Positions 1-64,000 of a stretch of DNA of 64,000 bases are shown here, piece by piece. The notes below the pieces were generated by a model. That model saw only the letters and a list, made by a program, of their open reading frames with translations, searched no databases and was not told where the DNA came from. Origin of the DNA: Streptomyces marispadix (GTDB lineage Bacteria > Actinomycetota > Actinomycetes > Streptomycetales > Streptomycetaceae); contig NZ_JAKWJU010000002.1 of NCBI RefSeq assembly GCF_022524345.1, forward strand, positions 4,316,501 to 4,380,500, read 5' to 3'. Both the position numbers and the translations under genes were made by a program. Each line of letters opens with the position of its first letter. Within the stretch, counting starts at the first letter, position 1.

Positions 1-1027
1 CGGCGTCCGGGTCGTTGGCGATGACGAGGTCCACCGGGCCGGTGGACGCGGACGTCTCGCACGCCGTGTCGAAGGCGAGGTCCATGGCGCCGGGCTCCTC
101 CGGGTTGGGGAAGGAGACCGTCGGGAAGTCCGGGTCGGGCACGGCCTGGCGGCGCACCGCGACCGGCTCGGGGAAGCCCGCGCGGCGGAAGGCGGCGAGC
201 ACGGTGTCCGAGCCCACGCCGTGCAGAGCGGTGTGCACGATCCGCAGGTCCCGGGGCGTGCCCTCGGTCAGCACCGCGCCCGTACGGGCCAGATAGCTCT
301 CGACGATGTCCTCGCCGAGCACCTCCCAGCCGGACTCGGGGAGCGGCACGCCCGCGAGGGGGCCGACCGCGTCGATTCGTGCGGCGATGGCCGCGTCGAC
401 GGGCGGGACGATCTGCGAGCCCGCACCGCCGAGATAGACCTTGTAGCCGTTGTCGCGCGGCGGGTTGTGGCTGGCGGTGACCATGACGCCGGCGGCGGCC
501 CTCAAGTGCCGTACGGCGTAGGCGAGTACGGGCGTGGGCAGCGGACGCGGCAGCAGCACGGCACGCAGTCCGGCGCCGGTCATCACGGAAGCGGTGTCGC
601 GGGCGAAGTCGTGGCTCTTGTGGCGGGCGTCGTAGCCGATGACGACGAGCCCGGGGCGCTCCCCGGCTCCTTCTTCGGTCCCGTCCCCGGCCTCGTGGGC
701 GCCCGGCCGACGTTCGTCTGCGGACCCGGGCCGCCCCCGCCGCTGTGCCCGCTGCTGTGCTCGCTCCTGTGCCTCGTCGTGCAGGTACGCGGCAAGCCCG
801 GCCGCCGCACGGATCACGACGGAACGGTTCATCCGCATCGGCCCGGCGCCCAGTTCACCGCGGAGCCCTGCCGTACCGAACTGGAGGGTCCCCGCGAAGC
901 GCGCCGCCAGCTCCGCCCGGTCCTCGACCTCGATGAGCTTCGCCAGCTCCTCACGGGTCTCCGGGTCCGGGTCCTCTGCGTGCCAGTCCCGGGCGCGGGC
1001 GAGAAGTTCCGTCACATCGTCCTGCAC
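1..1027 (-). CDS. manB: Phosphomannomutase/phosphoglucomutase, cut by left window edge
   Basis: An alpha-D-phosphohexomutase interconverts hexose 1- and 6-phosphates. Only about 342 N-terminal codons are present; the frame runs off the left edge. The GTG at 1027 follows GAGAGG by 7 nt. The active-site phosphoserine loop TASHNP lies near residue 183, followed by PRDNGYKVYLGG. The N-terminus has FGTAGLRGELGAGPMRMNR, typical of the family. Between AAGLAAYL and LVVIGYDARHKS there is an insert of about 45 residues rich in Glu, Arg, Gln and Gly (about nt 660-787), absent from typical members and probably a disordered surface loop. It lies 121 nt downstream of the purine nucleoside phosphorylase on the same strand, a pairing that suggests pentose/hexose phosphate salvage. 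Confidence 0.93.
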   Translation of the reverse strand, partial: MQDDVTELLARARDWHAEDPDPETREELAKLIEVEDRAELAARFAGTLQFGTAGLRGELGAGPMRMNRSVVIRAAAGLAAYLHDEAQERAQQRAQRRGRPGSADERRPGAHEAGDGTEEGAGERPGLVVIGYDARHKSHDFARDTASVMTGAGLRAVLLPRPLPTPVLAYAVRHLRAAAGVMVTASHNPPRDNGYKVYLGGAGSQIVPPVDAAIAARIDAVGPLAGVPLPESGWEVLGEDIVESYLARTGAVLTEGTPRDLRIVHTALHGVGSDTVLAAFRRAGFPEPVAVRRQAVPDPDFPTVSFPNPEEPGAMDLAFDTACETSASTGPVDLVIANDPDA

Positions 1028-1148
1028 AGCTCTGCCTCTCTCTTCCGTACCGCGGTACGACGGCCCCGCCGTGGCGCGGAGCCGGTGCCCGCCGGCGGTC
1101 ACCGGTACGCGGGGTGCCGGTGTGCCCGAGCCCCAGGCGCCGGACCGG

Positions 1149-1967
1149 TCACATCCGGTTCAGCACCCGCGCCAGCAGCGACCCCATGCGGGCGGCCGAT
1201 TCACGGCCCGCCTGAAGCACTTCCTCATGGTTGAGAGGTTCACCCGTCATGCCCGCGGCGAGATTCGTCACGAGAGAGATGCCCAGCACCTCGGCCCCCG
1301 CCTCGCGTGCCGCGATCGCCTCCAGCACGGTGGACATCCCCACCAGGTCCCCGCCGATCGCACGGACCATGTTGATCTCGGCGGGCGTCTCGTAGTGGGG
1401 CCCGGGGAACTGGACGTAGACGCCCTCTTCGAGTGACGGCTCGACCTCCTGGCAGAGGGCGCGCAGCCGGGACGAGTACAGGTCGGTGAGGTCGACGAAG
1501 TTGGCGCCGACGATGGGGGAGGTGGCTGTGAGGTTGATGTGATCCTTGATCAGCACGGGCTGCCCGGGGACCATGTCGCCGCGCAGACCGCCGCAGCCGT
1601 TGGTGAGCACGACGGTCTTGCAGCCCGCGGCCACGGCCGTACGGACCCCGTGCGTGACGGCGGCGACACCGCGGCCCTCGTAGTAGTGGGTCCGGCCGAG
1701 GAAGACCAGCACCCGCTTGTCGCCCAGCTCATGGGAGCGCACGGTGCCCGCGTGGCCCTCCACGGCAGGCGGGGGGAAGCCAGGCAGCTCCGTCACCGGG
1801 AACTCGGACTCGGGCGCCCCGAGCGCGTCCGCGGCGGGCACCCATCCGGAGCCCATCACGAGGACGACGTCGTGGCTGTCCGCACCGGTCAGCTCCCGCA
1901 GCCGGACGGCTGCGGAATCGGCGGAACGGTACGGATCGTCGGCGGTGTTCGATACGGATTCGTTCAC
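1149..1967 (-). CDS. Purine nucleoside phosphorylase (trimeric class)
   Basis: This 272-residue enzyme belongs to the phosphorylase superfamily and should cleave purine nucleosides with phosphate to base plus ribose 1-phosphate in the cytosol. Diagnostic stretches are [12 protein letters not shown] near residue 36, GRTHYYEG (phosphate/ribose site), [22 protein letters not shown] and [15 protein letters not shown], all of the low-molecular-mass class. The GTG start at 1967 has no Shine-Dalgarno sequence. Instead a TACGCT -10 element lies exactly 6 nt upstream, pointing to a leaderless mRNA. The mutase manB lies downstream on the same strand and could use the ribose 1-phosphate product. Confidence 0.95.
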
Positions 1968-1973
1968 GCGATG

Positions 1974-2003
1974 AGCGTAGCGGTTTCGAGCCTACGCGCG
2001 TAG
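1974..2003 (-). promoter_or_regulatory. Leaderless promoter and palindrome before the purine nucleoside phosphorylase
   Basis: On the minus strand TACGCT (1974-1979) is followed by six bases and then the GTG start, so transcription should begin at or next to the start codon. A perfect 12-bp palindrome CTACGCGCGTAG (1992-2003) sits where the -35 box would be. It could be an operator; no regulator can be assigned. Confidence 0.5.
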
Positions 2004-2492
2004 AGGACTCCGTAGGTACGTGTGCTCGCGTGGCGCATTCACGGCGGCGAAGCGGGACCCGGGTGCACGCCCGCGCGGGGACGGTCCGAGGAGTCGCGGC
2101 GGGCGCCGGAAACGCCTTGACGTGCTGCTACGTGCGTCGGTGCGGGGCGCGGCCGGGCCGGTGGCGAGCGCGGGGGCGTGTCCCGGTGGGCCGGAGCCCC
2201 TTCGCGGTCCCCTCGGCAAGGTCGTGAGCGAGGCCGAAACGCACACTGCCGGAATTCCTCGGTCCCTCGCCGGAGTACGAGAAACGCGTCGGCCTCCGCG
2301 TGCGGCCCGGCCGCTCCGGCCCCTTCTCTCGCCGTACGGTGCCGCGACGACGGTGACCTTCCTGACGGGCCGTCGGGCCGCCGGGTCGTCAGGTCGTCGG
2401 TCGTCAAGCCGTCAAGCCGCCGGGCGGTCGTGCTGCCGGGCCGTCAGGCCGCGGGCGGCTCCGGTCCGAGCGGGCGCACGGACGCGTGCGGC
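2004..2492. other. Intergenic stretch without a recognisable gene
   Basis: About 490 nt. Open frames here have no homology I recognise and no start site with a good ribosome binding site. Around 2380-2460 there are short imperfect repeats of GTCGTC and GTCAAGCC. I see no clean terminator hairpin. Confidence 0.5.
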
Positions 2493-2930
2493 TCAGCAGG
2501 GCCGCTTGCGGATCTCCATCACGTAGTCGTGGGGTGCGCCCGCGGATTCGGCCGCGTCCGCGATGTCGCCGAGGTAGCGCGCGGAGGGGAGGCCGCCCTC
2601 GTAGCCGTTGAGGACGTAGCACCAGGCCGTCACTTCGCCGTCCAGCGTGTGGACCCGCAGCTTCGTACGCCGGTAGATGCTCATGCCGACGCCCTCCCAG
2701 CGGTCCAGCGACTCCTCGTCCATGGGCGCGATGTCGTACAGCGCCACGAAGATCTCCGACGCCGGCGCCTCGACGACCGTGGCCAGCGCGCCCTCCCAGC
2801 CCATCTGCTCGCCGCCGAACGTCAGCCGCCAGCCGGTGACCCATCCGGTGCCGCGCAGCGGGGAGTGCGGGGCTCGGCGCGACATCAGCCGCGCGTCGAG
2901 GTTCGCGGCGTAAGCGGCGTAGAGGGACAT
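2493..2930 (-). CDS. Gamma-glutamylcyclotransferase-like protein
   Basis: This is a 145-residue cytosolic protein beginning MSLYAAYAANLDARLM, the YA-Y-N type glycine/tyrosine loop of the gamma-glutamylcyclotransferase (BtrG/AIG2) fold. It continues with TGWRLTFGGEQMGWEGALATVV and AWCYVLNGYEGGLPSARYL. Such enzymes release 5-oxoproline from gamma-glutamyl substrates, but the true substrate here is unknown. The ATG at 2930 was chosen because homology starts there; the open frame continues far upstream only as antisense shadow of lpdA. No strong ribosome binding site is seen. It is divergent from lpdA. Fold assignment is firm; activity is inferred. Confidence 0.85.
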   Translation of the reverse strand: MSLYAAYAANLDARLMSRRAPHSPLRGTGWVTGWRLTFGGEQMGWEGALATVVEAPASEIFVALYDIAPMDEESLDRWEGVGMSIYRRTKLRVHTLDGEVTAWCYVLNGYEGGLPSARYLGDIADAAESAGAPHDYVMEIRKRPC

Positions 2931-3151
2931 GACGACGAGGGTACGGGAGTCCCTCGCCGGGTCGGTGGTGGCGAGTGGGGTGGCGCATCCGTACCTCGAC
3001 CACCGGCCGGCCCGGCCCCTGAACACCCCCTTGATCGGGCCCTGGAGCGGCACCGTGCACGGCTGAGTGAACGGCTCCCGTACGGCGCTGGGGCGGGCTC
3101 CCGGACCGTCGCCCTCATGGCCCCCGCACCCGCCCGGCCCCGCCCGTGCGG

Positions 3152-3157
3152 GACAAT
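3152..3157 (+). promoter_or_regulatory. Candidate -10 element of lpdA (leaderless)
   Basis: GACAAT lies 7 nt before the GTG at 3165 and no Shine-Dalgarno sequence is present, matching the leaderless arrangement seen at many genes here. No clear -35 box. Confidence 0.35.
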
Positions 3158-3164
3158 GGGCCAT

Positions 3165-4616
3165 GTGACTCGGATCGTGATCATCGGTGGCGGACCCGGC
3201 GGCTATGAGGCCGCACTCGTAGCGGCGCAGCTCGGCGCCGAAGTGACCGTCGTGGACTGCGACGGCCTGGGAGGCGCGTCGGTCCTCACCGACTGCGTGC
3301 CCTCCAAGACCCTGATCGCCACGGCCGAGGTCATGACGAACTTCGACTCCTCCTACGAGGAGCTGGGCATCCGCGTCGAGGACAGCACGCACGACCCGGA
3401 CGACCCCGCCCGCGTCGTGGGCGTCGACCTCGGCAAGGTCAACCGCAGGGTGAAGCGCCTCGCGCTGGCGCAGTCCCACGACATCGTCGCGGCCGTGACG
3501 CGTGCCGGCGTAAGGGTGCTGCGCGGCCGGGGAAGGCTGGAGCCCTCGCGGGCGCCGGACGGTTCGCGGCAGGTCGTGGTCACGCCGACCGGCGACGCCG
3601 CGGGCGAGCCCGAGGAGCGGCTGGCGGCCGATGCCGTGCTGGTCGCGACCGGCGGTCATCCCCGTGAGATCCCGGACGCCAAGCCGGACGGCGAGCGGAT
3701 CCTCAACTGGAAGCAGGTCTACGACCTCGACGAGCTGCCCGAGGAGCTGATCGTGGTCGGCTCCGGAGTCACCGGGGCCGAATTCGCGGGCGCCTACCGG
3801 GCGTTGGGCTCGCACGTCACCCTCGTCTCCTCCCGTGACCGGGTGCTGCCCGGTGAGGACCCGGATGCGGCGGCCGTGCTGGAGGACGTCTTCAGGCGGC
3901 GCGGCATGAATGTGATGGCGCGTTCCCGTGCGGCCTCCGCGAGGCGCGTCGGGGACAAGGTCGAGGTGGAGTTGCAGGACGGCCGCACCATCACGGGAAG
4001 CCACTGCCTCGTCGCCGTCGGCGCGGTCCCCAACACCGCGGACATGGGCCTGGAGGAGGCCGGGGTGCGGCTGAAGGACTCCGGGCACATCTGGACCGAC
4101 AAGGTCTCCCGTACGTCGGCGCCCGGTGTGTACGCGGCGGGCGACTGCACGGGCGTGTTCGCGCTCGCGTCGGTCGCGGCGATGCAGGGCCGTATCGCGA
4201 TGTACCACTTCCTCGGGGAGACGGTCACGCCGCTCAATCTGAAGGCGGTCTCGTCGAACGTCTTCACCGATCCGGAGATCGCCACCGTCGGCTACAGCCA
4301 GGCGGACGTGGACGAGGGACGGATGGACGCCTGGTCCGTGAAGCTGCCGCTGCTGCGCAATCCGCGGGCGAAGATGCAGGGCATCAGGGACGGTTTCGTG
4401 AAGCTGTTCTGCCGGCCGGGCACGGGCATCGTGGTCGGCGGGGTCGTGGTGGCTCCGCGGGCGAGCGAGCTGATCCATCCGCTGTCGGTGGCGGTGGACA
4501 ACAACCTCACGGTGGGGCAGATCGCCAACACCTTCACCGTGTACCCGTCGTTGACCGGCTCGATCGGCGAGGTCGCGCGGCAGTTGCACACGCGGAAGAC
4601 GGCTCAGGACGGCTGA
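3165..4616 (+). CDS. lpdA: NAD(P)H-quinone dehydrogenase LpdA-type flavoprotein
   Basis: This 483-residue flavoprotein has the dihydrolipoamide dehydrogenase fold: an FAD motif VIIGGGPGGYEAA at the N-terminus, an NAD(P) motif VVGSGVTGAEFAGAYRALG near residue 190, and YAAGDCTGVFALAS for the FAD ribityl contact. The redox-active pair is incomplete. The canonical GGTCxxxxC is GGASVLTDC, so the first cysteine is serine. The C-terminal His-Glu region reads TVYPSLTGS, without the catalytic histidine. This matches the LpdA class, known in Mycobacterium tuberculosis as a quinone reductase rather than a disulfide reductase. GTG 3165 was preferred to ATG 3156 from the promoter spacing and the usual N-terminus MTRIVIIGGG. 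Confidence 0.92.
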   Translation: MTRIVIIGGGPGGYEAALVAAQLGAEVTVVDCDGLGGASVLTDCVPSKTLIATAEVMTNFDSSYEELGIRVEDSTHDPDDPARVVGVDLGKVNRRVKRLALAQSHDIVAAVTRAGVRVLRGRGRLEPSRAPDGSRQVVVTPTGDAAGEPEERLAADAVLVATGGHPREIPDAKPDGERILNWKQVYDLDELPEELIVVGSGVTGAEFAGAYRALGSHVTLVSSRDRVLPGEDPDAAAVLEDVFRRRGMNVMARSRAASARRVGDKVEVELQDGRTITGSHCLVAVGAVPNTADMGLEEAGVRLKDSGHIWTDKVSRTSAPGVYAAGDCTGVFALASVAAMQGRIAMYHFLGETVTPLNLKAVSSNVFTDPEIATVGYSQADVDEGRMDAWSVKLPLLRNPRAKMQGIRDGFVKLFCRPGTGIVVGGVVVAPRASELIHPLSVAVDNNLTVGQIANTFTVYPSLTGSIGEVARQLHTRKTAQDG

Positions 4617-4699
4617 ACCGTCCGGACAGTTCGTCCGTTTCTTTCTATATCATGCGGCAAGTTCAGCTATGGGCAGCTTCCAATAATCGACGAAAACTG

Positions 4700-4736
4700 C
4701 TGAAAGCAGACGGTCGTTGGGGTTACTGTCAGTTCC
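4700..4736 (+). promoter_or_regulatory. Promoter of the DeoR regulator gene (leaderless)
   Basis: CTGAAA (4700-4705) and TACTGT (4724-4729) are separated by 18 nt. The -10 box lies 7 nt before the GTG start, which lacks a ribosome binding site. The region is unusually AT-rich, and the interrupted repeat CTGC-TGAAA-GCAG at 4697-4709 overlaps the -35, a plausible autoregulatory site. Confidence 0.55.
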
Positions 4737-5759
4737 GTGTTCGCTGCAGAACGTCGCCAACTCATCCTGGAAATGGTGCGCGCCAACGGAGCCGTCTCGC
4801 TCCGTGAGCTCGCCCGCGTCGTCCAGACCTCCGAAGTGACCGTGCGCCGGGACGTACGGGCCCTGGAGGCAGAAGGGCTGCTGGACCGCCGGCACGGCGG
4901 AGCGGTACTGCCCGGAGGCTTCACCCGCGAGACCGGCTTCCCTCAGAAGTCGCATACGGCGACCGCGGAGAAGACGGCGATCGCCGATCTCGCCGCCGGA
5001 CTCGTCGAGGAGGGCGAGGCCATCGTGGTCGGTGCGGGCACCACCACGCAGGAGCTCGCGCGCCGCCTGGCCCGTGTGCCCGGCCTGACGGTGGTGACCA
5101 ACTCCCTGCTCGTGGCACAGGCGTTGGCGCACGCCAACCGTGTCGAGGTGGTGATGACGGGAGGCACTCTGCGCGGCTCCAACTACGCGCTGGTCGGCAG
5201 CGGAGCCGAGCAGTCACTGCAAGGGCTGCGTGTCTCGCGTGCCTTCCTCTCGGGCAGCGGGCTGACCGCGGAGCGCGGCCTGTCCACCTCCAACATGCTC
5301 TCGGCCAGCGTCGACAGGGCCCTGGTGCAGGCCGCGTCGGAGGTCGTCGTCCTCGCGGACCACACCAAGCTCGGTACGGACACGATGTTCCAGACGGTCC
5401 CCACGGACGTCATGACGCGCCTGGTGACCGACAAGCCGCCGCCCCAAGAGGACCGCGCCGGTACGGAGTTGCAGGCGCTGGCCGACCAGGGCGTGCAGAT
5501 CACCGTCGCCGGGATGTCACCGGGTGGAGCCGCCGAGGCGCAGGCTCCGGTGCCGGGCGGACCCGGGGGGCGCGGCAGCCGCGGGGAGAAGTCTCAGGAA
5601 GGGGCGGGCAGACGCGATGTGCCGATGCCCGGCCAGCGGCGCAATGTGCCGCCGGGCGGCGGCAGTTCGGCACCGCCGCAGTTGCGCAGCGCGCCGTCGC
5701 TTCCCGAACAGCCGTCCGTGGGCGGGCGCGTGGCGGATCTCGCTCCCAGGCGCCGCTGA
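4737..5759 (+). CDS. DeoR/GlpR-family transcriptional regulator
   Basis: This 340-residue DNA-binding protein begins with a DeoR winged helix (ERRQLILEMVRANGAVSLRELA, then VTVRRDVRALEAEGLLDRRHGGA). A DeoRC sugar-phosphate sensor domain follows, with VVGAGTTTQELARRL, TNSLLVAQALA, MTGGTLRGSNYALVG and LADHTKLGTDTMFQ. Such regulators usually repress sugar or nucleoside catabolic genes and are released by a phosphorylated sugar. Unusually for the family, about 80 C-terminal residues after AGMSPGG are Pro/Gly/Arg-rich and look disordered. It lies between lpdA and the carboxylase genes; its targets are not evident. It is convergent with accA2. Confidence 0.93.
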   Translation: MFAAERRQLILEMVRANGAVSLRELARVVQTSEVTVRRDVRALEAEGLLDRRHGGAVLPGGFTRETGFPQKSHTATAEKTAIADLAAGLVEEGEAIVVGAGTTTQELARRLARVPGLTVVTNSLLVAQALAHANRVEVVMTGGTLRGSNYALVGSGAEQSLQGLRVSRAFLSGSGLTAERGLSTSNMLSASVDRALVQAASEVVVLADHTKLGTDTMFQTVPTDVMTRLVTDKPPPQEDRAGTELQALADQGVQITVAGMSPGGAAEAQAPVPGGPGGRGSRGEKSQEGAGRRDVPMPGQRRNVPPGGGSSAPPQLRSAPSLPEQPSVGGRVADLAPRRR

Positions 5760-5862
5760 ACTCCCGCCCGTAGCCGTACGAATGACGAGCAGGGCGAGTT
5801 CCGGCCCTGTACGCGAGACGAAGCGCAGACAGGAAGCGCAGATCAGGAAGAGCAGAAACGAA

Positions 5863-5898
5863 GCGCCCGCCGCGCCCCGATGAGGGAGCGGCGGGTGC
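5863..5898. terminator. Hairpin between convergent DeoR gene and accA2
   Basis: GCGCCCGCCGC pairs with GCGGCGGGTGC (one G-U pair) around a 14-nt loop. It lies between two converging genes and can act on both. No U-tract, as is usual in high-GC actinobacteria. Confidence 0.6.
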
Positions 5899-5949
5899 CT
5901 GCGGTGTGCCCGCGTCTGGTTCAGCGGTCCCGGACCGCGCTCACCGTGC

Positions 5950-7724
5950 TCAGTCCTTGATCTCGCAGATGACGGTGCCTGCGGAGAGGGAGTTGCCGAC
6001 CTCGGCGCGGAGGTCCTTGACGGTGCCGGTGCGGTGGGCGTTGAGGGGTTGTTCCATCTTCATCGCTTCGAGCACGACGACGAGTTCGCCTTCTTCGACG
6101 TGCTGGCCCTCTTCGACGGCGACCTTGACGATGGTGCCTTGCATGGGGGAGGCGAGGGCGTCGCCGGATGAGGCGCTGCCGGTCTTCTTCGCCGCCTTCC
6201 GCTTCGGCTTCTTCCCGGCGCCGGCGGCGGGTGCGGCCGTGACGCCCAGGGAGGAGGGAAGGGAGACCTCCAGGCGCTTGCCGCCGACTTCGACGACGAC
6301 GGTCTCACGTGTGCCCTCGTCGTCTTCGGTGTCGGTGCCCGGCGCGGTGAACGGGGCGATGTCGTTGACGAATTCCGTCTCGATCCAGCGGGTGTGGACG
6401 TCGAACGGGGCGTCTTCGCGACCGTTGACCTCGGGGGCGAAGGCGGGGTCGGTGACGACGGTGCGGTGGAAGGGCAGGGCGGTGGCCATGCCCTCGACGG
6501 TGAATTCTCCCAGCGCCCGCGCGGCTCGTTGCAGGGCCTGGCGGCGGGTGGCGCCGGTGACGATCAGCTTGGCCAGCAGTGAGTCCCAGGCGGGGCCGAT
6601 GACCGAGCCGGACTCCACGCCCGCGTCCAGCCGCACGCCGGGGCCCGAAGGCGGGGCGAAGGTGGTGACGGTGCCGGGCGCGGGGAGGAAGTTGCGGCCG
6701 GGGTCCTCGCCGTTGATACGGAACTCGAAGGAGTGGCCGCGCAGTTCGGGGTCGTCGTAGTCGAGGCGTTCGCCGTCGGCGATGCGGAACATCTCGCGGA
6801 CGAGGTCGATGCCGGTGACTTCCTCGGTGACGGGGTGTTCGACCTGGAGGCGTGTGTTGACTTCGAGGAAGGAGATGGTTCCGTCCTGGCCGACGAGGAA
6901 TTCGCAGGTGCCGGCGCCTTGGTAGCCGGCCTCCCGCAAAATGGCCTTCGACGCGCGGTACAGCTCGGCGTTCTGCTCCGCCGTCAGGAACGGGGCGGGG
7001 GCTTCCTCCACGAGCTTCTGGTGGCGGCGCTGGAGCGAGCAGTCGCGTGTGGAGACCACGACGACGTTGCCGAACTTGTCGGCCAGGCACTGGGTTTCGA
7101 CGTGGCGGGGCCGGTCGAGGTAGCGCTCGACGAAGCATTCGCCGCGGCCGAAGGCGGCGACGGCTTCGCGGACCGCCGAGTCGTAGAGTTCCTCGACTTC
7201 GTCCAGGGAGCGTGCGACTTTCAGGCCGCGTCCGCCGCCGCCGAAGGCGGCTTTGATGGCGATGGGCAGGCCGTGTTCCTCGGCGAAGGCCACGACTTCG
7301 CTTCGGCGCCGGAGACGGGGTCTTTGGTGCCGGCGACCAGCGGTGCGCCGGCGGCCTGGGCGATGTGGCGGGCGGCGACTTTGTCGCCGAGCTGGCGGAT
7401 GGCGTCCGGAGGCGGGCCGATCCAGGTGAGGCCGGCGTCGAGGACGGCCTGGGCGAAGTCGGCGTTCTCGGAGAGGAATCCGTAGCCGGGGTGGATGGCG
7501 TCGGCGCCGGAATCGGCCGCGGCCTTGAGCACCTTGCTCATGTCGAGGTAGCTGGCCGCGGGGGTGTCACCGCCCAGAGCGAACGCCTCGTCCGCGACCC
7601 GGACATGCAGTGCGTCCCGGTCAGGTTCGGCATAGACGGCGACGCTCGCGATCCCCGCATCCCGGCAGGCACGGGCGACGCGAACAGCGATTTCGCCGCG
7701 GTTGGCGATGAGCACCTTGCGCAC
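5950..7724 (-). pseudogene. accA2: Acyl-CoA carboxylase alpha subunit (biotin carboxylase + BCCP), interrupted by a frameshift
   Basis: This is the biotinylated alpha chain of acetyl/propionyl-CoA carboxylase, normally about 590 residues. Frame one (7724 down to about 7300) encodes [19 protein letters not shown] and [21 protein letters not shown]. Frame two (from about 7293 down to 5950) continues without overlap of content as [36 protein letters not shown] and the biotin attachment site EAMKMEQPL near the C-terminus. The switch falls between SGAE and VVAFAEEH. One base missing, or two extra, near 7295-7306 (plus strand acttcgcttcggc) explains it. GGGAGACATC precedes the GTG start at 7724. 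AccA2 is reported essential in S. coelicolor, so a sequence error is likelier than true inactivation. It should pair with PccB and the epsilon subunit encoded at 9.9-11.8 kb. Confidence 0.9.
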
Positions 7725-8106
7725 GATGTCTCCCTACTTGGCGCTGCGCCGCAAGAGGATTAGAAGTGGTGAGTGTGCTCAGAGAGTTTAGGTACTGGCG
7801 ACACCACCAGCCGAGGCGCCCACGGGCGTGAGCTTTCCCACACGGACCGTGACGTGCGGCCGTCACGGTCCTGCGTGTTCCCCGTCATCCCAAGGTACGC
7901 CGGGATTCGTGTGAAGCTCGGGGATCTTCGGATGTGGTCAAGGTCTCCGCAGCGCACAGCCTGGCGGGTGCGCCGGTCTTTGTGGGGTTCCTATGAAACG
8001 CGGGGGGAAACTTTGCTTCGCGCCGGGGCTCTTGCCCGCTGTGATACCCGTAAGTAGCGTTCGCGGTGCCATGGCGACGTACTCCAGGTAACGAAACACA
8101 TCGGTC
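7725..8106. other. Divergent intergenic region upstream of accA2
   Basis: About 380 nt between accA2 (minus) and a membrane protein gene (plus). It should hold both promoters. A TAAACT hexamer on the minus strand near 7788-7793 is a possible -10. The small open frames inside have no recognisable homology, and I regard them as noncoding. Confidence 0.45.
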
Positions 8107-8637
8107 ATGGCCGGTGAAAAGCGGAAGAGGGTGGGCGAGGTGGGGCTCCGACGGTCGGTGGCCGCAGCCGCGGCGCTGATACTGGTGATCGAGGCGGTCG
8201 GCATCGTTCTGCTGAACATCTTTCTCGGCATGGTCGTCGACGAACAGCAGATGTCCATGGCCGGGCTCGAACCTCGCTCGATGTCGCTGTCGGCGGTGGT
8301 GGCGGGCGCGCTCTTCGGGGCGTATCTCCTGCTCTGCGCGCTGGTGTTGGCCCGTACCGCGATCCGCGACAAAGCGCCCGCCGGGCTGCTGCGCATCGTG
8401 CTGATCAGCGCCGCCGTGGTGCACGGACTGCTGGGGGCCGCCTCGGTGGGACTGGTCGGCTGGGTGGCGTTCCTGTTCATGATGGTGGTGCTGGGGCTGA
8501 TCGTCTGGTCGCTGCTGTCGTACAGCGTCGAAGAGGGCGTGGCGGAAGGCGGTTCGGGGACTGCCCCGGCCGACTCGGCCCCCTCCGGTCCCTCGGACGC
8601 ACCGGGCGGCCCGCATCCGGAGCCGTCGGCGCCGTAG
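8107..8637 (+). CDS. Four-helix integral membrane protein of unknown function
   Basis: This 176-residue protein has four predicted transmembrane segments: about residues 16-45 (VAAAAALILVIEAVGIVLL), 62-83, 96-117 and 120-138 (AFLFMMVVLGLIVWSLL). A basic N-terminus (AGEKRKRVGEVGLRR) precedes the first helix. The last about 35 residues are Ser/Pro/Ala-rich and should be cytosolic and disordered. No catalytic motif is seen. It converges with maf and sits between accA2 and the pccB operon. Conservation at this locus is remembered for Streptomyces; function is unknown. Confidence 0.75.
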   Translation: MAGEKRKRVGEVGLRRSVAAAAALILVIEAVGIVLLNIFLGMVVDEQQMSMAGLEPRSMSLSAVVAGALFGAYLLLCALVLARTAIRDKAPAGLLRIVLISAAVVHGLLGAASVGLVGWVAFLFMMVVLGLIVWSLLSYSVEEGVAEGGSGTAPADSAPSGPSDAPGGPHPEPSAP

Positions 8638-8736
8638 GACGGCTGTTCGCCGCGCCGTGGTCAACCGGCGTATGTGCCATGCCGTTCGGGCCGCACCGAT
8701 CTGCCGCCCCCGAGGGTCGCTACGCGGTGCGGACGC

Positions 8737-9378
8737 TCACGACCACAGATCGGTGACGGCCACGTCGAGCCGCGCGAGGAGTTCGCGGAGCAGCGGCAGC
8801 GACAGCCCGATCACGGTCCCGTGGTCGCCCTCGATGCCCTTGACGAACGGCGCCGAGTGCCCGTCGAGCGTGAACGCGCCTGCCACATGCACGGGTTCGC
8901 CCGTGGCCACATAGGCGGCGATCTCCTCGTCGGTCGGCTCGCCGAAGTGAACCGTGGTCGAAGCCGTCGCCGAAGTCTCCCTGCCGTCAAGGGTGTCGAT
9001 CACGCAGTGCCCGGTCCGAAGTACGCCGGAGCGCCCGCGCATCGCCTTCCAGCGGGCGGTCGCCTCCTCGGCGTCGGCGGGCTTGCCCAGGGGCTCTCCG
9101 TCCAGTTCCAGCACCGAGTCGCAGCCCACGACGAGCGCGTCCGCCGCCTGCGGAAGTGCGGCGACCGCGCGGGCCTTCGCCTCGGCCAGTACGCGGGCGA
9201 GTTCGCCCGGGGTCGGCGCCGACAGCGCGTCCTCGTCGACTCCGCTGACGATCACCTGGGGTGCGAAACCGGACTGCCGCAGCAGCCCCAGCCGGGCGGG
9301 GGAGGCGGATGCGAGAACGAGGCGGCGTGCGGGAGTCGCCGGTCGCCGCTGTGCGGAGCGCGAAGTCGGGGAGGCCAT
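8737..9378 (-). CDS. Maf-family nucleoside triphosphate pyrophosphatase
   Basis: This 213-residue Maf/HAM1-like enzyme should hydrolyse non-canonical or selected nucleoside triphosphates to monophosphates plus pyrophosphate. Family motifs are [19 protein letters not shown] (substrate loop), [17 protein letters not shown] (metal-binding Asp in VGCDSV) and [18 protein letters not shown]. The ATG at 9378 was chosen over an upstream TTG at 9396: TACGAT lies 7 nt before it, so the gene can be read from its own leaderless transcript. It is also the last gene of the minus-strand series pccB, epsilon subunit, mmpB, maf. Some Maf proteins are linked to septation arrest, but here only the enzymatic role is supported. 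Confidence 0.92.
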
Positions 9379-9480
9379 GCCCGCAATCGTAGGCAACGGT
9401 CGACGTAGGCCGCTCGCCCTCCGGTCAGGCCGGCGGCCGGGCGGGGCCGGGTGTGCGGCAGTGCCCCGCGCTCACGCCGA

Positions 9481-9532
9481 TCACGAGGGTCACGGGATCG
9501 CGAAGGTCACGAGGGTCATGGGATCGCGAAGG
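9481..9532. repeat. 26-bp tandem duplication
   Basis: Two adjacent 26-bp copies (9481-9506, 9507-9532) differ at one base (C/T at unit position 13). Just downstream, TCACGCGA (9540-9547) pairs with TCGCGTGA (9559-9566). The block lies between mmpB and maf, and may be a processing or pausing element or simple slippage. Confidence 0.7.
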
Positions 9533-9649
9533 TCCAGCGTCACGCGATCACGAGTGGGTCGCGTGATCATGCCCTACGCCCCAACGCCCGTGCCCTGCCC
9601 GTGAGTACGAGCGTGCGCGGGCGTACGACCATCATGCGTCCGGTGCCCG

Positions 9650-9787
9650 TCATGCGTCCGGCCGCACGTTGGCAAGCACGAAGGACGCGATGATGACGAC
9701 GGGCAGCAGCCAGTAGAGGCGCCGCAGCATCGCCAGGGTCGCGCGCATCTCCTTCGGAGGCTCGTCACGGGGGTCGGACCACAGCAT
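9650..9787 (-). CDS. mmpB: Small morphogenic membrane protein MmpB-like
   Basis: This 45-residue protein begins MLWSDPRDEPPKEMRATLAM, has one transmembrane helix (about residues 24-40, YWLLPVVIIASFVLANV) and ends VRPDA. The MLWSDP-x(2)-EPPKE start is the signature I recall for the conserved actinobacterial family annotated as morphogenic membrane protein MmpB, which is linked to envelope and hyphal morphology and usually lies between maf and the carboxylase epsilon gene, as here. An in-frame ATG at 9796 would add three residues; homology favours 9787. It is missed by gene callers with a length cutoff. Identity is well supported; its mechanism is not known from sequence. Confidence 0.85.
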   Translation of the reverse strand: MLWSDPRDEPPKEMRATLAMLRRLYWLLPVVIIASFVLANVRPDA

Positions 9788-9952
9788 GATTCCCATGCTG
9801 CGTGGGGCGCGGCGGGGCGCGCCTGAGTACGCGTACTCATTCGTGCCCGGCCTTCCGGCCGTCCGGCTCGCAACGGAGCGGAACCCGCCCCGGCGGCGGC
9901 CCGGTCGAGCAGGGCTTGCGCGCCGCCGCCCGCGGGGCCGGACGCAGGCACC

Positions 9953-10213
9953 TCAGGCAGGCCAGTACGTCGTACGCCACGCCTTGGGCCCCGGATGCGG
10001 CACGCGCCTGGGCACCGTACGAGCGGGGTCGGACCACTCCTGAGCAGTACGCACGGCAGGCGCCTCGGACGCCATCGCGGCCGCCCGCGCCCGCACCACC
10101 GCGAGCGCGGCTGCCAGCTCCTCGGGGGTCGGATTGCCCCGCACCACCTTGACCGGCGGCATGGGCGGGTGCTCTCCGCGCTCCTCCGTCGTCTCCGTCG
10201 TCGGGTCGAGCAT
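9953..10213 (-). CDS. accE: Acyl-CoA carboxylase epsilon subunit
   Basis: This is an 86-residue small subunit of actinobacterial acyl-CoA carboxylases, which bridges the alpha and beta chains and stimulates activity. The core is IKVVRGNPTPEELAAALAVV-like (here VKVVRGNPTPEELAAALAVV), and the C-terminus ends WRTTYWPA, both diagnostic. The ATG at 10213 has GAGGAGG 9 nt upstream. It starts 14 nt after the pccB stop, so the two are co-transcribed and their products should act in one complex. The N-terminal 17 residues (MLDPTTETTEERGEHPP) are acidic and variable; a second start at the internal Met is possible. Confidence 0.93.
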   Translation of the reverse strand: MLDPTTETTEERGEHPPMPPVKVVRGNPTPEELAAALAVVRARAAAMASEAPAVRTAQEWSDPARTVPRRVPHPGPKAWRTTYWPA

Positions 10214-10227
10214 GGCGAACGGCCTCC

Positions 10228-11829
10228 TCACAGCGGGATGTTGCCGTGCTTCTTCGGGGGGAGCTGTTCCCGCTTGGAGCGCAGCGTGCGCAGACCACGG
10301 GTGATGTGGCGGCGGGTCTCGGACGGCATGATCACAGCGTCCACATACCCGCGTTCGGCCGCGGCATACGGATTCAGCAGCGCGTCCTCGTACTCTTGCG
10401 TCAACTCCGCGCGCAGCGCCTCGCGTTCGTCCTCGTCCTCCACGCCCGCGAGCCGCTTGCGGTAGAGGATGTTGACCGCTCCCTGCGCTCCCATGACGGC
10501 GATCTGCGCCGTGGGCCAGGCGAAGTTGAGGTCGGCGCCGAGGTGCTTGGAGCCCATGACGTCGTACGCGCCGCCGAACGCCTTCCGCGTGATGACCGTG
10601 ACCAGCGGCACCGTCGCCTCCGCGTAGGCGTAGATGAGCTTGGCGCCGCGGCGGATGATGCCGTCGTACTCCTGGTCGGTGCCCGGCAGGAAGCCCGGCA
10701 CGTCGACGAAGGTGATGACGGGGACGTTGAAGGCGTCGCAGGTGCGCACGAAGCGCGCCGCCTTCTCGCTCGCGTCGATGTTGAGGCAACCGGCGAACTG
10801 AAGCGGCTGGTTGGCGACGACGCCCACCGACTGGCCCTCGATCCGCCCGAAGCCGGTGATGATGTTCGGCGCGAACAGCGCCTGCGTCTCCAGGAATTCG
10901 CCGTCGTCCAGCACGTGCTCGATCGCGGAGTGCATGTCGTACGGCTGGTTCGCGGAGTCGGGGATCAGCGTGTCGAGTTCGCGGTCCTCGTCGGAGGTCT
11001 CCAGGTCCGCCTCCTCGGGGAAGACGGGCGGCTCGGAGAGGTTGTTGGAGGGCAGGTAGGACAGCAGCGCCTTGACGTACTCGACGGCGTCCTTCTCGTC
11101 GCCCGACATGTGGTGCGCGACGCCCGAAGTGGCGTTGTGCGTACGGGCTCCGCCCAGCTCCTCGAAGCCGACGTCCTCGCCGGTCACCGTCTTGATGACG
11201 TCGGGCCCGGTGATGAACATGTGCGAGGTCTGGTCGACCATCACCGTGAAGTCGGTGATCGCCGGCGAGTAGACCGCGCCTCCCGCGCAGGGGCCGACGA
11301 TGAGGCTGATCTGCGGTACGACACCCGAAGCGTGCACGTTCCTGCGGAAGATCTCCGCGAACAGGCCCAGCGCGACGACGCCTTCCTGGATACGGGCGCC
11401 GCCGCCGTCGTTGATGCCGATGATCGGGCAGCCGTTCTTCAGCGCGAAGTCCATGACCTTGACGATCTTCTCGCCGTAGACCTCGCCGAGGGAGCCGCCG
11501 AAGATCGTGAAGTCCTGCGAGTAGACGCACACGGGACGGCCGTCGACCGTGCCGTATCCCGTGACGACGCCGTCGCCGTACGGACGGTTCTTCTCCAGGC
11601 CGAAGTTGGTCGAGCGGTGGCGTGCGAACTCGTCCAGCTCCGTGAAGCTTCCCTCGTCGAGCAGCAGGTCGACCCGCTCACGCGCGGTCAGCTTGCCCTT
11701 CGCGTGCTGCTTCTCCACCGCTCGCTGCGAGCCCGCGTGAGTCGCCTCGGCGGCACGGCGTTCGAAGTCCGCGATCTTCCCCGCGGTCGTGTGGATGTCA
11801 GGGCTCTCCTGCTCGGACTGCTCGGACAT
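10228..11829 (-). CDS. pccB: Propionyl-CoA carboxylase beta subunit (carboxyltransferase)
   Basis: This 533-residue carboxyltransferase moves CO2 from carboxybiotin on AccA2 to propionyl- or acetyl-CoA, supplying methylmalonyl- and malonyl-CoA. It shows [18 protein letters not shown], the acyl-CoA oxyanion region [26 protein letters not shown], and the biotin-side glycine pair [17 protein letters not shown]. The Asp in [20 protein letters not shown] marks a PccB-type (propionyl-preferring) pocket, although AccB/PccB paralogues are hard to separate by eye. ATG 11829 follows TAGGAG by 10 nt; the frame remains open upstream but homology stops here. It is the first gene of the pccB-accE-mmpB-maf series and divergent from birA. 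Confidence 0.95.
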
Positions 11830-12070
11830 CGGCGTGGGGCTCCTACTCGTCAGCGTGCGGCTACCGGTTCGTAGGCTATCCGCGAAGAGCCCTTTCGGCG
11901 GTGCGGCGTTGGCCACACTGGGGCTTCGGGGCCAGTACGTACGGGTGCGGTCGTCGAAGGGCCCGCTCGTACGGACCGTTCTCGCGGATCGTTCTGACGG
12001 GCAGTGCGTACGGCCTGTGCGCCTGGGCGGTGCGGATACGAGCGCCGGGCGGCGTCCCCGACGGCGGGCC

Positions 12071-12076
12071 TACGCT
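12071..12076 (+). promoter_or_regulatory. -10 element of birA (leaderless)
   Basis: TACGCT ends 6 nt before the ATG at 12083, with no Shine-Dalgarno sequence. This is the standard actinomycete leaderless layout. Confidence 0.5.
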
Positions 12077-12082
12077 GGCGCC

Positions 12083-13111
12083 ATGACGCCGAACCCGTCC
12101 GGCAACCCGGGCAGCCGCTGGTCCGATCTCGACCGTCCGCCGCTCAACGCCGCTTCGCTGCGCCGTGCGTTGACCGGAGCGGACAGCATGTGGACGTCGC
12201 TGGACGTCGTCGAGAGCACCGGCTCGACGAATACGGATCTCGCCTCCCGTGCGCGGGAGGGCGGCGCGCGGGAGGGTGCCGTACTCGTCGCCGAGGAGCA
12301 GACCGCCGGACGGGGACGCCTGGAGCGGGGCTGGAGCGCTCCCGCCCGCTCCGGGATCTTCGTCTCGATGCTGATCGTGCCGCGCGTGCCGCAGCAGCGC
12401 TGGGGATGGGTGCCGCTGCTGGCGGGGGTGGCGACGGCCACCGCGCTGTCCCGCACGGCGGGGGTCGACACCAAGCTGAAGTGGCCCAACGACGTGCTGG
12501 TCGACGTACGGGGCGAGGAACGCAAGACCGGCGGCATCCTCGCGGAGCGCACGGACGTGGCATCGGAGGACGCGGGGGGAGCGGCCGGTGGCGGCGCTGC
12601 CGGCGGCGGCGCCGGGATCGTCCTCGGCATCGGGCTCAACGTCACGCTGCGGGAGCAGGAGCTTCCGGTGCCCGCCGCGGGCTCGCTCGTCCTCGCAGGC
12701 GCCCGCGAGGCGGACCGCGATCCGCTGCTGCGCTCGGTGCTGCGTTCCGTGGAGGACTGGTACGGGCGCTGGACCGCCGCCGACGGCGACCCGCTCTCGG
12801 CCGGTCTGCTGGAGGCGTACGCGGCGGGGTGCGTCACGCTCGGGCGCCGGGTACGGGCGGAGCTGCCCGGCGGCGAACGGCTCGTCGGCGAGGCGGTGGC
12901 GGTCGACAGCGACGGACGCCTCGTGATCGGTACGGAGAGCGGTGTTCAACGTCCGGTCGCGGCAGGGGACATCGTGCATCTGCGCGGCGACCGTGGCGAC
13001 GGCGCGGACGGCGGTCCGGAAGGCGGCTCCACGGAGAGCGGCCCCGACGACGACGGCCCCGATGAAGGCGGCCCCGAGGAGAGTGGCCCCGACGGCGGCG
13101 CCCGGCAGTGA
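12083..13111 (+). CDS. birA: Biotin--[acyl-CoA-carboxylase] ligase
   Basis: This 342-residue ligase activates biotin with ATP and attaches it to the lysine of the EAMKM site in AccA2. Motifs: STGSTNTDLASRA (substrate loop), EEQTAGRGRLERGWSAP with the GRGR biotinyl-AMP loop, KLKWPNDVLV with the catalytic Lys, and KTGGILAE. It has no N-terminal winged helix, so it is a monofunctional ligase rather than a BirA repressor. A Gly/Ala-rich insert (about residues 167-178) and an acidic tail of GPD/GGPE repeats at the C-terminus look disordered. It is divergent from pccB, its substrate's partner. The start is set by the leaderless promoter and by homology. Confidence 0.93.
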   Translation: MTPNPSGNPGSRWSDLDRPPLNAASLRRALTGADSMWTSLDVVESTGSTNTDLASRAREGGAREGAVLVAEEQTAGRGRLERGWSAPARSGIFVSMLIVPRVPQQRWGWVPLLAGVATATALSRTAGVDTKLKWPNDVLVDVRGEERKTGGILAERTDVASEDAGGAAGGGAAGGGAGIVLGIGLNVTLREQELPVPAAGSLVLAGAREADRDPLLRSVLRSVEDWYGRWTAADGDPLSAGLLEAYAAGCVTLGRRVRAELPGGERLVGEAVAVDSDGRLVIGTESGVQRPVAAGDIVHLRGDRGDGADGGPEGGSTESGPDDDGPDEGGPEESGPDGGARQ

Positions 13112-13377
13112 CCGGCCGGCTTCCGGCGCTCCCGCGCTGAGCCCTCTCCGGGGGGCGCAGGGGCGCACGTCACGCGCACTGTATGTGTTCCGCCGAGCCG
13201 GTGGTCCGCTTCTGATGGTCCGTTCGCAGAGGGGCCAGTTCAGCGCACTGCTGCCGTATTGTTGGCACGCGGCGGAGGGGACACGGATGTGACGCGTCCC
13301 GGTGATCCCCGGAAGATCTCAGCAAGAGAACGGAAGGGCAGTGCGCAGGGACGACCGGACCTGGCAAGGGGCGGACA

Positions 13378-14637
13378 GTGGCCGACGATGAACCGGACAT
13401 TCCCGCGCGTACGTCCGGGTCGCAGTCGGAGCCGGAGCCGGCAGGCGAACAGCCGGCGGAGGGCGGCGCGCCACGGGAGCAGCCCGGGGAGCCGGGACAA
13501 CCGGAACCAGCGCAGACGCCCGGCGCCACCGGCTCACCCGCCGCACCCGCGGCGAGCGGACAGACCGGCACGCCCGGCGCTACGGGTCCCGTAGGCGCGG
13601 ACCTCCCGCCCGTCCCCGAGGAGGACGAGGACGACCCCAGCGCCCTGCGTATCGAGCAGCTCATCCTCGGCTCGAAGCGGCAGTACACGCCCTTCCAGGC
13701 GGCCCGCGCCGCAGGTGTCTCCATGGAGCTGGCCTCCCGCTTCTGGCGTGCGATGGGCTTCGCCGACGTGGGCCAGGCCAGGGCGCTGACCGAGGCGGAC
13801 GTACTGGCGCTGCGACGGCTCGCCGGGCTCGTGGAGGCGGGGCTGCTGAGCGAGACGACGGCGGTGCAGGTCGCCCGGTCGACGGGGCAGACCACGTCGC
13901 GGCTGGCGGACTGGCAGATCGACTCGTTCCTGATGGGGCTCACGGAGCCGCCCGAGCCGGGGATGACGCGCAACGAGGTCACATATCCGCTCGTCCAGCT
14001 CCTCCTGCCGGAGCTTGAGGAATTCCTGGTGTACGTGTGGCGGCGCCAGCTCGCCGCCGCCACGGGCCGGGTCGTACAGGCGATGGACGACGAGGACACC
14101 GTCGCGCGCAGGCAGGCCATCGCCTTCGCCGACCTCGTCGGTTTCACACGGCTGACGCGCCGCCTGGAGGACGACGAACTGGGCGAGCTGGTCGAGGCGT
14201 TCGAGACCACGGCCGCCGATCTGGTCGCCGCGAACGGCGGCCGGCTGATCAAGGCGCTGGGTGACGAGGTCCTCTACGTCGCCGAGGACGCCGGCACCGC
14301 CGCCGAGATCGGGCTGCGGCTGATCGAGACCATGGCGAACGACCCGACGATGCCCGAGCTGCGCGTAGGCATCGCCTTCGGCACGATGACGACGCGCATG
14401 GGCGACGTCTTCGGCAACACCGTCAACCTGGCGAGCAGGCTGACATCGATAGCGCCCAAGGACCGGGTGCTCGTGGACGGGGACTGCCGCGCGGAGCTGG
14501 TCGGCGCCGGAGCCGCCCCGGAGTCGGAGAAGGAGACCGAGGACCTCTCCGGTTACCGCTATGCGCTTCAGCCGCTGTACCAGCGGCCGGTGCGCGGCCT
14601 CGGCGTCGTCGAACCGTGGATGCTCAGCCGCCGCTGA
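13378..14637 (+). CDS. cya: Class III adenylate cyclase
   Basis: This 419-residue cyclase makes cAMP from ATP. The class III catalytic domain spans about residues 245-395. It has the first metal Asp in FADLVGFTRLTRRL, the second in GRLIKALGDEVLYVAED, and the transition-state Asn/Arg in VNLASRLTSIAP. The first about 90 residues are acidic and Pro/Gly-rich. The middle (about 95-230) is helical, with RQYTPFQAARAAGVSMELASRFWRAMGF resembling a MerR/HTH-like regulatory module that likely senses a ligand or partner. GTG 13378 has AAGGGG 7 nt upstream. Streptomycetes are known to have a single such Cya required for germination (from memory). It is followed by an enoyl-CoA hydratase on the same strand after 143 nt. 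Confidence 0.92.
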   Translation: MADDEPDIPARTSGSQSEPEPAGEQPAEGGAPREQPGEPGQPEPAQTPGATGSPAAPAASGQTGTPGATGPVGADLPPVPEEDEDDPSALRIEQLILGSKRQYTPFQAARAAGVSMELASRFWRAMGFADVGQARALTEADVLALRRLAGLVEAGLLSETTAVQVARSTGQTTSRLADWQIDSFLMGLTEPPEPGMTRNEVTYPLVQLLLPELEEFLVYVWRRQLAAATGRVVQAMDDEDTVARRQAIAFADLVGFTRLTRRLEDDELGELVEAFETTAADLVAANGGRLIKALGDEVLYVAEDAGTAAEIGLRLIETMANDPTMPELRVGIAFGTMTTRMGDVFGNTVNLASRLTSIAPKDRVLVDGDCRAELVGAGAAPESEKETEDLSGYRYALQPLYQRPVRGLGVVEPWMLSRR

Positions 14638-14780
14638 CGGCGCCCGTCGGCGCTTGAGGGGCCGCTCCCCGGCGCCGGGCGGTGACGCCGAGGCCCGTAG
14701 GGTGATCCGCGCCGATCCTGAGCGTGCGCCGGTGCGGGCGCACGTCGATCCTGAGCGCGTCGACACCCGGAGGGACCCGT

Positions 14781-15596
14781 ATGAGCACGGTGAGCGAAGA
14801 GCGTTACGGCGAGTCGATCGTGGTCCGCAAGGACGCCGGGGCCGCACCGCACGTGGCCGAGCTGGTGCTCGACCGTCCCGAGGCCCTCAACGCCGTCTCC
14901 TCCGAGGTGGCCGCGGGCCTCGCCGAGGCGTGCACGGCCCTCGCCGACGACCGTGACGTACGAGTCACCGTGCTCACCTCCAGCAACGACCGGGCGTTCT
15001 GCGTGGGCGCCGACCTCAAGGAACGCAACTCCCTCACCGACGCCGAGCTGGGCCGCCACCGCCCGACGGCACGCGCCGCGTACACGGGCGTACTGGAACT
15101 GCCGATGCCGACGATCGCAGCAGTGCACGGCTATGCGCTCGGCGGCGGCTTCGAACTCGCCCTCTCCTGCGACCTGATCGTCGCCGACCCGAGCGCGGTG
15201 CTCGGGCTGCCCGAGGTCTCCGTGGGCGTCATCCCGGGCGGCGGCGGTACGCAGCTTCTGCCGCGCCGGGTGGGTGCCGCACGCGCGGCCGAGCTGATCT
15301 TCACCGCACGCAGGGTCGAGGCGGCGGAGGCCCGCGAACTGGGCCTGGTCGACCGGTGGGCGGACCCCGGAGAGGACCGGGCGGAGGCGCTGGCGCTGGC
15401 CGCCCGTATCGCGGGCAACTCCCCGGTGGGGCTGCGGGCCGCCAAGCGTGCGCTGCGTACGGGCTGGGGGCTGGACCTGCGGGCCGGGCTGGAGGTCGAG
15501 GACGCGGCCTGGCGCACCGTCGCCTTCTCCGGGGACCGCACGGAGGGCGTGGCCGCCTTCAACGAGAAGCGGAAGCCGCGGTGGCCGGGCGAGTGA
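14781..15596 (+). CDS. Enoyl-CoA hydratase/isomerase family protein
   Basis: This 271-residue crotonase-fold enzyme should hydrate trans-2-enoyl-CoA esters in fatty acid or branched-chain degradation. The CoA-binding oxyanion segment VLTSSNDRAFCVGADLKERN and AVHGYALGGGFELALSCDLIVAD are present. The acidic residues of the hydratase pair fall in LGLPEVSVGVIPGGGGTQLLPR (Glu in PEV). ATG 14781 has GGAGGG 7 nt upstream; the longer frame from 14724 has no such site. A few crotonases with the same motifs are isomerases or methylglutaconyl-CoA hydratases, so the exact substrate is not settled. Confidence 0.9.
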   Translation: MSTVSEERYGESIVVRKDAGAAPHVAELVLDRPEALNAVSSEVAAGLAEACTALADDRDVRVTVLTSSNDRAFCVGADLKERNSLTDAELGRHRPTARAAYTGVLELPMPTIAAVHGYALGGGFELALSCDLIVADPSAVLGLPEVSVGVIPGGGGTQLLPRRVGAARAAELIFTARRVEAAEARELGLVDRWADPGEDRAEALALAARIAGNSPVGLRAAKRALRTGWGLDLRAGLEVEDAAWRTVAFSGDRTEGVAAFNEKRKPRWPGE

Positions 15597-15780
15597 CCGG
15601 CTGAAGCGCCGCTTTTCGAGGAGGGGCGCGGAGCGAGGGGCAACCCGTACGGGCGGTCCGTTCCAGGCCCGTTCCGGCGGACTTCCCTTGCCCGCCGTTA
15701 CATGTGCGGCCGCGACGCATGCACCGTGCTGGGACCGCCCGTAGGAGCAACCGTCACGAGAAGATTGTCCGGACTGGTCC

Positions 15781-15786
15781 TAGCCT
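15781..15786 (+). promoter_or_regulatory. -10 element of the GAF-GGDEF gene (leaderless)
   Basis: TAGCCT ends 7 nt before ATG 15794 and there is no ribosome binding site. Confidence 0.45.
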
Positions 15787-15793
15787 GGCAGTC

Positions 15794-17311
15794 ATGGGAG
15801 ACGACATACGTCTGCGGGCCGTGGCGGAGCTTGCGCAGGCCATGGCGGGAGCGCAGCGCTTCTGCGAGGCGCATCCCCGCCACTCCACGCTCCGCGAGGT
15901 CGCGCACGCCGCCGCCCTGCGCGCGTGCGAGGCCATGGACGGCAGCTTCGCCGCTCTCTCCGTCTGGGACCGTGCACGCGGGCGGCTGGACGTACTCGTC
16001 AATGTCGGCGAACTGGCGCCCGGCGAGAGCGAGTTCCCCGAGGACGAGTCCTACCCGGTGCACGACTTCCCGGAGATCACCGAGCCGCTGCCCGAACGTC
16101 GGCGCGTGGACGGCGGCGACGAGCCGTCGGCCTGGATCGAGACCGCGGACGCGGAAGTCACCGACGCGGGCGCCGGTGAAGGCGTCGGCGGCGGCCCTTC
16201 GGCGCGCGCCGCCGCACTGCGCCGCCGTGGACGTGGCTGCTGCGTCGTCGCTCCGATAGTGCTGCGAGGCCGAGCCTGGGGCGCGCTCTATGTGGCCCGC
16301 GCTCCCGGGGAGCTGCTCTTCGACCGCGCCGACGCGCACTTCGCGGCCATACTGGCCGAGATCATCTCCGCCGGGATCGCACAGAACGAGCAGTTGGAAG
16401 AGGTGCGGCGGCTCGCCTTCACCGACCAGCTCACCGGTCTGGCCAACCGCCGTGCCGTCGAGGGCAAGCTGGACGACGGCCTCCAGCGCCACCGCGAGGA
16501 CGGCACCGTGGTGAGCCTCGTCGTCTGCGACGTCAACGGACTCAAGCGCGTCAACGACGAGTTCGGGCACGCGGCCGGAGACCGGCTGCTGGAGCGCTTC
16601 GGGATGGTGCTGTCGCTCTGTGGCGCGAAGCTGCCGGGGGCGCTGGCGGCGCGACTGGGGGGCGACGAGTTCTGCCTGCTGACCGTGGGGCCGCCTGCCG
16701 ATGACGTCGTGAAGGCCGCCGACGAGGTGTGCCGCAAGGCGCTGGGACTGCGCGGCGGGGAGGGCGTCTCGTGCGGTGTCGCGTCCACGGGGGACCCGAT
16801 CGGGCCCGCGCGGTCGGCGGCCCGCCTCTTCCGCCTGGCGGACGCCGCACAGTACCGGGCGAAGGCGGCACGTGCGCTACGGCCGGTGGTCGCGGGCCGC
16901 GACGGCGGCCCCGAGGACCCGGTCGTGCGTCTCGCGGACGCCTCCGAGGCGGAGGAGATCGCGCCGGCGCCGACGCCAGGGGACCGCAGGCACTTCCGCG
17001 GCCAGACCGCGAAGCCGGACGAGGAGGAGGGCGGCTCTCCGGGTGGCCCCGATCGGCCCGGGGCGCCGGGAGGACCGGCGACGTCGGCCGCAGCTCCGTA
17101 CCCGGTCGATCCGCGAGCGGGGAACGGCCGCTTCGACGGCGCTGCGGAGGCGGAGGGCGGTACGGAGAGGGACGGCCGTACGGAGAGGGACGGCCGTACG
17201 GGGGCCGAGGGGCGTATCGAGAGGGACGGCACAGAGCCGGACGGCCGCGCGGAGTCGGACGGCCGCGCCGAGGCGGCGGTGAGGCCCGGCCCCCGGGTCG
17301 TGAGCGGCTGA
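15794..17311 (+). CDS. GAF-GGDEF putative diguanylate cyclase
   Basis: This 505-residue cytosolic signalling protein has an N-terminal GAF-like domain (about residues 20-195, ending in VVAPIVLRGRAWGALYVARAPG). A GGDEF domain follows (about 200-350) with FTDQLTGLANRRAVEGKLDDGL and the catalytic loop LAARLGGDEFCLLTVGPP. The GGDEF signature is intact, so synthesis of cyclic di-GMP from GTP is plausible. No EAL domain and no membrane helix are present. The last about 130 residues are low complexity, with tandem acidic/basic repeats of the type ERDGRTERDGRTGAEGR encoded by direct DNA repeats (about 17155-17275). Cyclic di-GMP controls sporulation timing through BldD in Streptomyces (established for the genus); its role for this protein is inferred. 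Confidence 0.9.
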   Translation: MGDDIRLRAVAELAQAMAGAQRFCEAHPRHSTLREVAHAAALRACEAMDGSFAALSVWDRARGRLDVLVNVGELAPGESEFPEDESYPVHDFPEITEPLPERRRVDGGDEPSAWIETADAEVTDAGAGEGVGGGPSARAAALRRRGRGCCVVAPIVLRGRAWGALYVARAPGELLFDRADAHFAAILAEIISAGIAQNEQLEEVRRLAFTDQLTGLANRRAVEGKLDDGLQRHREDGTVVSLVVCDVNGLKRVNDEFGHAAGDRLLERFGMVLSLCGAKLPGALAARLGGDEFCLLTVGPPADDVVKAADEVCRKALGLRGGEGVSCGVASTGDPIGPARSAARLFRLADAAQYRAKAARALRPVVAGRDGGPEDPVVRLADASEAEEIAPAPTPGDRRHFRGQTAKPDEEEGGSPGGPDRPGAPGGPATSAAAPYPVDPRAGNGRFDGAAEAEGGTERDGRTERDGRTGAEGRIERDGTEPDGRAESDGRAEAAVRPGPRVVSG

Positions 17312-17516
17312 ACTGAGGCCCCGCCGAAGCCCCCGCCGGAGGCGCGGAACCGCCGCCGGGAGGCCGATCGCGGGCGTCGCGCCTCCGGCTGCCGTGCATC
17401 GGCCGCCCGCAGCTCGTGGGGGCAAATCCCGTACCGGGTAACGGAGTTGACGTTCGGCGGCCCGTCCGCGGGAGCCCGTGGCGGCCCTCGGAGAAGAGTC
17501 GTAGCGGACCCCGGCC

Positions 17517-17545
17517 GTGACAGGAATCGATTCACTCTCTAGGGT
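17517..17545 (+). promoter_or_regulatory. Promoter of hutH
   Basis: GTGACA (17517-17522) and TAGGGT (17540-17545) with a 17-nt spacer make a good HrdB-type promoter. The start would fall within a few bases of ATG 17554, so the mRNA is leaderless or nearly so. Confidence 0.6.
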
Positions 17546-17553
17546 GCCTGAAT

Positions 17554-19107
17554 ATGAGTATGCACACCGTGGTGCTGGGAGACTCCGGCACGACCCCCGA
17601 AGACGTCATCGCCGTCGCCCGGGACGGCGCCCGTGTGGAGCTGTCGGCGCAGGCGGTGGCGTCCCTCGACGCCTCGCGCAGGCACATCGAGGAGCTGGCG
17701 GCCAAGCCCGAGCCCGTCTACGGGGTCTCCACGGGCTTCGGTGCCCTCGCCGTACGCCACATCAGCCCCGGCCTGCGTGCGCAGCTCCAGCGCAACATCG
17801 TCCGCTCGCACGCCGCCGGTATGGGTCCGCGTGTGGAGCGTGAGGTCGTACGTGCGCTGATGTTCCTGCGCCTGAAGACGCTGGCGTCCGGGCACACGGG
17901 CGTAAGGGCCGAAGTCGCCCGCTCCTTCGCGGAGTTGCTCAACGCCGGGATCACCCCCGTGGTGCACGAGTACGGCTCGCTCGGCTGCTCCGGCGACCTC
18001 GCGCCGCTCTCCCACTGCGCGCTGACGCTCATGGGCGAGGGCGAGGCCGAGGGCCCCGACGGGACCGTGGCACCCGCCGCGGAACTTCTCGCCGCTCACG
18101 GCATCACACCCGTAGAGCTGCGGGAGAAGGAGGGCCTCGCCCTCCTCAACGGCACGGACGGCATGCTGGGCATGCTGCTACTCGCCTGCGCCGACCTCGC
18201 CCGGCTCTTCACGTCCGCGGACATCACCGCCGCGCTCACGCTGGAGGCGCTCCTCGGCACCGAGAAGGTCCTCGCACCCGAGCTGCACGCCATCCGGCCG
18301 CACCCCGGCCAGGCCGCCTCGGCCGCCAACATGCTGAAGGTGCTTGCCGGTTCGGGCCTCACGGGTCACCACCAGGACGACGCGCCCCGTGTGCAGGACG
18401 CCTACTCGGTGCGCTGTGCGCCGCAGGTCGCGGGCGCCGGGCGCGACACCCTCGCCCATGCCCTCACCGTCGCCCGGCGGGAGCTGGCCTCGGCCGTGGA
18501 CAATCCGGTGGTGCTCGCGGACGGGCGTGTCGAGTCGAACGGGAACTTCCATGGCGCGCCCGTCGCCTACGTGCTCGACTTCCTCGCCGTCGCCGCCGCC
18601 GATCTCGCCTCCATCGCGGAACGCCGTACCGACCGTCTTCTCGACAAGAACCGCTCACACGGCCTGCCGCCCTTCCTCGCCCACGACGCGGGCGTCGACT
18701 CCGGGCTCATGATCGCCCAGTACACACAGGCCGCGCTGGTCAGCGAGATGAAGCGGCTGGCGGCACCGGCGTCCGTCGACTCGATCCCGTCCTCGGCGAT
18801 GCAGGAGGACCACGTCTCGATGGGCTGGTCCGCGGCCCGCAAGCTGCGGGGGGCCGTGGACGCGCTCACCAGGGTCGTGGCCGTCGAGCTGTACGCGGCG
18901 GCACGGGCGGTCGAACTGCGCGCCGCCGACGGCCGGTCGACGCCTGCCGCCGCGTCGCGGGCGATCGTGGACGCGCTGCACGAGGCCGGGGTGGACGGGC
19001 CGGGACCCGACCGCTTCCTCTCGCCGGACCTGGCGGCGGCCGAGCAGTTCGTACGTACGGGAGCGCTGGTGCGGGCGGCGGAGTCGGTGACCGGCGAACT
19101 CGCCTGA
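17554..19107 (+). CDS. hutH: Histidine ammonia-lyase
   Basis: This 517-residue enzyme deaminates L-histidine to trans-urocanate, the first step of histidine degradation. The MIO prosthetic group forms from the CSG triad in EYGSLGCSGDLAPLSHCAL (near residue 150); Cys replaces the usual Ala, as I recall for other Streptomyces enzymes. Further motifs are VYGVSTGFGALA, NGTDGMLGMLLLA, RVQDAYSVRCAPQV and SSAMQEDHVSMGW. Other hut genes are not adjacent, which is normal in streptomycetes. ATG 17554 and 17560 are both possible; the promoter spacing favours the first. Confidence 0.96.
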   Translation: MSMHTVVLGDSGTTPEDVIAVARDGARVELSAQAVASLDASRRHIEELAAKPEPVYGVSTGFGALAVRHISPGLRAQLQRNIVRSHAAGMGPRVEREVVRALMFLRLKTLASGHTGVRAEVARSFAELLNAGITPVVHEYGSLGCSGDLAPLSHCALTLMGEGEAEGPDGTVAPAAELLAAHGITPVELREKEGLALLNGTDGMLGMLLLACADLARLFTSADITAALTLEALLGTEKVLAPELHAIRPHPGQAASAANMLKVLAGSGLTGHHQDDAPRVQDAYSVRCAPQVAGAGRDTLAHALTVARRELASAVDNPVVLADGRVESNGNFHGAPVAYVLDFLAVAAADLASIAERRTDRLLDKNRSHGLPPFLAHDAGVDSGLMIAQYTQAALVSEMKRLAAPASVDSIPSSAMQEDHVSMGWSAARKLRGAVDALTRVVAVELYAAARAVELRAADGRSTPAAASRAIVDALHEAGVDGPGPDRFLSPDLAAAEQFVRTGALVRAAESVTGELA

Positions 19108-19167
19108 GAGACAAGGGAGTTCGGGGGTACGGGAGTCCAGCGCACGGGAGTCCAGGGCCCGGGAGTT

Positions 19168-19204
19168 CGGGCGCGCCCGAGAGGGCCTGGGGTCGGGCGC
19201 CCGG
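19168..19204. terminator. Possible hairpin between hutH and a convergent gene
   Basis: CGGGC(GC)GCCCGA pairs with TCGGGCGCCCG, with a 2-nt bulge and a 12-nt loop. It lies just before the end of the converging gene at 19226. Confidence 0.4.
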
Positions 19205-19225
19205 ACGTGCGGTGTAAGGCCGGGA

Positions 19226-19621
19226 TCAGACCCTCGGGCCGTAGGACGCGCGGCGGCGGGCGCGGACGATCAGTACGGCGCCCGTACCCGCGAGGCCCAG
19301 GGAGCTGAGGACGAAGGGACTGGTCAGACCGTCCTCACCGGCGTCGGCAGCGGCGGAGGACGCATGTGCGCGGCCGTCGGCCCAGTCCGTTTCGGACGCC
19401 GCGCCCGAGCCGAGGTCCGTACCGGGGACGGACTCGGCACCCCGCCCCGAACCCTGGCCCTGACCCAGTTCCTGAGCCGAGGTACGGCCCTGGCCGGGGG
19501 CCTCCGGCGTGGCCTTCGCCGAGGGTACGAACCAGAGCGCGCACAGGACCGCACCGGCTGCGGTGGCCGTCATCAGGGACCGGCGGTGAGCGGAGATGCT
19601 GGATCGTCCGGCTGCGGGCAC
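19226..19621 (-). CDS. Small secreted, C-terminally membrane-anchored protein
   Basis: This 131-residue protein is unrecognised by name. The N-terminus (SAHRRSLMTATAAGAVLCALWF, cleavage near SAKA-TP) is a signal peptide. The middle is a Gly/Ser/Gln-rich low-complexity stalk. The C-terminus has a hydrophobic helix (FVLSSLGLAGTGAVLIV) followed by RARRRASYGPRV, the topology of a wall-stalk protein. A sortase LPxTG is absent; the nearest sequence is DGLTSP, so anchoring should be by the helix. GTG 19621 has GGAAGGA 8 nt upstream, which sets the start. It is divergent from the acidic protein gene at 19748. Confidence 0.7.
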   Translation of the reverse strand: MPAAGRSSISAHRRSLMTATAAGAVLCALWFVPSAKATPEAPGQGRTSAQELGQGQGSGRGAESVPGTDLGSGAASETDWADGRAHASSAAADAGEDGLTSPFVLSSLGLAGTGAVLIVRARRRASYGPRV

Positions 19622-19735
19622 GGAGCAAGTCCTTCCGAGTACGGTGGTGCGCCGCGCGCACCATGAACTGACGGCACGGTGGCCGATGTTATAGACAGCC
19701 GCGGGTCGTACGGAAGCCGAGCCTCCGTTCCGTCC

Positions 19736-19741
19736 TACGCT
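19736..19741 (+). promoter_or_regulatory. -10 element of the gene at 19748 (leaderless)
   Basis: TACGCT ends 6 nt before ATG 19748; no Shine-Dalgarno sequence. Confidence 0.45.
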
Positions 19742-19747
19742 CCGGAC

Positions 19748-20266
19748 ATGGCTGCCGACGAGACACCTCGCTCCGAACCGTCCGACACCTCCGTACAGCC
19801 CTCGCCGCACATCCGGCTCCGTGTCGACCTGGTCGTCGAGATCGCCGACGCGGAAGCCCTGACCGGGTCGGCACTCGAACGTATCGCCAATGACGACCTG
19901 ATGCCGGACGAGGAGCGCTCGCACGCCGAGGAGATCGTCGCCTCGGACGCGGGCGAGGCGCTCGCGTGTCTCGTGGACCCCTTCGACCTCGTACGGGAAC
20001 TGCCGGGTGTCGAACTCGCGCACGCCAGTTGGGGCAGCGAGGAGATGACCGCCGCCGAGTCGGAGTCCTTCTCCTTCCTGGAGGGCGCGGACGGCTTCGA
20101 CGACGCGGACGCTCTCGAAGACGGGTACGCCGACGAGGCCGGCAACGCCGAATCAGCCGTCCACGACACCGCCGACACCGCCGACACCGCCACCGACGGC
20201 TCCGACGGCGACCCATACGAGCGCCCCCGTGAGGTCCTTCAAGGACACGCGGGCGCCCGCCGCTGA
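19748..20266 (+). CDS. Acidic hypothetical protein
   Basis: This is a 172-residue very acidic cytosolic protein without recognised domains. Residues about 20-90 look folded (RLRVDLVVEIADAEALTGSALERI, then VDPFDLVRELPGVELAHASW). The C-terminal half is Asp/Glu/Ala-rich, with repeats of HDTADTADTATD near the end. The start at ATG 19748 is based on the TACGCT box 6 nt upstream; the longer frame from 19679 lacks support. It is followed by a strong hairpin at 20355. Function unknown; the folded part may be a small alpha/beta domain specific to actinomycetes. Confidence 0.7.
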   Translation: MAADETPRSEPSDTSVQPSPHIRLRVDLVVEIADAEALTGSALERIANDDLMPDEERSHAEEIVASDAGEALACLVDPFDLVRELPGVELAHASWGSEEMTAAESESFSFLEGADGFDDADALEDGYADEAGNAESAVHDTADTADTATDGSDGDPYERPREVLQGHAGARR

Positions 20267-20354
20267 GACCGGGCCGTACCTCGGCCTGCAACCTGGGCCG
20301 GTAGCCCGGCCCACAGCCTGTCCCACACCCCGTCCCATGACGCGGCCCCCGAAC

Positions 20355-20395
20355 ACGGCCCGTCCCCGTTCCACGACCGAACGGGGACGGGCCGT
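20355..20395. terminator. Strong hairpin upstream of the L,D-transpeptidase gene
   Basis: ACGGCCCGTCCCCGTT pairs perfectly with AACGGGGACGGGCCGT over a 9-nt loop (16 bp). It should end transcription from the preceding acidic-protein gene. Confidence 0.75.
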
Positions 20396-20492
20396 CGCCT
20401 TCATCTGGCGCCGAAGCGTTTCCCCAGTTCACAGCGGATTTTCCGGGGATTCCCGATGAGCACGTGTCCTGGAACACAGTTTTGTAACCAGT

Positions 20493-20520
20493 GGAACCGG
20501 TCACCAGCCCGGGAGCGTTC
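20493..20520 (+). promoter_or_regulatory. Possible SigE-type promoter of the L,D-transpeptidase gene
   Basis: GGAACC (20493-20498) is followed after 17 nt by CGTTC, similar to the SigE (cell-envelope stress) consensus GGAAC/CGTC. A second GGAAC lies at 20471. Target logic fits, since L,D-transpeptidase genes are SigE targets in Streptomyces (from memory). Confidence 0.4.
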
Positions 20521-20620
20521 CTTCCCGTAGAGCTGGGTCCACACATGTCCGGGTTGGTCCGGCGGGGGGTGTACGCGGCGAAATCGGGGAGTTCGGGAAC
20601 TGACGCAATGGGAGAAGTCT

Positions 20621-21844
20621 GTGACGACGCTGGGTAGGCACCGCAAGGCTGTTTCAGCGACGGCCGTGGTGCTCGGCGGTGTACTGGCCCTGGGGGCCTG
20701 CGGTTCGTCCGGCGGCGGCGATGCGAAGAACGCCAACGCCGAGGCGCACGGCAAGAAGACTTCGGAGGCCCGAATAAAGATCGCCTCCAAGGACGGCTCG
20801 GAAGGCGCGAGCATCAACACCGGCGGCGACGTCTCGGTGAGCAAGGGCAAGCTGACGGCCGTGAAGCTGACCGCCGTCGAGGGCGGCACCAGCGTCGCCG
20901 GCACGATGTCGGGCGACGGCAAGTCGTGGAAGCCGGCTCAGCAACTGGAGCGGGCCACCCAGTACAAGATCACCGCGAAGGCCGAGGACCGGGGAGGCCG
21001 CAAGGCCGTCGAGAACTCGACCTTCACCACCGTCTCTCCCGACAACAGCTTCATCGGCACCTACGCGGGAGAGGACGGCCAGACCGTCGGTGTGGGCATG
21101 CCCGTGTCGATCAACTTCGACAAGGCGATCACCAACAAGAAGGCCGTCCAGTCCGCGATCAAGGTGAACTCGACCAGCGGCCAGGAGGTCGTCGGGCACT
21201 GGTTCGACGACACCCGCCTCGACTTCCGCCCGCAGGACTACTGGAAGCCCGGCTCCAAGGTCACCCTCGACCTCAAGCTCGACGGTGTGAAGGGCGCCCA
21301 GGGCATGACGGGCGTGCAGAACAAGCGGGTCACGTACAACATCGGCCGCTCGCAGGTCAGCACCGTCGACGTCAACAGCCACCAGATGACCGTCGTACGC
21401 GACGGCCAGAAGCTGAAGACCATCCCCATCTCGGCCGGCAGCGCCAAGAACCCCACGTACAACGGGAAGATGGTGATCTCCGAGAAGCACAAGGAGACCC
21501 GGATGGACGGCGACACGGTGGGCTTCGGCCGCAAGGGCGAAGAGGGTTACGACATCAAGGACGTCCCGCACGCCATGCGCCTGTCGACGTCCGGGACCTT
21601 CATCCACGGCAACTACTGGGGCGCGCCCTTCGGTTCGGGCAACACCAGCCACGGGTGCGTGGGCCTGAAGGACACCAGGGGCGCGCACGACAACAGCACC
21701 GACGGCGCCTGGTTCTTCTCCAACTCGCTGGTCGGCGACGTGGTCGAGGTCAAGGGCTCGCCGGACAAGACCGTGCAGCCGGACAACGGCCTCAACGGAT
21801 GGAACATGAGCTGGGCCCAGTGGAAGGCGGGCTCGGCCGTCTGA
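20621..21844 (+). CDS. Lipoprotein L,D-transpeptidase
   Basis: This 407-residue enzyme cross-links peptidoglycan by 3-3 bonds outside the membrane. The signal peptide ends in the lipobox LALGAC (Cys 27), so it is a diacylglyceryl lipoprotein, followed by a GSSGGG linker. Two Ig-like domains (about 50-125 and 126-245) precede the YkuD domain, with MRLSTSGTFIHGNYW and the catalytic motif SHGCVGLKD (nucleophile Cys). The C-terminal extension NGLNGWNMSWAQW is typical of LdtMt2-like enzymes. GTG 20621 has GGGAGAAG close upstream. It ends before a perfect terminator at 21885. A SigE-like promoter upstream suggests induction by envelope stress. Confidence 0.95.
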   Translation: MTTLGRHRKAVSATAVVLGGVLALGACGSSGGGDAKNANAEAHGKKTSEARIKIASKDGSEGASINTGGDVSVSKGKLTAVKLTAVEGGTSVAGTMSGDGKSWKPAQQLERATQYKITAKAEDRGGRKAVENSTFTTVSPDNSFIGTYAGEDGQTVGVGMPVSINFDKAITNKKAVQSAIKVNSTSGQEVVGHWFDDTRLDFRPQDYWKPGSKVTLDLKLDGVKGAQGMTGVQNKRVTYNIGRSQVSTVDVNSHQMTVVRDGQKLKTIPISAGSAKNPTYNGKMVISEKHKETRMDGDTVGFGRKGEEGYDIKDVPHAMRLSTSGTFIHGNYWGAPFGSGNTSHGCVGLKDTRGAHDNSTDGAWFFSNSLVGDVVEVKGSPDKTVQPDNGLNGWNMSWAQWKAGSAV

Positions 21845-21884
21845 ACCAGGCGCGGGCGCCAAGGCCCGTTGCGGACGTACGCAT

Positions 21885-21926
21885 GAGACGCGGGGCGGGG
21901 GCCCGACAGCCCCCGCCCCGCGTCTC
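21885..21926 (+). terminator. Terminator after the L,D-transpeptidase gene
   Basis: GAGACGCGGGGCGGGGGC pairs perfectly with GCCCCCGCCCCGCGTCTC over a 6-nt loop (18 bp). It also protects against read-through from the converging PfpI gene. Confidence 0.85.
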
Positions 21927-22021
21927 TGCCTGTCTGCTTCCGTCTGTCTGCTTCCGTGTGCGCCTGATCGGCGCTTCCGCTCTACGGGTTCAGCCGCATC
22001 CATGGGTTCGCATCCCTGGGC

Positions 22022-22552
22022 TCAGCCGCCGAGCTGGAGCACCACCGTGTCGTTGAACGCCTTCAGGTCGTCGGGCTTACGGCTCGTCACGAGCGTGTAC
22101 GTCCCCTCGTCGACGACGGCCTGCTCGTCGACCCAGTGGGCGCCCGCGTTGCGCAGGTCGGTCTCCAGGCTCGGCCACGACGTGAGCCTGCGGCCGCGTA
22201 CGACGTCCGCCTCGATCAGCGTCCACGGGGCGTGGCAGATCGCCGCGACGAGCTTGCCCGTCTCGCAGAACGTCTTCACCAGGCTCACGGCGTCGTCGTC
22301 CAGGCGCAGCGCATCCGGGTTCGCGACACCGCCGGGCAGCACCAGCGCCCCGTACTCCTCGGCCGAGGTCTCGTCGACGGTCTGGTCCACCTGGAAGGTG
22401 TCGCCCTTGTCGAGGTGGTTGAACGCCTGGATGCGGCCCGGCGTCGTGGACACCAGCCGGGGCGTGTGCCCGGCGTCCTTAACGGCCTTCCACGGCTCTG
22501 TCAGCTCGACCTGCTCGACCCCCTCCGGGGCCATCAGAAAGGCGATGCGCAT
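22022..22552 (-). CDS. DJ-1/PfpI family protein
   Basis: This 176-residue cytosolic protein has the class I glutamine-amidotransferase-like fold. The nucleophile elbow is AAICHAPWTLIEADVV with Cys flanked by Ile and His, and the acidic residue is in MAPEGVEQVELTEPW. Segments EYGALVLPGGVANPDAL and VTSRKPDDLKAFN are family-typical. Members act as deglycases, chaperones or peptidases; the sequence does not decide which. ATG 22552 has AAGGAAG 8 nt upstream and begins the homology; the frame continues 28 codons further without support. The MFS gene lies upstream on the same strand, 133 nt away. Confidence 0.9.
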   Translation of the reverse strand: MRIAFLMAPEGVEQVELTEPWKAVKDAGHTPRLVSTTPGRIQAFNHLDKGDTFQVDQTVDETSAEEYGALVLPGGVANPDALRLDDDAVSLVKTFCETGKLVAAICHAPWTLIEADVVRGRRLTSWPSLETDLRNAGAHWVDEQAVVDEGTYTLVTSRKPDDLKAFNDTVVLQLGG

Positions 22553-22685
22553 TCTGGCCACTTCCTTCCGCGCCGCGCACGGCGCGACGAGGACTCTCGC
22601 TTTCCCCGTCCGGGTCCCCGGCGCCGCGCGGGTCATGCCCGGTGCGGTGGCACGCGGAGGGTGCGCGGCCGAAGTGCCGTCGGCC

Positions 22686-23990
22686 TCAGGCCGTCCTGTC
22701 CGCCTCGTCGAGGGCGCGGTGCACCGTCGACAGCAGTACGGCCCCCGCGGCGACGCTCACCGCTCCGAGTACGAACGGCACATGCGCGTCGTAGTGCTCT
22801 ACGAGCTTGCCCGCGGCGAAGGGCGCGAGGCCGCCGCCGATGAAGCGCACGAAGCCGTAGGTGGCGGAGGCGACCGGCCGCGGCACCGGCGCGATGCTCA
22901 TCACGGCAGTGGTGACAAGGGTGTTGTTGACGCCGATGAACGCTCCGGCGGCGATCACCGCGCCGATCACGACCCAGCGCTCGTCCGGGAAGGCACCGAT
23001 CAGCGCCAGGTCCGCGGCCATGAACAGCAGGTTCCCGTAGAGGGTGCGCGGGGTGCCGAACCAGCCGCGCAGCGCGGGCGCCCCGAACACCGCGAAGACG
23101 GCGACGAGCAGGCCCCAGGCGAAGAAGACCCAGCCGAGTTCGATGGCGGAGAGGTGCATCAGGAACGGCGCGTAGCCGAGCATCGTGAAGAAGCCCCAGT
23201 TGTAGAGCAGCCCGGTCACGCTGGTGGTCGCGAGAGCGCGGTGCCGTAGCGCGGCGAGCGGTTCGACGAGCGACTCGGGACGCTCGGGCGCCTTCGTGCG
23301 GGGGAGGAGCACGGCCGTGGCCACGAGCGCGACGGCCATCAGCACCGCGACGCCGAAGAACGGCCCGCGCCAGCTCACATGCCCGAGCAGACCGCCCAGG
23401 AGCGGGCCGGTGGCGATGCCGACGCCGAGTGCCGTCTCGTAGAGGACGATCGCGCCCGCGAAGCCGCCGCTGGCCGAGCCGACGATCACCGCGAGGGACG
23501 TCGCGATGAACAGGGCGTTCCCCAGGCCCCAGCCCGCGCGGAAGCCGATGATGCCGTCGATGCTTCCCGTCGCCCCGGCCAGTGCGGAGAAGACGACGAT
23601 GAGGACGAGGCCGAACACGAGGGTCCGCTTGGCGCCGAGGCGGCTGGAGACCCAGCCGGTGACGAGCATCGCCACCGCCGTCACCACCAGATAGCTGGTG
23701 AACAGCAGCGTGACCTGGCTCGGAGTGGCGTCGAGCTGGCTGGAGAGCGCGGGCAGGATCGGGTCGACGAGGCCGATGCCCATGAACGAGATGACGCAGG
23801 CGAAGGCCACCGCCCATACGGCCTTGGGCTGACGGAACGGGCTCTGTCCGCGGGGGTGCCGGGCGGGAGCGGCCTGCCCGGTCTGCCGGTCGTGCGCCCG
23901 GTCGACCTCCCCGGCCGGGGAGGTCGGGGACGGCTCCGTGCGGTCAGGCCCGGTGGTCGCCTCGGGTATGGCTGTCTCCGGCCCGTTCAT
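22686..23990 (-). CDS. MFS drug-efflux-type transporter
   Basis: This 434-residue transporter has about 12 predicted membrane helices after a hydrophilic 55-residue N-terminus. Motif A is WVSSRLGAKRTLVFGL in the loop after helix 2. The proton-antiporter motif C is seen as ALGVGIATGPLLGGLLG in helix 5, marking it as an exporter. The region FMGIGLVDPILPALSSQL of helix 1 is common in DHA1 drug exporters. GAAGGGA lies upstream of ATG 23990. Upstream, the dyad GTTG-N7-CAAC at 24096-24110 may be an operator for a regulator that is not adjacent. Substrate unknown. Confidence 0.9.
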   Translation of the reverse strand: MNGPETAIPEATTGPDRTEPSPTSPAGEVDRAHDRQTGQAAPARHPRGQSPFRQPKAVWAVAFACVISFMGIGLVDPILPALSSQLDATPSQVTLLFTSYLVVTAVAMLVTGWVSSRLGAKRTLVFGLVLIVVFSALAGATGSIDGIIGFRAGWGLGNALFIATSLAVIVGSASGGFAGAIVLYETALGVGIATGPLLGGLLGHVSWRGPFFGVAVLMAVALVATAVLLPRTKAPERPESLVEPLAALRHRALATTSVTGLLYNWGFFTMLGYAPFLMHLSAIELGWVFFAWGLLVAVFAVFGAPALRGWFGTPRTLYGNLLFMAADLALIGAFPDERWVVIGAVIAAGAFIGVNNTLVTTAVMSIAPVPRPVASATYGFVRFIGGGLAPFAAGKLVEHYDAHVPFVLGAVSVAAGAVLLSTVHRALDEADRTA

Positions 23991-24095
23991 TTCGGGGCGT
24001 CCCTTCGGTTGTCGCGGAGCCGCCGGGTGGTGTGGGGGCTCTGACGGCGCTTGCGGCGCGCACCCAAGTCTGTGTACGCCACAAGGAAATATATC

Positions 24096-24110
24096 GTTGC
24101 CCTATACAAC
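24096..24110. promoter_or_regulatory. Candidate MarR-type operator before the MFS gene
   Basis: The inverted repeat GTTG-CCCTATA-CAAC lies in an AT-rich patch (24085-24120) about 105 nt upstream of the MFS start. On the minus strand TTGTGTAG and TTGTATAG follow each other as a near direct repeat. This resembles operators of MarR-family repressors that control efflux genes; no such regulator is adjacent. Confidence 0.4.
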
Positions 24111-24331
24111 TACACAAATGACAGGTGTCACGAACGTCGGCCGTCAGAGCCGTAGTTGATCACCGGGGGGTTGGTCGCCGAGGCAGGGTGCGAAATCGAT
24201 TTCGTGAAGATCGCTTGAAGTGACCTGGGGATTCCGTGCCGGGACAGTGGCCGGTTGGCGGGTCATTTTCCGCTTCCAGGGGCCATTTTCGGATCTGCTC
24301 CTTGTGCCTGGAGTGTGAAAACCAGTGTTCG

Positions 24332-24360
24332 TTGACGTGTCTCAGTCAGGCGCGTACGGT
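24332..24360 (+). promoter_or_regulatory. HrdB-type promoter of the secreted lysozyme-fold gene
   Basis: TTGACG (24332-24337), a 17-nt spacer and TACGGT (24355-24360) form the best vegetative promoter in the window. Transcription should start near 24366-24368, giving a leader of about 130 nt. Confidence 0.7.
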
Positions 24361-24365
24361 CCGGC

Positions 24366-24496
24366 AACGAAATCGATTGCTCGCACTTCCGCAGGTCACC
24401 GGAAGGCCGGGGGAGTGGCGAGGGGTTCTGGGTTCCGCGCCAGCAGGGATGCGTGTCCATGCGCCTCCCTGTCCCCACCTGGAAGGAAAGACCCCA
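24366..24496 (+). promoter_or_regulatory. Long structured 5' leader
   Basis: This leader of about 130 nt has a strong hairpin at 24444-24471: CAGGGA pairs with TCCCTG, with GCGTG pairing with CATGC inside. It ends 9 nt before the GGAAGGAAAG ribosome binding site. Wall-hydrolase genes in Streptomyces often have regulated leaders, but the conserved c-di-AMP riboswitch strings were not found, so the class is open. Confidence 0.4.
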
Positions 24497-25045
24497 ATGA
24501 CGTTCACTACGAAGATCAGACGCAAGACGGTTGTCCGCGGCGCCACGGCCCTGGCCGCGGGTGTGCTCGTCGCGGGCGGTCTGGTCGTGCAGGCCAGCGC
24601 CGGTGAGACCGAGGGCAAGGACCACCGCTCCAACGCCGAGATCCTCGACGAGAAGTGCGCCGTGCCGCCGGACTTCGACCCGGCCGTCATCAACACCGTT
24701 CACGACGTGGCCACCCAGCGCGGCGTCAACGACAAGGTGATGCTGGCCGCCTTCGAGACCGGCTGGGTCGAGTCCCACATGAACAACCTCAACTGTGGCG
24801 ACCGCGACTCCCTCGGCGTCTTCCAGCAGCGGCCGAGCGCCGGCTGGGGCACGCCCGAGCAGATCATGGACGTGACCTACGCGACCAACGCGTTCCTCGA
24901 CCAGGCCATCCCGAACGACCAGGAAGACCCGAGCATGACCGCCGGTCAGCTCGCGCAGAGCGTCCAGCGTTCGGCTTTCCCCGACCGCTACGACCAGAGC
25001 GAAGGCAAGGCCCGCGAGATGATCAACGCCGCGGCCAACGGCTGA
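24497..25045 (+). CDS. Secreted lysozyme-fold (transglycosylase-like) protein
   Basis: This is a 182-residue exported protein. The signal peptide spans about residues 1-36 (KIRRKTVVRGATALAAGVLV, cleavage near ASAGE). The mature domain (about 60-180) contains MLAAFETGWVESHMNNLN with the Glu expected to be catalytic in lytic transglycosylase-like folds, then DSLGVFQQRPSAGWGTPEQI and a repeated ATNAFLDQAI helix. This domain is common in actinobacterial cell-wall hydrolases and phage tail enzymes. It should cleave peptidoglycan glycan strands outside the cell. GGAAGGAAAG precedes ATG 24497, which fixes the start over the longer frame. A terminator follows at 25075. Confidence 0.85.
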   Translation: MTFTTKIRRKTVVRGATALAAGVLVAGGLVVQASAGETEGKDHRSNAEILDEKCAVPPDFDPAVINTVHDVATQRGVNDKVMLAAFETGWVESHMNNLNCGDRDSLGVFQQRPSAGWGTPEQIMDVTYATNAFLDQAIPNDQEDPSMTAGQLAQSVQRSAFPDRYDQSEGKAREMINAAANG

Positions 25046-25074
25046 CGTTCGGCCTGTAAGGCTCCTTCGGGGCA

Positions 25075-25101
25075 TGAGGTCTCACCGGGGGCGAGACCTC
25101 A
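25075..25101 (+). terminator. Terminator after the secreted lysozyme-fold gene
   Basis: TGAGGTCTC pairs perfectly with GAGACCTCA over a 9-nt loop. The following 270 nt up to 25371 hold nothing else I recognise. Confidence 0.7.
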
Positions 25102-25371
25102 CCACGGGGCATATCGCGGTCCGGAACAGGCCGCGCAAGGAATGCGAGGGGTGTGGGAGCGCTGTCCGGCTCCCCGGAACGAGACGGCAGGCCGTCCTGT
25201 CGGCGTCCTGATCCACGTCCTGATCGAGGTGCGCAAGGCCGCGCGGTCCGTTCCACGGCGGACGGCACCGGAGCCACCGGTGCCGTCGGCCACCTGGCGG
25301 CCGGGCCCTGCTGCCCTTCGGCCCTCGGGCCGCGCCCCTCTCCTGCCGTCCCCGCCCCGCTCGACTCCCGC

Positions 25372-26268
25372 TCAGTCAGGGGTCGTTGTGCGCTCGTCCG
25401 CCGCCCCTCCGGCGGACCCCAGTCCGCTCGTGGGCCGCTCCCGCTCCCGCAGCGCTTCGAGTGCGGGGCGCGGGTCGTCGCAGAAGAACCTGATCGCGCT
25501 GATGCGTGCTTCGCCGCCCAGCGGACGTACCACCGTCACCGGCTCCAGCAGCTCCACCACCACGTTCGTACGTGAGGAGACCGCCACCGCGAGCCGCCCG
25601 TCCTCCTCGACCGAGACCATTCCCCGCTCGTTGTAGCTGTGCGCGACGCGGGCGGAGGCGATCGCAGCGCGCGGCACACGGGCGTCGAGGAAAGCGCCGC
25701 AGCGGACGCGGAGTTCGGCGTCGGAGACCACATGGGGGCGGGTCACACCGGCCGCCCAGATCGCCAGCACGGCGACCGCCGCGTACAGGTCCAGCACCAG
25801 AAGGACCACGCGCAGTCCGGCGGGAGCACCGAGACCGCGCAGCAGCACCTCCGTGCCGATCGTCTCCAGGACGGTGACGAAGAGGATCAGCAGCAGGAAC
25901 GGGCTCTGCTCACGTGAGTACGGCAGCGCCACGGCGCCCGGCGGCACACCGTCGCGGCGGCGCATGATCCACAGCGCGAGGCTCGCCAGCCCCCTTACGT
26001 CGAACGACATCACCCGGCGCACCCTCACCGGTACGAGTTCGCCGTAGGCGGCGCGCAGTGCGGCCCGGCGGGTGGCGCCCCGTCGTAGCGCGGCGGCGTA
26101 GAGCCGATACGCGACGACGGCTTCCAGCAACAGCACGGCCGCGACGGCCGGTTCGGCCAGCGCGAGCACGGGTGCGGGGAGCGGGACGCCGGAGATCAGC
26201 AGCACCGCCGCAAGCAGCTCGGCGGGGAGCACAGCGAACAGCGCCGCACGCGCGGTCTTGAGGATCAC
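25372..26268 (-). CDS. Integral membrane protein with a C-terminal PH-like domain
   Basis: This 298-residue protein is unrecognised by family name. Helices lie at about residues 8-28 (ALFAVLPAELLAAVLLISG), 32-55, 122-145 (SPFLLLILFVTVLETIGTEV) and 152-172. The cytosolic C-terminal about 110 residues are beta-rich (VSDAELRVRCGAFLDARVPRA, then EDGRLAVAVSSRTNVVVELLEPV), like the small PH-like domains found in actinobacterial membrane proteins. The GTG start overlaps the MerR stop by four bases (GTGA), so translation is coupled and the two should work together. Confidence 0.75.
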   Translation of the reverse strand: MILKTARAALFAVLPAELLAAVLLISGVPLPAPVLALAEPAVAAVLLLEAVVAYRLYAAALRRGATRRAALRAAYGELVPVRVRRVMSFDVRGLASLALWIMRRRDGVPPGAVALPYSREQSPFLLLILFVTVLETIGTEVLLRGLGAPAGLRVVLLVLDLYAAVAVLAIWAAGVTRPHVVSDAELRVRCGAFLDARVPRAAIASARVAHSYNERGMVSVEEDGRLAVAVSSRTNVVVELLEPVTVVRPLGGEARISAIRFFCDDPRPALEALRERERPTSGLGSAGGAADERTTTPD

Positions 26269-27194
26269 GGTCCCGTCCCCTCACCGGTGGCCTCGCCGGT
26301 GGCCTTGGGGGAGTCCCCGCCGGTGGCCTCGCCGTTCTCGTGTCCGTGCCGGTCCTTCGGCGGTGTGCGTTCCTCAGCCAGGGTGGCCACGGCGAGGCGG
26401 AAGACCTCCGACTGTGCGGGAGGCATCTCGCCGAACACCCCCTCCAGCAAGCGGTCTTGGTCCGGCAGGCCGGGCCCGGCGGTGCCGGAGGGGGAGGCCG
26501 TCCCGGAGGACGCGGCAGCGGCCGAGGGCGCGGAGGACGCGGCAGATTCGAGGCCGTCGAGCATCATCGCGGCCATCCCGTCGGGGATATGGGCGGCCAG
26601 GTCCGCCGCGAGCGGCGGAACGCGGGGGTCGTCGGGCGCCGCGTCGGCGAGTTCGTCGAGACGCTCGTAGAGGGCCTGGCCGCGGGCGACCGCCTCGGGC
26701 TCGGTGAGGGGACGCAGCAGATCGAGCAGGCGCGTGCGGTCCTCCGGCCCGGCCAGGGCGCAGACGAGCGTGAGCATCTCCCGGTCGGCCTCGGCGAACC
26801 GCGAGCCCCCGGCGGGCAGTTCGCGCAGCACGGCCGCCATCTCGGGGGACACCGCGGAGTCCGGATGCAGTTCCGGATCGGCCAGCAGCGACGCGAGCCG
26901 CTCCCGCCGTGCGCCGATCGACTCCTGTTGCCGCGCGAGATCGGCGTCCAGCTCGGTCAGCACCTCGCGCAGTTCGCGGTCCCGGTCGTCGGCGAGCACG
27001 TCGCGGATCTCGTCCAGGGACAGCCCCAGTTCCGCGAGCCGCCGTACGCGTGCGAGGACCACCGCGTCGCGCAGCCGGTAGTCGCGATAGCCGTTGGACA
27101 GCCTTACGGGTTCGGGCAGCAGCCCGAGACGGTGGTAGTGCCGCACGGTCCTGGTGGACACCCCGACCAGGGCGGCGATCTCGCCGATTCGCAT
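26265..27194 (-). CDS. MerR-family transcriptional regulator
   Basis: This 309-residue regulator has an N-terminal MerR winged helix (MRIGEIAALVGVSTRTVRHY, then LSNGYRDYRLRDAVVLARVR) and the dimerisation coiled coil EIRDVLADDRDRELREVL. The long C-terminal effector region (about 120-309) includes an acidic helical part and an Ala/Ser-rich linker, and ends in repeats of GEATG. It has no cysteine cluster typical of metal sensors and no TipA-type effector motif I recognise. The promoter at 27201-27231 carries a MerR-style dyad within a 19-nt spacer, so it should regulate itself and the coupled membrane protein gene. Confidence 0.9.
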   Translation of the reverse strand: MRIGEIAALVGVSTRTVRHYHRLGLLPEPVRLSNGYRDYRLRDAVVLARVRRLAELGLSLDEIRDVLADDRDRELREVLTELDADLARQQESIGARRERLASLLADPELHPDSAVSPEMAAVLRELPAGGSRFAEADREMLTLVCALAGPEDRTRLLDLLRPLTEPEAVARGQALYERLDELADAAPDDPRVPPLAADLAAHIPDGMAAMMLDGLESAASSAPSAAAASSGTASPSGTAGPGLPDQDRLLEGVFGEMPPAQSEVFRLAVATLAEERTPPKDRHGHENGEATGGDSPKATGEATGEGTGP

Positions 27195-27200
27195 GCCTCG

Positions 27201-27231
27201 ATTGAAGACCTTGACGCAACGACAAGGTCAA
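27201..27231 (-). promoter_or_regulatory. MerR-type promoter with operator dyad, leaderless
   Basis: Minus strand: -35 TTGACC (27226-27231), a 19-nt spacer and -10 TTCAAT (27201-27206), then six bases to the ATG. The perfect dyad GACCTTG-N9-CAAGGTC (27207-27229) fills the spacer. An over-long 19-nt spacer with a central dyad is the hallmark of MerR-controlled promoters. Confidence 0.75.
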
Positions 27232-27328
27232 TACGGACGCGGGGCACGTGTCCTGCCGCGCTGTCTTGCCGGGGTTACGCCGGTGGCGGAACAGTTCCCG
27301 GGCCCCTTTCCGTACGGTTCGGCGCTCC

Positions 27329-27334
27329 TAGTCT
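27329..27334 (+). promoter_or_regulatory. -10 element of popR (leaderless)
   Basis: TAGTCT ends 6 nt before GTG 27341, without a Shine-Dalgarno sequence. This decides between the tandem GTG codons at 27338 and 27341. Confidence 0.45.
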
Positions 27335-27340
27335 GAAGTG

Positions 27341-27910
27341 GTGAGCAGCCATGAGTACGAGCAGGCGGCAGACCGGTCCCGGGCCCAGGGCAGCGACGGG
27401 ACACCGGCACCCGGACGGGCGGCGGCGGAGGCGGAGGCCGGGGCGCCTCGGTCCGGCGATGCCCGGGTGATCGCGCTGCGCCCCGGCTCGGGGACACCGG
27501 CCCCCGGCGGTACCGGGGAGCGGCAGCCGGGAGAGCGGGACGCACGGGAGCCGCTGTGGAGGCACCTCGTCGGTGCGGTGCTGCGCCGCGAACGCGTGGC
27601 CCAGCAGCGCACGCTCAAGGACGTGGCGGAAGCCGCCCGTATCTCGATGCCCTATCTCTCCGAGGTGGAGCGCGGCCGCAAGGAGGCATCGTCGGAGGTG
27701 CTGGCCGCCGCGGCGCAGGCGCTCGGCCTGGGGCTGGGCGACGTACTGACGCGTGTGCAGAGCGAGTTGGCCCGTCCCGCCCGGCTCGCGCGCACGGCTC
27801 GTTCCGCCGGACTCGCCCGGCCGGTGGACCCGCGTGACGGTGCGCCTCGGTCCTTGGGCGCCCGCCCGCCCGCGGCGCCTCACCAGGGCGAGGTACGTCT
27901 CGCCGCCTGA
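27341..27910 (+). CDS. popR: PopR/ClgR-type XRE regulator of clpP genes
   Basis: This 189-residue regulator has a Pro/Gly/Ala-rich N-terminus of about 75 residues, then an XRE helix-turn-helix (about 76-140): HLVGAVLRRERVAQQRTLKD, ARISMPYLSEVERGRKEASS. The C-terminus ends VRLAA. In Streptomyces, PopR activates the clpP3-clpP4 operon and is degraded by ClpP1/P2 through two terminal alanines (established, from memory), so the LAA end fits a ClpP degron. It converges with clpP4, and a perfect palindrome of the PopR type lies upstream of clpP3 at 29394-29412. Confusion with the related ClgR is possible, but the neighbours favour PopR. Confidence 0.85.
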   Translation: MSSHEYEQAADRSRAQGSDGTPAPGRAAAEAEAGAPRSGDARVIALRPGSGTPAPGGTGERQPGERDAREPLWRHLVGAVLRRERVAQQRTLKDVAEAARISMPYLSEVERGRKEASSEVLAAAAQALGLGLGDVLTRVQSELARPARLARTARSAGLARPVDPRDGAPRSLGARPPAAPHQGEVRLAA

Positions 27911-27916
27911 GCGGGA

Positions 27917-27966
27917 CAGCGGGGCAGTGGCCGCCGGGCGCGCAGCGGGGCAGTGGCCGCCGGGCG
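27917..27966. repeat. 24-bp direct repeat
   Basis: Copies at 27917-27940 and 27943-27966 (starting CAGCGGGGCAGTGG) are identical and separated by 2 bp, between popR and clpP4. Confidence 0.7.
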
Positions 27967-27973
27967 GCAAGGA

Positions 27974-27998
27974 GGGCGCGGGCGGTAAGCCCACGCCC
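27974..27998. terminator. Hairpin between convergent popR and clpP4
   Basis: GGGCGCGGGC pairs with GCCCACGCCC (one mismatch) around GGTAA. It can serve both converging units. Confidence 0.6.
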
Positions 27999-28024
27999 CC
28001 CGTCCGGTCCGTGCGGTCCGTCGG

Positions 28025-28636
28025 TCAGGCCGCCGCGCTCACCAACTGCCGTCGGCTGAGCACCTCGTCCGCCAGTCCGTACTCCACAGCCTCGTGCGCC
28101 GTGAAGACCTTGTCGCGGTCCATGTCGGCACGCAGCGTCGCCACGTCGTGACCGGTATGCACGGAGAGGATCTCCTCCACCTCCGAACGGATGCGCAGCA
28201 TCTCCTTCGCCTGGAGGCTCAGATCGGAGACCGTGCCGCGAGTGCCGCCGCTCGCCGGCTGCCCCAGCAGCACCCGGGAGTGGCCGAGTACGAAGCGGCG
28301 TCCGGGATCGCCGCCCGCGAGCAGCACCGCGGCGGTCGACGCAGCCTGTCCGACGCAGAACGTGGAGATCGGCGCACCGACGAACGTCATCGTGTCGTAG
28401 ATCGCGGTGAGCGAAGTGTAGGAGCCGCCGGGCGAGTTGATGTAGATCGAGATCTCGCGCTCGGGAGCGGAGGACTCCAGGTGGAGGAGCTGGGCGATGA
28501 CGACGTTGGCCACGCCGTCGTCGATCTCGGTCCCCAGGAAGATCACGCGCTCGGAGAGCAGCCTGCTGTAGATGTCGTAGGCGCGCTCGCCGTTCGGCGT
28601 GCGCTCCACGACCGTCGGGATCGTGTACTGGCTCAT
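28025..28636 (-). CDS. clpP4: ClpP-family protease subunit ClpP4, catalytic His missing
   Basis: This 203-residue ClpP-fold subunit is the second gene of the clpP3-clpP4 operon; one base separates the stop of clpP3 and this ATG. The nucleophile Ser is in [17 protein letters not shown] and the Asp in [13 protein letters not shown]. The catalytic histidine of the usual MIHQP motif is replaced by Gly: the sequence reads [15 protein letters not shown]. The active site is therefore incomplete, suggesting a structural or regulatory ring that works in a hetero-oligomer with ClpP3. The C-terminus ends [22 protein letters not shown] (head domain) is intact. Confidence 0.93.
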
Positions 28637-28637
28637 C

Positions 28638-29297
28638 TCAGAGACCCACCTTCGGCTTCGACGACGCCGGACGTACGTCGTCCAGCGAACTCACGACCCG
28701 GTCGACCAGCCCGTATTCCAGGGCCTGTTCGGCCGTGAACCAGCGGTCCCGGTCGCCGTCCCGCGAGATCGTCTCCTCGCTCTGGCCGGTGTGCTCGGCG
28801 GTGATCCGCTCGATGGCCTTCTTCATGTAGGCGAGGTTCTCGGCCTGGATGGCGATGTCGGCGGCCGGACCGCCGATGCCCGCGGAGGGCTGGTGCATCA
28901 TGATCCGCGAGTTGGGCAGCGCCAGCCGCTTGCCCTCCGCTCCCACGGTGACGAGGAACTGGCCCATGCTGGCGGCGAATCCCATGGCGAGCGTGGAGAC
29001 GTCGTTGGGGATCAGGCGCATCGTGTCGTAGATCGCCAGTCCTGCCGTGACCGAGCCGCCGGGGCTGTTCACACACAGGCTGATGTCCGTACGGGGGTCC
29101 TCGGCGGAGAGCAGCAGTAGCTGTGCGCAGACGCGGTTCGCCGATACGTCGTCGACCTGGCTGCCGAGGAAGACGATGCGCTGGGCGAGGAGTTGGGCGG
29201 CCAGGTGGTCGTCGAAGCGCGACGGAGGGGTGTCGCCCTCCTCCGCGCGCGGAGGCGACCAGGAGCGTTCCTGTGGAGCGGCGAGCAGTGGGGACAT
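28638..29297 (-). CDS. clpP3: ATP-dependent Clp protease proteolytic subunit ClpP3
   Basis: This 219-residue subunit of the tetradecameric protease works with AAA+ partners (ClpX/ClpC). The full triad is visible: Ser in [22 protein letters not shown] ASMGQ, His in IMMHQPSAG, Asp in [12 protein letters not shown] 35-residue Pro/Glu-rich N-terminus is longer than in ClpP1. ATG 29297 follows GGAGG by 4 nt; the frame upstream to 29516 is not needed. The gene leads the clpP3-clpP4 operon and should be activated by PopR when ClpP1/P2 activity is low. The palindrome 97 nt upstream is the likely binding site. Confidence 0.95.
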
Positions 29298-29393
29298 GGG
29301 GCCTCCTGTGGTGAGCGGCGCGGCGGAAGTCGCCGCGCTCACTTCACTCTTGGCCCGCGGGGGCGCCCGCGACCGGATTCTCGGCCCGCAGCA

Positions 29394-29412
29394 GATCTGC
29401 CCAGGGCAGATC
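29394..29412. promoter_or_regulatory. PopR-type operator upstream of clpP3
   Basis: A perfect 19-bp palindrome, GATCTGCCC-A-GGGCAGATC, contains TCTGCC-N3-GGCAGA, the motif I recall for PopR at the clpP3 promoter of S. lividans. On the minus strand GAGAAT (29377-29382) could be the -10, placing the palindrome over the -35, as expected of an activator site. The rest of 29298-29698 holds no gene. Confidence 0.75.
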
Positions 29413-29698
29413 GATTGCCGGACCGTGTGCCGAGGGCTCTGTATCCGCTTCCGTGCGGTGGCCTCCGCCTGCTCCGTGCGGGAGCCTCGGCCCGTTCCGT
29501 GCGGTGGCCTCCGCACGGCGTTCCCGCGATGGTCCCGGCCCCTGTCCGCACGCCTCGGCCATACGTCCGGTACGCCGCAGGGAGCGGCGGGCCCGGGGGT
29601 CCGTAACCGTAACCGTCACCGCCGGGCCGGGCCGGTCCGGGCCGGGCCTGGCGCGCTCCGCTCCGGACCGGAGCAGGACACTAGGGGTGCCGGTCGCT

Positions 29699-30352
29699 CT
29701 ACGCCCCCGCCTCCGCCGTGAACGGGACCCCGGTCCCGCCGAGTCCGCAGTAACCGCCCGGGTTCGCGTCGAGATACTGCTGATGGCGCGCCTCGGCCGG
29801 GTAGAAGGGGAAGTCCTCCGCGGGCACGATCTCCGTGGTGATCGTGCCGTAGCCCGCCTCGCGAAGCAGCCGCTGATAGTCGTCGCGTGACCGTTGCGCA
29901 GCCGCCCGCTGCCCCTCCGAGTGGTGGAAGAGCATCGAACGGCAGTGTGTGCCCACGTCGTTGCCCTGCCGGAAGCCCTGCGTCGGGTCGTGGGACTCCC
30001 AGAAGAGCTTCAGCAGCTCCTCGTACGAGACCTTCGCGGGGTCGAAGACGGCCCGTACGGTCTCGGCGTGACCGGTACGGCCGTCCGCGACCTCCTCGGA
30101 GATGGGGTTCGGTGTGCTGCCGCCCTGGAAGCCCACAACCGTCGTCCACACACCGGGAGTTCGCCAGAATCGCCGCTCCGCGCCCCAGAAGCAGCCGAGC
30201 GCGAAGTCGGCGGTCTCGAAGCCCTCCGGGTACGGGCCGAGCAGCGGGGTGCCGAGGACGGCGTGCTTCTCCGGTACGGAGAACATCCGCTCGCTACGGC
30301 CGGGCAGGGCCTCCTCGGGGGCGGGCAGGCGCAGAGTGAAGGCGTTCAGCAT
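29699..30352 (-). CDS. msrA: Peptide methionine sulfoxide reductase MsrA (copy 1)
   Basis: This 217-residue MsrA reduces the S-epimer of methionine sulfoxide in proteins. The catalytic motif is [13 protein letters not shown] (Cys nucleophile), followed by [23 protein letters not shown] and [20 protein letters not shown]. The C-terminal resolving Cys is in [14 protein letters not shown] 30352 follows GGGAGAG. It lies next to clpP3-clpP4, so both units deal with damaged proteins, but they are separate transcripts on the same strand. A second MsrA gene (43113-43775) is about two-thirds identical by eye. Confidence 0.95.
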
Positions 30353-30774
30353 GGCTCTCTCCCTGTTCGGCCCCGTTACGCGGGCACTGCCGACGGCTTC
30401 CTCCGTACTGCATACCCGGTACGGGCGGTGAAGCCCGACTCCCGTACGGGCCTTACGAGTTGATGCGACGGCGGATGCGTGGGACGCCACTGCCCGAACG
30501 TCTGCCGCGTCGCGGACCGGTCCTGCTCCGCGCCTTCTTCTCAACACGTCCTGCTCAACACGTCCTGCCCAACGCCGGGTTGGGCCCGTCGTCACAGACG
30601 GCGTCCATCGAAGGTGCGGGTTCCCGCACGCAGTTCCGCCGTGGCTGTCAGCGCCCGCTCGCGGGCACCACTCGTCAGGGTGGAAGACGGTCCCGAAGGA
30701 GTGGCGAGCAGTTTCACCGCATTTGGGAGGGCTAGGTTCCGGGCGGACAGATCAACGGCGAACAAAGGAGAAAA
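30353..30774. other. Divergent intergenic region with a 14-bp tandem repeat
   Basis: It holds two copies of CTCAACACGTCCTG (30540-30553, 30554-30567) and a partial third. A possible -10 TAGGTT (30733-30738) precedes the small secreted protein gene. No open frame here is convincing. Confidence 0.5.
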
Positions 30775-31002
30775 ATGCGCCGTTACTCCGCTGCGATCGT
30801 CACCGCCGCTGCCGCGGCAGCCCTCGTGGGCTCCGCGGGAGCCGCCTCCGCACAGGGGCCGGCCGATCCTCCGATCCCCGCTGAGATCTGCATGGACGAG
30901 GGAGGCCAAGTGGTGCCGAATGCCACGAGCTTCACTCACTTCAGTTGCGTGAGTCTCATCAACCCGGACCTGAACGGGACTCCGGTCTTCCCGCCTGCGT
31001 GA
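30775..31002 (+). CDS. Small secreted protein, 75 residues
   Basis: The signal peptide covers residues about 1-28 (VTAAAAAALVGSAGAASA, cut before QGP). The mature part is only about 47 residues with two cysteines (EICMDEGGQ and FSCVSL) that can form one disulfide, and a Pro-rich end PVFPPA. AAAGGAGAAAA directly before ATG 30775 is a strong ribosome binding site. A 12-bp hairpin follows at 31014. Many streptomycetes secrete similar tiny two-Cys proteins of unknown function. No family is recognised. Confidence 0.75.
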   Translation: MRRYSAAIVTAAAAAALVGSAGAASAQGPADPPIPAEICMDEGGQVVPNATSFTHFSCVSLINPDLNGTPVFPPA

Positions 31003-31013
31003 CCGCGGCGATC

Positions 31014-31050
31014 GTCGGCCCGGTGAGCACACGGTGCCCACCGGGCCGAC
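31014..31050 (+). terminator. Terminator after the small secreted protein gene
   Basis: GTCGGCCCGGTG pairs perfectly with CACCGGGCCGAC around a 13-nt loop. Confidence 0.75.
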
Positions 31051-31284
31051 TCCGTTTCGTACCCGGGCTGCACACACAGTCCGTGCAGTGGGGCCCGTGC
31101 TGTGCTGTGCCTTCCGTGGCGTCGTGCCGTCCGTGCCGTGGGCGGGGGAAGCTCTCCGGTCGCCTCTGACGGCCGAGCGTGCCCGGTGCGCCCTTGCGCC
31201 CGCCCCACGCTCCCACGCTCCCCGTTCACCCGCTCTCACCCGCATATCGCTCTCCGGGCACGGCCATGTACTCGTTGTCATCAC

Positions 31285-31301
31285 CCCTGCTCAGTGCAGG
31301 G
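31285..31301 (+). promoter_or_regulatory. Leader hairpin upstream of the SGNH hydrolase gene
   Basis: CCCTGC-TCAGT-GCAGGG lies about 11 nt before the ribosome binding site, with flanking TCAT/ATGA also able to pair. Possibly an mRNA-stabilising or regulatory leader stem. The remainder of 31051-31326 holds nothing recognised. Confidence 0.35.
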
Positions 31302-31326
31302 ATGAAAGAACAACGAGAGGAACATC

Positions 31327-32373
31327 GTGCGTACCAAGACGAAGGCGCTGAGCGCTCGCCGCGCAGCCGCAGCGACCGTGGCCCTGGGAGCGTGCCTGAC
31401 GCTCGCCGCTCCGGCCGGGGCCGCGAGCGCCCAGCCCTCGGACCCGGTCCCGACCGTCTTCTTCGGCGATTCCTACACCGCCGACTTCGGCATCGCACCG
31501 CCCGGCAGCGACGAGGCCCCTCTGCGCCAACTCGCCTGCCTCCAGGCGAAGGAGAACTATCCCACCGTCGCCACGCGGCAACTCAAGGCCCAGGGCGTCA
31601 GCCTCGACGTCCGGTCGGACCGCTCCTGCGGCGGCGCCCTCACCCATCACTTCTGGAGCGAGCAGAAGATCAAGCTTCCCTTCCCCTATACGGCCCCTCC
31701 GCAGCAGAACGCCCTCAACGACGGGACCAAGCTGGTGGCAGGCGGCATGGGCGGCAACACCCTCGGCTTCGCCGCAATCCTCAAGCAGTGCTCGGACCGC
31801 CTGCGCGGACCCGAGGGCGATCTCCTCCCCAGCGAGGCCCAGGACCCCGGCGACCCCGCCGAGCGATGCCGTGACCACTTCGAGCGCGGCGACGGCAAGG
31901 CGTGGCTGGAGGGGCGGTTCGAGCGGGTCGAGGACGACCTCGACGAAATGCTCGAACGCATCGGCTACTTCGCTCCCAACGCCGAGACCGTCCTCGTCGG
32001 CTACCCCCGCATCGTCCCCGAGGACGCCTCCAAGTGCCGCGAGCCTGCTCCGGGCGAGCAGGAGCGCCCGTTGGCCGACATCCGTGAGGACGCCCTGGAA
32101 TTCCTGGACGAGAAGGTGCAGCAGCGGCTGAACGAGGTGATGCGGAGGAAGGCCAAGGAGTACGGGGAGACCTTCGTCGACCTCTACAGCGCCACCGGCG
32201 GCAACACGGCCTGCGACGGCGCTCGGCGCGGCATCGGCGGCCTCCTGGAGAACTCCCAGTACGGGGCCGCCGGGGGCCGGCAGATCCCCTGGTTCGTCCA
32301 CCCCAACCCCACGGGCCGGGACCTCCAGGCCAGGCATGTCGCCGACGCGATCAAGAAGGCGCTGGCCACCTGA
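31327..32373 (+). CDS. Secreted SGNH/GDSL hydrolase
   Basis: This 348-residue exported esterase/lipase-like protein has an Arg-rich signal peptide (ALSARRAAAATVALGACLTL, cleavage near ASA-QP). Block I is VFFGDSYTADFG with nucleophile Ser. The block III Gly-Asn is in GGMGGNTLGFAAIL, where the usual GGND has Thr after Asn. Block V is VHPNPTGRDLQARHV with the catalytic His. Four or more cysteines (LACLQ, RSCGG, KQCSD, ERCRD, SKCRE) suggest disulfides, as in S. scabies esterase and SGNH lipases of the genus. GTG 31327 has GAGAGGA upstream. Substrate (lipid ester, suberin-like or glycan ester) unknown. Confidence 0.9.
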   Translation: MRTKTKALSARRAAAATVALGACLTLAAPAGAASAQPSDPVPTVFFGDSYTADFGIAPPGSDEAPLRQLACLQAKENYPTVATRQLKAQGVSLDVRSDRSCGGALTHHFWSEQKIKLPFPYTAPPQQNALNDGTKLVAGGMGGNTLGFAAILKQCSDRLRGPEGDLLPSEAQDPGDPAERCRDHFERGDGKAWLEGRFERVEDDLDEMLERIGYFAPNAETVLVGYPRIVPEDASKCREPAPGEQERPLADIREDALEFLDEKVQQRLNEVMRRKAKEYGETFVDLYSATGGNTACDGARRGIGGLLENSQYGAAGGRQIPWFVHPNPTGRDLQARHVADAIKKALAT

Positions 32374-32414
32374 CGCTCGCGCGCCACGATGCGCGGGCCC
32401 TCTTCGCGTACTTC

Positions 32415-32444
32415 GTTGCTCTCGGTTGCTCTCGGTTGCTCTCG
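32415..32444. repeat. Three tandem 10-bp repeats
   Basis: Three identical copies of GTTGCTCTCG lie between the hydrolase gene and its terminator. Confidence 0.7.
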
Positions 32445-32494
32445 CGACGCTGCGGCGAAGGCCGTAGCGCCGCCGTGAAGGCTCGTACGTCGAT

Positions 32495-32523
32495 GGTGGC
32501 GCCCCGGTGTCGGGGGCGCCACC
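32495..32523. terminator. Hairpin between the SGNH hydrolase and a convergent kinase gene
   Basis: GGTGGCGCCCC pairs perfectly with GGGGCGCCACC over a 7-nt loop. Confidence 0.7.
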
Positions 32524-32620
32524 GTGGCTGTCGGAGGCGGTCGGTGGCCGTCGGGGCTCCGGCCACTCTGCGGCGAACTCCCGATTGCGGCGTGACCGTC
32601 GAACGCAGTAAGTCGAAGGC

Positions 32621-33415
32621 TCAGTCCGACAGCTCCCACAACAGTCGGTAGTACGCGATCCGCTTGGGATCCGCGTCGACGCCGTAGGCCGTCAGCAGCG
32701 GCTCCTCCCAACCCGGCCCGTAGTTCCACTGCGTGCTCCAGGTCGCGACGGCCAGATCGGCCCAGCGGTCGCCGACGCCCAGCGCGCCGAGATCGACGTG
32801 CCCGCTGCACGAACCGTCGTCGCCGATCAGGGTGTTGGGAGCGCACGCATCGCCGTGGCAGACCACGAGCCGATCGACCCGCGGCGGCTCGGCCAGCACG
32901 TCAAGCGCACGCTCGACGGTACGGAAGTGCGCAAGGTCTTCATGCCAGTTCGCGGGATCGATCCGGCCCGCTGCCGCCCTCGCCCGGACGCTGTGCAGCC
33001 GTTCGCGCGCCGACCAGTCGAACGGGCAGTCCGCAAGCGGCAGTTCGTCGTGCAGCGCCCGCAATCCGGATCCGATGGCGCGCACCGCGGTCCCCGGATC
33101 GCGCTTCCAACGGTCGTCCACCGCCATACGGCCGGGCAGCCCCGCCGTGACGATCCAGGCCCCCGCCTCGTTCGAACCCTCGCCGAGTACGCGCGGCACC
33201 ACGGCGTACGCCGCCGCCCAGCGCAACCGCGCGGCCTCCGCCGACAGTTCGACGCCGCTGCCGACGGGCGCCCACTTCACGAACTGCCGTGAGTCCCCCT
33301 CGCCGACCTGGAATGTCGACCCGCCGACCTCGTTCTTCCATACGGCACGTATCGACCGCCCTGCGGCGAACTCCACGACGAACCACGGCACTTGCACCGG
33401 CCCCTGAGGCGACAT
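32621..33415 (-). CDS. Aminoglycoside phosphotransferase (APH)-family kinase
   Basis: This 264-residue protein-kinase-fold enzyme has the Brenner motif VCHGDACAPNTLI (catalytic Asp) and the DFG-like SGHVDLGALGVGDRWADLA. The N-lobe lysine is probably in DSRQFVKWAP. The layout closely follows APH(3')-type aminoglycoside kinases, though DACAPN replaces the usual DLCLPN, and related enzymes phosphorylate other small molecules. Resistance is not established. ATG 33415 gives MSPQGPVQV; a GTG at 33424 would add three residues, and neither has a clear ribosome binding site. The gene stands alone among accessory genes, convergent with the SGNH hydrolase. Confidence 0.85.
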   Translation of the reverse strand: MSPQGPVQVPWFVVEFAAGRSIRAVWKNEVGGSTFQVGEGDSRQFVKWAPVGSGVELSAEAARLRWAAAYAVVPRVLGEGSNEAGAWIVTAGLPGRMAVDDRWKRDPGTAVRAIGSGLRALHDELPLADCPFDWSARERLHSVRARAAAGRIDPANWHEDLAHFRTVERALDVLAEPPRVDRLVVCHGDACAPNTLIGDDGSCSGHVDLGALGVGDRWADLAVATWSTQWNYGPGWEEPLLTAYGVDADPKRIAYYRLLWELSD

Positions 33416-34031
33416 CGCGATCACCGCACCACGCTCCCACCGCCAAGCCGGGGCCGCAGCATGAGGACGCCGCCGAGGCGGCGGCGAGCAACGCCCCCAG
33501 GTGACGACGGTGAGTTACCCGACGGCGAACGAGCGTCTGCGCAAGGCCCGTTGCGTACGACGCCGAACCGCCCGCGAACGGAGCCGCACGACCGCACCGC
33601 CCCCACGCGGCAGTTGGTGGACGTGCCCGCTCGTCGTACGTCGGCGGACGGTCATGCGGCGGACCGTCATGCGGCGGACCGTCATGCGGCGGACCGTCAT
33701 GCGTCGGGCCGGGGAGGCGCGCACGGGGATAGGCGTACGGGGAGGTCGAACGTGCCCATCTCCCTGACGGAGCATCTGACTTGAAGGCGTCGCTGGGGAC
33801 CGGTGCGACGCCCGGCAGACGGAAGCCGGGCCGGGTCGGCGCTTGAGAGCGGTCAGCGCTCAAGGGCAGCGCTCGTCACCTGTGTGCCGCGCACGGCAGG
33901 CGTACGATCGTGCGCAAACTACTCGGATCGGCCGGTACGGACGCGTTCTGACGACGGACGGCACACACGTCGTCGTTCGACTCGGCGCCGCCGAAGTCCC
34001 GGTCGGCGACCACCACTTGGGGGGATGATCC
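33416..34031. other. Gene-free region upstream of the cupin gene
   Basis: About 600 nt with no convincing gene: the open frames are short or change composition at the 15-bp repeat. GGGGGGAT at 34020-34027 is the ribosome binding site of the cupin gene. Possibly decayed coding DNA. Confidence 0.45.
33643..33702. repeat. Four tandem 15-bp repeats
   Basis: Four copies of GGCGGACCGTCATGC occur in a row; the first has a G for C at position 8. As 15 is a multiple of 3, any frame across it gives a 5-residue peptide repeat, but no real gene was identified. Confidence 0.85.
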
Positions 34032-34523
34032 ATGTCGCAACCTTCGCTCGACGCCCTGATCCAGCCGCCCGGTCACGGTGAGGGCCTGTGGCACCTCGAC
34101 GTGCTGTGGACTCTCAAGATCCCGGCGGCGGCCACCGGCGGCGCGTTCAGCCTCTCCGAACAGCTCATCCCCAAGGGCTCGGCGCCGCCGGTGCACCGGC
34201 ACAGCCGTGAGGACGAGGCATGGATCGTGCTCGACGGCGAGGTCACCTTCTTCCTCGACGACGAACAGCACACCGCGGGCCCCGGCACCTACGTGTTCGG
34301 GCCACGCGGACGAGCCCACTCCCACCGCGTCGAGTCCGAGACCGCCCGCCTCGCCACGCTGCTGTTCCCGGGCACGTGCGAGGACTTCTTCCACTCCACC
34401 GGCCGCCCGGCCCGCTCCCTCACCCTGCCGCCGCACGAACAGCCCGACTTCGAGAAGCTGCGGGAGGGCATGCGCGAACACGGCATCGAGTTCATCGCCC
34501 CGCCACCGGCGCCGTCGCGCTGA
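34032..34523 (+). CDS. Cupin-domain protein
   Basis: This 163-residue single-cupin protein has cupin motif 1 as PPVHRHSREDEAWIVLDGEVTFF (two His plus Glu metal ligands) and motif 2 as GPGTYVFGPRGRAHSHRVES (third His). It may bind a metal and act as a small dioxygenase, isomerase or sensor; no partner gene indicates which. GGGGGGAT precedes ATG 34032. The C-terminal 40 residues (LTLPPHEQPDFEKLREGMRE) form a helix common to a Streptomyces subgroup. Confidence 0.85.
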   Translation: MSQPSLDALIQPPGHGEGLWHLDVLWTLKIPAAATGGAFSLSEQLIPKGSAPPVHRHSREDEAWIVLDGEVTFFLDDEQHTAGPGTYVFGPRGRAHSHRVESETARLATLLFPGTCEDFFHSTGRPARSLTLPPHEQPDFEKLREGMREHGIEFIAPPPAPSR

Positions 34524-34691
34524 GCGGCGCCGACTGCCCGTGAACGACGGTGAGTCGGCGGTGGCGCCCGCCACGTTTTTCCCATGCGATCGCGGCTCAG
34601 GCCGTCCCCGACGACCCCGCACGCTCCGGCATGGTCCCGCACGGTCCCGAACGCGCCCAGCCCGCACGACCTTCGGCGACGGACGGCACGG

Positions 34692-35051
34692 CTAGCGCAG
34701 CCACCGCAGAGCTGCGTCGGCGCAGTCCTCGGGACCGCTGTTGAAGGCGATGGCCGCGTCCGGAGCGTGCTGCCGCACCAGATTGATCACCTTCTCGAAG
34801 AACTCGAGCAACGGCTCATGCTTGCGGATGCCGCCCCCGATCACGACACACGCGTAGTCCTCGGCGGTCAGCGCTTCCACGATCGCTTCCTCGGGGCTCT
34901 CGCCGACCGTCACCAGGCACCAGTCGGTATCGACGCCCAGCTCCTCGCAACGAGCCCGGCCACGCGCTATCGCCGCCTGCACCGGTTCCGGGTCCCAGCC
35001 CTCAAGCTTGGCGGGATCGAGCCCGACCACCAGCACCCGTGACCCAGTCAT
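34692..35051 (-). CDS. Hypothetical protein, small alpha/beta domain
   Basis: This 119-residue protein begins MTGSRVLVVGLDPAKLEGWD and continues VQAAIARGRARCEELGVDTD, LVTVGESPEEAIVEALTAED and YACVVIGGGIRKHEPLLEFF. Alternating strands and helices with glycines suggest a small Rossmann-like or universal-stress-like fold; no catalytic motif is certain. GAGGAGG lies just before ATG 35051, which fixes the start. I recall close relatives across actinobacteria and proteobacteria annotated only as hypothetical. It converges with the cupin gene. Confidence 0.8.
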   Translation of the reverse strand: MTGSRVLVVGLDPAKLEGWDPEPVQAAIARGRARCEELGVDTDWCLVTVGESPEEAIVEALTAEDYACVVIGGGIRKHEPLLEFFEKVINLVRQHAPDAAIAFNSGPEDCADAALRWLR

Positions 35052-35589
35052 GCGTCCTCCTCGTCCCGCGGAACGCTCCCATGCGCCGCCCTGGTCGAAG
35101 GTAGCGCCTGAACGGCCGCCGGCAGCCGTCCACGGTGACGGTCGTGAGCGGCCGTGCCCCGTACGGCCGAACTCGCCTACGCAGGGGAGCGGTTGCGGCT
35201 GCGCGACGGCGGGCCGAGTATCCAGGCCCCGGCGGGCAGCACGCGCTTCGCAGTTGCTCTCGTCCTCCGCCCCTCCGGTCCCGTGCCGCGATCGGCTGTT
35301 GCCCCGGAGAAACGTGCCGTCCAGGGCAACAGCGGTCTTCATGCGGTGAGATCAGCGGAAGTCGTTCACGGTGACGGTCACCGACCCGTCCTCACCTGTG
35401 ATGGTGTAGTCACCGGGCCTGTGGCGTGCGGGCGACCAACACCCGCCGACAAACGACCAGTTCAGCGAGGTGCACACCGCCCGGCAGCGCTGAGCGTCAC
35501 CGTCCCTGCCGTCCGCACCGTCCGTCGGCTGCGTCCGGGTCCCGCAGTAACTCGCCGACCGTGCTGACCCGTCGGCGTACCGTGTCCGC
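35052..35589. other. Intergenic region without a recognised gene
   Basis: About 540 nt. A minus-strand frame at 35352-35603 ends GDYTITGEDGSVTVTVNDFR, but its N-terminal half has no ribosome binding site and it overlaps the methyltransferase start. It may be a remnant. No terminator is obvious. Confidence 0.4.
35578..35583 (+). promoter_or_regulatory. -10 element of the methyltransferase gene at 35590 (leaderless)
   Basis: TACCGT ends 6 nt before ATG 35590; no Shine-Dalgarno sequence. Confidence 0.45.
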
Positions 35590-36384
35590 ATGGGCGAGGA
35601 CATCTGGGCAGGGCTGGTCGACCAGTTCGCCGAGGGGGCGTACGCCTCCGTGAAGGGGCACGTGCGTACCTACGTGCTGCACCAGCAGTTGCTGGAGCAT
35701 CTGCCGTCCGCCCCGGCATCGGTGCTCGACGTCGGCGGCGGCGCGGGCCATCAGTCGTTTCCGCTGGCCGAGGCCGGTTACGACGTGACGTTGCTCGACC
35801 CCTCGCAGGCGATGCTGGACAAGGCCCGGCAGCGTCTTGAGCGGCTGCCCGACGACGTACGGCGCCGGGTCACGCTCGTACAGGCCGACGGCGAGAAGGC
35901 GGAAGAGGCGCTGGGCGGGCGGCGCTTCGACGCCGTGCTGTGCCATGGCGTGCTCGGTTACCTCGAAGATCCCGAGGCAATGGTCGACCAGCTATGCCGC
36001 TGCGCGGCCTCCGGCGGCCTCGTCTCGATCATGACGGCCAACGCCAAGGCGATGGCGGTGCGTCCGGCCCTGGAGAGGCGGTGGGACGACGCCCTCGCGG
36101 CGTTCGACTCCAGGCGCGAGGTCGGAGTGCTGGGAGTGCCGGGCCGGGCCGACACGGTGGAGGAGATCGGCGAACTCCTGCGCAGCCGCGGCGTGGAGCC
36201 GCTGCGCTGGTACGGGGTGTGGCTGTTCGCCGACTGGCTGGAGTTCGGCGGCACCGAGCTGGACCCGGGCGATTCGGAGCAGACAGCGGCCATGGCCGCG
36301 GCCGAACTCGAAGCAAGCCGCCGGGACCCCTACCGCCAACTCAGCCGCGTTTTCCACCTCGTGGGCCGCAAGCACCCAGCCTGA
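35590..36384 (+). CDS. SAM-dependent class I methyltransferase (SmtA-like)
   Basis: This 264-residue enzyme has SAM motif I VLDVGGGAGHQSFPLAEAG, the acidic loop VTLLDPSQAMLDKA and motif II FDAVLCHGVLGYLED. SGGLVSIMTANAKAMAVRPAL resembles the SmtA/CmoM tRNA-modifying subfamily, and the C-terminal REVGVLGVPGRADTVEEIGE with LRWYGVWLFADW is also seen there. A role in tRNA wobble-uridine methyl ester formation is possible but unproven. Translation probably starts without a leader. Confidence 0.88.
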   Translation: MGEDIWAGLVDQFAEGAYASVKGHVRTYVLHQQLLEHLPSAPASVLDVGGGAGHQSFPLAEAGYDVTLLDPSQAMLDKARQRLERLPDDVRRRVTLVQADGEKAEEALGGRRFDAVLCHGVLGYLEDPEAMVDQLCRCAASGGLVSIMTANAKAMAVRPALERRWDDALAAFDSRREVGVLGVPGRADTVEEIGELLRSRGVEPLRWYGVWLFADWLEFGGTELDPGDSEQTAAMAAAELEASRRDPYRQLSRVFHLVGRKHPA

Positions 36385-36527
36385 CGCCAGCACCGGGGGC
36401 CGAGTCGGCGACGCCACCGCACAAGCCTGCTCCTTCTCGATGCCTCCACCGGCTTCGCGGACACCCGGCCGTCAGCTCAGATCGTCAGTCCCTTGCCTTT
36501 GTCCACGGTCACGGGAGGCAGGCGGGA

Positions 36528-36533
36528 TAGCCT
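36528..36533 (+). promoter_or_regulatory. -10 element of the methyltransferase gene at 36540 (leaderless)
   Basis: TAGCCT ends 6 nt before ATG 36540; no Shine-Dalgarno sequence. Confidence 0.45.
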
Positions 36534-36539
36534 CGCGCC

Positions 36540-37310
36540 ATGCCCGAGACACCGGTGGCACGCTTCTACGACGAACTGGCCGACGACTACCACCGGATCT
36601 ACGCGGACTGGGACGCGAGCATCCGTCGACAGGGGGCTGCCCTGGACGCTCTGCTCGGCGAAGACCATGCGGAGGTGCTCGACTGCTCCTGCGGCATCGG
36701 CACGCAGGCCATCGGCCTGGCCCTGCGCGGACACCGTGTCACCGGCACCGATCTCAGTCCCCGTGCAGCCGCACGCGCCGCCCGCGAGGCCGCCCACCGG
36801 CGGCTGACGCTGCGCACGGCCGCCGCCGACATGCGCCGACTCCCGTTTCCCGACGGCCGGTTCGACGCCGTGGTGTGTGCCGACAACTCGCTGCCCCACC
36901 TTCTGACGGAGCACGACGTGCACGCCGCCCTGACCGAGATGCGCCGCGTGCTGCGACCCGAGGGGCGTCTGCTGGTCAGCACGCGCCCCTACGACGACCT
37001 GCTACGCGACCGCCCCGTCGCGACACCCCCGCAAGTCCGACAGCCCGCCGGCCGCACCGACGGCAGAGATCGGGCCATCACCTTCCAGCTCTGGCACTGG
37101 CACGACGACGGCGAGCACTACGACTTGGAACGCTTCCAACTCCTCCCGGCGGGCGAAGAATGGCAGGTCAAGGTTCGGCGGTCCACGTACTGGGCGCTCG
37201 GCAGCGACCGGTTGACCGCACTCGCGGCCGACGCGGGGTTTGCGGAGCCCGCCTGGCTGGCGCCGCAGGAGACGAGCTTCTTCCAGCCGTTGCTCGTAGC
37301 CCGCGCCTGA
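36540..37310 (+). CDS. SAM-dependent methyltransferase
   Basis: This 256-residue class I methyltransferase starts VARFYDELADDYHRIYADWDA. Motif I is VLDCSCGIGTQAIGLALRG (Cys-Ser-Cys-Gly, unusual), then VTGTDLSPRAAARAARE and FDAVVCADNSLPHLL. The segment following (VLRPEGRLLVSTRPYDDLL and ITFQLWHWHDDGEHYDLERF) resembles glycine/sarcosine N-methyltransferases. The substrate is likely a small amine or amino acid; this is inferred from similarity by eye. It is the second methyltransferase in a row but has its own leaderless promoter. Confidence 0.87.
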   Translation: MPETPVARFYDELADDYHRIYADWDASIRRQGAALDALLGEDHAEVLDCSCGIGTQAIGLALRGHRVTGTDLSPRAAARAAREAAHRRLTLRTAAADMRRLPFPDGRFDAVVCADNSLPHLLTEHDVHAALTEMRRVLRPEGRLLVSTRPYDDLLRDRPVATPPQVRQPAGRTDGRDRAITFQLWHWHDDGEHYDLERFQLLPAGEEWQVKVRRSTYWALGSDRLTALAADAGFAEPAWLAPQETSFFQPLLVARA

Positions 37311-37603
37311 GAGTAGGCAATTCCGCCTTCGGCCGCCTGCACAGGCCGCCCGTCGAACGCCGTGCGACTCGGCTCGGAGCAACTCCCGCAGCCTTCCGGC
37401 GCGGAAGTCCCGTACATTCACCGGCTTCTGAAGGACAGCGCGGCCTGCGCAGCCCCAAGGGGCCCACTGCGGCGAGAACTACGGGAAGCCGACGCTCAGT
37501 CGGGGTGCAGAGGGTAGGGTATTGGCCCGCCGAATTGACGTGACTTCACTACTGAATATGCCGACGGCGTTCGAATCCGCAAATCACCTTCGGGGGCGAC
37601 GGA

Positions 37604-38905
37604 ATGACCGCGCAATACAGAGACTCCAGGCGATACGACGGAACCCGGGAACGGGTCTTCCAGGCATGTCACGATGCGATGCAGCCCTGCGGATTCACCA
37701 TCAAGTCTTCGCGGCCGGACACTTTCACCATCGAGGCGGAGTACCAGTACCGGGAGTCGCCGGGCGCCAACGCCGGACTCTTCGAGGAGTTCGCGTCGTT
37801 GGCCTTCGACAAGTTGTTATCCGGACGTTTCGGCGAGAGCATCACGCTCACCGTCGATGAAGACTCCCGGGTGCACGCCGTCAGCATTTCCCGCCCGAAG
37901 ACGACACTCCTCGATCAGGGCAAGAACCGGGAGAACATTCTCGCCATATGGAAGAAGATGGACTCGTATCTTCTCCACTCGCCGACCGTCGTGAACGATC
38001 ACAGTGTCACCATCGGCAACAACAGCGGGGTCGTGCAGAACGACAGCGTGGGCGATGTCCGGCAGACGAACGATTTCCGTGGCGGCGCCGAGGATCGCCC
38101 GCGTACGGCACCGGCGCCGGAAAGCCGCGACGAGGCCGACCGGTGGGAGATCGGAGTCATCACGGTCCTCAGCGAGGAGACGAAGGCCGTGATCTACGCG
38201 CTCGGACTGCACGGCCGGCGTATCGGCGGGCTCCATTTCTACGAGGGAGGGGCCGATGCGGGCGGGACCCCTGTGAGGGTCGTCGCGACGCGGGCTCTCG
38301 CGCAGGGGAACCGTTCTGCCATGGCGGCCTACGACAATCTGCGTCGGCACTACGATCCCAGAATCGTCGTGCTGGTGGGAATCGGCGGCGCCATTCGCAC
38401 GGAGGTCGCCGTGGGGGATGTCGTAGTAGCAGACCGGATCGTGTACTACGACCTTCGCAAGGAAACGAAGGAAGGCACCCGGCACAGAGGTGAGGAACGG
38501 GCCGCGCCTTCCGAAGTCGGCCACGCGGTCAACGCGTTCTTCACCGCCCACGACCCTGCCAGGTTCTCGATCGAAGACCCCGGCGGCGCGGTGCACGATA
38601 TGCGGATATGGCCGGGGCTCATCGGTTCAGGCGACGCGGTGATCGCGGATCATGAAGCCGAGATCCTCGAATACCTCGCCGGTTTCAACGACAAGATTCT
38701 CGCGGTGGACATGGAATCCGGGGGACTGACTGCGGCCTGCCACGAACAGTCGGCGTCTTCCGGGCAGTTGCAAGGCTGGCTCGTCGTCCGCGGTATCTCC
38801 GATGACGCGGGCGCCGGAAAGAACGACGACTACCACAGACTCGCGTCCTGGCACGCCGCGACGGCCCTGCGGAAGATCCTGCCCTATCTCGCCCCACCCC
38901 CGTGA
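37604..38905 (+). CDS. Two-domain protein: helix-grip-like N-terminus fused to a nucleoside phosphorylase/MTAN domain
   Basis: This 433-residue fusion has residues 1-120 (ERVFQACHDAMQPCGFTIKS, FTIEAEYQYRE, SITLTVDEDSRVHAVSISRP) like a small helix-grip/BamC-type binding domain. Residues 126-155 (VVNDHSVTIGNNSGVVQNDS) form the Asn/Gly beta linker common in actinobacterial conflict and signalling proteins. Residues 175-430 are a phosphorylase-1 domain: EIGVITVLSEETKAVIYALG, VVLVGIGGAIRTEVAVGDVV and VDMESGGLTAACHE. It should cleave a nucleoside or nucleotide signal. Codon 72 (37817-37819) is TTA, so expression depends on the bldA tRNA. GC content is lower than in neighbours, suggesting acquisition. 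TTGACG at 37535-37540 may be a -35. Confidence 0.85.
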   Translation: MTAQYRDSRRYDGTRERVFQACHDAMQPCGFTIKSSRPDTFTIEAEYQYRESPGANAGLFEEFASLAFDKLLSGRFGESITLTVDEDSRVHAVSISRPKTTLLDQGKNRENILAIWKKMDSYLLHSPTVVNDHSVTIGNNSGVVQNDSVGDVRQTNDFRGGAEDRPRTAPAPESRDEADRWEIGVITVLSEETKAVIYALGLHGRRIGGLHFYEGGADAGGTPVRVVATRALAQGNRSAMAAYDNLRRHYDPRIVVLVGIGGAIRTEVAVGDVVVADRIVYYDLRKETKEGTRHRGEERAAPSEVGHAVNAFFTAHDPARFSIEDPGGAVHDMRIWPGLIGSGDAVIADHEAEILEYLAGFNDKILAVDMESGGLTAACHEQSASSGQLQGWLVVRGISDDAGAGKNDDYHRLASWHAATALRKILPYLAPPP

Positions 38906-39057
38906 CTCACCGCCGGAGCCGTGACGGCCTGGTGCGGGAGGCGGCTGTCCTGAGCTGCGAGCACCGGTCAGCCGTCTGCCTCCGCGACCCCGGAAAGCGG
39001 TGGTGGAGCGCTGGTCCGTCATGGCGGCCTCGATCGGCGTCGTGGTATGACACTGGC

Positions 39058-39081
39058 CACGCTTGGGCGACGGCAAGCGTG
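39058..39081 (+). promoter_or_regulatory. Hairpin upstream of the symporter operon
   Basis: CACGCTTG-N8-CAAGCGTG, a perfect 8-bp dyad 24 nt before the GTG at 39106. It could be an operator or a leader stem. Confidence 0.4.
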
Positions 39082-39105
39082 ACATCGAGGATGCGGAGGC
39101 GGCCC

Positions 39106-39312
39106 GTGGGGGAGTCGCGAGACGGCGAGCAGTTGACCGGGCGCCTGGCGGCCGTAGCGATATTAGGGTTCGTACTGATCATCCCGCCGTTGTTGACGCG
39201 TTTCGACCACGTGGACCGGGTCTTCGGGGTCCCGGTTCTGTGGGCTTACCTCTTCCTCGTGTGGGCGGTCGTGATCGGTCTGATCTCCGTGGTCGGCGGC
39301 AGGTCGAGGTAG
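39106..39312 (+). CDS. Small membrane protein, DUF3311-like
   Basis: This 68-residue protein has two transmembrane helices (LAAVAILGFVLIIPPLL and VPVLWAYLFLVWAVVIGLIS) joined by TRFDHVDRVFG. The layout matches DUF3311 proteins, which typically sit directly before a sodium:solute symporter and may be its accessory subunit, as here (4 nt before the next start). GTG 39106 has GGAGG 6 nt upstream. Confidence 0.8.
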   Translation: MGESRDGEQLTGRLAAVAILGFVLIIPPLLTRFDHVDRVFGVPVLWAYLFLVWAVVIGLISVVGGRSR

Positions 39313-39316
39313 CGCC

Positions 39317-42300
39317 GTGCTGCTCCAGACCTGGGTCGTCGTCGCTGTTTCGGTGATCTACCTCGGCCTGCTGTTCGCCGTGGCCTTCTATGCCGACAGG
39401 CGGGCGGACGCCGGCCGGAGCGTGATCAGCAGCGCCACGGTATACGCGCTGTCCCTCGCGGTGTACGAGACCGCATGGGCGTACTACGGCAACGTGGGCG
39501 GGGCCGCCATGAGCGGAGTCGGCTTTCTGTCCTTCTCGCTGGGGCCGACGCTCATGCTCGCGCTGGGCTGGCTGGTGCTGCGCAGAATCATCCGGATCAG
39601 CCGCCGGCACCGGATCACCTCGCTCGCCGACTTCGTCTCCGCCCGCTACGGCAAGAGCGCCGCGCTGGGCGGCCTGGTGACCGCCATTGCCGTGGTCGGG
39701 GTCGTTCCGTACATCTCGCTCCAACTCAAGGCGGTCTCCAACACCTTCGAGATCCTCCGCCGGCACCCCGACGTCACTTCCACCTCGGAGCTGGGCCACA
39801 TCCCCCTGTTCCAGGACACGGGGTTGTACGCGGCGCTGCTGCTGGCCGCGTTCGCCATCCTCTTCGGCACCCGTCATCTGGACGCCACCGAGCGCCACGA
39901 GGGCATGGTCGCCGCCATCGCCTTCGAGTCCGTGGTCAAGCTCGTGATGTTCCTCGCGGTCGGGATCTTCGTGACGTTCTGGGCGTTCGACGGGTTCGGC
40001 GACCTGTTCTCCCAGGCGGCGGACGCGGGCTTCACCCAGCTCTTCACACTGCGGGAGAACACCGGCTACGGCGAGTGGATCTGGCTCACGGCGCTGTCCA
40101 TGCTGGCGATCGTGCTGCTGCCCCGGCAGTGGCAGATCACCATCGTCGAGAACGTCGACGAGAGGCACCTCAAGCGGGCGATGTGGCTCTTCCCGCTGTA
40201 CCTGCTGGTGATCAACATCTTCGTGCTTCCGATCGGGGCCGGCGGGCTGCTGCGGTTCGGAGACTCCGTCGACGCCGACACCTATGTGCTGACCCTGCCG
40301 ATGGCCGAAGGACAGCAGGCGCTCGCACTGTTGGCCTTCATCGGCGGCCTCAGCGCGGGCACCGCCATGATCATCGTCGAGACGGTCGCGCTCAGCACCA
40401 TGGTGTCGAACTCGGTCGTCATGCCGCTGCTGCTGCGAGGCAAGTCCCGGCTGACGCGGCGGGAGGACCTCACCGGGCTGGTGCTGGGCATTCGCAGGGC
40501 GACCATCGTGCTGGTCCTGCTGCTCGGATACACCTACTTCCGGCTCGCCGGCGAGGGCCCGGGGCTGACAGCCATCGGAACGGTGTCGTTCGCGGCGGTG
40601 GCCCAGTTCGCGCCCGCGATCGTGGGCGGCCTGTTCTGGAAGGGCGGCACCCGCCAGGGAGCGCTGGCCGGCCTCGTGGCCGGGTTCGCCGTATGGGCGT
40701 ACACGCTGCTGCTGCCGAGCTTCGCCGACGCGGGGTTGCTGCCCGATTCCATCTTGCGCGAGGGCCCGCTGGGCATCGAACTGCTCCGGCCGCAGCACCT
40801 GTTCGGGCTGGAGGGGATGGACCCCGTCAGCCACGCGATGTTCTGGAGCGCGCTGCTGAACGTCGGCGGGTACGTCACGGTCTCCCTCGCCGGCGGGCCG
40901 GACGCTTCCGAACGGGCGCAGGCGGTGCAGTTCGTCGACATCCTCGCCGAGCCCGCCAGGGAGCGGCACCGGCAGGCCCGGGTCACGGTCGGCGAACTCC
41001 AGACGCTGCTGGAGCGCTTCCTGGGGCGGGAGGGTGCCCGGCGGGCGCTGCGCTCCTACCCGGGGAAGAGCCCCGATTCACCGGCAGCCGAAGCGGCCCC
41101 GGAACTCGTCCATCACGCCGAGGTCCAACTCGCCGGTTCGGTCGGCACGGCGTCCGCGCGGCTGGCGGTCGCCACGGTGGCCGGAGAGGAGCAGATCGGC
41201 ACCGACGAGGTGATCGAGATGCTCGGTGAGGCCTCGCAGCGGGTCGAAGTGGCCCGCAAACGCCTTGCGTTGCTCTACGACGCGAGTGGCGGCATCGGCA
41301 CGACCCTCGATGTGACGCGTACGGCCGAGGAGCTGGCGCAGGTCGCGGTGCCGCGCTTCGCCGACTACGTCACGGTCGATCTGGCCGAGCCCGTGCTGCA
41401 CGGTGACGAACCGGGGGTCGACGGCACCGGCACGGCCACCGGCGACGGCAGTACGCGGATGCAGCGCACGGCCTTCAGCGGCATCCACGACGACGCGCCC
41501 CTCTTCCCCCTCGGCGAGACGATCACTTTCGGGCCGTCCACGCCACAGGCCCGCAGCATCGAAAGCGGTCAGGCCGTGCTGGTGCCTCGTCTGAGCCATT
41601 CCTCAGGTTGGCATATCGATCACGCGCGAGCTTCCCGCATCCTCGACTACGGGATCCACTCGCTCATCACGGCGCCGCTGCCCGCCCGCGGAGCGACGCT
41701 CGGCGTCGTCAACTTCTGGCGCTCGGAGAAGCCCGAACCCTTCGAGCAGGACGACCTCTTCCTCGCGTCCGAACTGGCCGCCCGCGCCGCCGTCTGCCTC
41801 GACAACGCCCGCCGCTACACCCGTGAGCACGGCATGGCCGTCACGCTCCAGCGCAGCCTGCTGCCGCGTGCGCTGCCCGAACAGAACGCCGTCGAGGTCG
41901 CCTCCCGCTATCTGCCCGCACAAGAGGGCGTCGGCGGCGACTGGTTCGACGTCATCCCGCTGCCCGGCGCCCGCGTCGCGCTGGTCATGGGCGACGTCGT
42001 CGGACACGGGCTGCACGCCGCGGCCACCATGGGACGGCTGCGCACCGCCGTGCACAACTTCTCCTCTCTCGACCTGCCGCCCGACGAACTCCTCGGCCAT
42101 CTCGACGAGTTGGTCACCCGCATCGACCAGGACGCCATCGAGGCCGGCGATGAGACCGCCATCACCGGCGCCACCTGCCTCTACGCCGTCTACGACTCCA
42201 TCTCCCGCAACTGCGCGGTGGCCCGAGCCGGCCACCCGACGCCCGCGCTGGCGCGTCCCTGCGGCACGGTGGAGTTCCTGGACGTACCGTCCGGGCTTCC

Positions 42301-42967
42301 ACTGGGCATCGGCGGACTGCCCTTCGAGGCGACCGAGTTGCACATGCCCGAGGGCAGCAGGCTCGTGCTGTTCACCGACGGCCTCGTCGAACGCCGCGAC
42401 CAGGACATCGACACCGGGCTCCAGATGCTCCGCGAGACCCTCGAAGGCGCCGACCAGTCGCCCGAGTCGACCTGCGACGCCGTCCTCGACGGCCTCCTCC
42501 CGGAGCTTCAGAGCGACGACATCGCGCTCCTCGTCGCCCGTACGCAGGCGCTGGGCGCAAGCCAAGTCGCGGAATGGGACGTGGAGTCCGACCCCTCCGC
42601 CGTCGCCGACGTGCGCGCCTCCGCCGCGCCACAGCTCGCGGCGTGGGACCTCGAAGAGCAAGGCTTCATCACGGAGCTGATCCTCAGCGAACTGATCACC
42701 AACGCGATCCGCCACGCGTCCGGGCCCATCAACGTGCGCCTGATACGCGACCGTTCGCTCATCTGCGAGGTCTCCGACCAGAGCAGCACCTCACCGCACC
42801 TGCGCTACGCCGCCACCACGGACGAGGGCGGACGCGGCCTCTTCCTCGTCTCCCAGCTCGCCGAACGCTGGGGCACCCGCTACACCAAGGACGGCAAAGT
42901 CATCTGGGCCGAACAGGCGATCCCTCATCCCCGCCGAACGACCGACGCGGCCCACGGACCGTCCTGA
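39317..42967 (+). CDS. Sodium:solute symporter fused to STAC-like, GAF, SpoIIE phosphatase and HATPase domains
   Basis: This is a 1216-residue multidomain membrane sensor. Residues about 1-530 form a 13-helix SSS symporter (AVYETAWAYYGNVGGAAMSG, LADFVSARYGKSAALGGL, AQFAPAIVGGLFWKGGT). Residues about 545-590 (RVTVGELQTLLERFLGREG) resemble the STAC linker of CbrA-type transporter kinases. A GAF domain follows (about 650-835), then a PP2C/SpoIIE phosphatase (about 858-1075) with GVGGDWFDV, MGDVVGHGLHAA, LFTDGLVERRDQD and SDDIALLVA. A C-terminal RsbW-like HATPase (about 1085-1205) has LSELITNAIRHASG and DEGGRGLFLVSQ. No histidine-kinase H box is seen. It should couple transport or solute sensing to partner switching of an anti-sigma antagonist. 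The substrate is unknown. Confidence 0.92.
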   Translation: MLLQTWVVVAVSVIYLGLLFAVAFYADRRADAGRSVISSATVYALSLAVYETAWAYYGNVGGAAMSGVGFLSFSLGPTLMLALGWLVLRRIIRISRRHRITSLADFVSARYGKSAALGGLVTAIAVVGVVPYISLQLKAVSNTFEILRRHPDVTSTSELGHIPLFQDTGLYAALLLAAFAILFGTRHLDATERHEGMVAAIAFESVVKLVMFLAVGIFVTFWAFDGFGDLFSQAADAGFTQLFTLRENTGYGEWIWLTALSMLAIVLLPRQWQITIVENVDERHLKRAMWLFPLYLLVINIFVLPIGAGGLLRFGDSVDADTYVLTLPMAEGQQALALLAFIGGLSAGTAMIIVETVALSTMVSNSVVMPLLLRGKSRLTRREDLTGLVLGIRRATIVLVLLLGYTYFRLAGEGPGLTAIGTVSFAAVAQFAPAIVGGLFWKGGTRQGALAGLVAGFAVWAYTLLLPSFADAGLLPDSILREGPLGIELLRPQHLFGLEGMDPVSHAMFWSALLNVGGYVTVSLAGGPDASERAQAVQFVDILAEPARERHRQARVTVGELQTLLERFLGREGARRALRSYPGKSPDSPAAEAAPELVHHAEVQLAGSVGTASARLAVATVAGEEQIGTDEVIEMLGEASQRVEVARKRLALLYDASGGIGTTLDVTRTAEELAQVAVPRFADYVTVDLAEPVLHGDEPGVDGTGTATGDGSTRMQRTAFSGIHDDAPLFPLGETITFGPSTPQARSIESGQAVLVPRLSHSSGWHIDHARASRILDYGIHSLITAPLPARGATLGVVNFWRSEKPEPFEQDDLFLASELAARAAVCLDNARRYTREHGMAVTLQRSLLPRALPEQNAVEVASRYLPAQEGVGGDWFDVIPLPGARVALVMGDVVGHGLHAAATMGRLRTAVHNFSSLDLPPDELLGHLDELVTRIDQDAIEAGDETAITGATCLYAVYDSISRNCAVARAGHPTPALARPCGTVEFLDVPSGLPLGIGGLPFEATELHMPEGSRLVLFTDGLVERRDQDIDTGLQMLRETLEGADQSPESTCDAVLDGLLPELQSDDIALLVARTQALGASQVAEWDVESDPSAVADVRASAAPQLAAWDLEEQGFITELILSELITNAIRHASGPINVRLIRDRSLICEVSDQSSTSPHLRYAATTDEGGRGLFLVSQLAERWGTRYTKDGKVIWAEQAIPHPRRTTDAAHGPS

Positions 42968-43112
42968 GTGCAACGGGACAGTCCTGCGCTGCGCGCCGGC
43001 CCGTGGCCGGGCATGAGCGCCGAGCCGGCAGCGAACCCTCGGCCCCGGTCAGCTCGGACCGCGACGCCCGGTACCAAAGGTGACGAGGCCTGCTGGTTCT
43101 CGTCGACGCCGG

Positions 43113-43775
43113 TCACTCCGCGGGCGCCACCCCGACCGGGCACGCGACGCCCGTCCCCCCGATCCCGCAGTACCCCGCCGGGTTCTTGTCGAGGTACTGC
43201 TGGTGGTAGCCCTCCGCCGGGTAGAACGGCCGGGGGTCCGCGGAGAGGATCTCCGTGGTGATGGATTTGTGGCCCGCGGAGGTGAGGACCTTCTGGTAGG
43301 CGTCGCGGGAGGTCTCCGCCGCGGACTGCTGTGCCGGGCCGTGGGTGTAGATCGCCGAGCGGTACTGGGTGCCGGTGTCGTTGCCCTGGCGGAAGCCCTG
43401 GGTCGGGTCGTGGGACTCCCAGAAGAGTTTCAGCAGCGTCTCGTACGAGATCTTCGCCGGGTCGTAGACGACGCGCACGGCCTCGGTGTGCCCGGTCATG
43501 CCGGAGCAGACCTCTTCGTAGGTCGGGTTGGGGGTGTGGCCGCCCTGGTAGCCGACGAGGGTCGTCCAGACGCCGTCCGCGCGCCAGAAGACGCGCTCCG
43601 CGCCCCAGAAGCAGCCGAGGCCGAAGTCGGCGGTCTCGAAGCCCTCCGGGTATGGGCCCAGCAGTGGGTTGCCGAGCACGGTGTGGCGGTCGGGGAGCCT
43701 GAATTCGCGTTCGGCGCGGCCCGGAAGGGCCTCGTCCGCGGTGGGGAGGTTGTTCTTGTGGCTGCCGAACAGCAT
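43113..43775 (-). CDS. msrA: Peptide methionine sulfoxide reductase MsrA (copy 2)
   Basis: This 220-residue MsrA has catalytic [64 protein letters not shown] and the C-terminal resolving Cys in [11 protein letters not shown]. It starts at ATG 43775 ([11 protein letters not shown]), with GGGAG upstream; the longer frame is unsupported. It is the copy at the locus where S. coelicolor, from memory, has its msrA. Reducing power may come from thioredoxin or mycothiol/mycoredoxin; the nearby mca gene points to thiol metabolism. Confidence 0.95.
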
Positions 43776-43818
43776 GGCGGAACTCCCGTCGTACGTGTCG
43801 TACGTCTCGTCGTACCGG

Positions 43819-44196
43819 TCAGACTCCGGGTCCGGAACCCTTCGCATCCCGGGAAGTGTTCCGGGACGCGGACGAGGAGGGGGCGCCGGACGCGGCTCCC
43901 GAGGACCCGGAGGCCCCGGAGGTCGCGCCCTCGGCGCGCGTGACGCTCGACGCCTCCCGGCCGCCGGTGCCGGCGGCTCCCTGCGCGCCGCCCGCATCCG
44001 CTCCGGGCGGCGCCTCCTCGAAGTCGACCTTCTGCATGTGCCGGTGCATCGACTTCATCAGCATCCACACCGCGATTCCCATCACGGCGAAGACGACGAA
44101 GCCGAGAATGCCTGGGGTCACCTTGTTCTCATCCAGGTCCTTCGCCAGCGGAAGGGCCTGGACGACGGCGGTCTGGGCCGGACTCGTCAGGGTCAT
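43819..44196 (-). CDS. Small membrane protein downstream of mca
   Basis: This 125-residue protein has one transmembrane helix (about residues 29-48, [20 protein letters not shown]) followed by [12 protein letters not shown] and a long Gly/Ala/Ser-rich tail. ATG 44196 is 4 nt after the mca stop, and AAGG overlaps that stop as ribosome binding site, so translation is coupled. Conserved position after mca in Streptomyces is recalled. Function unknown; perhaps it tethers or assists thiol detoxification. Confidence 0.8.
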
Positions 44197-44200
44197 GCCT

Positions 44201-45070
44201 TCAATTGTCGCGGATGCCCGCGAAGAGGTCGTCCTCGGGTAGCGAGGTGTCCACGAGCGACTTCGCGAGCTCGTACTCCTCCGTCGGCCAGACCTCCCGC
44301 TGGAACTCCAGCGGCACCCGGAACCAGCCGCCGTCGGGGTCGATCTGAGTGGCGTGCGCGATGAGCGCCTTGTCGCGGATCTCGAAGAAGTCGCCGCACG
44401 GCACATATGTGGTGAGCGTCCGCTCGCGGCCCATCGACTTCCACCGCTCCAGCCACTCCCCGTAGGGGGAGTCGAGGCCGCGCTCCAGCAGGCCCTTGTG
44501 CAGTGCCTCGGTGCGGGGCCGGTTGAAGCCCTGGTTGTAGTAGATCTTCTGCGGCTGCCACACGGGGCCGGCCTCCGGATACCGCTCCGGGTCGCCGGCG
44601 GCATCGAAGGCCACCATGGAGATCTTGTGCGTCATGATGTGGTCGGGGTGGGGGTAGCCGCCGTTCTCGTCGTACGTCGTCATCACGTGCGGCTTGAACT
44701 CGCGGATCAGGCGCACTAGCGCGCCCGCGGCCTCGTCCACGTCCTGGAGAGCGAAGCAGCCCTCCGGCAGCGGCGGCAGCGGGTCGCCCTCGGGCAGCCC
44801 GGAGTCGACGAAGCCGAGCCATGCCTGCTTCACGCCGAGGATCTCCCGGGCCTCGTCCATCTCCTTCTTGCGGACCTCGTGGATGTGCTCCTCGATGTAC
44901 GGGTCGCCCTGGAGCTTCGGGTTGAGGATGGAGCCGCGCTCGCCCCCTGTGCAGGTCGCGACCAGCACGTCCACCCCCTCGGATACGTACTTGGCCATCG
45001 TGGCCGCACCCTTGCTCGACTCGTCGTCGGGATGCGCGTGTACGGCCATCAGTCGCAGCTGCTCAGTCAA
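44201..45070 (-). CDS. mca: Mycothiol S-conjugate amidase
   Basis: This 289-residue zinc amidase cleaves mycothiol S-conjugates of toxins into a mercapturic acid, which is exported, and GlcN-Ins, which is recycled. The zinc ligands are in MAVHAHPDDESSKG and YPHPDHIMTHK (HPDD...H pattern). NQGFNRPRTEALH and TLTTYVPCGDFFEIRDKALI distinguish Mca from the deacetylase MshB. It starts with TTG at 45070 (TTG ACT GAG CAG), with GAGGA 8 nt upstream; this matches the conserved N-terminus MT-QLRLMAVHAHPDDE. A small membrane protein gene is coupled downstream. Confidence 0.95.
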   Translation of the reverse strand: MTEQLRLMAVHAHPDDESSKGAATMAKYVSEGVDVLVATCTGGERGSILNPKLQGDPYIEEHIHEVRKKEMDEAREILGVKQAWLGFVDSGLPEGDPLPPLPEGCFALQDVDEAAGALVRLIREFKPHVMTTYDENGGYPHPDHIMTHKISMVAFDAAGDPERYPEAGPVWQPQKIYYNQGFNRPRTEALHKGLLERGLDSPYGEWLERWKSMGRERTLTTYVPCGDFFEIRDKALIAHATQIDPDGGWFRVPLEFQREVWPTEEYELAKSLVDTSLPEDDLFAGIRDN

Positions 45071-45183
45071 GACTCGGTCCTCGTCAACTCGTCATGGCGG
45101 GCGACACCTATAGTGACCGAATCGGCATCCCGATGTATTCCCGATTCCCGTCCCCCCTCGATGCGACGAAAGTGGACCCGGCC

Positions 45184-45687
45184 ATGGTTGACGTGCGATC
45201 CGCGGACGGCGGGCGGCCCGTGGACGGCGGACGGGGCGCTGAGGACGAACGGTCACACGAGGGCGGTCTGCCACGGGGACGGTACGGCCGCTACGGGGCG
45301 ACCGGCGGCGGCCCCGGACGCGACGCCCGTACGGACCGGCGGCTGAAGATCGTCGGCGGGGTGCTGGGCGTGCTGTCGCTCGCCGGGATCGGCTGGATCG
45401 GCGCGGACTACGTCGGAGGGCAGCCCGTCAGCGGGCAGGTGATCAAGTTCAAGGTCGTCTCCGGTCGTACGGTGGAAGTGCACCTGGAGGTCCGCAAGGA
45501 CGCGGGCGCGCAGGGCGTGTGCACGCTGCGTGCGCGGGCCGCCGACGGGGCGGAGGTCGGACGCAAGGACGTGACGGTCGCGGGCGGCGCGGAGCAGGTC
45601 GACACGGTCGCTTCGCTGCGTACGACGAGGCGTGCCACGAGCGCGGAGCTGCTGGGCTGCGAACCCCGGGAAACCGAAGGTCACTGA
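45184..45687 (+). CDS. DUF4307-type single-pass membrane protein
   Basis: This 167-residue protein has an N-terminal Gly/Arg/Asp-rich segment containing the conserved GLPRGRYGR, one membrane helix (LKIVGGVLGVLSLAGIGWIG) and an extracytoplasmic beta domain (VIKFKVVSGRTVEVHLEVRK, VCTLRARAADGAEVGRKDV, ending ELLGC). Two Cys may pair. The start is uncertain: the frame is open from ATG 45094, but TATAGT (45108-45113) looks like a -10 just downstream, so the ATG at 45184 was chosen. It is divergent from mca. The family is actinobacterial, with unknown function. Confidence 0.75.
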   Translation: MVDVRSADGGRPVDGGRGAEDERSHEGGLPRGRYGRYGATGGGPGRDARTDRRLKIVGGVLGVLSLAGIGWIGADYVGGQPVSGQVIKFKVVSGRTVEVHLEVRKDAGAQGVCTLRARAADGAEVGRKDVTVAGGAEQVDTVASLRTTRRATSAELLGCEPRETEGH

Positions 45688-45815
45688 CCTGCGCGGCGTT
45701 CGGCCTTCTTCCCTTTTCCACCGCAATTGTTAGGCTCGTAGTTTCCGCCCCACCCTGAAGGCGCAGCCTCTGGGCAGGGCGATGTTTTTATTCCCAGTAC
45801 CGACGAGGAGCACCT

Positions 45816-46313
45816 GTGACCCAGACCAGCGACAACGTCACCTGGCTCACCCAGGAGGCGTACGACCAGCTCAAGGCCGAGCTGGAGTACCTGTCGGGTC
45901 CTGCACGTACCGAGATCTCCAAGAAGATCGAGGCAGCTCGCGAGGAGGGCGACCTCCGCGAGAACGGCGGGTACCACGCGGCCAAGGAGGAGCAGGGCAA
46001 GCAGGAGCTGCGCGTACGCCAGCTCGAACAGCTTCTGGAGAACGCCAAGGTCGGCGAGGCTCCCGCGGACACCGGAGTGGTGGCGCCCGGCATGGTCGTG
46101 ACGATCGCCTTCGACGGTGACGAGGACGACACTGTGACTTTTCTGCTCGCGTCGCGTGAGTACGCGAGCTCCGACATCGAGACGTACTCGCCGCAGTCCC
46201 CGCTGGGCAGCGGCGTCAACGGCAAGAAGGTCGGCACGGACGCCGAGTACGAGCTGCCCAACGGCAAGATGGCGTCGGTGAAGATCCTGGATGCGAAGCC
46301 GTACCAGGGCTGA
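45816..46313 (+). CDS. greA: Transcription elongation factor GreA
   Basis: This 165-residue factor rescues backtracked RNA polymerase by stimulating transcript cleavage. The N-terminal coiled coil carries the acidic tip IEAAREEGDLRENGGYHAAK with the DLREN Asp/Glu pair. The C-terminal FKBP-like domain includes SPLGSGVNGKKVGTDAEYEL. A moderate insertion (AFDGDEDDTVTFLLASREY) is usual for actinobacterial GreA. GTG 45816 has GAGGAG 6 nt upstream. A TAGGCT box (45731-45736) is a possible -10. A perfect terminator follows at 46357. Confidence 0.95.
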   Translation: MTQTSDNVTWLTQEAYDQLKAELEYLSGPARTEISKKIEAAREEGDLRENGGYHAAKEEQGKQELRVRQLEQLLENAKVGEAPADTGVVAPGMVVTIAFDGDEDDTVTFLLASREYASSDIETYSPQSPLGSGVNGKKVGTDAEYELPNGKMASVKILDAKPYQG

Positions 46314-46356
46314 GGGCGTCCGCCGTCGCGGCGGCGCACGCGGAGGAAGACGACGG

Positions 46357-46387
46357 TGGGCCCCGGCCGGGAAGGCCGGGGCCCACT
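46357..46387. terminator. Terminator between greA and the convergent ABC exporter
   Basis: GTGGGCCCCGGCC pairs perfectly with GGCCGGGGCCCAC around GGGAA (13 bp). Confidence 0.85.
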
Positions 46388-46433
46388 GCTGCGCTGCGCT
46401 GCCGTGCCGGTGAGGCGGGCAGGGCGGGGGGTC

Positions 46434-47297
46434 TCAGGTCGTCGACTTGTACTTCCGTACGGCCAGCGTGCGGAAGAAGGCGATGATGACGATCGACCAG
46501 ATCAGCGAGGCCCACGCCGGGTGCTGCATCGGCCAGGCGTCGGGCACCGGATAGTTCTGCGGAAGGTTGCCGAACAGCTCCCGGCACGCCTGGACCGTCG
46601 CGCTGAACGGATTCCACTCGGCGAAATGCCGCAGCACAGTCGGCATGTTCTGCGAGGGGACGAAGGCGTTCGAGATGAACGTCAGCGGGAAGAGCCAGAT
46701 CAGCCCGCCGGAGGTGGCCGCCTCGGGTGTGCGGACCGTCAGGCCGATCAGCGCGCCGATCCACGTGAACGCATAGCCGAGAAGGAGCAGCAGGCCGAAC
46801 CCGGCCAGCACCCTCAGCCCGTTCTCATGGGTGCGCCAGCCGACGAGGAGTGCCACCAGGGCGAGGACTATCAGCGTCAGCCCGGTCTGCACGAGGTCGG
46901 CGAGCGTACGCCCCGTGAGCACCGCGCCCCGGGCCATCGGCAGGGAACGGAAGCGGTCGATGAGGCCCTTGTGCATGTCCTCGGCGATGCCCGCGCCCGC
47001 TCCCGCGGTGGCGAAGGTGACGGTCTGGGCGAAGATGCCCGCCATCAGGAACTCGCGGTACAGGCCCGGGTCGAGGCCGGCTCCCGGGAGGTTGATGGAG
47101 CCGCCGAAGACGTAGCTGAAGAGCACCACGAACATGATGGGCTGGAAGAGCCCGAAGACGACGACCTCGGGGATGCGGAGCATCCTGATGAGGTTGCGCT
47201 TGGCGACCGTGAGGGAGTCGCGCACGGACTGGCGGAGGCCGCCGCCGGCCGGGGCGGCCGGGCCGGGGGCCGTCGGTGCCGTGGTCGTGGCAGTCAC
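46434..47297 (-). CDS. ABC-2 type transporter permease (DrrB-like)
   Basis: This 287-residue permease has six predicted helices. Typical stretches are LRIPEVVVFGLFQPIMFVVL, YREFLMAGIFAQTVTFATAG, DRFRSLPMARGAVLTGR (coupling helix), LTFISNAFVPSQNMP and AEWNPFSATVQACRELF, as in daunorubicin-resistance DrrB. GTG 47297 overlaps the ATPase stop by four bases, so the two proteins are made together. GAAGGAGA precedes it. It forms the membrane part of the exporter with the ATPase; the exported compound is unknown. Confidence 0.93.
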   Translation of the reverse strand: MTATTTAPTAPGPAAPAGGGLRQSVRDSLTVAKRNLIRMLRIPEVVVFGLFQPIMFVVLFSYVFGGSINLPGAGLDPGLYREFLMAGIFAQTVTFATAGAGAGIAEDMHKGLIDRFRSLPMARGAVLTGRTLADLVQTGLTLIVLALVALLVGWRTHENGLRVLAGFGLLLLLGYAFTWIGALIGLTVRTPEAATSGGLIWLFPLTFISNAFVPSQNMPTVLRHFAEWNPFSATVQACRELFGNLPQNYPVPDAWPMQHPAWASLIWSIVIIAFFRTLAVRKYKSTT

Positions 47298-48349
47298 TTG
47301 ACGGTCTCCTTCTTCTGCTTCCTGTTCTTGCGCTTCTGCTTCTTGCCCCCCGGGGCGCCGTCGGCCGCGGCCGTGCCGCCGTTGCCGTCGTCCTCCTCGG
47401 CCGCGTGGCCGGTGAGGGTGATGAAGACGTCGTCGAGGGTGGGGCGGCGCAGGCCGATGTCGTCGATCTCGACGCCCTGGCCGTCGAGTTCGCGGATGAC
47501 CTCGGCGAGCAGCTTCGCGCCGCCGGTGACGGGGACGGTCAGCCTGCGGGTGTGGTGTTCGACGGTGACGCCCTCCGGGCCGGTGCCCGGGAGGCTGTGC
47601 TTGGCGAGGAGGCCCTCGGCCGTGGCGATCTCGTCGCGGTCGTGCACGACGACCTCGATGCGCTCGCCGCCCGTCTGCGCCTTGAGCTGGTCGGAGGTTC
47701 CGCGGGCGATGACCTTGCCGTGGTCGACCACGGCGATGTCGTGGGCGAGGCGGTCGGCCTCCTCCAGATACTGCGTGGTGAGCAGGAGGGTGGTGCCGCC
47801 GGCGACCAACTCCTCGATGACCTCCCACAGTTGGAGCCGGTTACGGGGATCGAGCCCGGTGGTCGGCTCGTCCATGAACATCACCGGCGGGCGGACGACG
47901 AGTGCTGCCGCCAGGTCGAGACGCCTGCGCATGCCGCCGGAGTACGTCTTGGCCGTGCGGTCCGCGGCGTCCGCGAGGTTGAAGCGTTCCAGCAGCTCGC
48001 CTGCCCGCTGCTTCGCGTCCCGCGCGGTGAGCTGGTAGAGCTGCCCGACCATCCGCAGGTTCTCCCTGCCGGTCAGATACTCGTCGATGGCGGCGAACTG
48101 GCCGGAGAGGCCGATGGAACGCCGCACTTCGTTGGGCTGCTTGAGGACGTCGAGCCCGGCCACGACAGCCTTGCCGCTGTCGGGCCGGATGAGGGTGGTG
48201 AGCACCCGCACGGCAGTGGTCTTGCCGGCGCCGTTCGGTCCGAGAAGACCGAGCACGGTGCCCTCGGGGACATCGAGGTCGACGCCGTCCAGTGCCCTTA
48301 CCTCGCCGAAGGTCTTCACAAGACCCTCGGCGTAAATGGCGCCTGGCAT
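47294..48349 (-). CDS. ABC transporter ATP-binding protein (DrrA-like)
   Basis: This 351-residue ATPase energises the adjacent permease. Walker A is LLGPNGAGKTTAVRVL, the signature is KTYSGGMRRRLDLAAAL and Walker B is PPVMFMDEPTTGLDPR, followed by QYLEEADRLAHDIAVVDHG. The C-terminal DrrA domain with RRPTLDDVFITLTGH couples to DrrB-type permeases. A Lys/Arg-rich tail (KKQKRKNRKQKK) ends the protein. ATG 48349 has GGGAG 8 nt upstream. The promoter at 48457-48486 carries a TetR-like dyad. Confidence 0.94.
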   Translation of the reverse strand: MPGAIYAEGLVKTFGEVRALDGVDLDVPEGTVLGLLGPNGAGKTTAVRVLTTLIRPDSGKAVVAGLDVLKQPNEVRRSIGLSGQFAAIDEYLTGRENLRMVGQLYQLTARDAKQRAGELLERFNLADAADRTAKTYSGGMRRRLDLAAALVVRPPVMFMDEPTTGLDPRNRLQLWEVIEELVAGGTTLLLTTQYLEEADRLAHDIAVVDHGKVIARGTSDQLKAQTGGERIEVVVHDRDEIATAEGLLAKHSLPGTGPEGVTVEHHTRRLTVPVTGGAKLLAEVIRELDGQGVEIDDIGLRRPTLDDVFITLTGHAAEEDDGNGGTAAADGAPGGKKQKRKNRKQKKETVK

Positions 48350-48456
48350 AAGTGGGCTCCCAGATATGGAGAAGTGACGGTGAATGAGCGAAACGTGCGT
48401 ACCGGAGATGTCCGGCACACAGTGAAAAGACTGTTCTGCATCGCTGGCAGGCCAGC

Positions 48457-48486
48457 AGTATGAGTGAACGCGATGTATCGCGTCAA
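48457..48486 (-). promoter_or_regulatory. Promoter and operator of the ABC exporter operon
   Basis: Minus strand TTGACG (48481-48486) and CATACT (48457-48462), 18-nt spacer. The dyad ACGCGA-TGTA-TCGCGT (48468-48483) overlaps the -35 and spacer, ideal for a TetR-type repressor. A second dyad GCTGGC-AG-GCCAGC (48443-48456) lies just downstream. No regulator gene is adjacent. The rest of 48350-48723 holds no recognised gene. Confidence 0.6.
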
Positions 48487-48723
48487 TCGATTTACGGATG
48501 ACTCGCGACAGTCGTGAGTGCGTGGGTGGCTGCTGCGGACGCTGTGCCCCGGTGTCGAGCAGATCGCGTCCGGGTCGTGGTGCGGATGCGCGCGAGCGCG
48601 TGGACCTGGATGTTCGGGCTGGAAGACGGCTGCCGCGACCCCCCTTTCGTACCGTCTGCTCCTGCGCCCCTCCGCCAGGACCTCCCTGCGACTACGACGT
48701 ATGACCGCCGGGGTGTGCCGGAC

Positions 48724-50034
48724 TCATCGGGTGAGGACGACCGTGTACCCCGCCGCGCGGAGCTTGGCCGCGACCTCCTCGCAGTGCTCCGGTCCCTTCG
48801 TCTCCAAGTGCAGTTCCACCTCCACCTCGTCGAGCCCGAGCCGTGGGTCAGTCCGTACATGGCTTACGTCGAGGACGTTAGCGTCCGCCACTGACAATTC
48901 CCTCAGCAGAGCCGCGAGGGCCCCCGGGCGGTCGGTCAGCCGCAGCCGCAGCGACAGATAGCGCCCCGCCGCCGCCATGCCGTGCCGCAGGGTCTGCTGC
49001 ATGACCAGCGGGTCGACGTTGCCCCCCGACAGCACCGCCACGACGGGCCCCTCCACCGACTCCGGGCGTGAGAGCAGCGCCGCGACGGGACTGGCGCCCG
49101 CCGGTTCGACCACCAGCTTCGCCCGCTCCAGGCAGAGCAGCAGCGCGCTGGAGAGGGCGTCCTCGGACACCGTACGGACCTCGTCGACGAGGTCGCCAAC
49201 GATTTCGAACGGCACGTCGCCCGGCCGCCCCACCTTGATGCCGTCGGCCATCGTCGACACCGAGTCCAGCACCACCGGCTTCCCGGCCGCGAGAGACGGC
49301 GGATACGCGGCGGCCCCCTCGGCCTGCACGCCGATGATCCGTACGTCGGGGCGGAGTTCCTTCACGGCGACGGCGATGCCCGCGATCAGGCCGCCGCCCC
49401 CGACGCCGACGACGATCGTGCGCACCTCGGGGCACTGCTCCAGGATCTCCAGGCCGAGCGTGCCCTGGCCCGCCACCACGTCGGGGTGGTCGAAGGGGTG
49501 GATGAAGACGGCGCCGGTCTGCCGTGCGTACTCCTGCGCGGCGTGCAGGGTCTCGTCCACGACCTGGCCGCGCATCCGTACCTCCGCGCCGTAGTCGCGG
49601 GTGGCGGCGACCTTCGGCAGCGGGGCGCCCTCCGGCATGAACACCGTGGAGGTCACCCCGAGCAGCGAGGCCGCAAGGGCGACGCCCTGCGCGTGGTTGC
49701 CCGCGCTGGCCGCGACGACGCCGCGCTCACGCTCCCGCGGTGAGAGCCCGGCGATGCGCACATACGCCCCGCGCAGCTTGAACGAGCCCGTGCGCTGGAG
49801 GTTCTCGCACTTGAGATGCACGGGTGAGCCGACGAGGGAGCTGAGGTGCCGGCTGCCTTCCATCGACGTCGTACGGGCGACACCGGTGAGCGTCTTCTGG
49901 GCGGCGCGCACGTCGTCGACGGTGACGGCCGTGACCGGCGTCTTCGGCGACGGGGATGTTGCGGACGCCGTCGCGGCGGGCGTCGTCGAGGACGACGCGG
50001 ATACCGCTGAGGCGTCGGGGGCGGGGGAGACCAT
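48724..50034 (-). CDS. ilvA: Threonine ammonia-lyase (threonine dehydratase)
   Basis: This 436-residue PLP enzyme converts L-threonine to 2-oxobutanoate plus ammonia, feeding isoleucine synthesis or catabolism. The PLP lysine is in QRTGSFKLRGAYVRI, the phosphate loop is VVGVGGGGLIAGIAV, and VVAASAGNHAQGVALAA binds the cofactor. A single C-terminal ACT-like domain (LRLRLTDRPGALAALLRELS, ELHLETKGPEHCEEV) marks the short-regulatory type rather than the two-ACT biosynthetic IlvA. The N-terminal about 35 residues are Ser/Ala/Pro-rich and variable. It is divergent from a MarR regulator gene. Confidence 0.93.
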   Translation of the reverse strand: MVSPAPDASAVSASSSTTPAATASATSPSPKTPVTAVTVDDVRAAQKTLTGVARTTSMEGSRHLSSLVGSPVHLKCENLQRTGSFKLRGAYVRIAGLSPRERERGVVAASAGNHAQGVALAASLLGVTSTVFMPEGAPLPKVAATRDYGAEVRMRGQVVDETLHAAQEYARQTGAVFIHPFDHPDVVAGQGTLGLEILEQCPEVRTIVVGVGGGGLIAGIAVAVKELRPDVRIIGVQAEGAAAYPPSLAAGKPVVLDSVSTMADGIKVGRPGDVPFEIVGDLVDEVRTVSEDALSSALLLCLERAKLVVEPAGASPVAALLSRPESVEGPVVAVLSGGNVDPLVMQQTLRHGMAAAGRYLSLRLRLTDRPGALAALLRELSVADANVLDVSHVRTDPRLGLDEVEVELHLETKGPEHCEEVAAKLRAAGYTVVLTR

Positions 50035-50206
50035 GGCGTCAGTGTCGCAGTTCGGGGGCCTGAGGGCGCCGCGAGGTTCGGGGCCGGTTCACGCAGCCCC
50101 GGTACGTGGCGCGCGCTCGCCGCGTACTCTGGGCAGCACAATCAGGTCTTTTCAGTGTCCCTTGGAAGTTCCCGGTGGAACCTCCCGAAGAAGCGAGCAC
50201 CTCGGC

Positions 50207-50833
50207 ATGCCCATGCAACCGGACATGATGACAGTGAACAGCACAGATCAGGCACCGTCCCGTACTCCGGCCCAGGCCCGCGCCGGACATGACGCCGAAG
50301 CCCGTCAAAGCGTCCTCGAAGGCTCCGGCGAAGGGGCCGAGCGCGCCGCCGGGCATGACCTGGAGGACCGCGTGCTCGACGCGATGCAGCACCAGGTCGC
50401 CGTATTCGCCCGGCGTGCGGAGCAGACGCGTCTGGGAGGGATAGGCCAGGCGCGCAATTCCATGGACCGGGCCGCGTACCTCCTGCTCAACAGGCTCGAT
50501 CAGGTCGGCCCGATGGGCGTCAAGGCGCTCGCCTCCGGCATGGGGATCGACTCCTCGACCGTCACCCGGCAGGTCGCGCCTCTCGTCGAGGCCGGGCTGG
50601 TCACCCGCACCACACACCCCGAGGACGGCCGTGCCGTCGTACTGAAGCTGTCGCCGCACGGCACCGCCCGACTCGGGCAGGTCCGCTCGTCACGACGTGA
50701 GCTGATGGCGGTTCTCACGGAGGACTGGAGCGAGGAGGACCGGGAGACCTTCTGCCGGCTGCTGACCCGCTTCAACGGCGCGATGCAGGGCATCCACCCC
50801 TCCACCGAGACCCCTCAGGCCCCTACCTCCTGA
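50207..50833 (+). CDS. MarR-family transcriptional regulator
   Basis: This 208-residue winged-helix regulator has a flexible N-terminus of about 55 residues (rich in Ala, Gln, Glu), then LEDRVLDAMQHQVAVFARRA. The recognition region is MGVKALASGMGIDSSTVTRQVAPL, and the wing is VTRTTHPEDGRAVVLKLSPHG. The start is uncertain among ATG 50207, 50213, 50225 and 50228; 50207 is listed. It is divergent from ilvA with about 170 nt between them, where it may bind. No ligand can be inferred. Confidence 0.88.
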   Translation: MPMQPDMMTVNSTDQAPSRTPAQARAGHDAEARQSVLEGSGEGAERAAGHDLEDRVLDAMQHQVAVFARRAEQTRLGGIGQARNSMDRAAYLLLNRLDQVGPMGVKALASGMGIDSSTVTRQVAPLVEAGLVTRTTHPEDGRAVVLKLSPHGTARLGQVRSSRRELMAVLTEDWSEEDRETFCRLLTRFNGAMQGIHPSTETPQAPTS

Positions 50834-50891
50834 CTTCCTCTTGATTTGATCACCGCGCCTGCCGTCCTATTGCCCTAGGGGAGGCGCAGAC

Positions 50892-51650
50892 GTGGGAGAG
50901 CGGCGTACGCGGGAAGAACGCCGCCGGGCCCGGGAGTTCGAGGCGTTCGTCGCGGGCGCGGCAGGCAGACTGCTGCATGCCGCCACGCTGCTCACCGGTG
51001 AGCCCTTCGGCGCCGCCCCCGCCGCGCAGGATCTGCTCGTGAGCGCGCTGTCCCGTACGTACGCCGACTGGGACCGGCTGCGCGGCGAGGACCCTTACGA
51101 GCACACCCGCCAGGATCTGGCCGCCCACTTCGGACACACCGCCCGCCGCTACCGGCGTCCGCGCGGCGGACTGCTGGGCCGACTGCCCCCGCAGGAGCGG
51201 CTGATGCTGGTGCTGCGCCTCTACGAAGGAGTGGCCGAGGAACAGGTCGCGGCATCGCTGGGACTGCCCGTTGAGCGGGTGCGCGCGCTGTGTACGAGGG
51301 GGATGACGGCCGTGCTCAGCCGGGGGAGCCGGGCCGGTGGGGGGACGGCGGGCACGGGCGGCGTGGGCGGAGGCGAGCCCGCCGACGGAGCCGGACCAGG
51401 ACTCGGAGCCGGACCAGACCTCGGACCCAGACCCGGAACCGGAGCCGGACCGGGAGCGGGGCCCAGCCCGGGACTCGGCCACGAAGCCGGGGCCCGTGGC
51501 GCGGGCGGGCGGCGTACCGGTGTCGCGTCCGTACTCGCCTCTCGCATCGCCACAGGTCTGCGGCACACGGGGGCGGCCGTCTCGCGGACCGTTCCGCATG
51601 CGCACCGCGAGGGCACGGGCCCGGGGCCCGGACAAGGGGGTCCCGCATGA
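50892..51650 (+). CDS. ECF/SigE-family sigma-like protein with a disordered tail
   Basis: This 252-residue protein resembles ECF sigma factors of the actinobacterial SigE family, though region 2 is weak (FVAGAAGRLLHAATLLTGEP, LLVSALSRTYADWDRL). Region 4 is better preserved (LPPQERLMLVLRLYEGVAEE, VAASLGLPVERVRALCTRGM). After residue about 150, Gly/Pro/Ala repeats (GPGLGAGPDLGPRPGTGAGP) encoded by degenerate GC-rich direct repeats fill some 60 residues. GTG 50892 follows GGGGAGG. The next gene overlaps by four bases (ATGA) and encodes a single-pass membrane protein, the usual place of an anti-sigma factor. Promoter selectivity is doubtful. Confidence 0.8.
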   Translation: MGERRTREERRRAREFEAFVAGAAGRLLHAATLLTGEPFGAAPAAQDLLVSALSRTYADWDRLRGEDPYEHTRQDLAAHFGHTARRYRRPRGGLLGRLPPQERLMLVLRLYEGVAEEQVAASLGLPVERVRALCTRGMTAVLSRGSRAGGGTAGTGGVGGGEPADGAGPGLGAGPDLGPRPGTGAGPGAGPSPGLGHEAGARGAGGRRTGVASVLASRIATGLRHTGAAVSRTVPHAHREGTGPGPGQGGPA

Positions 51651-51895
51651 GGCTGCCCGACCGCAAGGAGACGGAGGTGCGAGCGCTGCTGGAGTCCGTG
51701 CCGCCCGCGCCCGTACCGCCCGACCTCGCCGAGCGTGCCCGTTCGCGCGGCCTGCGCCTGGCCCACCGCCGGAGGACCGCGGCGCTGCTGCTGTGGGCGT
51801 TCTTCGCCGTGGCCGTCGCGTTCGCCGTATGGGCCGCGGTGACGGAGCCGTGGGTGGGTGAGCCCGCACATACGACGCCGCCGCTCGGCTGGTAG
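51647..51895 (+). CDS. Small membrane protein coupled to the sigma-like gene
   Basis: This 82-residue protein begins MRLPDRKETEVRALLESVPP, with PAPVPPDLAERARSRGLRLA and one transmembrane helix (TAALLLWAFFAVAVAFAVWA), ending outside as EPWVGEPAHTTPPLGW. Translation is coupled to the preceding gene (ATGA overlap). The short N-terminal helical region before the membrane could bind the sigma-like protein as a minimal anti-sigma factor; this is inference, as no zinc or ASD motif is visible. Confidence 0.78.
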   Translation: MRLPDRKETEVRALLESVPPAPVPPDLAERARSRGLRLAHRRRTAALLLWAFFAVAVAFAVWAAVTEPWVGEPAHTTPPLGW

Positions 51896-52056
51896 CCGCA
51901 TCGGCGCAGGGGAGGGGGCGGGGCGCGGGCCGCGGGTGCACGCCCGCCTTCGCGTGGCCCCGCCAGTCGCCCCCGCCCGTTGCCCTTGCACCCGCGCCGG
52001 TTCGGCGTCCGCGGAGCAACTCCCGCGCCCCCGGCGCCGGTTCGGCGTCCGCCGCG

Positions 52057-53223
52057 TCAGCCCAGGGCCTGCCGCAGATCCGCCAGCAGGTCCTCGACCG
52101 ACTCGATCCCGACCGACAGCCGCACCAGGTCGGCCGGTACCTCCAGCGCGGAGCCGGCCGCCGAGGCGTGCGTCATGCGTGCCGGGTGCTCGATCAGCGA
52201 CTCGACACCGCCCAGCGACTCCCCGAGCGTGAACAGGCGCGTGCTGTCGCATACCCGTACCGCCGCCTCCTCGCCGCCGGCCACCCGGAAGGAGACCATC
52301 CCGCCGAAGGCGCGCATCTGCTTCGCCGCCGTCTCATGGCCTGGGTGCGAGGGCAGCCCGGGGTAGTAGACCTGTGTGACCTGCGGGTGTGCCTGAAGCA
52401 TCTCGGCCACCCGCGAGGCGTTCGCGCTGTGCCGCTCCATCCGTACGGCCAGTGTCTTCGTGCCCCGCATGACCAGCCAGGAGTCGAACGGGCCCGCCAC
52501 GGCGCCCATGGCGTTCTGGTGGAAGGCGATCTCCGCGGCCAGTTCCGACTCGTCGAGTACGAGGGCGCCGCCGACCACGTCGGAGTGGCCGCCCATGTAC
52601 TTCGTCGTCGAGTGCACGACGACGTCCGCGCCCAGCGCCAGGGGCTGCTGGAGGTACGGGCTCGCGAAGGTGTTGTCCACGACGAGCCGCGCGCCCGCCC
52701 CGTGCGCCAGTTCCGCGAGGGCGGTGATGTCGCTGATGCCGAGCAGCGGGTTGGAGGGCGTCTCCACCCAGACCGCCTTCGTACGTTCGCGCATCGCGTC
52801 CCGTACCGCCGCCGGGTCGGAGGTGTCGGCCACCGACCATTCGACGCCCCAGCGTTCCGCGACCCTCGCGAAGAGGCGGAACGTACCGCCGTAGGCGTCG
52901 CCCGGGATCACCACGTGGTCGCCGGGCACGAGCAGGGTCCGCAGCAGGCAGTCCTCGGCGGCCATGCCCGAGGCGAACGCGAACGCGTTGCGGCCGCCCT
53001 CCAGGGCGGCGAGGTTCTGCTCGAGTGCGGTGCGGGTCGGGTTCGCGGACCGGCTGTACTCGTAGCCTCCGCGCAGGCCCCCGACGCCGTCCTGCTTGTA
53101 CGTGGACACCTGGTAGATGGGCGGTACGACCGCGCCCGTCGCAGGGTCGGCGGTCTGACCCGCGTGGATCGCGAGGGTCTCGAAGCTCTGGGGCGTGTGC
53201 CCGCTGTCGCGCTGGTCGCTCAT
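52057..53223 (-). CDS. metB: Cystathionine gamma-synthase
   Basis: This 388-residue PLP enzyme of the Cys/Met metabolism family condenses O-succinyl- or O-acetylhomoserine with cysteine to cystathionine. The PLP lysine is in DVVVHSTTKYMGGHSDVVGG. Further motifs: YQVSTYKQDGVGG, YEYSRSANPTRTALEQN, PGDAYGGTFRLF, ETPSNPLLGISDI and SLGGVESLIEHPARMTHASA. Cystathionine gamma-lyase is nearly identical in motifs and cannot be fully excluded. The ATG at 53223 is 6 nt after TACCCT on the minus strand, so the mRNA is probably leaderless; no ribosome binding site is present. Confidence 0.93.
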   Translation of the reverse strand: MSDQRDSGHTPQSFETLAIHAGQTADPATGAVVPPIYQVSTYKQDGVGGLRGGYEYSRSANPTRTALEQNLAALEGGRNAFAFASGMAAEDCLLRTLLVPGDHVVIPGDAYGGTFRLFARVAERWGVEWSVADTSDPAAVRDAMRERTKAVWVETPSNPLLGISDITALAELAHGAGARLVVDNTFASPYLQQPLALGADVVVHSTTKYMGGHSDVVGGALVLDESELAAEIAFHQNAMGAVAGPFDSWLVMRGTKTLAVRMERHSANASRVAEMLQAHPQVTQVYYPGLPSHPGHETAAKQMRAFGGMVSFRVAGGEEAAVRVCDSTRLFTLGESLGGVESLIEHPARMTHASAAGSALEVPADLVRLSVGIESVEDLLADLRQALG

Positions 53224-53229
53224 GGGGCG

Positions 53230-53235
53230 AGGGTA
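53230..53235 (-). promoter_or_regulatory. -10 element of metB (leaderless)
   Basis: TACCCT on the minus strand ends 6 nt before ATG 53223. Confidence 0.5.
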
Positions 53236-53363
53236 ATGCGCCGTACGGTGTAGTCAGAGCGGCTCAGGCGAACCGCTCCGGCGGATTACACCCGTCACGC
53301 ACGCAACACGTTTCTCACCAGGCCCGCGCACCGAGTCCACCCTCCGAGTCGAACACAGTCCAC

Positions 53364-53411
53364 GCCCCGAGTTCCGCCCCGAGTTCCGCCCCAAGTCCCG
53401 CCTCAGGTCCC
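53364..53411. repeat. Degenerate 12-bp tandem repeats
   Basis: Four 12-bp units: GCCCCGAGTTCC twice, then GCCCCAAGTCCC and GCCTCAGGTCCC. Further CAAGTCCC copies occur to about 53470. This fills most of the 340-nt gap between metB and the next gene; no open frame is convincing there. Confidence 0.75.
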
Positions 53412-53565
53412 GCGCTTCAAGGCCCAAGCCGAAAGGGCCCCTTCAAGTCCCGCGTCCTTCAAGTCCCAGGTTTTCGAGTCACAGTTCTCAAGGTCCCACG
53501 TCCGCCCACAGGGCTCCCGGGGAGCCCGCACCGTCCGAACGCGTACATACGGGGAGACAGCAGCA

Positions 53566-54738
53566 ATGGAAGCCCTGCTCGTGCTGATCGCACTGACGGC
53601 CATCTTCGGCGTCCTGATCGCGCCCGCGCTGCGCCGCCGCAGACAGCGGCTCCAGTCGGTGCACGGAGTCTCCCGCGCGGTCGACCCCGGCGCGGGATAC
53701 GGCTTCGTACCCACCGAGCAGCTCGACGTCCGGCTGCCGGGCCCCGACCACGAGTTCGTCGAGGCGCTGGAGGAGACGCAGCAGACCCAGGACTGGCAGC
53801 CGGTGGCACGGCTGCTGGCGCTGACCGGGGACGAGTGGGAGCTGCGCTGGCAGCGGGTGCAGTCGATGGCGGGCGCGGCGGCGATGGAACTCGCCCGGTC
53901 ACGCGCCCTCGGCGCCCCCGACTCACCGGCGGACGCAAAGGGCGGCCCCGGCGGCGGTGTCTCCTTCAGCAAGGAGCCGGGCGCGCGTGACGCCCGCTGG
54001 CTGCGCGAGTGGCGCGTCCAGCAGCCCGGCGACCCGGGCGGCGCCCAGGTGTACGCGCAGTTCCTGGTCTGGCAGGCCCTCGCCGACCCCTCCTCCGCGG
54101 ACCACCGCATCATCCTCGAGGAGGCCCGTACGGTCTGCGAGGAGGCGGCCCGGCTGGCACCCGAGGACCCCACGCCGCACATCACGGAACTCTTCGTCGC
54201 CCGGCGGCTGTCCTACCGGCGGGCCGACTTCGAGGAGCTGTGGGCGACGCTGCGCCGCAAGGCCCCGAACCACATGGGCGCTCATCTGGCGGCCCTCCCT
54301 TACTGGTCGGAGAAGGGCTGCGGCTCGCGTGCCGAGGCCGACGTCTTCGCCCAGACCGCCGCCGCCAACGCACCCGAGGGCACGCTGCTGCCCGCGCTGC
54401 CGCTCTTCGCCGCGTACGAGCATCTGCCCGAGGTGAACGTGGTGCGCGGCCTCTACCAGAGCGCGGAGATCGAAAAAGCCGTCGAGGCCGCCGAGTTCGC
54501 GGTCGACCAGGTCGACGCCGACCACCCCGTGCGCCCCCACGTGCTGCATCTGCTGGTCTGCTTCCTCGTACGGGCCGAGCGGTACGGGGAGGCCATGGAG
54601 GCGCTGCGCGTCGTCGACGGCTACGTCGGCGCGATGCCGTGGGCGGACTCGGGCGACCCGGCGAGCCACTACGCGGCCTACCGCGCGCTGGCGGTCTCGG
54701 GCTGGGAGGCGACGGGGGGCGCACGCGCCCAGCTCTGA
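53566..54738 (+). CDS. Membrane-anchored helical-repeat protein of unknown function
   Basis: This 390-residue protein has an N-terminal helix (MEALLVLIALTAIFGVLIAP) followed by RRRRQR, which anchors it with the rest in the cytosol. The remainder is mostly helical: PVARLLALTGDEWELRWQRV, QVYAQFLVWQALADP, LEEARTVCEEAARLAPEDP and VRGLYQSAEIEKAVEAAEF. The Ala/Leu pattern and spacing suggest TPR-like repeats, so it probably binds partner proteins. ATG 53566 has GGGGAGA about 8 nt upstream. A position next to metB is conserved in Streptomyces (memory). No enzymatic motif. Confidence 0.8.
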   Translation: MEALLVLIALTAIFGVLIAPALRRRRQRLQSVHGVSRAVDPGAGYGFVPTEQLDVRLPGPDHEFVEALEETQQTQDWQPVARLLALTGDEWELRWQRVQSMAGAAAMELARSRALGAPDSPADAKGGPGGGVSFSKEPGARDARWLREWRVQQPGDPGGAQVYAQFLVWQALADPSSADHRIILEEARTVCEEAARLAPEDPTPHITELFVARRLSYRRADFEELWATLRRKAPNHMGAHLAALPYWSEKGCGSRAEADVFAQTAAANAPEGTLLPALPLFAAYEHLPEVNVVRGLYQSAEIEKAVEAAEFAVDQVDADHPVRPHVLHLLVCFLVRAERYGEAMEALRVVDGYVGAMPWADSGDPASHYAAYRALAVSGWEATGGARAQL

Positions 54739-54891
54739 GCCCTGACCTCCCCGGGGCGGCCACGCCAGAGCGGCCCCGGGGCGGCGCTGCGGCGGTCCCA
54801 CGCGGCGGCCCCCGGCGGCCTGTACCGGCCGTGGTCCCGCGGCCCGGCACGCGGTACGCGCCGGGGGTGTCCCGTCATGCACGATGGAGAT

Positions 54892-56928
54892 ATGGCGAAC
54901 CGACTCGCGGACGAGACGAGCCCCTACCTCCTCCAGCACGCCGAGAACCCGGTGGACTGGTGGCCGTGGTCGGAGGCCGCCTTCGAGGAAGCCCGCAGGC
55001 GCGGGGTGCCGGTGCTCCTCAGCGTCGGATACGCGAGCTGCCACTGGTGCCATGTCATGGCGCACGAGAGCTTCGAGGACGAGGCCACTGCGGCATACCT
55101 CAACGACCACTTCGTCTCCGTGAAGGTCGACCGCGAGGAGCGCCCCGACGTCGACTCCGTCTACATGGAGGCCGTGCAGGCGGCCACGGGCCAGGGCGGC
55201 TGGCCCATGACGGTCTTCCTCACGCCCGCCGCCGAGCCCTTCTACTTCGGCACCTACTTCCCGCCCGCGCCGCGCCACGGCATGCCCTCCTTCCGGCAGG
55301 TGCTGGAGGGCGTCGCCACCGCCTGGTCGGACAGGCGCGAGGAGGTCGCCGACGTGGCCGGACGGATCGTAAGGGACCTGGCCGGTCGCGGAATCCGCTA
55401 CGAGCAGCCGCAGCCGCCCGGTCCCGAGGAACTGGCGAACGCCCTGCTGGAGCTGACGCGCGAATTCGACGCCGAGCGCGGCGGGTTCGGCGGTGCGCCC
55501 AAGTTCCCGCCGTCCATGGCGCTGGAGTTCCTGCTGCGCCACCACGCACGCACCGGTTCCGACGGCGCGCTGGAGATGGCGCAGGCCACCTGCGAGGCGA
55601 TGGCGCGCGGCGGCGTCTACGACCAGCTCGGCGGCGGCTTCGCCCGCTACTCCGTGGACGCCGGCTGGGTCGTGCCGCACTTCGAGAAGATGCTCTACGA
55701 CAACGCCCTGCTGTGCCGCGTCTACGCACACGCCTGGCGGAGCACCGGCTCCGGACTGGCCCGCCGGGTCGCCCTGGAGACCGCGGAGTTCATGGTGCGC
55801 GAACTGGGCACTCCCCAGGGCGGGTTCGCCTCCGCGCTCGACGCCGACAGCGACGACGGCGACGGCCGCCACCGTGAGGGCGCGTACTACGTATGGACAC
55901 CGGCCCAGTTGACCGACGTGCTCGGTGAGGAGGACGGACAGTGGGCCGCCGGGTACTACGGCGTCACCGACGAGGGCACCTTCGAGGAGGGCGCCTCCGT
56001 GCTCCAACTCCGCGACGGCGCCGGGCTGTCGGACGCCTCCCGTGTGGCGTCCGTACGGGAGCGGCTGCTGCGCGCCCGCGAGCACAGGCCGCGCCCGGAG
56101 CGTGACGACAAGGTCGTGGCGGCCTGGAACGGGCTCGCCGTCGCCGCGCTCGCCGAGACCGGCGCCTACTTCGACCGCCCCGACCTGGTCGAGGCCGCCT
56201 CCGCCGCCGCCCGGCTGCTGACGCGGGTGCATCTGCGCGACGACGGCCGCCTCGTGCGCACCTCGCGCGACGGGACGGCCGGTCCGAGCACCGGAGTGCT
56301 GGAGGACTACGCGGACGTGGCCGAGGGGTTCCTGAGCCTCTACTCCGTTACGGGGGACGCCGGTTGGCTGGAGCGGGCAGGCGGGCTGCTGGAGATCGTG
56401 CTCATCCACTTCACCGACCCCGACGGCACCCTGTACGACACCGCCGACGACGCCGAGGCCCTCATCCGCCGCCCCCAGGACCCCACGGACAGCTCCACAC
56501 CCTCGGGCTGGACGGCCGCCGCGCACGCCCTGCTCTCCTACGCCGCCTACACCGGCAGTTCGCGCCATCGCGAGGCCGCCGAGCGGGCGCTCGGGATCGT
56601 CAGGGCGCTGGCGCCGCGCGCCCCGCGCTTCATCGGCTGGGGCCTGGCGGCGGCCGAGGCGGCCCTGGACGGCCCGAAGGAGGTCGCCGTGGTCGGGCCG
56701 CAAGCCGATCCCGGTACGGAGACGCTGCACCGTACGGCGCTGCTGGCGACCGCGCCCGGAGCGGTGGTCGCGCTGGGCGAACCGGGCTCCGAGGCGGCGC
56801 TGGACGTGCCGCTGCTGCGTGACCGCACGCTGCTGAACGGCAGCCCCGCGGCCTACGTATGCCGCAACTTCACCTGCGACGCCCCGACCGGCGATCCCGA
56901 GGTGCTGGAGCGGTCACTGCGAAGTTGA
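54892..56928 (+). CDS. YyaL/SPATA20-type protein (thioredoxin-like plus alpha/alpha-barrel)
   Basis: This 678-residue cytosolic protein has an N-terminal thioredoxin-like DUF255 domain (about 1-170) with [18 protein letters not shown], the CxxC motif [18 protein letters not shown] and [14 protein letters not shown] six-hairpin glycosidase-like barrel follows (about 190-650) with [34 protein letters not shown] and [18 protein letters not shown]. Human SPATA20 is a homologue; a redox or epimerase-type role has been suggested but is unproven. ATG 54892 was preferred to 54877: homology starts with [13 protein letters not shown], and CACGAT lies 6 nt before it. Confidence 0.9.
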
Positions 56929-57576
56929 GCCGCCCACCGCGGAGTCGAGCCCGCCCTCGACGAGGCGCATGGCCCGGTCGACGGTGGCGATGACGTCCGG
57001 CTCGTCGTCGCTCTCGCTCCAGCAGAACATGGCCTCGGCGAGGGCGCCGAGCAACGCCCCCGTCAGCACGCGCAGTTCGAAGGAGTCCGCGGCCAGCCCC
57101 GTGCGGTCGGCGAGCGCGCCCGCGAGCAACCGGCCCGTGACCGACATGTGCTCCGTCATACGGGCACGCAGCGCGGGCACCTCCTGCACGAGCCGCATCC
57201 GCTGGTGTGCCTCGGCCGGTTCGCGCCCCGGCTCCTGCGCCATGGCCTGAGCGAGTACGTCCAGCATGGCGCGGCGCAGCGCGGTCACCGGCGGCTCGTC
57301 GGCGGGGCGGGCCAGCAGGGCGTCGTGCAGCAGCGGGTCGTACTCGTCGGAGAGGACGATGTCTTCCTTCGTAGGGAAGTAGCGGAAGACCGTGCTGGGG
57401 GAGACCTCCGCCTCCTCCGCGATCCGCTCGACCGAAGTGGCGCTGTAGCCCTGCTCGTCGAAGAGGCGGTAGGCGGCCTTCCGGATCGCCTGCCTGGTCT
57501 TGATCTTCTTCCGTTCCCGGAGGCCCGGACGGGAGGCGGGCACGGCGGAGGACTCGGTACGCGCGGCGGGGGCCAT
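56914..57576 (-). CDS. TetR-family transcriptional regulator
   Basis: This 220-residue regulator has the TetR helix-turn-helix ([40 protein letters not shown]) followed by an MftR-type ligand domain ([40 protein letters not shown]). It probably represses the MFS gene directly upstream on the same strand. Several Met codons compete; ATG 57576 has GACAAT 7 nt before it, suggesting a leaderless start, whereas ATG 57603 lies 10 nt from the MFS stop and would give an operon. Its 3' end overlaps the end of the convergent YyaL gene by 15 nt. Confidence 0.88.
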
Positions 57577-57613
57577 GGGCCTCATTGTCGGCCATCGCGT
57601 CATGCGGGGCCAG

Positions 57614-59263
57614 CTATGCGCCGGGGAGGGAGAGGTGGTCCGGGCCTGCTTCGGGCCCTGTTCCCGGCTCCGTTCCGGGCTCCGGCTCCGATCCCGGACC
57701 CGGTTCCGATCCCGGACCCGGTTCCGATCCCGGCTTCGGGCCTGCCTCGGGCTCCGGCAGCGGTGCCTTCGGTTCAGTTCCCCGTCCCCGTTCCGGCAGC
57801 AGCGCCGTCACCAACGCCGTGGCGAGCGCCGCCAGTCCGCACACCCACAGCACCCGCGTCATCCCGTCCACGAAGGCGGCGTCCGCCGAGGCCGCGAGCG
57901 CCTCGGAGCCCAGCCGTGCGGCCACCGCGTGTGCGGCGATCACCGAGTCCCCGGCGGCGTCGGCCGCGGCCGGTGGCAGTCCGTCCGTGGCGAGCCTCGC
58001 CGTGTACGTGCCGGACAGCAGGCTGCCCAGCACCGCGATGCCCACGGCCGCGCCCGTCTGACGCACGGTCATCAGCAGCCCCGAGCCGCTTCCGGCGCGT
58101 GCCGGCGGCAGCGCCGCCAGCGCGCCGTCCATCGCGGGCACCATGGCGAAGCCGACGCCGAATCCCGTGACGGTAAGCCAAGTCGCGGCCAGCGCGTATC
58201 CGTCGTCTACGTCGGTACGGGCGCCGAGGAACGCCGCGAACGCCAGCACCACCAGCCCGGCGCTGATCACCGGGCGCGTACCCAGCCGGGCGGACGCCGC
58301 CCCCGCCGCGCGTGCCGCCACGAGCAGTCCCGCCATGAGCGGAAGCAGCCGCAGCCCCGTGCCGAACGCGTCGACGCCGAGCACCGCCTGGAAGTACTGC
58401 GGCAGTACGAACAGCAGCCCCGCCAGTACGAGCGTGATCACCGTGGCGACGAGCGCGTTCCGTCCGAACGCGGGCCGCGCCAGCAGCGCCAGGTCCAGCA
58501 TCGGCCTCTCCACGCGCCGCTCCCGCAGCACGAGCGCCGCGAGCAGCACCGCCGATCCGGCTCCCGTACCGGCGACGTATGGATCGCTCCACCCTCGTGC
58601 CGGGCCCTCGATGATCGCGAAGACGAGCGCACCGAGGCCCGCGATGCTCAACACGGCGCCGAGCACGTCCACTCGGGGCGCCGACTCATCACGCGACTCC
58701 GGCAGCAGCGTTACGCAGACGGCTATGCCGAGCGCCGCGAGCGGCACGTTGACGAGGAAGACCGATCCCCACCAGAAGTGGTCGAGCAGCCATCCGCCGA
58801 CGATCGGCCCGAGCGGCATGCCGCCCGCCACCGACGCGGTGATGATGCCGACGGCCTTGGTGCGTTCGGCCTCCTCCGTGAAGAGCGAGGGGAGCACCGA
58901 CAGCGCGAGCGGCGTGACGAGTGCGGCGCCCAGGCCCATGAACGTACGGGCCACGACGACCCATGCCGCGCTGTCCGCGAGCCCGCCGAGGAGCGAGGCC
59001 ACGAGGAAGACCGCCAGCCCGGCGACGAGCAGCCGCCGCCGTCCGAAGCGGTCGCCGAGCAGTCCCGCGGGCAGCATCGCGGCGGCGAAGACGACGATGT
59101 ACGCGTCCACGATCCACTGCAACTCCCCGGTGCCGGCGTGGAGTTCGCGCCCGAGTGCGGGGAGGGCGACGTTGAGGATCGTCAGGTCGAATCCGAGCAC
59201 GAGCATGCTCGCGCCGAGGGCGGCGAGCGCCCACCAGCGGCGTGGGTCGGGTGTTGTGTTCAC
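57614..59263 (-). CDS. MFS multidrug exporter, DHA2/EmrB-QacA type
   Basis: This 549-residue transporter has 14 predicted helices. Motifs: LGFDLTILNVALPALGREL (helix 1), LLGDRFGRRRLLVAGL (motif A), and the antiporter motif C region SVAGGMPLGPIVGGWLLD. WWGSVFLVNVPLAAL is typical of the group. GTG 59263 has CGGAG 6 nt upstream. The last about 45 residues are repeats of PGSEPGPG. The DNA behind them holds 18-bp units, with two perfect copies at 57688-57723. A TetR gene follows immediately and likely controls it. Substrate unknown; it should export drugs or metabolites by proton antiport. Confidence 0.92.
   Translation of the reverse strand: MNTTPDPRRWWALAALGASMLVLGFDLTILNVALPALGRELHAGTGELQWIVDAYIVVFAAAMLPAGLLGDRFGRRRLLVAGLAVFLVASLLGGLADSAAWVVVARTFMGLGAALVTPLALSVLPSLFTEEAERTKAVGIITASVAGGMPLGPIVGGWLLDHFWWGSVFLVNVPLAALGIAVCVTLLPESRDESAPRVDVLGAVLSIAGLGALVFAIIEGPARGWSDPYVAGTGAGSAVLLAALVLRERRVERPMLDLALLARPAFGRNALVATVITLVLAGLLFVLPQYFQAVLGVDAFGTGLRLLPLMAGLLVAARAAGAASARLGTRPVISAGLVVLAFAAFLGARTDVDDGYALAATWLTVTGFGVGFAMVPAMDGALAALPPARAGSGSGLLMTVRQTGAAVGIAVLGSLLSGTYTARLATDGLPPAAADAAGDSVIAAHAVAARLGSEALAASADAAFVDGMTRVLWVCGLAALATALVTALLPERGRGTEPKAPLPEPEAGPKPGSEPGPGSEPGPGSEPEPGTEPGTGPEAGPDHLSLPGA
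57688..57723. repeat. 18-bp tandem repeat in the MFS gene tail
   Basis: Two identical 18-bp copies (starting CCGATCCCGGACCC) encode GSEPGP units, with degenerate copies on either side. Confidence 0.7.
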
Positions 59264-59358
59264 GGCGAACTCCGAGGGTCGATGTCTTTTGACAGTGACT
59301 CCCAAAAGAGCCGTGGTGTCAAGATGTGGTTCGTCCCGGGAGCGGAGGTGGTCAATAA

Positions 59359-59372
59359 CACGTGGCCACGTG
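59359..59372. promoter_or_regulatory. Palindrome in the MFS/aminotransferase divergent region
   Basis: CACGTGGCCACGTG is a perfect 14-bp palindrome located over the -35 zone of the aminotransferase promoter and about 100 nt from the MFS start. A transcription factor dimer could control either gene. Confidence 0.5.
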
Positions 59373-59385
59373 ACAGACCCGCCCG

Positions 59386-59391
59386 TAAGGT
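59386..59391 (+). promoter_or_regulatory. -10 element of the aminotransferase gene (leaderless)
   Basis: TAAGGT ends 6 nt before ATG 59398; no Shine-Dalgarno sequence. Confidence 0.5.
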
Positions 59392-59397
59392 GGCGGA

Positions 59398-60609
59398 ATG
59401 CAGGTGATCCAGTCGGCGAAGCTCGCAAACGTCTGTTACGAGATCCGGGGCCCCGTCCTGGAGGAGGCGATGCGGCTGGAGGCGGCAGGCCATCGCATCC
59501 TCAAGCTCAACACCGGCAATCCGGCGCCCTTCGGCTTCGAGTGCCCGCCCGAGATCCTCGAGGACATGATCCGCAACGTCGGCGAGGCCCATGGCTACGG
59601 CGACGCGAAGGGGCTGCTCTCCGCCCGCCGCGCGGTGATGCAGCACTACCAGACGCAGGGCATCGAACTCTCCGTCGAGGACATCTACCTCGGCAACGGC
59701 GTCTCCGAGCTGATCCAGATGGCGATGCAGGCGCTGCTCGACGACGGCGACGAGGTCCTCGTACCGGCCCCCGACTATCCGCTGTGGACCGCCTCGGTCT
59801 CCCTCTCCGGCGGCACGGCGGTGCACTACCGCTGCGACGAGCAGTCCGACTGGATGCCCGACCTCGCGGACGTCGAGCGGAAGGTCACCGACCGCACCAA
59901 GGCGATCGTCGTCATCAACCCCAACAACCCGACGGGCGCGGTCTACGACGAGGCGATCCTGCGCGGTCTCACGGACATCGCCCGCAGGCACGGCCTGATC
60001 GTCTACTCCGACGAGATCTACGACAAGATCCTCTACGACGGCGCGACGCACACGCCCACCACCGTCATCGCCCCCGATCTGCTGACCGTCACCTTCAACG
60101 GCCTGTCGAAGGCGTACCGGGTGGCCGGATACCGCAGCGGATGGATGGCCGTCTGCGGTCCGAAGGGCCATGCGCAGAGCTATATCGAGGGTCTGACGAT
60201 CCTCGCCAACATGCGGCTGTGCGCGAACATGCCCGCACAGCACGTGGTGGCCGCCGCGCTCGGCGGGCGGCAGTCGATCAACGACCTGGTGCTGCCGGGC
60301 GGCAGGCTGCTGGAGCAGCGCGACATGGTGCACGATCTGCTCACGCAGATCCCCGGTGTGACGTGTGTGAAGCCGAAGGGCGCGATCTACGCGTTCCCAC
60401 GGCTCGACCCCAAGGTCTTCAAGATCAAGGACGACCGGGAGATGGTCCTCGACCTGCTGCGGGCCGAGCAGATCATGATCGTCCACGGTACGGGATTCAA
60501 CTGGCCCGATCCGGACCACTTCCGCATCGTCAACCTGCCCCCGGTCAGCGAACTCCAGGACGCGGTCACCCGGATCGGGAACTTCCTGGACGGCTACAGC
60601 CAGCCGTAA
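59398..60609 (+). CDS. Class I pyridoxal-phosphate aminotransferase (AlaA-like)
   Basis: This 403-residue aminotransferase of the alanine/tyrosine group starts VIQSAKLANVCYEIRGPVLE. It has LKLNTGNPAPFGFECPPEIL, YLGNGVSELIQMAMQAL, INPNNPTGAVYDEAIL, DEIYDKILYDGA and the PLP lysine in FNGLSKAYRVAGYRSGWMA. The C-terminal FNWPDPDHFRIVNLPPVSEL holds the carboxylate-binding Arg. The closest match in pattern is AlaA of E. coli and its actinobacterial relatives, which make alanine from pyruvate and glutamate. It is expressed from a leaderless promoter with a 14-bp palindrome upstream. Confidence 0.93.
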   Translation: MQVIQSAKLANVCYEIRGPVLEEAMRLEAAGHRILKLNTGNPAPFGFECPPEILEDMIRNVGEAHGYGDAKGLLSARRAVMQHYQTQGIELSVEDIYLGNGVSELIQMAMQALLDDGDEVLVPAPDYPLWTASVSLSGGTAVHYRCDEQSDWMPDLADVERKVTDRTKAIVVINPNNPTGAVYDEAILRGLTDIARRHGLIVYSDEIYDKILYDGATHTPTTVIAPDLLTVTFNGLSKAYRVAGYRSGWMAVCGPKGHAQSYIEGLTILANMRLCANMPAQHVVAAALGGRQSINDLVLPGGRLLEQRDMVHDLLTQIPGVTCVKPKGAIYAFPRLDPKVFKIKDDREMVLDLLRAEQIMIVHGTGFNWPDPDHFRIVNLPPVSELQDAVTRIGNFLDGYSQP

Positions 60610-60726
60610 CCACCCGGGACCCCGCGGCCCCGTCCATCCCGCCCTCGCACTCACCCGCCGTGGGTTTCAAGCGCATCACGTGTGTCTTCTTGTGTCTTCT
60701 TGCGCTTTTATGTACGCGGCTCAACT

Positions 60727-60749
60727 TTAGACGGAGTCTAAGTTAGGCT
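60727..60749 (+). promoter_or_regulatory. Operator dyad and -10 element before the gene at 60784
   Basis: The dyad TTAGAC-GGA-GTCTAA (60727-60741) lies just upstream of TAGGCT (60744-60749) in a locally AT-rich patch. A Fur- or DtxR-type metalloregulator is possible by appearance, but neither consensus matches well. Confidence 0.45.
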
Positions 60750-60783
60750 GGCATCCAGGCGACGCGACGCAGGAGGCCCGACC

Positions 60784-61185
60784 ATGTACGAACCGATCCG
60801 CAGCAAGTCGGTGCATGCCATGGCCGAGGCGTCCTTCCCCCATCGCACCCGGGAAGAGGAGCTGGACATCCGCCTTGCCGGGCACCTCACCGCGCTGCTG
60901 ACGGTCACCGACGAGCTGCGCGCCCTCACCCCCGCCGAAGAACTCGACGAGGCGGCAGAGGAGTTGGCGGCTCAGATCACCCGCCTACGTGCCGAGCCGC
61001 TGCGTGCGGCACCGTCGACGCGCGTCGCCGACCCCGCGCACATCGACTCGCTGCACCACCGCGCGCACACTCTCGCGGGCCATGCGGTCGTGATCGCCAC
61101 GTACCGGGACGACGAGCCGGCGATGGTCGTGGCGACGCACTGCCGTGACTTCCACGCGACGGCGCTGGGCCTCACCGCCGCCTGA
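60784..61185 (+). CDS. Conserved hypothetical protein
   Basis: This 133-residue cytosolic protein has an N-terminal helical part (THREEELDIRLAGHL-like TREEELDIRLAGHLTALLTV, LDEAAEELAAQITRLRAEPL) and a C-terminal beta-rich part (HTLAGHAVVIATYRDDEPAM, VVATHCRDFHATALGL). Four His and one Cys in the second half could bind a metal. AGGAGG 7 nt before ATG 60784 gives a strong start. The TTAGAC dyad in its promoter suggests tight regulation. It is convergent with pckG. No family name recognised. Confidence 0.78.
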   Translation: MYEPIRSKSVHAMAEASFPHRTREEELDIRLAGHLTALLTVTDELRALTPAEELDEAAEELAAQITRLRAEPLRAAPSTRVADPAHIDSLHHRAHTLAGHAVVIATYRDDEPAMVVATHCRDFHATALGLTAA

Positions 61186-61227
61186 CCGCCCAGTCTGTCC
61201 CGCCGCCTCGATCCCCGCGCAAACGAA

Positions 61228-61275
61228 CGGCGCCCCCCACCCGCTCGCGTGATGCGAAGCGGATGAGGGGCGCCG
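61228..61275. terminator. Bidirectional hairpin between the 60784 gene and pckG
   Basis: CGGCGCCCC pairs with GGGGCGCCG and the stem continues through ACCCGCT/AGCGGAT with two mismatches. Confidence 0.65.
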
Positions 61276-61306
61276 GCCGCGTCGGACGGGACCGAAGCCC
61301 GGGGCG

Positions 61307-63145
61307 TCAGCCCAGGCGCTCGACCAACGCGCGGTATTCGTCCCACAGTTCCTTCGGCGTGTGGTCACCGAAGGTGTTGAGGTGCTCGGGCACCAGCGAC
61401 GCCTCGTCCCGCCACACCTCCTTGTCGACCTCCAGCACGAAGTCCAGCTCCGCGTCGGTCATGTCGAGTCCGTCCCGGTCGAGGGACTCCTTGGTCGGCA
61501 GCACGCCGATGGGCGTCTCGACGCCCTCGGCCTCGCCGTTGAGGCGCTGCACGATCCACTTCAGTACGCGGCTGTTCTCGCCGAAGCCGGGCCAGACGAA
61601 CTTGCCGTCCTGGTCCTTCTTGAACCAGTTGACGTAGTAGATCTTCGGCAGCTTCTCCTGGTCGGCGTCCTTGCCGACCTTCACCCAGTGGGCGAAGTAG
61701 TCGCCCATGTTGTAGCCGCAGAACGGCAGCATCGCGAACGGGTCGCGGCGCAGCTCGCCGACCTTGCCCTCGGCCGCGGCGGTCTTCTCGCTGGCGACGT
61801 TGGCGCCGAGGAAGACGCCGTGCTGCCAGCTGAAGGACTCCGTGACCAGCGGTACGGCCGAGGCCCTGCGCCCGCCGAAGAGGATCGCGGAGATCGGCAC
61901 GCCCCTGGGGTCCTCCCACTCCGGCGCGATGATCGGGCACTGCCCGGCCGGTGTGGTGAAGCGCGCGTTGGGATGGGCGGCCGGAGTCCCGGATTCGGGG
62001 GTCCAGTCGTTGCCCTTCCAGTCCGTCAGATGAGCGGGCGTCTCCTCCGTCATGCCCTCCCACCACACGTCGCCGTCGTCGGTGAGGGCGACGTTGGTGA
62101 AGACGGAGTTGCCCCAAAGGGTCTTCATGGCATTGGCGTTGGTGTGCTCGCCGGTGCCGGGCGCGACGCCGAAGAAGCCCGCCTCGGGGTTGATGGCGTA
62201 CAGACGGCCGTCCTCGCCGAAGCGCATCCACGCGATGTCGTCGCCGATGGTCTCGACCGTCCAGCCCTTGATGGTGGGCTCCAGCATGGCGAGGTTCGTC
62301 TTGCCGCAGGCCGAGGGGAAGGCGGCGGCGACGTACTTGGACTCGCCCCGCGGCGGCGTGAGCTTGAGCACGAGCATGTGCTCGGCGAGCCAGCCCTCGT
62401 CGCGTGCCATCACGGAGGCGATGCGCAGCGCGTAGCACTTCTTGCCGAGCAGGGCGTTGCCGCCGTAGCCCGAGCCGTAGGACCAGATCTCACGGGTCTC
62501 GGGGAAGTGGGAGATGTACTTGGTGGAGTTGCAGGGCCAGGGCACGTCCTGCTCGCCGGGCTCCAGCGGTGCGCCGACGCTGTGCACGGCCTTGACGAAG
62601 AAGCCGTCCTCGCCCAGCTCGTCGAGGACCTGCTGTCCCATGCGGGTCATGGTGCGCATGGAGACGGCGACGTAGGCGGAGTCGGTGATCTCCACGCCCA
62701 GCGCGGAGAGCGGCGAGCCGAGCGGTCCCATGCAGAACGGGACGACGTACATGGTGCGGCCGCGCATGGAGCCGCGGAAGATTCCCCCTTCCCCGTTCTC
62801 GCCCTGGAAGACGGCCCGCATCTCGTCGGGGGCCTTCCAGTGGTTGGTGGGACCGGCGTCCTCCTCCTTCTCGGAGCAGATGAACGTACGGTCCTCGACG
62901 CGTGCGACGTCGCTGGGGTCGGAGGCGGCGTAGTAGGAGTGGGGCCGTTTCACCGGGTCGAGCTTGGTGAACGTGCCCTTTTCGACGAGTTCTTCACACA
63001 GGCGCTCGTACTCCGCTTCGGAGCCGTTGCACCAGACGATGCGGTCCGGTTCGGTGAGAGCGGCGATTTCCTCGACCCAGGAGACCAGCTCCTGGTGGCG
63101 GGTGGGAACGGGGTTGATGGCGGGAGCCGCAGAACTGCGCGCCAC
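61307..63145 (-). CDS. pckG: Phosphoenolpyruvate carboxykinase (GTP)
   Basis: This 612-residue gluconeogenic enzyme converts oxaloacetate plus GTP to phosphoenolpyruvate, GDP and CO2. The GTP-dependent family signature is [19 protein letters not shown] (P-loop with the reactive Cys). Further motifs: [56 protein letters not shown] and [23 protein letters not shown] 63145 was chosen because GGAGAG lies just upstream and it gives the usual length; the frame extends 17 codons further with residues ([17 protein letters not shown]) not seen in relatives. It connects the TCA cycle with sugar synthesis. Confidence 0.95.
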
Positions 63146-63424
63146 GATCTCTCCAGACGTTGAGGGTTCGACGGATAACTGCACTGGTATCCGCATTTTT
63201 TGTCTCGTGCTTCAACTCGCCCCTTGGGGGCCGCGACCCGGATGCGTTCGTGGTGGTGCTGGGCTGGTGCGTCTGCGCGGCTCGCTCATCCGGTGTCACC
63301 CTTGCTCCTCTGAGCATGTGAGCGTAACGGCCGCCTGTCCAGATGGAAAGGATGTGTCCATCACCACTCCGATGAGCGGCATGCGTTCACGAAAGAGCAG
63401 GGTCGACGGTTACCGATCCGTAGC

Positions 63425-63430
63425 TACCAT
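63425..63430 (+). promoter_or_regulatory. -10 element of the TrhA gene (leaderless)
   Basis: TACCAT ends 7 nt before ATG 63438; no Shine-Dalgarno sequence. Confidence 0.45.
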
Positions 63431-63437
63431 GGGCCGT

Positions 63438-64000
63438 ATGACTGACGCGCCCCTTCCGCACGAGGCCCCGAACCGCGCGGACTTCGAGAGCGGCGCGGAC
63501 GGGACCGAGAAGCCGGAACAGCCGGAACAGAAGGCCACGTCCGGGGGTTCCGCCTCCGCGTCGCTGGAGTCGGCGGCGGCTGCCGTGACTTCGGCGGCGT
63601 CCAAGGGCGCCGCCGCGATCCCCGCGCTGATCAAGCCGCGGCTGCGCGGCTGGCTGCACGCCGGGATGTTCCCCGCGGTGCTCACCGCCGGGATCTTTCT
63701 CACGGCGCTCGCCGACAGCACCCGCGGCCGTATCGCCTGCGGGGTCTACACCCTGACCGCCTGTCTGCTCTTCGGAGTGAGCGCGCTGTACCACCGCGGG
63801 GAGTGGGGGCCGCGTGCCACCGCCGTGCTGCGGCGGCTCGACCACGCGAACATCTTCCTGATCATCGCGGGGACCTACACCCCGCTGACGATCCTGCTGC
63901 TGCCCGACGGCGGTGCCTCGCCGCTGCTGTGGGGAGTGTGGGCCGCGGCCCTGTTCGGCATCGCCTTCCGGGTGTTCTGGGTCGGCGCCCCGCGGTGGCT
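63438..64000 (+). CDS. trhA: PAQR/haemolysin III family membrane protein TrhA, cut by right window edge
   Basis: About 187 codons are present before the window ends. A hydrophilic, Glu/Ala-rich N-terminus of about 60 residues precedes membrane helices (LHAGMFPAVLTAGIFLTALA, IACGVYTLTACLLFGVSALY). The family metal-site pattern includes SALYHRGEWGP (His) and LRRLDHANIFLIIAGTYTPL (Asp-His). The haemolysin III family (TrhA in bacteria) is thought to act in membrane energy or lipid homeostasis, not true haemolysis. The start at 63438 follows from TACCAT 7 nt upstream; ATG 63429 in the same frame overlaps that box and is unlikely. Divergent from pckG. Confidence 0.93.
   Translation, partial: MTDAPLPHEAPNRADFESGADGTEKPEQPEQKATSGGSASASLESAAAAVTSAASKGAAAIPALIKPRLRGWLHAGMFPAVLTAGIFLTALADSTRGRIACGVYTLTACLLFGVSALYHRGEWGPRATAVLRRLDHANIFLIIAGTYTPLTILLLPDGGASPLLWGVWAAALFGIAFRVFWVGAPRW

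Follow-up and report, generated by a model that had tools for sequence, protein, structure and literature searches.

A CbrA-like SSS-STAC sensor with a putative partner-switching output in Streptomyces marispadix

Genes and domains at the locus

The window, which is the whole analysed stretch of 64,000 nucleotides from Streptomyces marispadix (contig NZ_JAKWJU010000002.1), carries on its forward strand a single open frame (39317–42967) with a GTG start and a product of 1216 amino acids. It is preceded by a small frame for a two-helix membrane protein, the hairpin ORF (Table 1). Pfam reported in the long frame GAF (residues 740–828, E 8e-8), SpoIIE (884–1076, E 5e-52) and HATPase_c_2 (1090–1197, E 2e-10) domains, and the same scan reported no phospho-acceptor domain of the HisKA or HisKA_3 type. 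The phosphatase motifs GGDWFD, MGDVVGHG, LFTDGL and SDDIAL start at residues 873, 891, 1018 and 1066, those of the HATPase, SELITNA and GGRGL, at 1124 and 1171. Chain 3ke6_A of Rv1364c aligned with residues 854–1134 (E 9e-18). All four metal-site aspartate motifs are present in the window's fusion; across the 39 fusion rows, which include partial ones, each motif occurs in 37–39, the N box in 35 and the glycine-rich lid in 38. In SpoIIAB, the glutamate and the asparagine of the N box are catalytic. The GAF, PP2C and RsbW-like HATPase domains and the motifs quoted in a first-pass annotation of this DNA were thus found, and the active-site conservation it had proposed as a check was observed. 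Median dN/dS values for the 55 pairs of 11 sequences were under 0.5 in each of the six segments, with 0.39 for the SSS segment versus 0.25 for the SpoIIE segment. A structure model of the C-terminal half was poor (pLDDT 55) and was left out of the conclusions.

Table 1. Features at the fusion locus, numbered from the first nucleotide of the window
Feature	Position	Strand	Basis
Shine-Dalgarno-like GGAGG, 6 nt 5' of the GTG of the hairpin ORF	39095..39099	+	read from sequence
Hairpin ORF, 68-aa two-helix membrane protein, CbrX-like in place and shape	39106..39312	+	sequence and relatives
GGTCGAGG, possible ribosome binding site for the fusion gene, within the last codons of the hairpin ORF	39302..39309	+	read from sequence
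Fusion gene SSS-STAC-GAF-SpoIIE-HATPase, 1216 aa	39317..42967	+	ORF reading and domain search
SLC5/SSS transporter-type sensor domain, residues 1 to ~540	39317..40936	+	CbrA chain 10ed_A; Foldseek SLC5
K208 codon, position of CbrA K196, which fills the Na2 site	39938..39940	+	alignment; PMC13022988
STAC region, ~residues 555–625	40979..41191	+	alignment to CrbS-like kinase; modelled helices
Post-STAC residues 632–657	41210..41287	+	modelled helix, pLDDT <50
GAF domain, residues 740–828	41534..41800	+	Pfam
SpoIIE/PPM phosphatase domain, residues 873–1076, metal-site aspartate motifs	41933..42544	+	Pfam and motifs
RsbW-like HATPase_c_2 domain, residues 1090–1197, N box SELITNA	42584..42907	+	Pfam and motifs

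The sensor half

The N-terminal half is an SLC5-fold domain, as the annotation of an SSS transporter had implied. The Pfam model SSF gave no report on it at E<=1 and TIGR00813 scored 18.8 bits (E 7e-4); the solved CbrA chain 10ed_A matched residues 8–470 with an E value of 4e-67. A structure model of the first 658 residues (mean pLDDT 69, pTM 0.73) had helices throughout, and Foldseek retrieved with it the SLC5 structures SGLT1, NIS and SiaT (E 6e-8 to 1.2e-6). An alignment of residues 3–638 to a CrbS-like kinase at 41.5 % identity spans the STAC-like linker, where only three helices, against the four of a STAC domain, were modelled at 558–621 with medium confidence.

Sodium symport, the function first assigned to this domain, was rejected because a lysine, K208, occupies the Na2 position. 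This lysine was present in 75 of 75 rows compared, a loss of the sodium-site residue across the homologues, which the annotation itself had named as contrary to its view. CbrA also has a lysine there and is described as proton-driven (PMC7096432). The lysine speaks also against the annotated proposal that the transport cycles of the SSS domain drive the phosphatase, and hence a sigma factor directly. In favour of such control by solute flux, CbrA transports histidine and first evidence suggests an influence of its SLC5 domain, via STAC, on the kinetics of the kinase (PMC7096432), but CrbS/CbrA chimeras in Pseudomonas indicate that the kinase is activated independently of SLC5 transport of the cognate solute (PMC5715377) and no sigma factor is linked to the fusion, so that we consider this explanation highly improbable.

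The sensor halves of the two types were compared. Of 169 sites near-invariant in 42 rows of kinase-type sensors, 140 were unchanged in all 29 SpoIIE-type rows. Eight sites were changed in at least five rows, five of them within 4 residues of pocket positions; in this post hoc test on non-independent rows, the Fisher p values were 0.004–0.010 within 4 residues and 0.056–0.41 for exact pocket positions. The window's subclade has altered ligand-pocket residues; in the window's fusion, S261 stands in the position of CbrA F248. The concentration of changes near the pocket resembles retuning rather than random decay, and a relaxed constraint is conceivable from the higher dN/dS of the SSS segment.

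These observations bear on an alternative in which the cytosolic GAF domain is the sensor and the SSS-STAC part serves chiefly to anchor the protein in the membrane or as a scaffold for the dimer. It would agree with reports that the membrane part of CbrA is dispensable when the remainder is over-produced, with a cytosolic PAS signal proposed (PMC6591292, PMC7918813), with the transport independence of the CrbS/CbrA chimeras (PMC5715377) and with two fusion copies whose frame is broken within the SSS half or at its end. The many sites kept from the kinase-type sensors, among them K208, and the retuning-like pattern at the pocket, here again seen post hoc, count against it, and we regard it as an unlikely explanation.

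Origin of the fusion

The change of homology from kinase-type to phosphatase-type was located by alignment at residues 640–642, between EASQ and RVEV, past the STAC region; this stretch of the join was modelled at low confidence. The sensor half was 84 % identical over 651 residues to P0040, a Streptomyces SSS-histidine kinase. The C half shared 80 % identity with P0047 and 78 % with P0051, and up to 80 % with Cache-PAS-GAF-SpoIIE-HATPase proteins. The sensor tree was calculated throughout by a quick method on a sample with 32 of the 70 kinase-type proteins among the matches listed and 12 of 80 loci. The 29 SpoIIE-type rows formed one set with P0040 (support 99), nested in a 53-row set of kinase and SpoIIE types (support 100). 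In the C-module tree, based on tblastn-defined stretches, the 39 fusion rows were a single clade (support 99) versus 43 others. The analysis neither recovered nor rejected a clade of the SpoIIE-type sensor rows that excludes P0040 (p-AU 0.285, 73 rows); P0040 may be a sister from before the swap or a swap back. A sensor nested in the SSS-kinases and a single origin of the phosphatase half argue for a natural output swap. The sequence comparisons thus support the fusion as a CbrA-like SSS-STAC sensor in which a partner-switching-type output appears to have replaced the histidine kinase, in agreement with the first-pass annotation.

An assembly error joining two genes, the objection the annotation had raised against its single frame, was ruled out by at least 27 full-length relatives of 76–96 % identity among the matches listed, from Streptomyces wherever named, and by the presence of the sensor in 7 of 392 same-genus genomes. 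The second fusion copy of the source genome is split by a frame change at about residues 519–528, and the copy in genome G413 at residues 413–415. A programmed frameshift was dropped because the positions of the breaks differ; the split copies are presumably either pseudogenes or sequencing errors. Seen together with the pocket changes, these two copies indicate that the function of the sensor need not be kept. The short products P0031–P0038 start at internal methionines (329 or 351), and in G233, taken as the genome of P0032, the whole frame is open with 1229 amino acids. They were thus not accepted as truncations, and at least the start of P0032 is probably mis-annotated.

The hairpin ORF

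The stop codon of the hairpin ORF (39310–39312) lies 4 nt ahead of the GTG of the fusion. This gap suggests that translation of the two frames is likely coupled. The upstream frame ended 4 nt before the fusion start in 11 of 12 copies examined and 3 nt before it in L058; among the eleven, the first copy of L063 had an upstream frame without the two helices. The annotation of a DUF3311 partner held for the existence of a small ORF, which is conserved in the relatives, and not for its identity: PF11755 had no match to the window's protein, and of 16 members of the hairpin family scanned only 2 matched this model, with a best E value of 0.07. No fitting family was present in Pfam or NCBIfam.

All 80 fetched loci, drawn from six phyla, had a hairpin frame directly ahead of the sensor gene; nine of these loci had supplied seeds for the hairpin HMM. 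In Streptomyces, it was upstream in 13 of 14 fusion copies, one copy being without it, and strong matches in 392 genomes were confined to seven, exactly the seven with the sensor. With the HMM, the CbrX ORF of P. aestuarii scored 10.8 bits, with an E value of 0.0032 when the ORFs of three loci were searched and of 0.033 for the best domain; among this ORF and 999 shuffles of it, one shuffle scored higher and the ORF ranked second. By place and shape, the hairpin resembles the CbrX two-helix peptide.

Output target and proposed working

No sigma or STAS_2 gene adjoins the fusion, and besides the fusion itself the hairpin was the only ORF family to recur in more than six of the 13 Streptomyces stretches compared. 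The nearest sigma factor and STAS_2 match are about 250 and 330 kb away, thus the neighbourhood does not bear out the direct control of a sigma factor that had been proposed for the locus. Partner switching could also be aimed at something other than a sigma factor, for example at an enzyme that a STAS protein holds. Through PP2C partner switching, SiaA/SiaB/SiaC of Pseudomonas aeruginosa couple the carbon supply to the control of a diguanylate cyclase (PMC7647112), and the absence of an adjoining sigma gene would fit. The source genome, however, encodes eight sigma factors of the SigB/F/G type over the cut-off and has six matches to the STAS_2 model, five of them over the cut-off, and Streptomyces OsaC reportedly binds sigma-B and modulates it (PMC10117811), which makes a non-sigma target rather doubtful.

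We favour, with moderate confidence, a ligand-driven SLC5/STAC transceptor in which a single swap within Streptomyces exchanged the histidine kinase output for a partner-switching module of GAF, SpoIIE and HATPase domains. The hairpin would bind the sensor, by analogy to CbrX, which forms a complex with CbrA (PMC13022988). The ligand would be a small solute whose binding alters the sensor; it may ancestrally have been acetate or a related monocarboxylate, and would be a changed one in the window's subclade. By way of the STAC region and the following predicted helix, the signal may reach the GAF-PPM part in the form of an altered dimer geometry; PPM dimers controlled by linkers and with exchangeable sensor modules have been described (PMC12143880). 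The PPM domain would dephosphorylate a STAS anti-sigma antagonist, and the HATPase domain could either rephosphorylate this antagonist or bind a partner. The gene of the target probably lies elsewhere, and the target is probably common to some of the 30 further SpoIIE matches in the genome. Transport may occur and is probably not the signal. Against this picture, the peptide sequence of CbrX was reported irrelevant to CbrA translation (PMC6591292) and CbrX dispensable for growth on histidine (PMC13022988).

Sensors have been hypothesized to be exchangeable among histidine kinases, GGDEF enzymes and PPM phosphatases, all driven by coiled-coil linkers (PMC12143880). Nature provides a close pair: sensors that are 84 % identical drive a kinase in one Streptomyces and are joined to a phosphatase in the window, and homology changes where sensor and output are linked; the hypothesis thus becomes testable by swapping two natural proteins. 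The hairpin, distributed over six phyla and lacking a family model, points to CbrX as one example of a general subunit rather than a peculiarity of Pseudomonas. More tentatively, and with somewhat less than even confidence, hairpin, SLC5-STAC receptor and coiled-coil join may form a three-part cassette, one exchangeable input for three kinds of output, namely histidine kinases, cyclic-di-GMP enzymes and partner-switching phosphatases. In this reading, the hairpin would be an obligate subunit across phyla, beyond a translation-coupling peptide, and the Streptomyces copies would be duplicates with changed ligand specificity. If so, the duplicated phosphatase-linked copies would be direct nutrient receptors for the control of stress sigma factors.

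Comparison with known systems

The CbrA-CbrX system of Pseudomonas (SLC5-STAC-PAS-histidine kinase with a hairpin peptide) shares with the fusion the SLC5 fold, the Na2 lysine, the STAC region and a small two-helix protein encoded directly upstream (PMC13022988), but differs in the output, which in the fusion is GAF-SpoIIE-HATPase without HisKA. CbrA of Pseudomonas aestuarii was about 36 % identical to the sensor over 469 residues. For CbrX, a resemblance to MFS-type transporters was reported (PMC8871633). A limited search of the CbrX literature, as far as accessible, yielded conservation within the Pseudomonadaceae and no homologues beside other SLC5-STAC genes.

CrbS/MxtR and RpuS, sensors of acetate and pyruvate, also have an SLC5-STAC sensor, in CrbS with an S-helix between STAC and kinase (PMC5715377), but are hybrid kinases with REC domains (PMC9100948). 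The CrbS-like protein of P. aestuarii, labelled so after its 1164-aa frame and PAS-kinase sequence, is the kinase aligned above at 41.5 %; upstream of its gene a hairpin ORF was not found.

Closest to the fusion's sensor by tree are uncharacterised SSS-STAC-histidine kinases from Actinomycetota, members of a hairpin-bearing group of about 900 amino acids that is present also in Pseudomonadota and others. In 78 fetched non-Streptomyces loci, the sensor was 49–61 % identical and a hairpin was upstream in all 78; it was upstream also in one actinobacterial SSS-STAC-kinase locus. The C half was kinase-type by BLAST in 74 of these 78 loci; one had a broken frame and three had longer frames, among them L098, which scanned as GGDEF-EAL.

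The architecture is not new: a 2021 review lists SSS-GAF-PP2C_SIG-HATPase_c proteins, from SMART, for three Streptomyces and Actinospica acidiphila, and its accessible text on them does not mention STAC, hairpin, ancestry or pocket (PMC7918813). It was the only paper found on PP2C_SIG and HATPase with a symporter; no paper was found on SpoIIE with a sodium solute symporter in Streptomyces, in a search that misses 'sodium/solute' spellings, and one on transceptors with SpoIIE gave unrelated papers. Likewise, the union of a phosphatase with an RsbW-like part is known from Rv1364c and OsaC (PMC12143880, PMC10117811), and modules like the C half were found in 199 of 199 same-genus genomes searched. 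Both proteins are GSR phosphatases (PMC12143880), Rv1364c with an anti-sigma domain fused to the phosphatase and OsaC with a kinase domain reported to bind sigma-B, the latter protein being termed a histidine kinase-receiver hybrid (PMC10117811). They differ from the fusion in sensing by PAS/GAF domains instead of a transporter, and Rv1364c in an additional anti-anti-sigma domain (PMC12143880).

Architecture, copies and distribution of the fusion protein

The first-pass annotation had described one protein with transporter, phosphatase and HATPase parts. This protein is real: its frame is open over 1216 residues, Pfam assigned GAF, SpoIIE and HATPase_c_2 domains, and the chain of the CbrA cryo-EM structure matched residues 8-470 with an E-value of 4e-67. 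The first half was not reported by the Pfam SSF model at E<=1 and is too divergent for this model; its predicted structure (mean pLDDT 69) matched SLC5 structures. The window's protein has the full set of phosphatase motifs, and each motif was present in 37-39 of 39 aligned fusion sequences, the N box in 35 of 39, some of these sequences being partial. The 6.7 Mb genome contains 31 SpoIIE matches.

Features and related loci (plain numbers, positions in the window; L, fetched loci; G000, the window's own genome)
Feature	Position	Strand	Remark
Nucleoside-phosphorylase-superfamily protein	37604-38905	+	PF01048 at residues 183-414, E 5e-20; N-terminal region unassigned
Hairpin ORF	39106-39312	+	good ribosome site; ends 4 nt before the fusion
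Fusion frame	39317-42967	+	open, 1216 residues
Second SSS-STAC-SpoIIE copy, own genome	G000:C2:6348939-6352557 (L057:9940-13573)		own hairpin present
Tandem fusion genes	L063:7251-15408		two genes
Longer SSS-STAC frame, Pseudomonas tumuqii	L098:5083-8283		same hairpin upstream
Longer SSS-STAC frame, Thauera terpenica	L116:8001-11201		same hairpin upstream
Longer SSS-STAC frame, Lysobacteraceae MAG	L111:969-4041		same hairpin upstream; extends off contig

The second copy in the genome reads in two frames with a break around residues 519-537, which may reflect a pseudogene or a sequencing error. A protein search with the fusion scored 7997 proteins. Among the best 120 were 27 full-length fusions with 76-96 % identity and one labelled partial; eight more had late annotated starts, another protein began at residue 423, and the second copy was represented by its C half. 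All fusions with an organism name among these 120 were from Streptomyces. Database proteins of 855-879 aa (P0031-P0038, and locus L044) have their annotated starts at methionines within the SSS domain. These starts are probably mis-annotated and conceal the fusion; in genome G233 the full fusion frame is open. The sensor is rare and patchily distributed: at E<=1e-100 it was present in 7 of 392 genomes of the genus, taken to be Streptomyces from the named relatives, in 6 of 147 genomes of the order, every one belonging to this genus, and in 2 of 396 genomes of the phylum, one of them the window's own and the other with a kinase-type protein.

Probable origin by exchange of the output module

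Over residues 2-651 the fusion is 84 % identical to P0040, an SSS-histidine kinase of Streptomyces. Starting at residue 640, it shares 77-80 % identity with the closest sCache_3-PAS-GAF-SpoIIE-HATPase proteins, two of which (P0051, P0053) are encoded on the window's own contig. In the alignment the homology switches between EASQ and RVEV (residues 638-645), directly after the STAC region, in a stretch (residues 632-657) for which the model predicts a helix with a pLDDT under 50. The sensor tree of 75 sequences placed the 29 SpoIIE-type sequences and P0040 in one set (99*, tree by the quick method), nested in a set of 53 kinase and SpoIIE types (100*) that itself lies within other kinases. In the tree of 82 C-terminal modules, all 39 fusions formed one clade (99*) adjoining the Cache-PAS forms. 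The simplest account of these sequence relations is one exchange of a kinase output for a phosphatase. A grouping of the SpoIIE-type sensors without P0040 obtained a p-AU of 0.285; P0040 may be the unswapped sister of the swap or the product of a later swap back.

Conservation of the sensor and change of the pocket

The pocket and ion site of CbrA are described in PMC13022988, K196 filling the Na2 site. The equivalent residue, K208 in the window's protein, is lysine in 75 of 75 sequences, and W54 and F425 are invariant as well; at the position of CbrA F248 the window's protein has a serine, as do 71 of the 75 sequences. A signature of 13 pocket and near-pocket residues was identical in 37 of 42 kinase-type sequences, P0040 among them, and in 13 of 29 SpoIIE types, a 14th deviating only at position 211. 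The window's protein belongs to the remaining 15 SpoIIE types, as does the N-terminal frame of the second copy; in these 15, T55 is replaced by Ala (10) or Gly (5), with further changes in various sequences at positions 50, 74, 78, 211, 212, 261 and 422. Among 169 sites near-invariant in kinase types, 140 were unchanged in every SpoIIE type. Median dN/dS ratios (11 genes, 55 pairs), rough because of the skewed codon use, were 0.39 for SSS, 0.47 for its second helix, 0.29 for STAC, 0.46 for GAF, 0.25 for SpoIIE and 0.29 for HATPase. From the post hoc comparison of sites, the SpoIIE-type sensor is read as having preserved its scaffold and retuned its pocket.

Neighbouring ORFs in 80 loci (L069-L148, 78 of them non-Streptomyces) were clustered after crude calling, and one member per cluster was scanned. 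The clusters comprised a REC-only (CheY-like) ORF (in 36 loci), a predicted exonuclease (30), DUF294/CBS (28), an SSF transporter (16), acetyl-CoA synthetase (11) and DUF4212 (8). The acetate regulon of CrbS in Pseudomonas fluorescens includes Acs, actP and a CBS-nucleotidyltransferase protein, as stated in PMC5715377. This overlap indirectly suggests acetate, or a monocarboxylate like it, as ligand of the ancestral sensor, a reading that may not be valid for the altered pocket of the window's protein.

The hairpin companion

Across 13 stretches from 11 Streptomyces genomes, the hairpin was the only ORF family besides the fusion present in more than six; ORF calling detected it in 11 stretches and an HMM in all 13. 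It lies upstream of 13 of 14 Streptomyces fusion copies, two of those copies being split. The exception is the first tandem copy in genome G389 (L063), where the upstream ORF is devoid of its two membrane helices, while the second copy keeps them.

A hairpin HMM from 10 seeds was compared with all six-frame ORFs of at least 35 codons in 1.25 Mb of sequence from 80 genome loci. These loci, the best 80 of 573 confirmed candidates, stand for no more than the nearest subfamily; 66 are from Pseudomonadota, 6 from Thermodesulfobacteriota and two from each of Actinomycetota, Myxococcota, Chloroflexota and Bacteroidota. At E<=0.01, 80 matches were obtained, one per locus, directly upstream and on the same strand; as these loci had also supplied nine of the ten seeds, 71 of 71 matches count as independent. 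Seventy-nine hairpins end at points from 13 nt inside the estimated sensor start to 187 nt ahead of it; the 80th ends 41 nt inside, 1 nt beyond the limit set. In 392 Streptomyces genomes, with 15 candidates scored per genome, matches below 1e-20 occurred in exactly the 7 genomes bearing the sensor, three of which had supplied sequences of the query alignment; one additional match at 1e-3 was marginal. The hairpin was sought beside one CrbS-like gene and not found there. No Pfam or NCBIfam family fits the hairpin, neither does the initial label DUF3311. It resembles CbrX, which according to PMC13022988 binds the transporter domain of CbrA as a helical hairpin; the sequences weakly suggest homology of the two.

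Proposed signal transfer and comparison with known systems

A solute would bind the sensor, the hairpin acting as a subunit, and STAC together with the helix that follows it would relay the signal to the phosphatase. The earlier proposal that solute flux controls a sigma factor exceeds the evidence. A CrbS/CbrA chimera signalled without histidine transport through its SLC5 domain (PMC5715377), thus flux is unlikely as the signal. The genome holds 8 SigB/F/G-type sigma factors over the cut-off and 6 STAS_2 matches, and this genome-wide search located none beside the fusion gene.

RsbU is switched by linkers forming a coiled coil that dimerises the PPM domains (PMC12143880), and the join of the fusion falls in the stretch corresponding to these linkers. 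According to a proposal in the same article, sensor modules can be interchanged with those of kinases and GGDEF enzymes. The outputs joined to relatives of the fusion's sensor are HisKA, HisKA_3 and, in one case among those scanned, GGDEF-EAL; this last result covers L098 alone of the three longer frames (1024-1067 aa). STAC-GGDEF fusions were known beforehand (PMC5715377), and the fusion architecture itself was already listed in 2021, as SSS with HATPase_c, GAF and PP2C_SIG in Actinobacteria (section 5.1.1 and legend of figure 6 in PMC7918813). To this listing we add the proposed one-swap origin, the position at which the two halves join, the lysine in the ion site, the change of the pocket and the obligate-looking hairpin.
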